In this document: positions 1 to 38,666 of the stretch, piece after piece
Numbering within the stretch: position 1 is the first letter of the stretch
Layout: each line of letters starts with the position of its first letter
Assembly: GCA_947036995.1 (NCBI GenBank)
Contig: CAMQTD010000007.1
Span: forward strand, 1-38,666
Direction: 5' to 3'
From: an uncultured Parabacteroides sp.
Lineage (GTDB): Bacteria > Bacteroidota > Bacteroidia > Bacteroidales > Tannerellaceae
DNA: 38,666 bases
Notes under the pieces: generated by a model
Database searches by the model: none
Told to the model about the DNA's origin: nothing
What the model saw: the letters and a program-made list of their open reading frames with translations, nothing else
Position numbers and translations under genes: made by a program

Positions 1-1151
1 GCTGGTATCGGAAGGATATTCATAAAGGCAAGGATGATTGATAGGAAAGCTGTTTTCTCCCAAAACATTTGCCAATCAAATGATGCTGGGAATAAACCTC
101 CAATTGTTCCAAAACCACCTAAACTAGCAGCTCCTTCTTTTGTAAATACATATTTCATATCCGTTACATACCCTTTAAGTGTATTCACACCTTTAGTGAC
201 ACCTGCGGGAAATGATTCGAAAAATCCGTAATTAGTTTGTGCAATACCATATAATATTGCGGGGCTGCGCACAAAGACACCGATACGACCCAATGAGTCT
301 GTTGTAACGGATAGAGACTGGGCTACGCCTGCTCTAACAAATCCTACTTCTACTGCTTCGCCTTTGTTTTCGGCAAGCAATTCGCCTACCTCTTCGAATG
401 TTGGAGTTGTTTTTCCGTTTATTGAAATAATGCTATCGTTAGCTTGTATGCCTGCTTTTGCTGCTGCCATATCTTCCGAAACACCCTCTACAATCATTGG
501 ATAGCGTAAGCCTGCAAAGCCTTTTTTATCACGCATCATGCGTTGGATAAAATCTTCGGGCATAACAATGCGGATTGATTCGCCATTTCTATTTACGGTA
601 ACCTCTGCTGCTTTTGCAAACACTTCGGGATTAAAGCGATCTTGCGCCACACCATCAGCGGCTACTAATTGGTCGCCATCTTGAAAGCCAATTTGTTTTG
701 CTGTTTCGCTGTAATACATACCCATATTCATTTTCTTCAAAGGAATATAAGAATCTCCCCAAGTGAATAGTATCATTGAGTAGATAAATAGGGCTAAGAT
801 AAAGTTAAATACAACACCTGCAATCATAATCATTAGGCGTTGTCCGGCTGGTTTAGCGCGGAATTCATACGGCTCGGCTGGCTTAGCCAACTGCTCTTTG
901 TCCATTGACTCATCAATCATTCCTGATATCTTGCAATAGCCGCCTAATGGCAACCATCCAATACCATATTCTGTATCACTGTTTTTAGGTTTATACTTGA
1001 ATAGGGAGAACCAAGGATCAAAAAAGAGGTAAAATTTCTCTACCCTTACTTTAAATATACGAGCAAATATGAAATGTCCGAATTCATGCACAGCTACCAA
1101 GATAGATAAGCTAAGGAGGAGCTGTATTGCTTTAATCAAAAATGTTTCCAT
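1..1151 (-). CDS. rseP: RIP metalloprotease RseP (site-2 protease), 3' end cut by window edge
   Basis: Reverse-strand translation from ATG at 1151: METFLIKAIQLLLSLSILVAVHEFGHFIFARIFKV..., with HEFGH zinc motif, PDZ-like segments and ...FMNILPIPA at the window edge. Absent from the ORF track because no stop lies in the window. Confidence 0.95.
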   Translation of the reverse strand, partial: METFLIKAIQLLLSLSILVAVHEFGHFIFARIFKVRVEKFYLFFDPWFSLFKYKPKNSDTEYGIGWLPLGGYCKISGMIDESMDKEQLAKPAEPYEFRAKPAGQRLMIMIAGVVFNFILALFIYSMILFTWGDSYIPLKKMNMGMYYSETAKQIGFQDGDQLVAADGVAQDRFNPEVFAKAAEVTVNRNGESIRIVMPEDFIQRMMRDKKGFAGLRYPMIVEGVSEDMAAAKAGIQANDSIISINGKTTPTFEEVGELLAENKGEAVEVGFVRAGVAQSLSVTTDSLGRIGVFVRSPAILYGIAQTNYGFFESFPAGVTKGVNTLKGYVTDMKYVFTKEGAASLGGFGTIGGLFPASFDWQMFWEKTAFLSIILAFMNILPIP

Positions 1152-1189
1152 TAATTATGTGTTAATATATTATTAGCTAATTGTTTCTA

Positions 1190-2338
1190 TTAAAATAATG
1201 ATTGCGTTAGCAAACGTGCTTCACGGTCTGTATCCACATAATCATCGTACGCTGGATGTGCTATAAAAGAGGACTTTTGCATTACCTGCTCTATCACATC
1301 ACTCATTTGTAAGAATCCGATACGCTCTTTAAGAAAGGCTTCTACAACAATTTCGTTCGCCGCATTCAGCACACAAGGCATATTACCTCCTGTACGAATC
1401 GCATCAAAGGCAAAAGCTAAATTGCGGAAGCGATCCATAGCTGGTGCCTCGAACGTTAACTGCGCATAATCAGCAAAGTTTAAGCGAGGTTCGCTGCTTA
1501 CAAGTCGTTTCGGATACGAAAAGGCATAACTAATAGGCAATTTCATATCCGGAATGCCTAACTGTGCTTTAACTGATCCATCTTCAAATTGAACCATCGA
1601 ATGAATAATAGATTGTGGATGTACCAACACCTCTATCTTATCTGGTTCTACACCAAACAACCACTTTGCTTCGATCATCTCAAATCCCTTATTCATTAAA
1701 GAGGCTGAATCGATGGTAACCTTCGCGCCCATCTCCCAATTTGGGTGTTTCAGGGCTTGAGCGCACGTAACGTGTGCCAATTCATCCATCGTTTTTGTTC
1801 TAAAAGGACCTCCCGAAGCTGTGAGTATAATCTTTTCGATTGGATTCTCCCAATCTCCTACTAAACACTGAAAGATAGCAGAGTGCTCTGAATCTACAGG
1901 AAGAATAGGAACTTTATGCTCGTGAGCCAATTGTGTAATTAGTTCTCCTGCTACAACTAACGTCTCTTTGTTTGCCAAAGCGATCGCTTTACCAGCGCGA
2001 ATAGCCTGAATCGTTGGTTTCACGCCTGAATAGCCTACCATAGCGGTAAGTACTAAATCAATCGGTTCCGCCTCTACCACTTGGGCAATCGCATCACTTC
2101 CTGCCCACACTTTGATTGGCAAATCTTTTAAAGCCTCTTTCAAGATAAGGTATTTCGCTTCGTTAGCAATTACCACTACCTCAGGCATAAAGGCACGCGC
2201 CTGCTCTATCAAGAGTTCTACTTGATTGTTGGCAGTAAGTGCGTATATTTCGAAAAGGTCTCTGTGTTCACTCACTACCTGTAGCGCTTGCGTACCGATA
2301 GAGCCTGTAGAGCCTAAAATTGCTAGTTGTCGTTTCAT
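1190..2338 (-). CDS. dxr: 1-deoxy-D-xylulose 5-phosphate reductoisomerase
   Basis: ILGSTGSIGTQAL N-terminus, LANKETLVVAGE, PVDSEHSAIFQCL, TASGGPFR motifs. Confidence 0.97.
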   Translation of the reverse strand: MKRQLAILGSTGSIGTQALQVVSEHRDLFEIYALTANNQVELLIEQARAFMPEVVVIANEAKYLILKEALKDLPIKVWAGSDAIAQVVEAEPIDLVLTAMVGYSGVKPTIQAIRAGKAIALANKETLVVAGELITQLAHEHKVPILPVDSEHSAIFQCLVGDWENPIEKIILTASGGPFRTKTMDELAHVTCAQALKHPNWEMGAKVTIDSASLMNKGFEMIEAKWLFGVEPDKIEVLVHPQSIIHSMVQFEDGSVKAQLGIPDMKLPISYAFSYPKRLVSSEPRLNFADYAQLTFEAPAMDRFRNLAFAFDAIRTGGNMPCVLNAANEIVVEAFLKERIGFLQMSDVIEQVMQKSSFIAHPAYDDYVDTDREARLLTQSLF

Positions 2339-2347
2339 TGGTTCAAA

Positions 2348-3211
2348 TTAAAATGCGATGTATTCTGCGGGATTAACGGAGCGTCCGTTATACCATAATT
2401 CAAAATGTAAATGCGGACCTGTAGATAATTCGCCCGTATTACCAATCACAGCGATGGCTTCACCAGCTATTACCGTATCACCCACTTTTTTAAATAGATG
2501 GTTGTTGTGCTTGTAAATAGAGACGAAACCATTGGTGTGTTGTATCTGGATTGTTTGCCCGTAATCTGGATCATCACCAGTAAAGATGACTGTGCCATCG
2601 AGCGTAGATAAAATATGTTCGTTCTTGGCTGCTACTAGATCAACACCATAGTGTTTTATCTTTTTATCATATTCCGAAGAGATCACACCTTTGACTGGTT
2701 TAAAAAAAAAGACTCCCTCAGCTAAAGGCTTTTGTGGAGTGAGTACCGTAAGGTTGTATTTCTCTTCAGCTTCGAACGAAGCAATAAAGTTTTTTTCTTT
2801 GTCTGACGTTACAATATCGAATTGATCGCCCATACGTGCCATTGAATCTACTTTATGGATAGAATCTATCGACATTGTACCGTTTAGTATACCCTGTATA
2901 TTGCTTAAGTAAAGTGCTTGAGTCGAGATAATTTGCTCGATCGAGTCTGTACGTAAGGCATTCTGTATAATCTCTTCGCGCACCTCGACAGGCAAGTATC
3001 CAGGCAAGTAGTTGCGAATTGGTGTCTTAATGATAATCAGCGAAGTTAGTATAAACACTAAAATGGAAAATACCCCCAATCCTATCAAGGTTGATAGGTG
3101 GGATAGTTTAATAGACCAAACCTCTTCAAGCGTTCCTTCGTTAAAGAAGGAAAACTTGTATTTAAGCCTCATCTTTTGCCAAAACTGTTTAAATTTCGTT
3201 TTCTTGTCCAT
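2348..3211 (-). CDS. M23 family metallopeptidase (murein endopeptidase-like), one N-terminal TM
   Basis: C-terminal HYGVDLVAAKNE...GNTGELSTGPHLHFELWYNGRSVNP LytM-type motif. Confidence 0.93.
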   Translation of the reverse strand: MDKKTKFKQFWQKMRLKYKFSFFNEGTLEEVWSIKLSHLSTLIGLGVFSILVFILTSLIIIKTPIRNYLPGYLPVEVREEIIQNALRTDSIEQIISTQALYLSNIQGILNGTMSIDSIHKVDSMARMGDQFDIVTSDKEKNFIASFEAEEKYNLTVLTPQKPLAEGVFFFKPVKGVISSEYDKKIKHYGVDLVAAKNEHILSTLDGTVIFTGDDPDYGQTIQIQHTNGFVSIYKHNNHLFKKVGDTVIAGEAIAVIGNTGELSTGPHLHFELWYNGRSVNPAEYIAF

Positions 3212-3217
3212 AACACA

Positions 3218-3760
3218 TTAGCAAATTTCAGTTACATCCTCCAAATTTAACAACCCCTCAGGGATTTGCATATAGAGAAGCTTCTGATCATGATTGATTT
3301 CAGTAATTAATTCTTCTGCAGCAGGAATCAAAAGTTCCTCTCCATTAGCGGTAAGTTGAAAAAGAATGTTGATTGTACTCTCGTCTACACTTTCAATCAC
3401 GCCAATTTCGCCATGAACATCATCTACAAGCTTAAATCCGACGTAATAGTTCCAAGTATAATCCTCTTCAAGGTCTTCTGCTTGCAACAACTCTTTCGGA
3501 AAATATACTTGCAGCCCTGTAAACTCGCGCGCTCCCTCTTCTGTTGTTACATTTTCGAAGCGAATCAACGCAGTTGTATCGCTTTTGAAACGGTACTCTT
3601 CTACAAAGAAAGGCACCAAGATACCCTCTAGCTCTGCAATTAAATAAGAACAGTCTGTACGATCAAAAATATCATTTGTAAAATTAAGTGCTACTTCACC
3701 CTTTATGCCATGCGGCTTAGCGAAATATCCGATCTTAACTACGTCATCTTTTCTTATCAT
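3218..3760 (-). CDS. rimM: Ribosome maturation factor RimM
   Basis: VKIGYFAKPHGIKGEVAL N-terminus and size typical of RimM. Confidence 0.93.
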   Translation of the reverse strand: MIRKDDVVKIGYFAKPHGIKGEVALNFTNDIFDRTDCSYLIAELEGILVPFFVEEYRFKSDTTALIRFENVTTEEGAREFTGLQVYFPKELLQAEDLEEDYTWNYYVGFKLVDDVHGEIGVIESVDESTINILFQLTANGEELLIPAAEELITEINHDQKLLYMQIPEGLLNLEDVTEIC

Positions 3761-3768
3761 GTAATTTA

Positions 3769-5073
3769 TTATAAGCGGGTAATTCGAGCCCCCAATTTAA
3801 TTAATCTTTTATCTATATCTTGATATCCTCTATCAATTTGATCGATGTTATGGATATGGCTTACACCCTCGGCACTCATTGCCGCGATTAGCAAAGCAAT
3901 ACCAGCTCGAATATCTGGCGAAACCATTGCCGATCCACGTAATGTATAGCTTTTCCCTAATCCTATAACCGTAGCACGGTGCGGATCACAAAGGATAATC
4001 TGTGCACCCATATCAATCAATTTATCAACAAAGAAGAGTCTACTCTCAAACATTTTCTGATGAATCAACACACTACCTATCGCCTGTGTTGCTACAACAA
4101 GCAGTACACTCAATAGATCTGGCGTTAATCCAGGCCATGGTGCATCCGATATTGTCATGATCGAACCATCAATAAAAGTATCTATTTCGTAATGATCTTG
4201 TTCTGGTATAAAGATATCATCGCCTTGCTGCACCACTTTAATGCCTAGGCGACGGAATGCATCAGGAATAATACCCAATTCATCATAAGCCACATCTTTA
4301 ATGGTAATCGAAGACCCCGTCATGGCAGCCATTCCGATAAAACTTCCGACCTCAATCATATCAGGCAAAATGCGATGTTCGCAGCCCGAAAGTGCCGTAA
4401 CACCTTCTATATGCAATAGGTTCGAACCTACACCTGTGATTTTAGCACCCATGCGGTTCAACATTTTTGATAGTTGTTGCAGATAGGGTTCGCATGCAGC
4501 ATTGTAGATGGTGGTAACACCTTCTGCCAATACAGCAGCCATCAAAATATTGGCTGTTCCTGTTACTGAAGCTTCGTCTAACAACATATAGGCTCCTTTC
4601 AAACGTGAAGCTGATATTTCATATAGCTGTTCCGATGGATTGTAATCAAACTGTGCACCTAGCTTCTGAATTCCCACAAAGTGTGTATCCAACCGGCGAC
4701 GTCCAATCTTATCTCCTCCTGGTTTAGGAATAACCGCTCTACCAAAACGAGTTACAAGCGGACCAACAATCATAACAGAACCTCTTAACGAAGCACTCCG
4801 TTTGATGAAATCATCTGTTCTTAAATAGTCTAAATCCACATTATCAGCCTGAAACGTATACGTATCTGCCGAAAGGCGTTCTACAAGTACGCCCATTTCA
4901 CGAAGTAACTGAATCAAGTTATTTACATCCAGAATATCAGGGATATTGCTGATCGTAATCTGTTCACGTGTTAACAACACCGCACAAATTACCTGTAACG
5001 CTTCATTCTTCGCTCCTTGAGGTGTTATTTCACCTGATAATTTATAACCTCCTTCTATTACAAATGATGCCAT
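3769..5073 (-). CDS. murA: UDP-N-acetylglucosamine 1-carboxyvinyltransferase
   Basis: GGYKLSGEITPQGAKNEALQ, ASLRGSVMIVGPLVTRFGRA, RAGIALLIAAMSAEG; EPSP-synthase fold sequence. Confidence 0.96.
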   Translation of the reverse strand: MASFVIEGGYKLSGEITPQGAKNEALQVICAVLLTREQITISNIPDILDVNNLIQLLREMGVLVERLSADTYTFQADNVDLDYLRTDDFIKRSASLRGSVMIVGPLVTRFGRAVIPKPGGDKIGRRRLDTHFVGIQKLGAQFDYNPSEQLYEISASRLKGAYMLLDEASVTGTANILMAAVLAEGVTTIYNAACEPYLQQLSKMLNRMGAKITGVGSNLLHIEGVTALSGCEHRILPDMIEVGSFIGMAAMTGSSITIKDVAYDELGIIPDAFRRLGIKVVQQGDDIFIPEQDHYEIDTFIDGSIMTISDAPWPGLTPDLLSVLLVVATQAIGSVLIHQKMFESRLFFVDKLIDMGAQIILCDPHRATVIGLGKSYTLRGSAMVSPDIRAGIALLIAAMSAEGVSHIHNIDQIDRGYQDIDKRLIKLGARITRL

Positions 5074-5105
5074 ATTGCTTGTTTTAGCTATTTATTAATT
5101 CCAAA

Positions 5106-5139
5106 ATAAGAAAAGCGGTTATCTACCCGCTTTTCTTAT
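5106..5139 (-). terminator. 13-bp hairpin overlapping the end of the DUF4290 gene
   Basis: ataagaaaagcgg/ccgcttttcttat inverted repeat; the gene's stop codon lies in the loop. Confidence 0.6.
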
Positions 5140-5712
5140 ATAATTTTTATTTTTTCGTGCTAATATATCTCTTGATGCTGTCAATCTATATTGCTCCTCA
5201 TCAAGAATTATCTGTCCACCCGATAGCTCCGCTAAGTCATCAAAGATCTTACGATCATCTACTGTCTCTTTATTCCATGTCAAGAAAGACTTTTTCATCT
5301 GGTTAGCTAAGAGTTTAATTAAAACATCTTTCTCTTCACCTTCAGGGTAATCATTGGCACGTTTAATCATGTTTTCCAATGTTTTACCATAGTGTTTGTA
5401 GCGTATACGTCCATCGTTATAAGGCACAATGGGCGGGCGGCTATACAAGTCTTCTTTTTTAATAATCTCGTAAGGATACTCGATATCCAATTGAAAATCG
5501 GACATAATAGCGAGATGATCCCATAAAATATGCTTAAAATCGTTTACATCACGTAGATGGGGAAACATACAGCCCATGATGTTAATAATCGAATTAGCAC
5601 ATCGCTTACGCTCTACTGCATCTTCGATAGTTAGGCAGTGATCTACCATGTTTTGAATATTTCTACCATATTCAGGAAGGATCAACCGCTTTACTTCAGT
5701 ATTATATTTCAT
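5119..5712 (-). CDS. DUF4290 domain-containing protein
   Basis: MKYNTEVKRLILPEYGRNIQNMVDHCLTI..., the Bacteroidetes conserved family adjacent to murA. Confidence 0.8.
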   Translation of the reverse strand: MKYNTEVKRLILPEYGRNIQNMVDHCLTIEDAVERKRCANSIINIMGCMFPHLRDVNDFKHILWDHLAIMSDFQLDIEYPYEIIKKEDLYSRPPIVPYNDGRIRYKHYGKTLENMIKRANDYPEGEEKDVLIKLLANQMKKSFLTWNKETVDDRKIFDDLAELSGGQIILDEEQYRLTASRDILARKNKNYIRKAGR

Positions 5713-5854
5713 TTTATTTGAATTCTATTTTATTCTTTCAATTGCTATTTTAATCTTGCAACAAATATACAATATAAAATCGACACCTCTAACAGGTTTA
5801 ATTAAATTTAGATACAACAGATCAAATTCATTACACCTAAAAAGCACCTCTTTA

Positions 5855-6313
5855 TTATCGCAAACGGTTCAACGAACGTACTAACATCTCATCTGCCCCA
5901 ATAGATCTGATGGCAAGATAATTAAGGATTAAGCCTATCAAAGGAAAAGATAATGCAATCTTAACCATTAATTCTGCTTGCAAATCTGCTTTAAAATTCA
6001 GTGTATAGAAAGCAAATAGTGCATAAAAGCCAAGCATTAAAACAGTATTGAACACACATAAGCGAATTTGCAATACTCTATTCTTATACAAAAATATGGT
6101 TATAAGTGCCAATAGTGCTGATACGCCTGTTAAAGCAGCAAGTGCCCACGTAGGATAAAGCAACTCTACAGGTTCTTTAATAGCAGAAAGTCCCATTACT
6201 TCAAATGTATAAAATAACGCTCCTGCCTGCATCAAAGCCAATGGCATAAAGAGTACTAACATCATTAAAATGGTGATTATCAATAAATATACGGTTTGTA
6301 TTCGTTGTAACAT
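5855..6313 (-). CDS. DUF4293-like integral membrane protein
   Basis: MLQRIQTVYLL... with four predicted TM segments and conserved placement next to rpoZ-like gene. Confidence 0.75.
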   Translation of the reverse strand: MLQRIQTVYLLIITILMMLVLFMPLALMQAGALFYTFEVMGLSAIKEPVELLYPTWALAALTGVSALLALITIFLYKNRVLQIRLCVFNTVLMLGFYALFAFYTLNFKADLQAELMVKIALSFPLIGLILNYLAIRSIGADEMLVRSLNRLR

Positions 6314-6328
6314 ATCTTATTCTTATCT

Positions 6329-6365
6329 TAAAAAAAAGGCGGACCCACAATCGGATCTGCCTTTT
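6329..6365 (-). terminator. Probable intrinsic terminator downstream of the rpoZ-like gene
   Basis: aaaaaggcgga...tctgcctttt imperfect inverted repeat with A/T flanks. Confidence 0.55.
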
Positions 6366-6392
6366 CTGTATTTATACCTTGCTTGTTTACTT

Positions 6393-6716
6393 TTAGATCT
6401 CTCTTGCTGGATTTTTATGATAAACGTTATCATCTTTATACTCTTGCGCTGCGATCAAAGTAGATTTAGGCAATTTCTCATAATAACGTGAAATCTCGAT
6501 CTGCTCTCTATTCTCGAACACTTCTTCCAAGTTATCATTGAAAGAGGCAAATTCTTGAAGTTTTTTCTCAAGATCTTGCTTAATCTCTACGCTGATTTGG
6601 TTTGATCTCTTTGCAATAATCTTCACTGTCTCGTATACATTTCCAGTATCCTCGCACAACGTCATCATGTCACGAGTAATGGTATTGGTAGGAGCATTAG
6701 ACTTTCTGTAATCCAT
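6393..6716 (-). CDS. rpoZ: Bacteroidetes-type RNA polymerase omega subunit (RpoZ/Rpb6-like)
   Basis: MDYRKSNAPTNTITRDMMTLCEDTGNVYETVKIIAKRSNQI; the 'GNVYETVKIIAKRSNQI' motif is characteristic. Confidence 0.75.
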   Translation of the reverse strand: MDYRKSNAPTNTITRDMMTLCEDTGNVYETVKIIAKRSNQISVEIKQDLEKKLQEFASFNDNLEEVFENREQIEISRYYEKLPKSTLIAAQEYKDDNVYHKNPAREI

Positions 6717-6740
6717 CTTCTTTATTATTGATTATATTCG

Positions 6741-7550
6741 TTAATATACATCTGTTATCTTTTCGCTTGCTTTGTCAAAGAATCTTTGCACTTGCTTCAT
6801 ATATGTACCCTCTGGATATTCAGCTTTGTAGTTGTAATACTCATCCACTACATCACGGTAACGCCCTTGAAGTTTTTCTTCGACACTTAACCTTGCCATG
6901 TCATACTTCGACTGAATCACTAAATACATAAGTTCCTCTCTATATTTAGAGAAAGGATAATCCTTCAATGCATTCTGTGATGTTATCACACAAGATTTAT
7001 AGTTATTCAATCCTAAGTGATTTCCTAAACTATAATACAATTTTGCTGCAAGATATTCTTTATATGCTAATTTCTCTTGTAAATCAAACATTATCTTTTG
7101 AGCATCAGCTGCGCGTTCACTCTGTGGATAATATTCCATATAGAGTTGCAACTCTTCAATTGCTTTATATGTTTGTGCTTGATCTAAACGAGCATCTGGC
7201 GAATCTAAATACAAACCATATCCCGAATAATAACGTGCCAACTCGACAAACTCTCCTGTTGGATAATTTGTATAGTACGTGTTAAAATACTGTGAGGCCG
7301 TTATGTAATCTTGTTGGCCATAAAAACTCTGTGCCAAAAGGTACAAAGACTCTTCAGCATAAGCCGTTCCTTTAAATATAGGCACTAACTCTTCTAATAA
7401 AACAGAAGCTTTTGAAAACTTCTCTTGGTTGAAATATTTCTTTGCATATGAATATTTCAATTCATAATCTGTACTCTTTAATATGTTGTTGTACTCACCA
7501 CAAGCACTTAACAAGAGCGTCACCATCAGAAAATATATAATCTTTTTCAT
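6741..7550 (-). CDS. bamD: Outer membrane protein assembly factor BamD (TPR lipoprotein)
   Basis: Lipobox LLLSACGEYNNILKS; TPR-like repeats; ALKDYPFSKYREELMY. Confidence 0.88.
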   Translation of the reverse strand: MKKIIYFLMVTLLLSACGEYNNILKSTDYELKYSYAKKYFNQEKFSKASVLLEELVPIFKGTAYAEESLYLLAQSFYGQQDYITASQYFNTYYTNYPTGEFVELARYYSGYGLYLDSPDARLDQAQTYKAIEELQLYMEYYPQSERAADAQKIMFDLQEKLAYKEYLAAKLYYSLGNHLGLNNYKSCVITSQNALKDYPFSKYREELMYLVIQSKYDMARLSVEEKLQGRYRDVVDEYYNYKAEYPEGTYMKQVQRFFDKASEKITDVY

Positions 7551-7616
7551 TCACATACTTTTAGCCTGCAAAGTTAGATATTCCATACGAACATCCAACA
7601 TGGAAAATGTTAATAA

Positions 7617-8042
7617 TTATAACTTATACAAATCAGATGCTGCCAATAGCTGCAACTTATTCTCTTTAAGCACCTCAGCACAGCGTGCTACATTGTCGGT
7701 TCTTAAAATCACATTAGCTGCATCTCCTTGCGAAAAAGCATACATGTACTCGATAAATACACCTGCATCTGTTATTATCTGCATAGCTCTTGCAAGTGAT
7801 CCTGGTTGATTAGGACAATGTAGGCATACGACATCTGCCACACTTACAGCATATAAGTTCTCACGTAACACCTCCAAAGCTTTATCGGTGTCAGAAACAA
7901 TGAGTCTTAAGATACCAAAGTCTGAGTTTTCAGATACTGTAAATGCCGACATATTCACGCCTGCTTTACCTAGTATTTGTGCTACTTCGGTAAATCTTCC
8001 TTTTTTATTTTCTAAGAAAATAGAGAGTTGTTTTATAAGCAT
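7617..8042 (-). CDS. Tandem ACT domain protein
   Basis: MLIKQLSIFLENKKGRFTEVAQILGKAGVNMSAFTV... two ACT-like halves; adjacent to paaK. Confidence 0.88.
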   Translation of the reverse strand: MLIKQLSIFLENKKGRFTEVAQILGKAGVNMSAFTVSENSDFGILRLIVSDTDKALEVLRENLYAVSVADVVCLHCPNQPGSLARAMQIITDAGVFIEYMYAFSQGDAANVILRTDNVARCAEVLKENKLQLLAASDLYKL

Positions 8043-8060
8043 TGTATCTACTATTTTTAT

Positions 8061-9362
8061 TTAAATTAATTTTCTATTATCAATCACACGTTTTGCTTTA
8101 CCTTGACTACGCTCAATACTACGAGGCTCTACAATTTTAATAGCTGGTGAGATGCCTAGTACACTCTGTAAATTGTGCGCAATTTTCTTTTTGAGTGCAA
8201 TCATTTTACTCATCTCGTCGGTATAGAATTCTGCACGTAGCTCTACTTGTACTTCGAGTGTATCCGTATTGTTTACTCGGTCTACCACCAATAGATAGTG
8301 TGGTTCAAACTCTTCCATCTCTAATATCACAGATTCTACTTGTGATGGGAATACGTTTACACCACGGATAATTAACATATCGTCGCTACGACCTAAGATT
8401 TTACTCATACGCACTGCTGTACGCCCACAAGCACATGGCTCATAGTTCAGCGTTGTTAAATCGCGCGTGCGATAACGAATCATCGGCATACCCTCTTTAG
8501 TAATGGTGGTAAACACCAATTCACCTGGCTGACCTGGCTCAACAGGCTGCAATGTTACAGGATCGATTAGTTCTGGGAAAAAGTGATCTTCCCAAAGATG
8601 TGTTCCATCTTGGTGTTCGCACTCACTTCCTACGCCTGGACCGATAATCTCTGTCAACCCATATATATCATATGCTTTAATACCTAGTTTTTCTTCAATA
8701 TCTTTACGCATATTCTCTGTCCACGGTTCAGCTCCAAACACGCCGGTTTTAAGTTGGAACTCCTCTCTTGGTATACCCGAGTCTTTGATTGCTTCTGCCA
8801 AAAACAGTGCATACGAAGGGGTACAAGCCAATACTTTTGCGCCAAAGTCGTGCATAATTTGGATCTGCTTCTGTGTATTTCCACTACTCATCGGAATCAC
8901 TGTTCCGCCTAAGTTCTCAATACCGTTATGCAGTCCTAAGCCACCAGTAAAAAGGCCATAACCGTAAGATACCTGTACAGCATCGTTACGTGTAACACCA
9001 CAAGCAGCTAAACAACGGGCTACTACTTCGCTCCAAATCGAAAGATCCTTACGCGTATATCCCACCACAATAGGCTTACCTGTTGTACCCGACGAAGCAT
9101 GCAAACGCACCACTTCTGACATCGGAACTGCCATTAAGCCGAAAGGATAATTACCTCTTAAATCCTGTTTTACAGTAAAAGGTAATTTTGTTATATCATC
9201 AATAGACGCTATATCATCTGGGGTAATCCCCATCTCTTGCATTTTTGCTCTATAAAAAGGGGTATTGTGATAAGCGCGCTCCACTACATTTTTCAATCGT
9301 ATACTCTGAAGTTTACGCATCTCTTCGCGGCTCATACACTCTACAGTTTCATTCCAAATCAT
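8061..9362 (-). CDS. paaK: Phenylacetate-CoA ligase family protein
   Basis: LHASSGTTGKPIVVGYT P-loop, YGLTEIIGPGVGSEC, YRTRDLT, LGRSDDMLIIRGVNVFPSQVE. Confidence 0.93.
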   Translation of the reverse strand: MIWNETVECMSREEMRKLQSIRLKNVVERAYHNTPFYRAKMQEMGITPDDIASIDDITKLPFTVKQDLRGNYPFGLMAVPMSEVVRLHASSGTTGKPIVVGYTRKDLSIWSEVVARCLAACGVTRNDAVQVSYGYGLFTGGLGLHNGIENLGGTVIPMSSGNTQKQIQIMHDFGAKVLACTPSYALFLAEAIKDSGIPREEFQLKTGVFGAEPWTENMRKDIEEKLGIKAYDIYGLTEIIGPGVGSECEHQDGTHLWEDHFFPELIDPVTLQPVEPGQPGELVFTTITKEGMPMIRYRTRDLTTLNYEPCACGRTAVRMSKILGRSDDMLIIRGVNVFPSQVESVILEMEEFEPHYLLVVDRVNNTDTLEVQVELRAEFYTDEMSKMIALKKKIAHNLQSVLGISPAIKIVEPRSIERSQGKAKRVIDNRKLI

Positions 9363-9462
9363 GGTTAGTATCTTGTCTTGTTAATTAGTTTTACTTACAA
9401 TTAGTAGGTTACAAAGTAAGTACTTTTTTTTATTCTATCAATCTTAAACGGAAACATTTTAG

Positions 9463-9470
9463 TACTTTTG
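9463..9470 (+). promoter_or_regulatory. Bacteroidetes -7-type motif (TAnnTTTG) upstream of thyA
   Basis: tacttttg located 29 nt before the thyA ATG. Confidence 0.45.
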
Positions 9471-9498
9471 TTGGCAAAAACAATATTTAAACAAGAAT

Positions 9499-10293
9499 AT
9501 GAAACAATATACTGATCTGTTAGAAAGAGTTCTTGCCGAAGGGGCAAAAAAAGAGGATCGCACAGGGACAGGCACAATCAGTGTGTTTGGTCACCAAATG
9601 CGTTTTAATTTAGAAGAGGGTTTCCCGATGCTTACTACAAAAAAGCTTCACCTTAAATCTATTATTCACGAATTACTTTGGTTCTTAAAGGGCGATACAA
9701 ACACCGCCTATCTACAAGAGCATGGTATCCGTATTTGGAATGAGTGGGCAGATGCATCTGGCGATTTAGGACATATATATGGTTATCAATGGCGTTCGTG
9801 GCCCGATTATAAAGGCGGCTCGATAGATCAAATAACGGAGGCTGTAAATACGATCAAAAACAACCCAGACTCGCGCCGCATTATTGTGAGTGCTTGGAAC
9901 GTGGGCGACTTAGATAATATGAACCTCCCTCCTTGCCACGCCTTTTTCCAATTTTATGTGGCAAACGGTAAATTAAGCTTACAACTCTACCAACGCAGTG
10001 CCGATATCTTCTTGGGTGTACCGTTCAATATTGCTTCGTACGCGCTACTCCTACAGATGATGGCGCAAGTAACAGGACTACAAGCAGGCGAATTTATCCA
10101 TACATTGGGAGATGCTCATATTTACTTAAATCACCTCGATCAAGTAAAACTACAGCTCTCGCGCGAAACACGCACACTGCCAACAATGACTATTAATCCT
10201 GACATTAAAGATATCTTTGATTTCAAATTCGAAGATTTCACCCTCGAAGGATATGATCCTCATCCACATATAAAGGGGATTGTGGCGGTTTAA
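9499..10293 (+). CDS. thyA: Thymidylate synthase
   Basis: [60 protein letters not shown]. Confidence 0.98.
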
Positions 10294-10308
10294 TAAGACA
10301 TTACTATT

Positions 10309-10361
10309 AAAAGATGCCCGTTAAATGAATTAATTGATAATTCATTTAACGGGCATCTTTT
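10309..10361. terminator. Bidirectional intrinsic terminator between thyA and the polyamine cluster
   Basis: Perfect 23-bp stem aaaagatgcccgttaaatgaatt / aattcatttaacgggcatctttt with 7-nt loop, between convergent genes. Confidence 0.88.
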
Positions 10362-10379
10362 ATTTAGTTTATCGAAGCA

Positions 10380-10709
10380 TTATACTTTCTCGTCCTCTTG
10401 CCTCTCTATAATCACAAACTCCTCCTGAAACAACGCTACAAAACTTCTATTCATCTCCTTATTGCATCCGCTAAGTTCAATATAAGAACGGTTGCTTTCG
10501 GGGAATGTATGCACAGCTAAATGGCTCTCTGCCAATAGCCATAAGCACGTATATCCTTGAATAGGGAAGTTATGCGCTATTTGATTCAATATTGTGTAGC
10601 CTGAGGCTTCCAATATTGTTTGGAGCTTGCTGTGTAATATCTTAGGCTCAGTTTCATCAACCCATACTTGATAGTTATAGATTGATGGTTCTATATATTT
10701 ATATTCCAT
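10380..10709 (-). CDS. S-adenosylmethionine decarboxylase proenzyme family (SpeD/SpeH-like)
   Basis: LLAESHLAVHTFPESNRSYIELSGC: ESH...HTFPE signature containing the pyruvoyl-forming Ser. Confidence 0.88.
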   Translation of the reverse strand: MEYKYIEPSIYNYQVWVDETEPKILHSKLQTILEASGYTILNQIAHNFPIQGYTCLWLLAESHLAVHTFPESNRSYIELSGCNKEMNRSFVALFQEEFVIIERQEDEKV

Positions 10710-10713
10710 AGAT

Positions 10714-12261
10714 TTAGTATATTTCCCAATGACCCTCTAAGTAATACTTATATAATACAGGGTCATGTATTTTATTTACACGTATCTCTTTATTGCTTTT
10801 ATCGTAGAAGTCTTTTCCAAAAGAGGTGATCAGCAACATGGCATCGTTGTTAATCCACTCAGTTTCTACATTGTCAAAGGTAAGTGAACGTGTTGCCGTT
10901 TTTAGTTGATCGCTTGTAAGTGCTTTAGAACCGATAATCCAGCCCCATTCTCCCATTGTTAACACTTGGTTATGCATGGGGATAACACCAAAACCCGCTT
11001 CTGCCACTGTTTTCTTGATACAATTAAAGGCATCGATAGCATAATAGGGGCTGCCTGCTTGTGTTATAATAATTCCATTAGGACGCAAATGTCTATTGCA
11101 TAAACTGTAAAACTCTTGCGAATAGAGTCGCCCAAGTTCTACCGTTTTAGGATCGGTAAGATCAATGATTATAACATCGTAATAGGTTTTAATATCCTCT
11201 AAATACTTGTAGGCATCTTGATTGATGATATTAATACGTGCATCGTTCATTGCATTCTTGTTTAAGTCTACAATGATCGGATTCTTTTGCCCTAAGAGCG
11301 TCATAGCTGGATCAATATCGACAATATCAATGCTTTTTACGGAAGGATACTTAAACACTTCGCGTGCAGCACAACCATCTCCACCACCTAAAATCAAAAC
11401 ATTTTGAGGATGCTTTACCAACTGCATCGCAGGATGCACTAAGGGTTCGTGATACAATGCTTCATCGAACGAGCTTAACTGCTGGTTACCATCTAAGAAC
11501 AGCCAATGGTCGTTGTGCCATTTCGTGATAACAATCTTTTGGTAACGGCTCTGCTCTTCGTATACTATTTTATCCTTATAGCGATTTTGCTCACCATATA
11601 ATATAATTGGTTTTGCAAAGTATAGCCCAATCATTATAAGCGTAAATACCGCTGCTCCACCGTAGCCAAGCACACGTTTATTTGAAGCGCTTTGCTGTTT
11701 CCAAAGCATGGCAAGCACTACAATAGCAACCGTAAAGTTTAACAACCCGAGTACAAAAGGCGTATAGGTTAATCCTAAGAATGGTAATCCGATGAATGCA
11801 AAGAATATACCACCAATTAAACTTCCATAATAATCTTGCTCCATAATGCTCGACACATTGGAGCGTAGTGTCTCATTCTCTTCGTTAATCCGGATTACCA
11901 AAGGTATCTCCATACCGATAAACAGACCTACAAAAATAGATATTATATAAATAATAAATGCCGTATATTCAGTATAAGCCGCAGCTGTATACACAAGAAT
12001 AGAGGAGAATGCTACCGCTATGGATAAGAAAAACTCTACGCACAAAAATTTGCGTAGCAGGTTTTTCTTAAACAGTTTACTAACGCGACTACCTACACCC
12101 ATGGCAAACATCATTACAGACATCGTCATGGTCCATTGGAGTACCGAATCGCCTAAAAAGTATGTTGCCAGTGTCGATAATATACATTCAGCTACAATAC
12201 CAGACAGACCTGTAGCGAACATGGCAGCTTTTAAGACTGTCGATTTATTGTTTATTTTCAT
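10714..12261 (-). CDS. Membrane-anchored polyamine aminopropyltransferase (spermidine synthase-like; N-terminal multi-TM domain)
   Basis: N-terminal hydrophobic half; C-terminal VLILGGGDGCAAREVFKYPSVKSIDIVDIDPAM, DAYKYLEDIKTYYDVIIIDLTDPK, YSQEFYSLCNRHLRPNGIIITQAGSP. Confidence 0.9.
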   Translation of the reverse strand: MKINNKSTVLKAAMFATGLSGIVAECILSTLATYFLGDSVLQWTMTMSVMMFAMGVGSRVSKLFKKNLLRKFLCVEFFLSIAVAFSSILVYTAAAYTEYTAFIIYIISIFVGLFIGMEIPLVIRINEENETLRSNVSSIMEQDYYGSLIGGIFFAFIGLPFLGLTYTPFVLGLLNFTVAIVVLAMLWKQQSASNKRVLGYGGAAVFTLIMIGLYFAKPIILYGEQNRYKDKIVYEEQSRYQKIVITKWHNDHWLFLDGNQQLSSFDEALYHEPLVHPAMQLVKHPQNVLILGGGDGCAAREVFKYPSVKSIDIVDIDPAMTLLGQKNPIIVDLNKNAMNDARINIINQDAYKYLEDIKTYYDVIIIDLTDPKTVELGRLYSQEFYSLCNRHLRPNGIIITQAGSPYYAIDAFNCIKKTVAEAGFGVIPMHNQVLTMGEWGWIIGSKALTSDQLKTATRSLTFDNVETEWINNDAMLLITSFGKDFYDKSNKEIRVNKIHDPVLYKYYLEGHWEIY

Positions 12262-12299
12262 GCAAAAGAATCCTATGCAAGGATGTTAGATTAATTATT

Positions 12300-13226
12300 T
12301 TATATACACCAAGTAATAAGAATTGCACCACCGATGTAACTAAATGCTTCGATAAGTCCGGCACCTACATTTGCCTTCTCTTGGTTTACAAGTTCATCTG
12401 TAAGGTTTTGCCCTGGAAGTAAAATTTTGTCGGTAAGATATCTTGCTACGGGTAGTAATATAATACCAATAAGCATTTCAAATCCTACTTTTGTGAAGGT
12501 AGCTGTCCAACTCTCAAAGTCGCCCATCAGTGCATGATTTACAAGAATGGCAATCGCAACCAATGCGCCTGCAAAACCAAAACCTACAGCTACATTATCT
12601 TTCTCAATTTCGTCCAGTGCATTGTAAGGCAATATCTTATTGTAAAACCATGCCGTGAATATCATCAATACAATTCCGATAAACCAATACTGAAGCGTAT
12701 TAACAATCCCCATATAAGGAGCGTAAGAGAGGTAGTCACTCGATCCATCCACCATTGCCCACAGTGGAGCAATCGCATCGCCCGATACGGCACCGAAGAT
12801 AACCAATCCCGAAGCGATCGCACTTGCTGCTTCTACTAAGCCTGTACCTTCGTTGCGGTCTACGCAAATCTCTTTTTCGACAGAGAACTGACGCAAAATA
12901 ACTTTTGCATTGATAAAGATTGACATATTTAGCAGCAAGATAGAGAGTAAACCATAAATCAAGATATCAAAGATATCTGCTATCAGTCCGTTTGATTCTC
13001 CTACAATTGCTCCGCCAATAGCGATTAAAAGACCTGTAAAATAGCCTGTATGCGCAATGCTAAAGGCGAAGTTATCCTTTATAACCAATTCATCTTGCAC
13101 ATCAATCGTTGGGTGAAACAGTTGATACACACGTTTGCCTACCCAAAACAGGGAAAATGCTGTAAGTATATAAACAATCGCATTGAACGCATCGTTTAAA
13201 TAACTTGATTCTACTATATTATCCAT
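12300..13226 (-). CDS. Tandem DUF350 (YjfL-like) integral membrane protein
   Basis: Two similar halves: DNFAFSIAHTGYFTGLLIAIGGAIVG... / DNVAVGFGFAGALVAIAILVNHALMG..., each followed by ...GLVEAASAIASGLVIFGAV / ...GLIEAFSYIGGAILITWCI. Confidence 0.82.
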   Translation of the reverse strand: MDNIVESSYLNDAFNAIVYILTAFSLFWVGKRVYQLFHPTIDVQDELVIKDNFAFSIAHTGYFTGLLIAIGGAIVGESNGLIADIFDILIYGLLSILLLNMSIFINAKVILRQFSVEKEICVDRNEGTGLVEAASAIASGLVIFGAVSGDAIAPLWAMVDGSSDYLSYAPYMGIVNTLQYWFIGIVLMIFTAWFYNKILPYNALDEIEKDNVAVGFGFAGALVAIAILVNHALMGDFESWTATFTKVGFEMLIGIILLPVARYLTDKILLPGQNLTDELVNQEKANVGAGLIEAFSYIGGAILITWCI

Positions 13227-13240
13227 AAGTATAAACTGTA

Positions 13241-13987
13241 TTATTTACCAAAACCACCACCGCGCGAGCGATATGTGCTTGATGATGATCTACCTGTACG
13301 CGTTGACGAGCCACTACTTCTACTCACACGCCTTTGTACGCTTGATTTAAAAGCCGATTGAGATTTACCCCACGAGCTTGTTGTTCCCCTATTTTTCATC
13401 GTCGATGCAGTTCCGTAGGTTGTTCCGCCACTGGTACCATAGTAAGGGCGGTTTGTGTTACGGTAATTGCGAGAATAATCGTCATACGAGCCTCTGTTAA
13501 TTGGAGACATCATATTGAATAGCGAACTCATCATAGCATATTTACCATAAAACTCCCAAAAAGACGAACCTCCTCTGTTCGACCATTGTCCATATTGAGA
13601 ATTACCTACATATTGAGAGTAGCCAGCCGGAACAGCTGTTTTGCTTAACTTACCGTCTACCTTGCTCGCAATCTCCATGCCCATGTTATTCACATTGGCT
13701 TGGAAGAATTTACTTGATACATCTTTCCATCCTGTCTCTTTTACATCTATTTCACCATCTTTCTTGGGTGTAATAATTTGATATTTCTGGCGGTATATAT
13801 CCTTAGAGAATGTATTTTCTTCAAACTCCATATCATATAAGATGATCGAGAAGTTAGAGACATCATTCATCTCTTTAATCAATTCGTCGACTGGGCTTTT
13901 GGTGTTACTGTTTGGTGCTGATGTACACGACTTCAGCAGCAAACATACAAACAAACAGACGAACGCTATTTTTGCAAATTTATCCAT
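13241..13987 (-). CDS. Lipoprotein with SSFW segment and Ser/Arg/Gly-rich C-terminus (DUF1190/YgiB/YjfM-like architecture)
   Basis: Lipobox-like LLLKSCTSAP; GGSSFWEFYGKYAMMSSLFNMMSP; ends STYRSRGGGFGK. Confidence 0.6.
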   Translation of the reverse strand: MDKFAKIAFVCLFVCLLLKSCTSAPNSNTKSPVDELIKEMNDVSNFSIILYDMEFEENTFSKDIYRQKYQIITPKKDGEIDVKETGWKDVSSKFFQANVNNMGMEIASKVDGKLSKTAVPAGYSQYVGNSQYGQWSNRGGSSFWEFYGKYAMMSSLFNMMSPINRGSYDDYSRNYRNTNRPYYGTSGGTTYGTASTMKNRGTTSSWGKSQSAFKSSVQRRVSRSSGSSTRTGRSSSSTYRSRGGGFGK

Positions 13988-13990
13988 ATT

Positions 13991-14536
13991 CTAGTTTTTA
14001 TTAGGGAGTATATTCGATATCTCGTACTCCTCTATATTTTTACCTACAGCAGCTTCGAACTCAAAATCGCCCCAACGTTCAATACACAGAATATCTTCTC
14101 CTGCTTTATCCTCATAATCCCAAGAGATTAATTCTGCCCACTCCTCAGAGCCTAGTTCGTTGAAGTAACCCGGGTTTTCAGACTCCAAGAAATAGTCTTT
14201 ACCGTTGTATGTTATCTTACTTGGTGCTTTCTCGTTTTTAGCAATATATTCTGGAATATCTTCGCCGAGCACACGTACTTTTACTTTTTCAGTAAGTGAT
14301 AAGAAGAGTTCATCATCATCCTCTACGCTTAGAAATAGTACCCGATTGCCATCCGAAATTTTATATTCCGATGTAAAATAGTCGTCTCCCCAGTCGTATT
14401 GCGAAGCCTCTTGTACCTCCCATGTTGATAGATCGTACTCAAAAATAAACCCTACTTGCAGATCTAAAACTGTAATATTTGAAACATCGTACGTCGATTC
14501 AGTTTCTTTTTTCTTAAAAAAGTCGAACAATCCCAT
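13991..14536 (-). CDS. DUF4178 (YjfK-like) protein
   Basis: MGLFDFFKKKETE... acidic beta-rich domain; the in-frame ATG at 14536 is the better start than the tracked 14581 because the upstream hairpin overlaps the longer version. Confidence 0.72.
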   Translation of the reverse strand: MGLFDFFKKKETESTYDVSNITVLDLQVGFIFEYDLSTWEVQEASQYDWGDDYFTSEYKISDGNRVLFLSVEDDDELFLSLTEKVKVRVLGEDIPEYIAKNEKAPSKITYNGKDYFLESENPGYFNELGSEEWAELISWDYEDKAGEDILCIERWGDFEFEAAVGKNIEEYEISNILPNKN

Positions 14537-14561
14537 GCCTTCTTTATTTATTAAAACGAAA

Positions 14562-14597
14562 AAATAGCGCACCAGCATCAATGCCAGTGCGCTATTT
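14562..14597 (-). terminator. Strong terminator-like hairpin between the PspA and DUF4178 genes
   Basis: Reverse strand AAATAGCGCACTGGCA-TTGA-TGCTGGTGCGCTATTT followed by TTTCGTTTT; about 16-bp stem with tetraloop and T-rich tail. Confidence 0.75.
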
Positions 14598-14605
14598 CTT
14601 ATGCA

Positions 14606-15301
14606 TTATTTTTTCATTTTTGCTTTAAGCGCAGCCAAAGCATCAGATCCATTTGGTGAAGAACCTAACACGCTGTCAATCTCATCATCTAAAGAAGATG
14701 GTTGCCCAGCAATATCGCCATAAGCCTCAGCCAAAGCTTCGTCTTGGTCTACTTTCTCTTTCATTCTTTCAAGCATCGAAATAGTGCCCGAGCTATCAAC
14801 GTTAGACAATGATTTATTCAATTTCTTTGTTGCAGCCGAAACACTTGCACGTGCTTTAAGCGTTTTCAGTTCGTTTTCGTACTTCGTAATTGCCGAACGA
14901 AGTTTCATTACATTGGCATCCAACTGTCTGATATTCTTATCAAACATCTCTGTGTCGCGTTGATTGCGAACCACATCTTGGTCTACACTCTCTTTGCGTG
15001 CTAAAACTTCTGTTGCTAAACGGTCTGCATCTTCTACCGATACCTCGCCACGTTCTGCTTTCTGTACCAATTGAATTGCTTTAGCTTCGTAGTTTTGTGA
15101 TTGGTTCTTTGATGTTTCCAAATCACGCTTCGAACGTATAGCAGCAGCTTTAACCTCTGCTAAGGCTTGAAGGCTATTATCTAAATCTTTTTTTAAGTCT
15201 CTAATTCCTTGCTCTGCAAGTTTAATTGGGTTTTCCAATTTATCAACAACAGAGTTAGCCTCTGCTTGTCCTACTTTAAATATTCTACTAAATAATCCCA
15301 T
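14606..15301 (-). CDS. PspA/IM30 family protein (YjfJ-like)
   Basis: MGLFSRIFKVGQAEANSVVDKLENPIKLAEQGIRDLKKDLDNSLQALAEVKAAAIRS... long coiled coil, PspA_IM30 pattern. Confidence 0.92.
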   Translation of the reverse strand: MGLFSRIFKVGQAEANSVVDKLENPIKLAEQGIRDLKKDLDNSLQALAEVKAAAIRSKRDLETSKNQSQNYEAKAIQLVQKAERGEVSVEDADRLATEVLARKESVDQDVVRNQRDTEMFDKNIRQLDANVMKLRSAITKYENELKTLKARASVSAATKKLNKSLSNVDSSGTISMLERMKEKVDQDEALAEAYGDIAGQPSSLDDEIDSVLGSSPNGSDALAALKAKMKK

Positions 15302-15326
15302 ATTATTGTTTATTCTTTTGCTTAAA

Positions 15327-15719
15327 TTAATTTGCTAATTTTACTAACTGTGCCGAAAACTCGCTCAACAGAAGCTCTAGTGAGTTTAATGTTGCTTGAA
15401 GCTCGTTCAAATCAAGATTCTCTAATTGTAATGTATCTCTGAAAATAACTTTCTTGCCTGTTTCGTCCAAAACAAATGCGCCATGCACTATTTCACGATT
15501 GATTTGCAGGAGCGTTTTGTAGGCTGCCGCATGCTCTACATTGATATCGAACATATATTGTTCGACAATCAAAATAGGATCTTCGCAATCAATAACTAAG
15601 TTATAGATGCCTCCATCCGTACTATTTACAATAAAAATAGACTCTTGCTCGTCAATAGAGATAATATCATAATCAAGCTCTATTAAATACGCTTTTACTT
15701 TATCAAAATATTGATCCAT
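15327..15719 (-). CDS. Small YbjN/DUF2170 (YjfI)-like protein, first gene of the PspA/polyamine cluster
   Basis: MDQYFDKVKAYLIELDYDIISIDEQESIFIVNSTDGGIYNLVIDCEDPILIVEQYMF...; assignment rests on fold-like pattern and position. Confidence 0.5.
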   Translation of the reverse strand: MDQYFDKVKAYLIELDYDIISIDEQESIFIVNSTDGGIYNLVIDCEDPILIVEQYMFDINVEHAAAYKTLLQINREIVHGAFVLDETGKKVIFRDTLQLENLDLNELQATLNSLELLLSEFSAQLVKLAN

Positions 15720-15793
15720 ACGCTTTATACGTTTTATTTAAATTATAATTTCCTATGCTTATGATATACATGTATATATCAAAACACGTTTGA

Positions 15794-15801
15794 CAAAGAT
15801 A
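15794..15801 (-). promoter_or_regulatory. Bacteroidetes -7-type motif TATCTTTG upstream of the PspA/polyamine cluster
   Basis: caaagata on the + strand = TATCTTTG on the minus strand, about 75 nt upstream of the first gene. No clear -33 TTTG at the usual spacing. Confidence 0.4.
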
Positions 15802-16177
15802 ATAATTTTCTTGATAGTACATAATGTAAACAAACAAATAATTACGTCTTCACAAATCAGCCTTCTAATTAAACAATCAATTATTTGTCAATTAGCTATT
15901 TACAGAAGATCTAGTCGACACAATTAACTCATCTCAACCCATACGACACGATTGTCTGTATAATTTTACCTAATTAAAACTCAATTTCTTGCATATATCA
16001 ACTATTTTATTGAATATTGTGTTATATTTATGCGTATTGGTACTGCGTACATGCGTACAAATATCACTGAAAACGAATGTTGATAATGCATGAAAAAAAT
16101 CATCTTTATCAATTCGTGCAACGTATAAATTATATTTCATTAGACAATAATCATTACTTAAAAAAAACGATAACGGT

Positions 16178-16672
16178 ATGAGTATTATTTCAATCATTGC
16201 TGCAGTGGCAGAAAATAACGCTATCGGTAAACAGCAACAACTGTTGTGTTACTTGCCTTTAGACCTCAAACGATTCAAAGCCATTACCATGGGTAAAGCA
16301 ATCGTGATGGGACGCAAAACATTTGAATCGCTTCCGAACGGAGCACTTCCGAAACGGAAGAATGTAATACTAACCTCGCTACACGAAGAGGGGTATGTAG
16401 ATTCTTTCGTATGTCAATCTCTCGAAGAAGCACTTACGCTGTGCGAAAAAGAGGAAGAGGTATTTATTATTGGTGGTGCATCCGTATATACACAAGCAAT
16501 GCCGATGGCAAATAAGTTGTATCTTACACGCATTCATCATGCTTTTGAAGATGCTGATACATTTTTCCCTGAGATCAATTTTGCTGAGTGGAAAGAGGTG
16601 GAAAAAGAAGTTTTCGAGGCAGATGAGAAGCATGCCTATGCTTTTACATTCTACACTTACGAGCGACTTTAG
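16178..16672 (+). CDS. folA: Dihydrofolate reductase
   Basis: MSIISIIAAVAENNAIGKQQQLLCYLPLDLKRFKAITMGKAIVMGRKTFESLP...VFIIGGASVY. Confidence 0.97.
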   Translation: MSIISIIAAVAENNAIGKQQQLLCYLPLDLKRFKAITMGKAIVMGRKTFESLPNGALPKRKNVILTSLHEEGYVDSFVCQSLEEALTLCEKEEEVFIIGGASVYTQAMPMANKLYLTRIHHAFEDADTFFPEINFAEWKEVEKEVFEADEKHAYAFTFYTYERL

Positions 16673-16690
16673 AACGAAGAGCTTTATACA

Positions 16691-16738
16691 AAAAAAAGAT
16701 ACGCTAAACTGTAAAATCACAGCTTAGCGTATCTTTTT
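16691..16738 (+). terminator. Intrinsic terminator after folA
   Basis: aaaaaaagatacgctaaactgt...acagcttagcgtatcttttt inverted repeat with T tail. Confidence 0.85.
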
Positions 16739-17305
16739 GACATTATGACAATTAACCCCGCTCACACAGGCACTATCTCGTCTTTCTGTAAATGCTAAAA
16801 CAGATAACCGTACAGGACGAAGTTTAGCTTTTTCATATTGCAAGCAGCAGCATACAATCAACATTATTTTACTGCATAGAGAATCTAATTCGAGTAAATA
16901 TAATACCATATTCACTTAAAATTGATTCTTTTATCACTTCTCAAACAGCTATATAAAAACCCCTTCTAGAAGAAAAAATAACCTTACAGCACTCTTTTCA
17001 CCACAGGCATAACCCTTTCTACCAAAATCCGTATACTCTTTCTCCGACGGACAGGTACTTTTTCACCAAAAGATAAGGACTTTTTACTCGGAATCCAGTA
17101 TGTTTAGACCTAAAAAGTAGTAGTCTGTTTGGAGAAAGACGGTGTGTATTGGTGAAAATGATATAATATCACCTAAAATAGACGCTTTGTTCGCCTAGAA
17201 TCGCATCTGCAAATAGATTCAGGCATAGCAGAACAGCCATTTTTCAAACTATTTGCTACAATAAAGCACTTATCGCTTTACTTTTGTCAAATCTGCACGA
17301 CTGGA

Positions 17306-17989
17306 TTATACCGCTTTTGTAAGCTTCACAATCATAATAATAGGCGTTGCATCATGCTCAAATGGGATTTCGTGAAAGCCTGCTAACACAAAACCAACCT
17401 TAAAGGCGAGATTTAACAACTCTTGTAGTGAACGATGGTAGTAGCATTGTAGCTGCGGCTGCCCCTCTACGGCTACCCCTTTGTGCATAGCGGAGGTAAA
17501 GTAATTTCCGTTCGGATAGGTGAAGCATGCATGGTGTGTCGAAAACACGAAACTGCCGCCAGCCGCTAACATAGCATAAGTAGCGCTAAACAGCGGTTCG
17601 ATATCCGAAATATCCATTATTGCCATATTTGCTACCGCTTTGGTAAATGGTTTTGCTTGGCGCAGTGACATCAACGCATCGTAGTCGGTGGCATCGCATA
17701 CTTGAAAGTTGATCTGTTCGGTATACGCTGCCCGGCGTTTACGCGCTAGGGCAACCATCGTAGGGCTGTAATCAAAAGCGACCACCTGCACACCCCGTGC
17801 TGCTAGCCATGCAGCATAATTTCCGTTACCACAGGCTATATCTAAGACGAGATCGTTTGCAGTTGGTTGCAATAGGTTGTCCGTTTGAGGGCGCACCATG
17901 TCGCAATGGAAGAAGTTAGATTCGTCTCCCATGTAATCGTCCCAAAACGTGGCGTTGGCTTCCCAAGCTGCTAAGTCTTCTTTATGCAT
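17306..17989 (-). CDS. Class I SAM-dependent methyltransferase
   Basis: LVLDIACGNGNYAAWLAARGVQVVAFDYSPTMVALARKR motif I; MDISD region. Confidence 0.88.
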   Translation of the reverse strand: MHKEDLAAWEANATFWDDYMGDESNFFHCDMVRPQTDNLLQPTANDLVLDIACGNGNYAAWLAARGVQVVAFDYSPTMVALARKRRAAYTEQINFQVCDATDYDALMSLRQAKPFTKAVANMAIMDISDIEPLFSATYAMLAAGGSFVFSTHHACFTYPNGNYFTSAMHKGVAVEGQPQLQCYYHRSLQELLNLAFKVGFVLAGFHEIPFEHDATPIIMIVKLTKAV

Positions 17990-17996
17990 CTTTCGA

Positions 17997-18470
17997 CTAT
18001 TCGTGATGATAGGGTTCGTTATTTAAAATTGTCATCGCACGGTAGATCTGTTCTACAAAGATCAGGCGAATCATTTGATGCGAGAAGGTCATTTTACTAA
18101 GCGAAATCTTTTCTGATGCTGCTTTATAAACCGATTCGCTAAAGCCATACGGACCGCCTACTACAAAGATTAAACGCTTACTTACAGTATGCATCTTTTT
18201 CTCTATATAGGTGGCAAACTGCATGGAAGAGAAATCCTTACCACGCTCGTCGAGCAATACCAAATAGTCTCCAGCCTGCGTAGCTTTTAAAATCAGCTCG
18301 CCCTCTTTCTCCTTTTGTTGTGCCTCGCTGAGGTTCTTCACATTTTTAATATCGGGTATTACTACCATCTCGAACGGAATATAATGCGTCAATCGGTTTG
18401 TATATTCAGCTATTGCTTGCGCAAAATATTGCGCATCTGTTTTTCCTATTACTACTAATGCAATCTTCAT
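17997..18470 (-). CDS. rlmH: 23S rRNA (pseudouridine1915-N3)-methyltransferase
   Basis: LLDERGKDFSSMQFATYI..., FVVGGPYGFSESVY, SLSKMTFSHQMIRLIFVEQIYRAMTILNNEPYHHE. Confidence 0.97.
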   Translation of the reverse strand: MKIALVVIGKTDAQYFAQAIAEYTNRLTHYIPFEMVVIPDIKNVKNLSEAQQKEKEGELILKATQAGDYLVLLDERGKDFSSMQFATYIEKKMHTVSKRLIFVVGGPYGFSESVYKAASEKISLSKMTFSHQMIRLIFVEQIYRAMTILNNEPYHHE

Positions 18471-18520
18471 GTTTCAAATCAAAAAATTAGTTCAGCGGAC
18501 TAAGTTACAAGAAAAATACA

Positions 18521-18528
18521 TATCTTTG
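18521..18528 (+). promoter_or_regulatory. Bacteroidetes -7-type motif tatctttg upstream of the DUF4783-nadC pair
   Basis: TAnnTTTG match 31 nt before the ATG at 18560. Confidence 0.5.
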
Positions 18529-18559
18529 CACTATTATCGGTCTAAAAAGAGTAAACATC

Positions 18560-18931
18560 ATGAAACGAATTATTTTTACGTTAGCATTCTTAGTTTCCTT
18601 TTTCAGCCTACAAGCCGAAAACATCAACCACATTGCCACTGCTTTTAAAAGTGGAAATGCACTGCTGTTAGAGGGATGTTTGGCAGACAAAATAGAGATT
18701 ACATACGGTGGAGCAAAAAAACAATACAGCAAAACAGAGGCTACAACATTGTTTAAATCGTTTTTCGAAAGAAACAAAGCGAAAACGTACTCCATTATCC
18801 ATCAAGCCGAAAAGAAAGAAAGAGGCTTTTATATTGCCCTTTTTGGCGCCGAAGCTAAAGAGTATCGCATCAACATTACCTACCTTGCACAAGGTGGTTC
18901 CATATTAATACAAACAATAAGAATAGAATAG
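18560..18931 (+). CDS. DUF4783-like small secreted protein
   Basis: Signal peptide MKRIIFTLAFLVSFFSLQA; position between rlmH and nadC as often seen in Bacteroidetes. Confidence 0.7.
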   Translation: MKRIIFTLAFLVSFFSLQAENINHIATAFKSGNALLLEGCLADKIEITYGGAKKQYSKTEATTLFKSFFERNKAKTYSIIHQAEKKERGFYIALFGAEAKEYRINITYLAQGGSILIQTIRIE

Positions 18932-18935
18932 CACT

Positions 18936-19775
18936 ATGGATCATTTAATTGACGAACTTATCAAATTATCATTTGCCGAAGATATTGGCGATGGCGATCA
19001 CACAACCCTTTGTTGCATCCCTGCTACAGAAATGGGCAAGTCGCAACTTATCATCAAAGAAGATGGTGTATTGGCTGGTGTAGAGATGGCGAAACGTGTG
19101 TTTAATCACTTCGACCCATCACTTAAAGTAACCGTATACATTAACGACGGTGCCGAAGTTAAAAAGGGCGATATCGCACTTGTGGTAGAGGGTAAAACAC
19201 AATCGTTACTTCAAACAGAGCGTTTAATGCTTAACATCATGCAACGTATGAGTGGTATTGCTACGACTACACGCAAATATGTTAAAGCACTGGAAGGTAC
19301 TAATACGCGTGTGCTTGATACACGTAAAACAACGCCTGGTATGCGTATGATCGAGAAGAATGCAGTAAAAATTGGTGGTGGCGTAAATCACCGCATCGGA
19401 CTGTTCGACATGATCTTACTGAAAGATAACCACGTAGACTTTGCCGGTGGTATTGCACAAGCAATCAATGGTGCTAAAAGTTATTTGAAGGAAAAAGGAA
19501 AAACGATGAAAATCGAAATCGAAATACGTAGCTTCGACGAACTTGAGCAGGTATTGGCTGTTGGTGGTGTAGACCGCATTATGTTAGACAACTTCAGCAC
19601 AGCAGATACAAAAACTGCCGTAGAACGTATTGCTGGACGCTTCGAAACAGAATCGTCGGGTGGAATTACATTCGATACATTGCGTAGCTATGCTGAGTGT
19701 GGTGTAGATTATATCTCGGTAGGTGCATTAACACACTCTGTAAAGAGTTTGGATATGAGCTTAAAGGCTTGCTAA
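18936..19775 (+). CDS. nadC: Nicotinate-nucleotide pyrophosphorylase (carboxylating)
   Basis: AEDIGDGDHTTLCCIP, RLMLNIMQRMSGIATTT, LDTRKTTPGMRMIEKNAVKIGGGVNHRIGLFDMILLKDNH. Confidence 0.97.
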   Translation: MDHLIDELIKLSFAEDIGDGDHTTLCCIPATEMGKSQLIIKEDGVLAGVEMAKRVFNHFDPSLKVTVYINDGAEVKKGDIALVVEGKTQSLLQTERLMLNIMQRMSGIATTTRKYVKALEGTNTRVLDTRKTTPGMRMIEKNAVKIGGGVNHRIGLFDMILLKDNHVDFAGGIAQAINGAKSYLKEKGKTMKIEIEIRSFDELEQVLAVGGVDRIMLDNFSTADTKTAVERIAGRFETESSGGITFDTLRSYAECGVDYISVGALTHSVKSLDMSLKAC

Positions 19776-19794
19776 TAAGCTGTACAACATAAAC

Positions 19795-19836
19795 AAAAAA
19801 AGAGGTGTAAACGAAATCGTTTACACCTCTTTTTTG
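19795..19836. terminator. Bidirectional terminator between convergent nadC and aroC
   Basis: aaaaaagaggtgtaaacga/tcgtttacacctctttttt. Confidence 0.88.
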
Positions 19837-19855
19837 TTATATACCTAATGATAGC

Positions 19856-20929
19856 TTATAAGCGTGTTGCACGGTTTAGTAGAAGATAATCTACCAACAC
19901 CATCGCTGTCATCGCCTCAACGATGGGTACAGCACGAGGCAATACACAGGCATCGTGTCTGCCTTTAGCTTTGAGAATGGTCTCTTCGCCCTGCACAGTT
20001 ACAGTGTCTTGCTCCATTAGTATTGTTGCTACAGACTTGAAAGCTACACGGAAATAGATATCCTCTCCATTGCTTATTCCGCCTTGTATACCCCCTGAAT
20101 GGTTGGTTTTTGTTTGAATAGTTCCATCGTTATTCACAAAACGATCGTTACGTTCAGAGCCTTGATAAAGTGCCGATGCAAAGCCATCGCCATATTCGAA
20201 TCCTTTAACGGCATTGATGCTGAGCATTGCGCCACCAAGAGCAGCGTGTAGTTTGCCAAACACTGGCTCGCCCAAACCTACGGGTACACCCTTTGCTACG
20301 CAGGTTATCACGCCTCCAACAGTATCACCTTCGCCTTTAAGTTTAAGGATGAGTTGTTGCATTGCTGCTGCTTTCTCCAGATCAGGACAGCGTACAGGAT
20401 TGGTTTCGGTAAGTGATAAATCGTATGCTTCGTACCCTTCGGTCAATGCTATAGCACCCACTTGCGAGGTATAGGCTTGTATATTGATTCCGTAATGTGT
20501 TAGTATCTGTTTCGCAATAGCACCTGCCACACAACGTGCAATGGTTTCGCGCGCCGAAGAGCGCCCTCCCCCACGGTGATCTCGTTTGCCATATTTAGTT
20601 TGATAGGTATAATCGGCATGCGAAGGGCGGTATACATCCTTCATATTATCATAGTCCGAAGAGTGCTGATTATCGTTCCACACCATAAACCCGATAGACG
20701 TCCCTGTGGTTACGCCCTCGTAGATACCCGACAGGAATTGAACCTTGTCTGCCTCCTTGCGGGGTGTAGTTACTTCAGACTGTCCTGGCTTACGACGGTC
20801 TAACTCGTGTTGGATAAAATCCATATCCAACGTTAACCCAGCCGGACAACCATCTATCACACCACCAATACCAGCTCCGTGCGACTCTCCGAAGGAGGTC
20901 AATTTAAAAAGATTCCCAAATGAGTTCAT
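19856..20929 (-). CDS. aroC: Chorismate synthase
   Basis: [56 protein letters not shown]. Confidence 0.97.
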
Positions 20930-20974
20930 TGATTGATTGATTTTAGTTTATCATCGAATTGAAAATTAAGAAAA

Positions 20975-21007
20975 AAGGCACAGCTCATATGGTATGAACT
21001 GTGCCTT
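20975..21007. terminator. Terminator hairpin after the FKBP gene
   Basis: aaggcacagctcata...tatgaactgtgcctt, one mismatch, flanked by poly-A on the + strand (poly-T for minus transcription). Confidence 0.75.
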
Positions 21008-21031
21008 ATCTCTTATTTGTACGTGTTATAA

Positions 21032-21604
21032 TTATTTACAACCGTCGCCACAGCTTCCGTCTTCGCAACCTCCGTCGCCACATCCGCAATCGCCACAACC
21101 ACTACCACAACCACCTGCTGGCTCTAATAATGCTGCTAACTCTGCTTCGCTTGGCTCACGTACGTCAAGTACTTCACCACTAAAGTGTAGTGTTTCGCCT
21201 GCTAATGGGTGGTTAAAGTCCATCTTAACAGTAGTATCTTCTACTGAAAGAACAGAACCATTCATACGGTTACCGTTAGAATCCATCATAGGAACAGTGT
21301 TTCCTTCATAGATTACGCTATCATCGAATTTGCCTTCAACCTCGAAAAGGTTTTTAGGAAGATCGATCACGTGCTCATCTTCGTACTCACCATAAGCATC
21401 TGCAGGTGCAATAGAGAAGTTGAATTTACCTGCTACTTCCATACCTTTCAATGCTGCTTCAAAAGCTTCAAGCATAGAACCTGTACCGAAAATAAATGTA
21501 AGAGGCGTCTCAATAGTTGCTTTTTCCATTAACTCTCTCTCTTCACCTTCGCCTACGTTCAAATCGTAAGTAACAGAAACAAATTTACCTGCTGCAATTT
21601 TCAT
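21032..21604 (-). CDS. slyD: SlyD-type FKBP peptidyl-prolyl isomerase with Cys/Gly-rich metal-binding-like tail
   Basis: YDLNVGEGEERELMEKA, FIFGTGSMLEAFEAALKGMEVAGKFNFSIAPADAYGEY, DFNHPLAGETLHF; tail GGCGSGCGDCGCGDGGCEDGSCGDGCK. Confidence 0.9.
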   Translation of the reverse strand: MKIAAGKFVSVTYDLNVGEGEERELMEKATIETPLTFIFGTGSMLEAFEAALKGMEVAGKFNFSIAPADAYGEYEDEHVIDLPKNLFEVEGKFDDSVIYEGNTVPMMDSNGNRMNGSVLSVEDTTVKMDFNHPLAGETLHFSGEVLDVREPSEAELAALLEPAGGCGSGCGDCGCGDGGCEDGSCGDGCK

Positions 21605-21657
21605 CTTTTATTGTTTTATTTATTGTGTATTTATTAATTAGAATGCAAAGATAATGA

Positions 21658-22833
21658 TTATTTTGTTTTTACAGCCATTTTAAGATTATTCAACGCCTTT
21701 TGTAGTATTGTGCGTGTACAACCTACGTTGAGTCGCATATATCCTTCGCCTTCTGTGCCGAACATCGTGCCATCGTTCAATGCTAAATGTGCATCGTTTA
21801 CAAACAGTGATACAAGTGCTGGTTGCGACAGTTTCAACGCCCTACAATCTAGCCAAAGCAAGAAGGATGCTTGTGTGGGATAGACCTTTATCTGAGGTAT
21901 ATCGCTCGCTAAGAACTCCGTTACAAATGCAATGTTACCCATTACATAGTCGAGTAGCTGTTGCCTCCATGCTTCCCCTTCGGTATAGGCTGCCTCTGTT
22001 GCGGGGTAAGCAAATAGGTGGGCGCTATTTAACTCTCTTGCCTCTAAAAAACTAAAAAAAGTTTTACGCAGCAATTCATTCGGCACAATGGCGTAAGAAC
22101 TAACCACGCCTGCCATATTAAATGTTTTACTCGGAGCCATAAACGTAATACTATTTTGCGCCGCCTCTTCGGATACAGATGCAAAAGTGTGATGCGTAAA
22201 GGCGGGAAAAACTAACTCGGCATGAATCTCGTCCGAAACAACCAACACCTTATGCTTTGCACAAATAGCTGCCAAACGGATTAATGTCTCTTTAGACCAA
22301 ACTACACCACCTGGATTGTGCGGATTACACAATATTAAGAGTTTGCAATCTGCATCTATTATGGTTTCCAACTGATCGAAATCCATTGTATAATGTCCGT
22401 CAACTAGTTGCAAAGGATTCTCTACCACTTTACGGTTCAGGTGCTCTGGCACATTTCTGAAAGGATGATACACAGGTGGCTGTATAATTACTTTATCACC
22501 TGGAGCGGTAAAACACTCCACTGCAAAGCTTATCCCTTTTACGATACCGGGGATATACTCGACCCATGCACGTTGCAGCGTATAGTTATGAAGTTGCTTC
22601 ACCCAATTAATAATACTTGTATAGTACGATTCGGGTGCATAGGTGTAACCTAAAATGGGATGTTTACAACGCGCTGTGATCGCATCAATAATAAATGGTG
22701 GGGTTGCAAAATCCATATCTGCTACCCAAAGGGGTATTAAGTCTTCTCGTCCAAACTTAGCTTTTAAGCCGTCTACTTTAACACTACACGTTCCGTTACG
22801 CGTTATTGGTTCGTCGAAATTATATATCTGCAT
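21658..22833 (-). CDS. MalY/PatB-family PLP-dependent aminotransferase / cystathionine beta-lyase
   Basis: PLWVADMDFATPPFI, LLILCNPHNPGGVVWSKE, VVSDEIHAEL, APSKTFNMAGV. Confidence 0.93.
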   Translation of the reverse strand: MQIYNFDEPITRNGTCSVKVDGLKAKFGREDLIPLWVADMDFATPPFIIDAITARCKHPILGYTYAPESYYTSIINWVKQLHNYTLQRAWVEYIPGIVKGISFAVECFTAPGDKVIIQPPVYHPFRNVPEHLNRKVVENPLQLVDGHYTMDFDQLETIIDADCKLLILCNPHNPGGVVWSKETLIRLAAICAKHKVLVVSDEIHAELVFPAFTHHTFASVSEEAAQNSITFMAPSKTFNMAGVVSSYAIVPNELLRKTFFSFLEARELNSAHLFAYPATEAAYTEGEAWRQQLLDYVMGNIAFVTEFLASDIPQIKVYPTQASFLLWLDCRALKLSQPALVSLFVNDAHLALNDGTMFGTEGEGYMRLNVGCTRTILQKALNNLKMAVKTK

Positions 22834-22869
22834 AAATTTTCTGTTGCTTAATTGAATAGGTTAAACTAC

Positions 22870-23517
22870 TTAACGTGTTGTGATATGGAAACATCCTTGT
22901 CTACGTTCGTGCTTGATATAGCAGCGTTTATCTTTTTTTACTGCTCTTAATACCGAGGCGAGTACTTTTTTAAGTTGATCGTCCGTTAGCGAAAGTTTAT
23001 CTTCGGGATCTACCTTTGCATACCTAGCCCACGAGACATCGAAAGTGGTAGCAAAACGGTGTGCCGAATTACTCGATGCGTTGCTGTTGCGCTTCTTTAG
23101 TTTCTTAACATCGCGTTCGGTACGCAATACACTTGTTACGATTATCTTATATATAGGAGCATTGAGGGATTGGAGCGAATCTTGAAATCCACGACCAATA
23201 TCTTCTAATAGCGTAGCTGCTTCTGGCACTAGATACGGAACTGAGTGTGTTAGCTTTTGAACATCGTACCACTCGTTCGATTCGATCAGATCCAAATCGC
23301 TGAGCTTATCCAGTGCAGCATCACGCGTGGAGGCTGGTTCGATACCTATCTTTTTAGCTGCAAGCATATGCAGGTTGTTTAAATCACCAAAATCGCGTTT
23401 GTAACTACCAATATATTTAATTGGTTTTAAATCTCCGCGCTTCTCGTTACACGCCGAAAATGCAACACATGTTAACATCACAAAAAAAAGAAGAGTGTAA
23501 ATAGCCGACTGTTTCAT
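22870..23517 (-). CDS. DUF5715-like lipoprotein with M15/VanY-like zinc-peptidase motifs
   Basis: Lipobox CVAFSACNEK; SNSAHRFATTFDVSW and CFHITTR. Confidence 0.7.
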   Translation of the reverse strand: MKQSAIYTLLFFVMLTCVAFSACNEKRGDLKPIKYIGSYKRDFGDLNNLHMLAAKKIGIEPASTRDAALDKLSDLDLIESNEWYDVQKLTHSVPYLVPEAATLLEDIGRGFQDSLQSLNAPIYKIIVTSVLRTERDVKKLKKRNSNASSNSAHRFATTFDVSWARYAKVDPEDKLSLTDDQLKKVLASVLRAVKKDKRCYIKHERRQGCFHITTR

Positions 23518-23680
23518 CCTTAATGTATCAATACGTTTTAATTCTGTTTCTGATACAAAGTTACATTTTTATTTGATTCATCGAAGCTTCACTTTTATGT
23601 TTTCTGAGGCTATTTGTAAAATAGACGCATATTTTAATAAATAAAGCGACAGCCACTATCAAAGTGAAAAAGAATAATAT

Positions 23681-23688
23681 TACTTTTG
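23681..23688 (+). promoter_or_regulatory. Bacteroidetes -7-type motif tacttttg upstream of purC
   Basis: TAnnTTTG match 51 nt before the purC ATG. Confidence 0.45.
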
Positions 23689-23738
23689 TATCATTAAAGA
23701 AAAATTGAATATTCAAATCAATATTAAATAGACAAGTT

Positions 23739-24686
23739 ATGAAGAATGCGTTAGTTAAAACTGATTTCAATTTCCCTGGTCAAAAAAATGTTTACCACGG
23801 AAAAGTACGTGATGTATATAACATCAATGGCGAACTTTTAGTTATGGTAGCATCGGACCGTATTTCTGCGTTCGACGTAGTACTACCTGAAGGGATTCCA
23901 TATAAAGGTCAAGTTTTAAACCAAATTGCGGAGAAGTTCTTAGATGCTACTTCGGACATTGTTCAAAACTGGAAAATGGCGACACCAGACCCTATGATTA
24001 CTGTAGGTGTAATGTGCGAACCATTCAAAGTAGAGATGGTTATTCGTGGTTACCTTACAGGTAGCGCATGGCGTGCTTACCAAGCTGGAGAACGTACATT
24101 GTGTGGTCTTGCACTTCCTGATGGCATGACAGAGAACCAAAAGTTCCCTACGCCACTGATTACCCCAACGACTAAAGCAGACCAAGGACATGACGAAAAT
24201 ATCTCAAGAGAAGAGATTATCGCGCAAGGTTTAGTATGCGAAGCGGAGTACAAAATGTTAGAGAAATATACGTTAGCTCTTTTTGCACGTGGTACAGAGA
24301 TGGCTGCCGAAAAAGGATTAATCCTTGTAGATACAAAGTATGAGTTTGGTAAAAAAGAGGACGAGATCTATCTTATCGACGAAATTCACACGCCAGACTC
24401 TTCACGCTACTTCTATGCAGAAAGCTACCAAGAGCTTTTCGAAAAAGGAGCAGAACAAAGACAACTATCTAAAGAGTTTGTTCGTCAGTGGCTTATCGCT
24501 AACGGATTCCAAGGACAAGAGGGACAAGTAGTTCCTGAGATGACTCCAGAATATTGCACAAGCGTATCGGAACGCTACATTGAGCTTTACGAAATCATTG
24601 TAGGTGAGAAGTTTGTCAAAGCAAAAACAGAAGATATCTTAGCACGCATCGAAAAGAATGTAACAGCTTATCTTCAAACCAAATAA
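23739..24686 (+). CDS. purC: Phosphoribosylaminoimidazole-succinocarboxamide synthase
   Basis: [64 protein letters not shown]. Confidence 0.97.
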
Positions 24687-24698
24687 TTAAACTTACAC

Positions 24699-25439
24699 AT
24701 GAAATATCGTTCGGAAACAATTCTTCCTTTTAACAGCGAAGAGCGCAAAGGGTCTCAGATTAAACGCATGTTTGATGCAATAGCTTCAAGTTATGATCTG
24801 CTAAATCATGCCATGTCGTTTGGTTTTGACAAAAGTTGGCGTAACAAAGGCGTTGCCACGCTGAAACCCTATGCTCCGCAAACGATATTAGATATAGCAA
24901 CTGGTACTGGGGATCTTGCGATCCTTATGTACCAGAAGCTTCATCCTCAAAAAGTAGTAGGTGCAGACATCTCAGAAGGGATGATGGATGTTGGCAGAAC
25001 GAAAGTAGAGAAGAAAGGTCTTGCCTCTGTGATCTCTTTCGAATACCAAGATTGCACCCAACTAACATTTGCCGACAACTCGTTTGATGCCATTACTGCC
25101 TCGTTTGGCGTACGCAACTTTGAAGATACCGAAAAGGGATTGAAAGAGATGTGTAGGGTATTAAATAAAGATGGAAGGCTTATGATTCTCGAACTTTCTA
25201 CACCCGAATATTTTCCGATGAAACAGCTCTACCAGCTCTACTCTAACACAGTAATGCCACTGCTAGGCCGTTGTTTATCTAAACAAAAAGAAGCTTATAC
25301 GTATCTGCCCCAATCAATCAAAGTAGTGCCTCAAGGTGAGGTTATGAAGTCACTTTTAGAAGATTGTGGCTTTTCGGACGTAGCGGTTAAAACATTTACA
25401 TTCGGAGTTTGCTCGTTATACACTGGTACTAAAAAATAA
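24699..25439 (+). CDS. ubiE: Demethylmenaquinone/ubiquinone methyltransferase
   Basis: MFDAIASSYDLLNHAMSFGFDKSWR, LDIATGTGDLAI, ASFGVRNFEDTEKGLKEMCRVL. Confidence 0.96.
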   Translation: MKYRSETILPFNSEERKGSQIKRMFDAIASSYDLLNHAMSFGFDKSWRNKGVATLKPYAPQTILDIATGTGDLAILMYQKLHPQKVVGADISEGMMDVGRTKVEKKGLASVISFEYQDCTQLTFADNSFDAITASFGVRNFEDTEKGLKEMCRVLNKDGRLMILELSTPEYFPMKQLYQLYSNTVMPLLGRCLSKQKEAYTYLPQSIKVVPQGEVMKSLLEDCGFSDVAVKTFTFGVCSLYTGTKK

Positions 25440-25444
25440 ATAAT

Positions 25445-26194
25445 ATGAAAAAATATGGTTTGATTGGTTATCCACTAACCCATTCATTTTCTAAATCATT
25501 CTTCAATCAGAAGTTTGAGTCAGAGCACATTGATGCCGAATATATTAATTTTGAGATTCCAACAATCGCTGATTTTAAAAATGTACTGAAGCAAAACCCT
25601 ACCCTAAACGGTATAAATGTTACGATTCCCTACAAAACACAAGTAATCCCATTCCTCGACGAACTTACCGATAATGCAAAAGCAATCGGCGCAGTGAATG
25701 TGATTAAACTAACTAAAGGCTATTTCGGACAAACAAAGCTGGTTGGACATAATACCGATATCCTCGGTTTTAAACAATCTATCGAACCCTTGTTAGACCC
25801 TACTAAACACAAAAAAGCGCTTATATTAGGTACTGGTGGTGCCTCTAAAGCAATCTTTCACGGATTAAAACAGCTGGGTATCGAATCTATATTCGTATCA
25901 CGTACCCCCATCAAAGACGGGCTTACCTACAACGACCTTACCCCTGCAATTATCGAAGCGCACACCGTGATTGTAAACACTACACCTGTAGGTATGTTTC
26001 CTCACTCGGATGCATGCCCAGATATCCCATACGAACATATTACCGATCAGCATCTACTATACGACCTACTATACAACCCCGACGAAACCCTATTTATGAA
26101 AAAGGGCAAACAGCAGGGTGCAGAGGTTAAGAATGGTCTCGAAATGTTACTACTTCAAGCTTTTGCTGGTTGGAAGATTTGGACTGAGAAATAG
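25445..26194 (+). CDS. aroE: Shikimate dehydrogenase
   Basis: YGLIGYPLTHSFSKSFFNQKF, GINVTIPYKTQV, GAVNVIK, LILGTGGASKAIFHGL, NTTPVGMFP. Confidence 0.96.
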   Translation: MKKYGLIGYPLTHSFSKSFFNQKFESEHIDAEYINFEIPTIADFKNVLKQNPTLNGINVTIPYKTQVIPFLDELTDNAKAIGAVNVIKLTKGYFGQTKLVGHNTDILGFKQSIEPLLDPTKHKKALILGTGGASKAIFHGLKQLGIESIFVSRTPIKDGLTYNDLTPAIIEAHTVIVNTTPVGMFPHSDACPDIPYEHITDQHLLYDLLYNPDETLFMKKGKQQGAEVKNGLEMLLLQAFAGWKIWTEK

Positions 26195-26222
26195 AGTTTA
26201 TGCCTATTATTCATATATCTAA

Positions 26223-26292
26223 TAAGTTAGCTGTAATTGTTTGAGCATAGAATAAACTGATTCTATAGGCTCAAACAATTACAGCTAACTTA
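26223..26292. terminator. Very long convergent hairpin between aroE and the lipoprotein gene
   Basis: 24-nt perfect inverted repeat taagttagctgtaattgtttgagc / gctcaaacaattacagctaactta, continued inward by atagaat/attctat with a 2-nt bulge. Confidence 0.8.
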
Positions 26293-27318
26293 ATCTTCTG
26301 AATTGATATGTAAATCCTCAATATTCATTATATCCGTAGAGCATTCGCCAATCAATCCACTCTCTTGATTAACTCCAGTATATATTTTGATAAAATCTAC
26401 TCCTGACAGATTTACCGACTTCCCTTCAGCATCAACCGCCCAACTTATATCTATTGCAGCATCCTCCTCATTGTTCATTGCATTATCTGCATAACCGTAA
26501 CCAAATCTATAAAGCATATGGTATGGATCTTCTGAATCTGGTGCAGCAGTATTCATACTGTTTTGTGGCAAACAAGTACCTTTAAAGGTTAGTTTGTCGC
26601 CCTTAAACCAACCTGGAAAGTATGATTGGGTATGAAAATTATTTTTGCTCTTATACCCTGAATTACCCTTATTGTCTTCCCATCGGATGTATTGCTCAAA
26701 CTCCGCTTCGGTCTCTGGCTCTTTGGTGGGGCGGTGATATATTATTTCGTAGTTGGTGTACAGGTTTGTATCGTTTCCTGCATCAACAACCTTTTGATAC
26801 CATAACTCCTTTGTAGGGTCGTTATGGGCACTACCTGCAATTTCGTACCATTCGTCAGCATCAGGTTTGCCATTTTTATTCGCATCGTATGCTACCATAA
26901 TGATGCCTGGCTCACAGCTCCCTCCTACTAATGCAGCTGCATCCGTGTTATTCTGCGCGTAGAAGGCATTCCCTACAACACGAAAATCACGCTTCCCCGC
27001 TATATTTTGAATTGTGTGGTCAAAGCCAACAACTACATAACCGCCATAACCGCCGAGCGTGATCAGTCCTTTTTCATTATTACCTATTGCCTTGAGCACT
27101 TTTGCATTCATGCTGTCTTGCGTATCGTTAGCTTCGTACATAGGCATTTGATTTGTGTACTGCCCAACACCCGGCATATAATCAAAAACTTTAGTGATAT
27201 AAGCTGTTGCTATCTCGTCTGGAGGTATAATATCATCACTCTTGTCGCAAGACGAACATACAACTAGTAACAATAGTGTTGGTAAGATTGCGTATGGTTT
27301 CATTTTTTTTAAATTCAT
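26290..27318 (-). CDS. Surface lipoprotein of the cobalamin-regulated lipoprotein type
   Basis: Lipobox LLLVVCSSCDKSDD; ...LITLGGYGGYVVVGFDHTIQN...; downstream of a riboswitch-led gene. Confidence 0.7.
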   Translation of the reverse strand: MNLKKMKPYAILPTLLLLVVCSSCDKSDDIIPPDEIATAYITKVFDYMPGVGQYTNQMPMYEANDTQDSMNAKVLKAIGNNEKGLITLGGYGGYVVVGFDHTIQNIAGKRDFRVVGNAFYAQNNTDAAALVGGSCEPGIIMVAYDANKNGKPDADEWYEIAGSAHNDPTKELWYQKVVDAGNDTNLYTNYEIIYHRPTKEPETEAEFEQYIRWEDNKGNSGYKSKNNFHTQSYFPGWFKGDKLTFKGTCLPQNSMNTAAPDSEDPYHMLYRFGYGYADNAMNNEEDAAIDISWAVDAEGKSVNLSGVDFIKIYTGVNQESGLIGECSTDIMNIEDLHINSED

Positions 27319-27322
27319 ACGC

Positions 27323-28972
27323 TTAATAGTTTTTAATTGGTGTCATCATTGCAGGAAACCACATATCTAAATAAGCGGCTGCAGTTGTATCGTATAAAAC
27401 CCCGAAAGACTTATCTCCACTTTTAGCATTAAACCCCCATATTCCATTGTACATTGCATTAGCTCCCCAACCTTTCATTCCTTGACAGATTAACTCGTCG
27501 CGTTCGGCATCGTAATAGAGCGATGTACCATATAGGTCGTAGCCATCTAAATCGTCTGCTGAGGTTATGAATTTAGATATTAATACTTTTGTATCTATAT
27601 CATATTTGTAAACCTCTTTACTCTGTCCCCAAGAATCTTTTGTAAAGAAGAAGATATTATCTGCTGTAGAGGCTGCCCAAGAGCACTGTTTCCAAGGACT
27701 ACCCGAGAATGCAATCTTTGCTCCATCAGGTAGTTCTACTGTTGAAGTTGTTAAATCGCGTGGATTAATTGCGAGTAGCATCTTCCCGTTTGATGCCCAA
27801 ATAGTACCATCTTTTGATTTAACGAATCCTGCTGTAGCTGCTCCTAAAATAATAGGTTCAGTTGTAGATGATAAATTGTCCAGATTATATGCAATAGCTC
27901 CTTGCGAACAGACAATAAAAAGATAACCATCTGATACAAATACATTTTTACTTGCTGCTGAACCTTTTAAACTTTCGTTTTCGATCGTGAGATCTGTTAG
28001 GTTTATAAGAAATGCGCCTTTAGTTGTTGTAAGCACACCTAATTCGGGTGTGATTCCTGCAAATGCACGCCCTTGCCCAGCAATAGATTGAATCGCTTGA
28101 ATAAATTTCCCTGTTGTTGCATCAAATTGAGCAAAAGGAACACCCTGTTGTGTATATGGAGCTACATTATAAAGTTTGCCTGCCCAGTTCGCCACATTTT
28201 GATTAGATGCTCCAAAAGAATTGAAGTCACCAATTATAAAACGTTCAACTGTTTTTGTTCCAAAAGTATGTTTGTTGATACCACGTGTACGCTCCGAACC
28301 TGTCATATTAGGCTCATTCAGTATATATACACCTGATGCACTGTATGTTTTTGACACAATCTCGCTACTTAAGTTCTTTCCTGTTGTAGAGTAATAGCTT
28401 TTCATCTCGTACTTAATGGTGTATGCTCCTGCTTTTTGGGGCGTAAAATTAAACGTTACTCCCGTAGCACGCTCTTCATTGTTTACATACCACTTGATAA
28501 TATTCTTTGCTTTTTCGGTATCTGCCGCATTTGCTAAATTCACCCAATACTTTTGTTCTACTTTTAGTTGAGTCTCGTTGTAGTGTAAGTTATCTGATAA
28601 AATAGAGATCTTATCCTTTTCAGGAATATCCGACACCATTAAATCAAATAGATAATCAAAGGTAATATCTTTATTTTGACTAACTTTTAACTTTAGCTCG
28701 TACTGCTTTGGAGCTTTTGTTACTGTGTATTTCAAATTCTTCTCTTGCGAGATTGTATCTCCTTCCAATAGCCAAAGGTATGTAATACCTTCATCAGACA
28801 AACTTGTTACATTAATTGTAATCTCGCCTTCAGGTGCTGTTGTAATCTCCTGACTTTGTGTATCAAAGATAATATCACCCTTGTGTAAGATGTATGATAC
28901 TGGTGCATCTTCCTTCTGGCAAGCGATAACAGTCAGCAATAGCGACAACATAAACAAAAACTTCTTTTTCAT
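27323..28972 (-). CDS. BtuG-like surface lipoprotein (PKD-like N-terminus plus DUF5074/YncE-like beta-propeller)
   Basis: Lipobox LLLTVIACQKED; Ig/PKD-like segments; repeated blade-like units (YNVAPYTQQGVPFAQFDATTGKFIQ...); downstream of a cobalamin riboswitch. Confidence 0.72.
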   Translation of the reverse strand: MKKKFLFMLSLLLTVIACQKEDAPVSYILHKGDIIFDTQSQEITTAPEGEITINVTSLSDEGITYLWLLEGDTISQEKNLKYTVTKAPKQYELKLKVSQNKDITFDYLFDLMVSDIPEKDKISILSDNLHYNETQLKVEQKYWVNLANAADTEKAKNIIKWYVNNEERATGVTFNFTPQKAGAYTIKYEMKSYYSTTGKNLSSEIVSKTYSASGVYILNEPNMTGSERTRGINKHTFGTKTVERFIIGDFNSFGASNQNVANWAGKLYNVAPYTQQGVPFAQFDATTGKFIQAIQSIAGQGRAFAGITPELGVLTTTKGAFLINLTDLTIENESLKGSAASKNVFVSDGYLFIVCSQGAIAYNLDNLSSTTEPIILGAATAGFVKSKDGTIWASNGKMLLAINPRDLTTSTVELPDGAKIAFSGSPWKQCSWAASTADNIFFFTKDSWGQSKEVYKYDIDTKVLISKFITSADDLDGYDLYGTSLYYDAERDELICQGMKGWGANAMYNGIWGFNAKSGDKSFGVLYDTTAAAYLDMWFPAMMTPIKNY

Positions 28973-28993
28973 TTTGTAAAATTTAAATTGTTA

Positions 28994-29192
28994 TTAATTA
29001 GATCGATTATATTTTCTAGTAGTAAGTGCTATAATGCTAATTGTAAGTAAGAGCATGTGGGGGTCTACTCAATATTAAATAACAAAACGTGGTTATGGTA
29101 GCCATATATACACACCATGTGATATAGCTACGCACTAAAATGAAGAATCGCTTTAAGCTTCTGTTGATGATAAGAAAAAATGCTATACTCAT
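28994..29192 (-). other. Candidate small membrane-protein ORF in the riboswitch leader (51 aa intact, or 65 aa if a one-base frameshift is assumed)
   Basis: Reverse-strand ATG at 29192: MSIAFFLIINRSLKRFFILVRSYITWCVYMATITTFCYLILSRPPHALTYN* (stop 29037). Dropping one C of the CCCCC run gives ...LILSRPHMLLLTISIIALTTRKYNRSN*, stop at 28994, 21 nt before the next ATG. Confidence 0.35.
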
Positions 29193-29336
29193 TGCCCGTT
29201 CGTTTAATGTTAATTAAATCGGCTTATGGATATAGCAGTACTGCGAAGAAAGTATAAAGGGGGCGTTATGCTAACACACCTTTGACAACTGAATTCGTAG
29301 ACTTTTTACCCGAAAGCCAATAAAAACAAATATGCA

Positions 29337-29490
29337 AAGGCAGGTCTTCTGACTTATTCCTACTTTAACGCCTTCCCGACTTACAAAGTCAGTGGCACAA
29401 ATTGTTAAAGTATTTTTACCCTAAAAATAAGGGTAGGAACTTACAGCAGCGGGAACTGTCCGGGATTTACACCCGATTCCCTTTTAATTC
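29337..29490 (-). ncRNA. Cobalamin (adenosylcobalamin-type) riboswitch
   Basis: Reverse strand: GGGAATCGGGTGTAAATCCCGGACAGTTCCCGCTGCTGTAAG...TGCCACTGACTTTGTAAGTCGGGAAGGC...AGTCAGAAGACCTGCC, i.e. the conserved B12-box core and flanks. Confidence 0.96.
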
Positions 29491-29532
29491 CGTTGTGAAA
29501 AGTTATCCACAACATAGAAACCAAAGCAGCGG

Positions 29533-29540
29533 CAAAGCTA
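29533..29540 (-). promoter_or_regulatory. Bacteroidetes -7-type motif TAGCTTTG upstream of the cobalamin riboswitch
   Basis: caaagcta on the + strand, about 43 nt upstream of the riboswitch core. No clear -33 TTTG. Confidence 0.4.
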
Positions 29541-29638
29541 AACTAATATTTTAATTAATCCTAATTTGTTTTTGATTTAACCTGTACTGTAAGTTTTATT
29601 GGAGCGTAAGGGTAGGTTTTTATTTTGAATAAAAAAAA

Positions 29639-29672
29639 AGGATCTTACCTAATGGCTTTAAGGTAAGATCCT
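29639..29672 (-). terminator. Intrinsic terminator insulating the riboswitch transcript from upstream minus-strand transcription
   Basis: Reverse strand GGATCTTACCT-taaagccatt-AGGTAAGATCC followed by TTTTTTTTT. Confidence 0.85.
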
Positions 29673-29871
29673 CCAACAGTTATTAGTCATACTTTTTAAA
29701 CAATAATAAATTAACAATACAAAGATCGGTGTTTTAAAGCTGCCCGTCAATCCCTAGTAATAGCTATATTGCAACATGAATATAGCTACATATAATCAAA
29801 AAGGGGTGAAATGGTCATTTTATTTCAGCTATTGCATGAATAAATGGTGCACTTAAACACTGGAAAAGTTA

Positions 29872-30193
29872 TTAATCCCATTTGTAATCTACAGGAGTCT
29901 CTTCGAATAGAGATGGTCCATAAATATATCCCTGCGATTCAAACCATTTCTGTTTATCATCTACTATTTTCTTGAATACGTCAAATGGCTTAAGTGTTCC
30001 CTTATACCTGTTCTGTATTAGCAAATATACGAGAAAACAAGCGTCTATCAAGCATAGATTCTAATACGTCTCCATCAGTCCATAGCGCGATACTCATTCC
30101 TAAAACTAGGATTGGTGTAGCATTTTTTTTCAGGCAATTAACTACTCCAAAGAAACCTGTTTTGTTTGAATAATTTTTATTTGTATACGTCAT
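29872..30193 (-). pseudogene. Frameshifted, N-terminally truncated glycosidase-like remnant (GH20-like C-terminus suspected)
   Basis: Frame 1: ...KKNATPILVLGMSIALWTDGDVLESMLDRRLFSRIFANTEQV*; adjacent frame continues KGTLKPFDVFKKIVDDKQKWFESQGYIYGPSLFEETPVDYKWD*. ALW...R.F.R.FA..EQ resembles the C-terminal part of GH20 catalytic domains. Confidence 0.45.
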
Positions 30194-30350
30194 TGCAGAA
30201 AATCGTGCGATTTGATCTATATTAAATCACGAATAGAACAATCCCCTTCAAGTTATTATGAATACAAATTGAAGGAGATTGTTATTCTATGAAAGTAACA
30301 AAAAGAGACACTGTTTTAAAATATGTAGGTGCAAAATTAAATCTGTTTCT

Positions 30351-31742
30351 TTATATCCTAAATTGCTTACTTTCTGTTCGCTGTTCATCCATTAATTTGA
30401 TGAGTTTTTTTACTTGTTTCGGATATTTGTTTACCAAATTTTCATTTTCTTCTTTGTCCTGTTCAAGGTTATACAATTCATAATACGTTTTATTCTTATT
30501 TTTGGCTTGAAAACGAATCAATTTCCACGTATTTTTTATAATTGCCTGTTTAGTTCCTCCTTCATGAAATTCAAAATATAGTGCATCGTGCTTCTTTTGA
30601 CTCTTTTTACCCAATAAGGTTGGTAAAATAGATATCCCATCGTAATCAGATTGTTTATCGATGTCAACTATATTTTCTATTGTAGGGAGCAAATCCCAAA
30701 AAGCTGATAGATGGTTTGACACACTTCCTTCTTTAATTTTTGCAGGCCATTGAATCAGCATCGGAGTTCGAATTCCTCCATCATACAAATCTCTTTTAGA
30801 TCCTCTGAAGTCGCTATTGCTATCGAAATACGCTACCTCATACCCACCTTCGCTATGTACACCATTATCTGAGGTAAATATAATAATCGTATTATCATAT
30901 ACACCGTTCTTTTTTAATATAGATACAATACGAGCCACACTGTTATCTAACTTTTTTACCATCGCAGCATAAGTTGCTTTCGGATAAGATTGAGCACAGT
31001 AATGACCTCCTTTAAATGGTTTTTCGTCAAATTTCCCTTTAAATTCTGCTAAATCTTTATCAGGAACAATCAGTTCTGCATGTGGTAAAGTAGGAGCTAA
31101 ATAGACAAAAAACGGATTCTTTGCATTTTCTTCTATATATGATATGGCTTTATCCATTATAAGATCGTGAGAATAGACCTTTCTATTCAAATGCACTTTT
31201 TCCTTATTCTCAAACAGATGATTCGGATAGTACGTATGCGCATTAACCTGACTCAAATAACCAAAAAAGTGATCAAATCCTTGTTCATTTGGATGTCCCT
31301 CTCCTGTAGGAGAACCAAGTCCCCATTTACCAAAACAAGCCGTTTGATAGTTCTTTTTTTTAAGGACTTCAGCTATTGTTACTTCATCATTAGGAAGATC
31401 TAGACTGTACATTACCCCATCAGCCCCCTTCTTCCCTTTATTGCCACGAATATATGCATTCCCAGTATGTTTGCCTGTCATTAGTACACAACGAGAGGGG
31501 GCACTCACCGTACTTCCCGAATAGTGGTTCGTAAATTGTATTCCATTACTAGCCAATGTATCTATTGCTGGCGTTGATAATACTTTCTGTCCATAACACC
31601 CTAGATCTCCTATTCCTAAATCGTCGGCCAGGATAATGATTACATTAGGATTACTATTCTCTGCACAGATCGTCGTTGTAGCAACAACGCCTAAAACAAC
31701 TGAGATACAGCTACGCTTAAATATTTTTTTGGAGCTCATCAT
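30351..31742 (-). CDS. Sulfatase (S1 family), serine-type
   Basis: NVIIILADDLGIGDLGCYGQ; SAPSR active-site motif followed by CVLMTGKHTG; TSDNGVHSEGG. Confidence 0.92.
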   Translation of the reverse strand: MMSSKKIFKRSCISVVLGVVATTTICAENSNPNVIIILADDLGIGDLGCYGQKVLSTPAIDTLASNGIQFTNHYSGSTVSAPSRCVLMTGKHTGNAYIRGNKGKKGADGVMYSLDLPNDEVTIAEVLKKKNYQTACFGKWGLGSPTGEGHPNEQGFDHFFGYLSQVNAHTYYPNHLFENKEKVHLNRKVYSHDLIMDKAISYIEENAKNPFFVYLAPTLPHAELIVPDKDLAEFKGKFDEKPFKGGHYCAQSYPKATYAAMVKKLDNSVARIVSILKKNGVYDNTIIIFTSDNGVHSEGGYEVAYFDSNSDFRGSKRDLYDGGIRTPMLIQWPAKIKEGSVSNHLSAFWDLLPTIENIVDIDKQSDYDGISILPTLLGKKSQKKHDALYFEFHEGGTKQAIIKNTWKLIRFQAKNKNKTYYELYNLEQDKEENENLVNKYPKQVKKLIKLMDEQRTESKQFRI

Positions 31743-33159
31743 AAATCTTTTTATTTTTCAATCTGGGTTCATTAAACTGGTTACAATAATTCAATAAATT
31801 CTTTTTCAACGCTTCACGAATCGTTAAATACCTCGAATCGTCAAAAATATTTATCAACTCGTTTGGATCCGCTTTCAGATTAACCAACCAAGGTTTATCA
31901 TTCACACTTTCTGAAACGGTTAATTTATAGTTTGATGTTGCAACCGAAAGCCACGATGATTTCATCGCAACTTTCTTGCTTCTAGAGCTTACACCACGCA
32001 TATAAACTGCATCTTCTTGCCCTTTTTTCAATTTGCCATGCGTCATCAATTTGGCAACATTGCGTCCCTCAAAATGTGTATCGTTTTCGATGCCTACAAT
32101 AGAAAGAAGCGTTGGTGTAAGATCTATCAAGCCCAATACATTGTCCTGCTTCTTCGCTTTTTTAAGTTTCGATGGGTAGGATATGATGAATGGAACTTTT
32201 GCCGATCCATCCATAGGAACTCCCTTATTCACCAAACCATGCTCTCCACACAAATCGCCATGATCGGACGTGAAAATGATAATTGTTTTATCTAATCGAT
32301 CGGCAGGTATTGCAGAAATTAATCGGCCAATATTATCATCCAAACATTTTATCATTCCAAAATAGTTGGACATATTTTCCATTTTTGCATTGCCATAGTT
32401 CCAAAGAGGTAATTTTGATTTTTCTTTAGAGGCTGACGCGGGGTACTCGAACTTCATTTCATCATACATTCCGTCATATGGCTTTCGCACCTTATTCGGT
32501 CCATGCGGATCTGGAAAACTTAGATAACAAAAATAGGGTTGATCCGACTCCTCTTCAATAAATTCTTTGGCTCTTGTGGTCAAAAAATCTGTTGTAAAAA
32601 GAGAGTCTGGTAAATTATTTGCTTGACTAGGAGCAAATTGAGGCTTTCCATTATTCCATGTTATATATTTATTATGTCCACGATTATACATAAAGTCATT
32701 GTGCGTAAATCCGAAATCACGGGAGGGATTCCATTCAGGCTTCCCACTTCCGTTCAAATGCAATTTACCATAAAAGCCTGTTCTATAACCATTCTCTCTA
32801 AGAATCTCAGCAACTGTTTTTACATGCTCATTTATGGGTATGTCATTTGTAACAACATCATTATTTTGTGGATAAAGTCCCGTAATCATTGATGCTCTAC
32901 TGGGAGAACTAACTGGTGTAGTTGCATAGCAATTGGTAAATAAAATCCCATTAGCTGCAATTTTATCAATGTTTGGTGTTTCAACTTGTACTCCTTTTCC
33001 CCAAATATTCTGTTGATTTGCATCCAAATACTGTCTATAACAACCCAGTGTTTTTAGATTGTGCTCATCTGTTTGGATAAGCAGTATATCTGGGTATTCT
33101 TCAGCAGAACAGATGGCTGTCGATAGTGACAGCCATGTGAAAATTATCTCTCGTTTCAT
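31717..33159 (-). CDS. Sulfatase (S1 family), serine-type
   Basis: DILLIQTDEHNLKTLGCY; SSPSR active-site motif followed by ASMITGLYPQ; FTSDHGDLCGEHGLVNKG. Confidence 0.92.
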   Translation of the reverse strand: MKREIIFTWLSLSTAICSAEEYPDILLIQTDEHNLKTLGCYRQYLDANQQNIWGKGVQVETPNIDKIAANGILFTNCYATTPVSSPSRASMITGLYPQNNDVVTNDIPINEHVKTVAEILRENGYRTGFYGKLHLNGSGKPEWNPSRDFGFTHNDFMYNRGHNKYITWNNGKPQFAPSQANNLPDSLFTTDFLTTRAKEFIEEESDQPYFCYLSFPDPHGPNKVRKPYDGMYDEMKFEYPASASKEKSKLPLWNYGNAKMENMSNYFGMIKCLDDNIGRLISAIPADRLDKTIIIFTSDHGDLCGEHGLVNKGVPMDGSAKVPFIISYPSKLKKAKKQDNVLGLIDLTPTLLSIVGIENDTHFEGRNVAKLMTHGKLKKGQEDAVYMRGVSSRSKKVAMKSSWLSVATSNYKLTVSESVNDKPWLVNLKADPNELINIFDDSRYLTIREALKKNLLNYCNQFNEPRLKNKKIYDELQKNI

Positions 33160-33169
33160 TTAAAACCTA

Positions 33170-33636
33170 TTATTTTTTTTCGTACACATTCACTCGCTTA
33201 TTATCCCAACTAACAGCCTGGATATGCGTCGCATTTTCAGGAAACCTAACATAGGTTTGTGTATTATCAGTTATGCCTGTACCTAGAATAGATACGTGAA
33301 GCAATTTATTATTTTCATAAACTTCGTAAGCCACTGCATTTTTCCAAATTATCGAAGATATATATTTAGCTCCATTCGCATTAATAAAGATCGGAAGAGC
33401 ACTTCCTTCAATACCCATTTTATTCTTAAATATTGCGAGGCTATTTACAGAAATATATCCAAGTGCTACATCCGATAGGCTTGCTTTTGTTTTGATACAA
33501 ATGAGTGTATCCTGTTTTCAGATGTAAAAAAAGCGGTAGTAGCATCTAATTTTAGGCAGGGAGATTCTGTAACTAATTCTTCTGTGCAACTAAATAAAAA
33601 CAAAGCAATTAAGGAGATCAATATTGTATGTTTCAT
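33170..33636 (-). pseudogene. SusC/D-associated lipoprotein interrupted by an apparent one-base frameshift
   Basis: ATG at 33636: MKHTILISLIALFLFSCTEELVTESPCLKLDATTAFFTSENR... then a frame change; the other frame reads DTLICIKTKASLSDVALGYISVNSLAIFKNKMGIEGSALPIF... to the stop at 33170 (tracked ORF 33170..33418). Confidence 0.65.
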
Positions 33637-33685
33637 AATATATAGACATCATCGAGTAAAAATATCCCGATGATGTCTAATTAAT

Positions 33686-35581
33686 TTAATAATGAGGATT
33701 TTGTATAATTTGTGGACACTTATTTACCTCTCTCTGAGGAATAGGCATAAGGTATTGTGCTGGGGTTTTAAAATTTCGGATATATTTATGCTCCGTATCT
33801 TTAAAAAACTCTTCGTCAGTTGTACCATCAATATTTAGACCTCTAACAGGTTTACCTAAAATGTCAGCTATTTTCCATCTTCTCAAATCCCAAAATCTAT
33901 GGTTCTCTAAATAAAGTTCAATCTGTCTTTCGGTACGAACTATTTCGCGTAACCCCTCTTTCGTATTTGCTTTATTTGGATTTATAGCTTTTTGCCAAGC
34001 AACATCAATCGTTGGCACGCCTGCTCTTGTACGAATTTTGTCTGCGTAAAACTTAGCTGTAGGTAAGTCTTCCAATTCCACTAGAATCTCGGCATAATTC
34101 AAATATAGCTCAGCCATACGAATCAATGGATATGAGTAATGAATCGGTCCATTCTGGAAAGCAGGATGAACAAATTTTTTGTTCAAATAACCACTTCCAG
34201 AGAAATTTCCTGTGCGATCTTTCTTTCCATGTTTATCCATTTTTCTAAATTCAAGCTTGATGCGCTTCTTTGCAGCCACATTACTTGTAGGTTTTCCATC
34301 GTATTTTGCAATTTCAAAATTCCCATTATGAAATCCTATCCACGAAAAGAAACGAGATTCTCTGTTCAAGTGCAATTTAATTGTTGTACCATTAGATATA
34401 GTGCTATAATTGTTACCATCATAATTTGCAGGCATTTTAACTATATCAAATCTACCTTCATAATCAAATGTAGGATCTTCATCAATTGGCAAACCATTTT
34501 TGGTATGAAATAACTCTACGAAATCCAATGTTGGAGCAATGGTAGTCCATGAGTTTTTATACCCATTAGAGGCATTTTGAATCGGCGTGGATTGATTTTG
34601 GATCATATAGGTTGTTTCTTTACGTGTATCTACCATAATAACCTCAGGGTTCATACCTCCTACATTATCCATAAATGTATATCGAACAGCACGCTGAAAA
34701 TTATTCACTGGTCCTGGATTTTGAGCTGACGGAGCACCTGCATCCTCTTTGGTATACAAACGATAACCTGCAGCTTCTAACGTATCAATAGCTGCTTTTG
34801 TTACAGCTGCTGCCTTTTCCCATTTCTCTTTTTTATATTCCAAAGACATCAAAGGCTCACCAGTTGTTGGGCTCTTAAAGTTAGCATAAAATTCACTATT
34901 TCCATTCGCTAGTGGTGATGCTGCATAAAGATGCAAACGTGAACGTAAAGCTAGTGCTGCATATTTTGTAATACGACCATAATCATCTCCTTCTTGCTTT
35001 TGAGCTAAATTAGGAATTACTTCTTCTAATTTTTTGTCGATAAAATCAACAACATCCTCATAACTTGATCTTTCTGGTAATAGTGTAACACTTGTACTTG
35101 GATCATGTTTTTTATCCATAATTACAGATGGCCCATAGGCAACCAACGATAAAAAGTGATAATATGCAATTAAGAAATTCGCCTCAGCTTTATAATATTG
35201 TAAATCTATTTCAAGTAAATCTGGTGTTAGTTCTACTACTTCTAAAAAGTCATGGCATCTTCTTACACCATTCCATATATTTTTATAATATGCATCTGTT
35301 AGCCCCAAAGATGATGGCGAATAGTATCCCCTTGGAAAAGTAGACCATCCATCTTTTTCAACCCCGTTTACAATTTCTGCTGCCGAAAACTTATCCAATG
35401 CTTCTGAAGCACGAGCCACTGGGATTTTCGAATAACAAGAATAAAGAAATTTCTTTGCTGCCGCTGGATTTTGATACGTATTCTCCAATATTGGACGCTC
35501 GTCTGGAACAAGATCCAAGTAGTCACAACTACCTAATCCAAACGCCAAAAGAAAACTATATATAATATGTTTTGATTTCAT
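33686..35581 (-). CDS. RagB/SusD family nutrient-uptake outer membrane lipoprotein
   Basis: Lipobox LAFGLGSCDYLDLVPDE; YPLIRMAELYLNYAEILVEL; ERQIELYLENHRFWDLRRWK; YLMPIPQREVNKCP. Confidence 0.95.
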   Translation of the reverse strand: MKSKHIIYSFLLAFGLGSCDYLDLVPDERPILENTYQNPAAAKKFLYSCYSKIPVARASEALDKFSAAEIVNGVEKDGWSTFPRGYYSPSSLGLTDAYYKNIWNGVRRCHDFLEVVELTPDLLEIDLQYYKAEANFLIAYYHFLSLVAYGPSVIMDKKHDPSTSVTLLPERSSYEDVVDFIDKKLEEVIPNLAQKQEGDDYGRITKYAALALRSRLHLYAASPLANGNSEFYANFKSPTTGEPLMSLEYKKEKWEKAAAVTKAAIDTLEAAGYRLYTKEDAGAPSAQNPGPVNNFQRAVRYTFMDNVGGMNPEVIMVDTRKETTYMIQNQSTPIQNASNGYKNSWTTIAPTLDFVELFHTKNGLPIDEDPTFDYEGRFDIVKMPANYDGNNYSTISNGTTIKLHLNRESRFFSWIGFHNGNFEIAKYDGKPTSNVAAKKRIKLEFRKMDKHGKKDRTGNFSGSGYLNKKFVHPAFQNGPIHYSYPLIRMAELYLNYAEILVELEDLPTAKFYADKIRTRAGVPTIDVAWQKAINPNKANTKEGLREIVRTERQIELYLENHRFWDLRRWKIADILGKPVRGLNIDGTTDEEFFKDTEHKYIRNFKTPAQYLMPIPQREVNKCPQIIQNPHY

Positions 35582-35601
35582 AATATTATCTATTAATATA
35601 A

Positions 35602-38600
35602 TTATTTAAATGTAAATTGAATACCTACGTTATATGTTTTTTGTGTAGGATAACCTAAACCGTTACCACTACCCATTTCTGGATCCCAATATTTAAATGG
35701 AGAGAAAGTCATTAGGTTAGTCCCACTCAAATAGACTCTGAACATCTTATGAGAGAATCCAACTTCTGCATTCTTCAACTTTAAAAAAGCACCATTTCGC
35801 AACCAGTAAGTTGATTGAACAACATTGTTATTATTGGTATCACGGGTTAGACGAGGATAAGCTGCATTGGCATTCGGGTTAGACTCTGTCCAATAATCTT
35901 CAGCAATAAAATCCATAACACCCCTTGTTGCATTTTTTCCAAATGGGTGAACGTCATTCATCAAGATTGATACTTTAGCTGCCCCTTGAAAAAACAGAGA
36001 AAAATCCCAATTTTTATATCGCATAGATGGTCCAAAACCATAAATAATTTCTGGTGTCGTAGGATTACCATGATACTGACGATCATTTGAATCTATTATA
36101 CCATCTACAATTCCTTCTACATTTGGTATGTCCGAATATTTGATGTCTCCTGGCATTGGTATATAACCCAATGTCTGTTCTGCATGCTTTAATACATCGT
36201 CTGCATTAACAAACAATCCATTTGATAAATACAACAGTTTTTGATCCACAGAATGCCCTACTTGTTGCAAATTTGGATACAATGCATATGGAGGTTCATC
36301 TTTAGCCAATACCGTGTTGCGTGCAAACGTAAATGTTCCTTTAAAGGATAAGAAAAAATCTTTTGTTAACTGCTTGTTATAGTCCAAAGAAATATCCATA
36401 CCGACATTCTTCATCTTTCCAACATTTCCATATACTTTAGTACTGCTGGTACCAATAAAATCTGGAATTGTATTGCCTCTTTCTACATAAATATTCTTAC
36501 GAATTTCTTGAAATAGATCTACATTAATTTTAAAATCGTGAAATAGTTGCGCGTCAAATCCAATATTGTATTTTTCACCAACCTCCCATGTTAATTCTGG
36601 ATTATAAAATCTATTCCAGTGAGGTCCATTTTGAGTGATGTTTTGATTTACACCAGTAGTATAACCCCAGCTATTATTAGATAGTATGATATCTTCTAAG
36701 TATGCAAAGCGTGTATTACTAATAGCATCATTACCTACAAGACCAAAAGATCCTCTCAGTTTAAAATAAGGAAGGATATCTGACAATGGCTCCCAAAATT
36801 TCTCTTCAGAAATGTTATATCCTAAAGCAAAAGATGGAAAGAATCCATATCTATTCCCCTTTTCAAAATTTTCTGATCCATTGTATCCAAAATTGACCTC
36901 GGTCATATAACGATTATCATAGCTATATGAAAAACGTCCTGCAAGACCTTGTTTTCTACGAGGCAATGAATTCAATAGGTTATCAGGCAAATTCAAATCC
37001 AATTGGTCTTGATTATACAATAACAAAGCATTTACACTCTGAATACCAAATTTTCGTGTATAATCTAAATACGTTTGAATATATAATCTTCGAGTTCCCG
37101 AAGAACTTCCTGTTGTAGAAAGAGCCGTGTTTTGCTCTCCTCCAACACGAGATAAAGTATATTCGCCCGTTGCTGTATCATATACATCTTTTTCATATTG
37201 ATTATATGCTCCTCCACGCTCTACAGTTGTCTTAGATGTGTTTTTAAATGAGATCAATGCATTAAAAGTTAATCCTTTTGTTATCACCTTAAGATCTTGC
37301 TTTAACTTCAAGTTTGTGTTTACAATACTTGTAAAACTTGATTTATAACCTGATACATATTCAGCAACAGGATTGCGAAACCCTCCATTATATACACCTC
37401 CGCTTAATCCACCCCAAAGCTCATGCGCACCGCCTTCAGAAGGATATTTAACTGGGAAATCTACAGGGGAAGCCTCTTTAGATATTGAAAATATATCATT
37501 CACACTTTTCTTCGGACCACTCCAGTCTTGCATATTCACATTTAATCCCAAAGAAATGTCTGTTGTAGGCGTAGCTTTTATTTTTAGATTATTAATAAAA
37601 TCATAACGAACCACATTTACGCTATTATTGTATGAAAAATAGTCGTTACTTAACGATCGTAAGTTACCTCCATCTCGCTTTACAGATGCACTCATAAAGT
37701 AAGTAACCACTTTACGTCCACCTCTAATATTAAAGTTGAATCGTTCAGAGTCCGACAATGGTTTAAACATTGTATCGTACCAATTCACATTTGGATAAAT
37801 ATATGAATTGTTTCCTGCAAGTGTACCTTTTATTTTTTCTTCGGTAAACAATGCCTGATTTCCTCCACGTGTTGTAACGGATTCGTTATATAAACGCATA
37901 TATTCATTACCATCTACCATCTCTGGAACGGATGTTAACTCCCTTACAGCAGCTTCAAATCTGAAGTTAATCACTGGCTTTATCATGTCTTTACCAGACT
38001 TTGTTGTTACAATCATAACACCATTAGCCCCACGTGTACCGTAAAGAGCAGTTGCAGTTGCATCTTTCAAGATAGAAAAACTTTCAATTACTTCAGCATC
38101 CAATGCATTAAGTTCTTGTCCACTAATTTCAACTCCATCCAGAACAATTAATGCACCAGTTGCTCCGCTGAATGTTGATTTACCACGAATCCAAAAATTT
38201 GACCCATCTGCACCTGGCTCTCCCGATTTCTGTACAGCGATTACACCTGCCATACGACCTGCAAAACTTGAAGTCAAACTTGATGAAGGAACCGTTAAGT
38301 CTGATGGTCTAATTTGTTGAACAGAACCAACCATTGATTCTTTCTTTTGGCTTACTCCAAATGCTGTTACAACAACCTCTTCTAAGGCTGCAATATCTGG
38401 AACCAAACTAACTTTAACAAAATCATTCTTCCCTACTTGTATCTCTTGACTTTTATATCCAATATATGAGACAATCAATATTGATTTTAATGGAATATCA
38501 ATCATAAAATTTCCATCCATATCTGTAATCGTTCCAACAGTTGGATTACCTTTTTGTACAATATTTACACCAATAGCAGGAATATTATTTTCATCCAATA

Positions 38601-38666
38601 CAACTCCCTCTAAACGTTTCTTTTTTTGAGATTTATTCTGTAATTGATTATTGTTATTAGATTTAT
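35602..38666 (-). CDS. SusC/RagA family TonB-linked outer membrane protein, 5' end cut by window edge
   Basis: Carboxypeptidase-regulatory-like domain; ALEEVVVTAFGVSQKKESMVGSVQ; plug LKDATATALYGTRGANGVMIVTTKSGK; frame open beyond the tracked ATG at 38598 to the window edge (KSNNNNQLQNKSQKKKRLEGVVLDENN). Confidence 0.94.
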   Translation of the reverse strand, partial: KSNNNNQLQNKSQKKKRLEGVVLDENNIPAIGVNIVQKGNPTVGTITDMDGNFMIDIPLKSILIVSYIGYKSQEIQVGKNDFVKVSLVPDIAALEEVVVTAFGVSQKKESMVGSVQQIRPSDLTVPSSSLTSSFAGRMAGVIAVQKSGEPGADGSNFWIRGKSTFSGATGALIVLDGVEISGQELNALDAEVIESFSILKDATATALYGTRGANGVMIVTTKSGKDMIKPVINFRFEAAVRELTSVPEMVDGNEYMRLYNESVTTRGGNQALFTEEKIKGTLAGNNSYIYPNVNWYDTMFKPLSDSERFNFNIRGGRKVVTYFMSASVKRDGGNLRSLSNDYFSYNNSVNVVRYDFINNLKIKATPTTDISLGLNVNMQDWSGPKKSVNDIFSISKEASPVDFPVKYPSEGGAHELWGGLSGGVYNGGFRNPVAEYVSGYKSSFTSIVNTNLKLKQDLKVITKGLTFNALISFKNTSKTTVERGGAYNQYEKDVYDTATGEYTLSRVGGEQNTALSTTGSSSGTRRLYIQTYLDYTRKFGIQSVNALLLYNQDQLDLNLPDNLLNSLPRRKQGLAGRFSYSYDNRYMTEVNFGYNGSENFEKGNRYGFFPSFALGYNISEEKFWEPLSDILPYFKLRGSFGLVGNDAISNTRFAYLEDIILSNNSWGYTTGVNQNITQNGPHWNRFYNPELTWEVGEKYNIGFDAQLFHDFKINVDLFQEIRKNIYVERGNTIPDFIGTSSTKVYGNVGKMKNVGMDISLDYNKQLTKDFFLSFKGTFTFARNTVLAKDEPPYALYPNLQQVGHSVDQKLLYLSNGLFVNADDVLKHAEQTLGYIPMPGDIKYSDIPNVEGIVDGIIDSNDRQYHGNPTTPEIIYGFGPSMRYKNWDFSLFFQGAAKVSILMNDVHPFGKNATRGVMDFIAEDYWTESNPNANAAYPRLTRDTNNNNVVQSTYWLRNGAFLKLKNAEVGFSHKMFRVYLSGTNLMTFSPFKYWDPEMGSGNGLGYPTQKTYNVGIQFTFK

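Follow-up and report, generated by a model that had tools for sequence, protein, structure and literature searches.

A seven-gene PspA module in a Parabacteroides genome

The window analysed here, a 38,666-nt stretch of DNA from an uncultured Parabacteroides sp., contains seven consecutive minus-strand genes (positions 10380-15719) identified from open reading frames and Pfam matches, in agreement with an initial annotation whose PspA, DUF4178, DUF350, Spermine_synth and AdoMet_dc assignments were all matched by Pfam. The first gene (15327..15719) encodes a CesT/Tir-YbjN-like putative chaperone (PF22550 CesT_Tir_1, 7.7e-52; PF10722 YbjN, 4.6e-8); its earlier description as YbjN/DUF2170-like holds for YbjN and fails for DUF2170, the family being CesT_Tir_1/YbjN. 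The second (14606..15301) encodes a PspA/IM30-family, ESCRT-III-like membrane remodelling protein (PF04012 PspA_IM30, 4.2e-42; 144.7 bits, above the gathering score of 33.9). A 19-pair terminator-like hairpin on the same strand (14559..14600) splits this CesT-PspA dyad from the remaining genes. Since the hairpin occupies 14600-14559, the likeliest start codon of the DUF4178 gene (13991..14536; PF13785, 4.6e-24) is the ATG at 14536 (181 aa) rather than the TTG at 14581, and the DUF4178 protein of a related locus has a matching start (181 aa). PspA resides in the cytosol, and the same location is predicted for the CesT-like and DUF4178 proteins, which counts against the extracytoplasmic activity proposed below.

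The next gene (13241..13987) encodes a lipoprotein without a significant Pfam family, whose C-terminus carries invariant residues in an RSR-GG-FGK-like tail in an alignment of 10 sequences from 10 loci. Conserved and in the matching slot, this protein probably corresponds to the Ctha_1186-type lipoprotein described by Ravi et al. 2024. It is followed by a tandem DUF350 (YjfL-like 8TM) membrane protein (12300..13226; PF03994 in two stretches, 1.8e-52), whose structural model (mean pLDDT 48.5) was not relied on. The last two genes encode TM-SpeE (10714..12261), with seven hydrophobic segments and a C-terminal aminopropyltransferase domain, and SpeD (10380..10709), a class 1b AdoMet decarboxylase (PF02675, 6.3e-14). 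Among the TM-SpeE loci surveyed, DUF350 is present in 30/33 and DUF4178 in 31/33, so the grouping is far from chance. The earlier description of an envelope cluster "fused" to polyamine genes is apt for gene clustering and not for protein fusion, the sole fused protein being the 7TM-SpeE. An Rfam search found no riboswitch at the operon; its sole match is a cobalamin riboswitch at 29322-29540, away from these genes. A role in anti-phage defence was considered and rejected, as PADLOC returned only a mad2 match, owed to a methyltransferase-like fold in common, and matches to PspA through its coiled coil.

A probable whole-module insertion between thyA and folA

The module is flanked on the plus strand by thyA (9499..10293; PF00303, 3.4e-127) at the left edge and folA (16178..16672; PF00186, 4.4e-59) at the right, with a perfect 20-pair bidirectional terminator-like hairpin (10312..10358) between thyA and speD. 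thyA and folA adjoin each other (15-125 bp) in all 29 readable family relatives, while in the window they are 5888 bp apart with exactly the seven module genes between them. On the basis of these empty sites, the module was probably inserted whole, SpeD included. TM-SpeE is found in 0/59 other family genomes, and horizontal acquisition of a mobile module is the best explanation of the sequence evidence. Third-position GC gives no compositional sign of transfer (0.363 vs 0.364 in other window genes), so it is the empty site and the scattered occurrence of the module that speak for transfer. A search for repeats bracketing the insertion boundaries returned nothing past chance 9-mers.

SpeD is tied to a membrane-fused aminopropyltransferase

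The catalytic equipment of both enzymes is intact. TM-SpeE matches PF01564 Spermine_synth (4e-40) and exceeds the equivalog cut-off of the aminopropyltransferase model NF002956 (PRK03612; 555.4 bits vs 472), and its predicted structure matches the aminopropyltransferase fold. The GGGDG, DxxDP and YHE motifs are all intact in the window protein, and D367/D370, YHE and the GGGxG glycines are invariant across the TM-SpeE alignment. The acceptor side differs: the putrescine-type Tyr-Pro-Ser loop before a conserved Trp/aromatic residue is replaced by P-S/T-F/M-G-x-W-G, reading LTMGEWGW in the window and PSFGEWG family-wide. Among the solved enzymes nearest to the family profile are the T. thermophilus triamine/agmatine aminopropyltransferase and thermospermine synthase (187-189 bits), ahead of the human (126 bits) and E. 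coli (141 bits) spermidine synthases. The N-terminal 7TM profile had no match among PDB sequences up to E=1.

SpeD passes the PF02675 gathering score (52.7 bits vs 25) and falls under the TIGR03330 equivalog cut-off (46.5 bits vs 75.65), marking it as divergent. It keeps the processing and catalytic Ser, His and Cys (S63/H68/C83, aligned to T. maritima AdoMetDC) as well as the proline that tells AdoMetDC from ADC forms. Across 398 Bacteroidota genomes, SpeD is encoded in 29/29 genomes with TM-SpeE vs 51/369 without it (Fisher p about 5e-23, with genomes treated as independent), and it lies ≤3.5 kb from TM-SpeE in 24 of the 29. SpeD-SpeE fusions involve soluble SpeE in 10/398 genomes and TM-SpeE in 0/29. 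This pattern shows a dependence of TM-SpeE on SpeD in gene content and points to SpeD as its dedicated donor source.

Host spermidine genes and the side of the membrane

Genes for ADC, agmatinase, CASDC and a CASDH-like protein occur together on one host contig (C149) and indicate a separate, dcAdoMet-independent spermidine pathway, although the assembly comprises 226 contigs at 80% completeness, and C149 might have been misbinned. By this gene content, the SpeD/TM-SpeE pair would not be needed for spermidine. CASDC is missing from the 28 other TM-SpeE genomes, so the argument is specific to this host. The sole other Spermine_synth match in the host, a 256-aa methyltransferase-like ORF beside an S-adenosylhomocysteine-hydrolase-like ORF, looks by eye like an ordinary methyltransferase and was set aside. 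A 2025 paper citing Li et al. (PMC12803844) states that bacterial membrane-fused SpeE-like proteins take no part in spermidine or spermine synthesis. Together with the deviating acceptor loop, these points count against the "polyamine synthesis" of the initial annotation. What is supported is that the pair is part of the module, that its catalytic residues are retained and that genomic context links it to PspA, DUF350 and DUF4178.

The TM-SpeE hydrophobic segments (about residues 13-217) show a consistent charge bias, with K/R in the N-terminus and in loops after TM2/4/6 and nearly none after TM1/3/5, in 24/24 aligned sequences; the same bias, weaker, is seen in 7/7 sequences from Pseudomonadota/Gemmatimonadota (31/31 overall). 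From this bias and the seven segments, we infer an N-in, C-out protein whose enzyme domain lies on the extracytoplasmic side. Sister clusters encode a flavin amine oxidase beside TM-SpeE, with a Tat RR motif in 11 of 14 inspected and an RK variant in the other 3, and further amine oxidases beside TM-SpeE in other phyla carry RR in 3/4 cases; the window itself encodes no amine oxidase. Taken with the charge bias and segment count, these Tat-type partners suggest that aminopropyl transfer is extracytoplasmic. A periplasmic dcAdoMet-dependent enzyme would need a putative export route. The AlphaFold model of TM-SpeE (5 sequences, mean pLDDT 74.6) draws TM5 and TM6 as a single helix (residues 133-185); six spans instead of seven would place the enzyme domain in the cytosol, the compartment in which dcAdoMet is produced.

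Relationship to known systems

The module belongs to a published type, of which this is another case. Ravi et al. 2024 (PMC11237479) describe such a 6-7 gene PspA operon, propose a polyamine link and mention variants that include an AdoMet decarboxylase and a polyamine oxidase; the PspA-polyamine connection drawn in the initial annotation was thus already in print. Their CesT/Tir-PspA "group 2" (e.g. AAN56744-AAN56747) comprises CesT/Tir, PspA, DUF4178, the Ctha_1186 lipoprotein, 8TM DUF350 and a 7TM-fused spermidine-synthase-like protein, and the window contains the tandem CesT/Tir-PspA dyad, DUF4178, 8TM DUF350 and a spermidine-synthase domain with N-terminal 7TM. It differs in that its last gene is speD, whereas the occasional last gene of group 2 is an RHH regulator, and in the documented whole-module insertion and host spermidine genes. 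New here are the probable insertion between thyA and folA, the host genes of a dcAdoMet-independent spermidine route, the SpeD/TM-SpeE co-occurrence, and the charge bias with Tat-type oxidases.

The parallel to E. coli yjfIJKLMC drawn earlier is looser than claimed. Both operons have a leading chaperone-like gene, PspA-family, DUF350 and lipoprotein-type genes and a spermidine-related last gene, with PspA and DUF350 common by family. The remaining families and the order differ: yjfI is DUF2170, yjfK is DUF2491 and not DUF4178 as had been stated, yjfM is DUF1190, and yjfC is annotated as an ATP-grasp peptide-spermidine ligase. The E. coli order (DUF2170, PspA, DUF2491, DUF350, DUF1190, ATP-grasp) is not found in the window, which ends in TM-SpeE and SpeD, while the E. 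coli operon has neither SpeD nor SpeE. In heat-evolved E. coli strains yjfIJKL is upregulated (PMC12492005).

A SpeD/SpeE pair working for the cell surface is described for P. aeruginosa PA4773-PA4774 (speD2-speE2), where surface spermidine protects the outer membrane; this pair is PmrAB-controlled, and PspA, DUF350 and DUF4178 partners go unmentioned in the available part of the source (PMC3572637). A literature search on Mycobacterium Rv2599-Rv2601 found nothing relevant. Type-B Bacteroidota clusters share the SpeD/DUF4178/DUF350/TM-SpeE core of the window but have a long DUF4178, a short DUF350 and an extra, apparently exported Tat-type flavin amine oxidase; PspA and CesT were looked for in them and not found. 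In Li et al. 2019 (Biochem J 476:2579), according to papers that cite it, SpeD is genetically linked to MFS/TM-SpdSyn fusions said not to make spermidine or spermine, a pairing that resembles the AdoMet decarboxylase and membrane-fused SpeE-like genes of the window.

Proposed function

We tentatively favour, at somewhat less than even confidence, a horizontally acquired PspA envelope module that aminopropylates a non-bulk acceptor, most likely at the outer face of the inner membrane. Cytosolic SpeD would decarboxylate AdoMet to the aminopropyl donor dcAdoMet, with which the membrane-anchored aminopropyltransferase would modify an acceptor other than bulk putrescine or spermidine. DUF350 and/or the 7TM domain may provide passage for donor or product, and the link from the transfer to membrane integrity may be made by PspA and its CesT-like partner together with DUF4178 and the lipoprotein. 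The fuller version, in which DUF350 or the 7TM domain carries the donor itself across the membrane for aminopropylation of a lipid, a lipoprotein or an amine in the periplasm within a PspA envelope-protection response, is possible and more doubtful.

Topology also bears on an unlikely alternative, that the envelope is acted on by a dedicated product of the cytosol side, a small molecule, lipid or protein that has been aminopropylated and is not a polyamine: the evidence on membrane side favours the outside, while the profile similarity to triamine/agmatine and thermospermine enzymes, the swapped Tyr-Pro-Ser loop and the last gene of the E. coli cousin operon, YjfC, a "peptide--spermidine ligase" in RefSeq, are in its favour. 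Slightly less probable again is a cytoplasm-facing TM-SpeE whose product, formed at the inner leaflet, is spermidine or a related polyamine, with PspA membrane dynamics responding to polyamine level, as in Ravi et al. and partly in the initial annotation. The host's separate set of spermidine genes, the published statement on bacterial fusions (PMC12803844), the charge bias and the exported amine-oxidase partners all argue against it, even with intact SpeD and SpeE residues, cytosolic dcAdoMet, a passed model named "polyamine aminopropyltransferase" (NF002956) and the published proposal of a system monitoring polyamine concentration or aminopropylation (PMC11237479). That the pair is repurposed or dead, with SpeD an arginine/ornithine decarboxylase or both proteins structural parts, is very improbable given the retained catalytic residues and AdoMetDC-type proline and a 29/29 co-occurrence that fits a donor-transferase pair, despite the divergence of SpeD and documented AdoMetDC neofunctionalisation (PMC10407285).

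The favoured reading, transfer to a non-bulk acceptor at the envelope, gives a specific hypothesis, open to testing, for a PspA/DUF350/DUF4178 system that is widespread and functionally unexplained, and also covers SpeD enzymes reported as not serving polyamine synthesis. If the transfer is indeed extracytoplasmic, dcAdoMet would be put to an unexpected use, and bacteria would have a new way to add positive charge to their envelope.

A seven-gene PspA–DUF350–aminopropyltransferase operon

Reading of the window uncovered seven consecutive open reading frames on the minus strand (10380–15719), as the initial annotation had claimed, encoding in transcript order a CesT_Tir_1/YbjN protein, PspA, DUF4178, a lipoprotein, tandem DUF350, an aminopropyltransferase with an N-terminal seven-transmembrane region (TM-SpeE), and AdoMet decarboxylase (SpeD). 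Six assignments are backed by Pfam and NCBIfam; the exception is the lipoprotein, for which these searches returned no significant family. DUF4178 probably starts at 14536. A terminator-like hairpin of 19 pairs (14600–14559) separates the CesT-PspA dyad from the remaining genes, and a perfect bidirectional hairpin (10312–10358) lies between the end of speD and thyA. The proposed parallel to the E. coli yjf genes holds in part, although yjfK and yjfI encode DUF2491 and DUF2170 rather than the DUF4178 and CesT_Tir_1/YbjN of the window. A cobalamin riboswitch (29322–29540, minus strand; 92.9 bits) is unconnected to the operon.

Across ten aligned loci (A4), the lipoprotein (13241–13987) has a C-terminus with invariant Arg, Ser, Gly, and terminal Lys (RSR-GG-FGK-like), possibly a modification or docking tail; the DUF4247 lipoprotein of a Clostridiales cluster (L009, 7943–8455) has a similar end, RGGGPTFGK. 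One relative (L008, 1082–1837) lacks a cysteine after its hydrophobic N-terminus and is therefore perhaps membrane-anchored, not lipidated. The Alteromonas mediterranea plasmid pAMCP48-600 (L132, 5944–12602) encodes in one run TM-SpeE, SpeD, a hypothetical protein, a “toxic anion resistance protein”, DUF4178, a lipoprotein-like protein, and DUF350, where the TelA-type protein seems to replace PspA.

Apparent insertion between thyA and folA

In all 29 same-family relatives with both genes readable, thyA and folA lie side by side in one orientation, separated by 15–125 bp; in the window the gap is 5888 bp and holds the seven operon genes in antisense. A sample of 59 further genomes from the family contained no TM-SpeE. 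Taken together, these observations are most simply read as insertion of one module, speD included. In the TM-SpeE tree, the window sequence groups with two uncultured Bacteroidota contigs (86% and 80% identical), and the next neighbours are genomes outside the class. Third-position GC of the operon genes gives no sign of foreign origin, so the transfer would be old or its donor similar in composition.

SpeD accompanies TM-SpeE; the pair is predicted to be dispensable for host spermidine

Among 398 surveyed Bacteroidota genomes, with TM-SpeE counted when over the model’s cut-off, SpeD is tied to TM-SpeE: it occurs in 29/29 genomes with TM-SpeE versus 51/369 without (Fisher p ~5e-23, taking genomes as independent, though related genomes are not). 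The two lie within 3.5 kb in 24 of the 29; in four of the other five (G064, G125, G146, G407) a long SpeD frame (366–446 aa) is located elsewhere, three times with a soluble SpeE match in the same frame. SpeD is fused to TM-SpeE in 0/29 genomes and to soluble SpeE in 10/398 (both matches in one long open frame: G064, G090, G100, G146, G248, G267, G334, G382, G407, G426). DUF4178 and DUF350 accompany TM-SpeE in 31 and 30 of 33 loci read.

The core residues of TM-SpeE (Y270-H271-E272, GGGxG, D367, D370, Q401) are invariant in an alignment of 24 sequences. SpeD retains the Ser, His, and Cys required for processing and decarboxylation, as well as the proline distinguishing AdoMetDC from arginine decarboxylase (ADC) forms (residue criteria from PMC10407285; the T. 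maritima AdoMetDC reference matches the PDB entry over residues 25–88). In four SpeD proteins from type-B clusters, which pair TM-SpeE with an amine oxidase (L073, L074, L075, L088), the Cys83 equivalent is Ser, with Ser63 and His68 retained.

Another host contig, C149, carries genes for agmatinase (TIGR01230) and carboxynorspermidine decarboxylase (CASDC; TIGR01047), each exceeding its model’s cut-off, alongside ADC-like and carboxynorspermidine-synthase-like proteins, the latter scoring 404.7 of 800 bits with NF043000. These enzymes make up a spermidine route that does not use decarboxylated AdoMet (dcAdoMet). Apart from TM-SpeE, no aminopropyltransferase was found in the host assembly (80% complete); a second Spermine_synth match was rejected, its frame reading as an ordinary methyltransferase. 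Judged from gene content, the host is thus predicted to be able to make spermidine without the operon pair; none of the other 28 genomes with TM-SpeE has CASDC, which limits this argument to this host. The initial annotation’s polyamine-synthesis pair keeps its catalytic residues, but a spermidine-pathway role is not borne out in this host. The acceptor-side loop of TM-SpeE (P-S/T-F/M-G-x-W-G, not Tyr-Pro-Ser) and the top scores of its family profile, T. thermophilus triamine/agmatine aminopropyltransferase and thermospermine synthase, suggest an acceptor other than putrescine.

Predicted membrane placement and proposed mechanism

Across the 24 TM-SpeE sequences, mean K/R density is 0.18 for the N-terminus together with the loops that follow hydrophobic segments 2, 4, and 6, against 0.04 for those following segments 1, 3, and 5, with the same direction in 24/24; seven Pseudomonadota and Gemmatimonadota sequences share this direction, more weakly in some. 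Given seven segments, this bias predicts the N-terminus inside and the enzyme domain outside. Such a placement is supported by the lack of SpeD–TM-SpeE fusions in the 29 genomes and by flavin amine oxidases, whose gene adjoins TM-SpeE in 15 surveyed clusters: among 14 N-termini inspected, 11 carry a Tat-type RR motif and three an RK variant, followed in most by a hydrophobic stretch and then in several by a lipobox-like cysteine, and 3/4 from other phyla carry RR. It is weakened by the AlphaFold model, which merges segments 5 and 6, and by dcAdoMet export, of which we know no example. We rate an enzyme domain outside the cytoplasm as a serious possibility, somewhat below even.

In the mechanism we propose, SpeD would produce dcAdoMet in the cytosol and TM-SpeE would move its aminopropyl group onto an acceptor located at the inner membrane or on its far side, with DUF350 as a possible passage and PspA and its partners linking this transfer to membrane damage. 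The DUF350 protein YjfL has been modelled as a channel-like hexamer (PMC12492005). P. aeruginosa speD2-speE2, described in PMC3572637 as placing spermidine on the cell surface and protecting the outer membrane, is a precedent for purpose, not for mechanism.

The gene association is already known: Ravi et al. 2024 (PMC11237479) described this PspA operon type of 6–7 genes, mentioned variants that include AdoMet decarboxylase and polyamine oxidase, and suggested that it serves to monitor polyamines or aminopropylation. According to PMC12803844 (2025), which cites Li et al. 2019, the bacterial membrane-protein/aminopropyltransferase fusions take no part in making spermidine or spermine. The window operon is a real, intact, and apparently horizontally acquired member of this published, uncharacterised operon type. 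What is new is evidence, for this host, that the operon is not the spermidine pathway, empty-site evidence that speD would travel with the module, and a topology argument for TM-SpeE that is worth testing.
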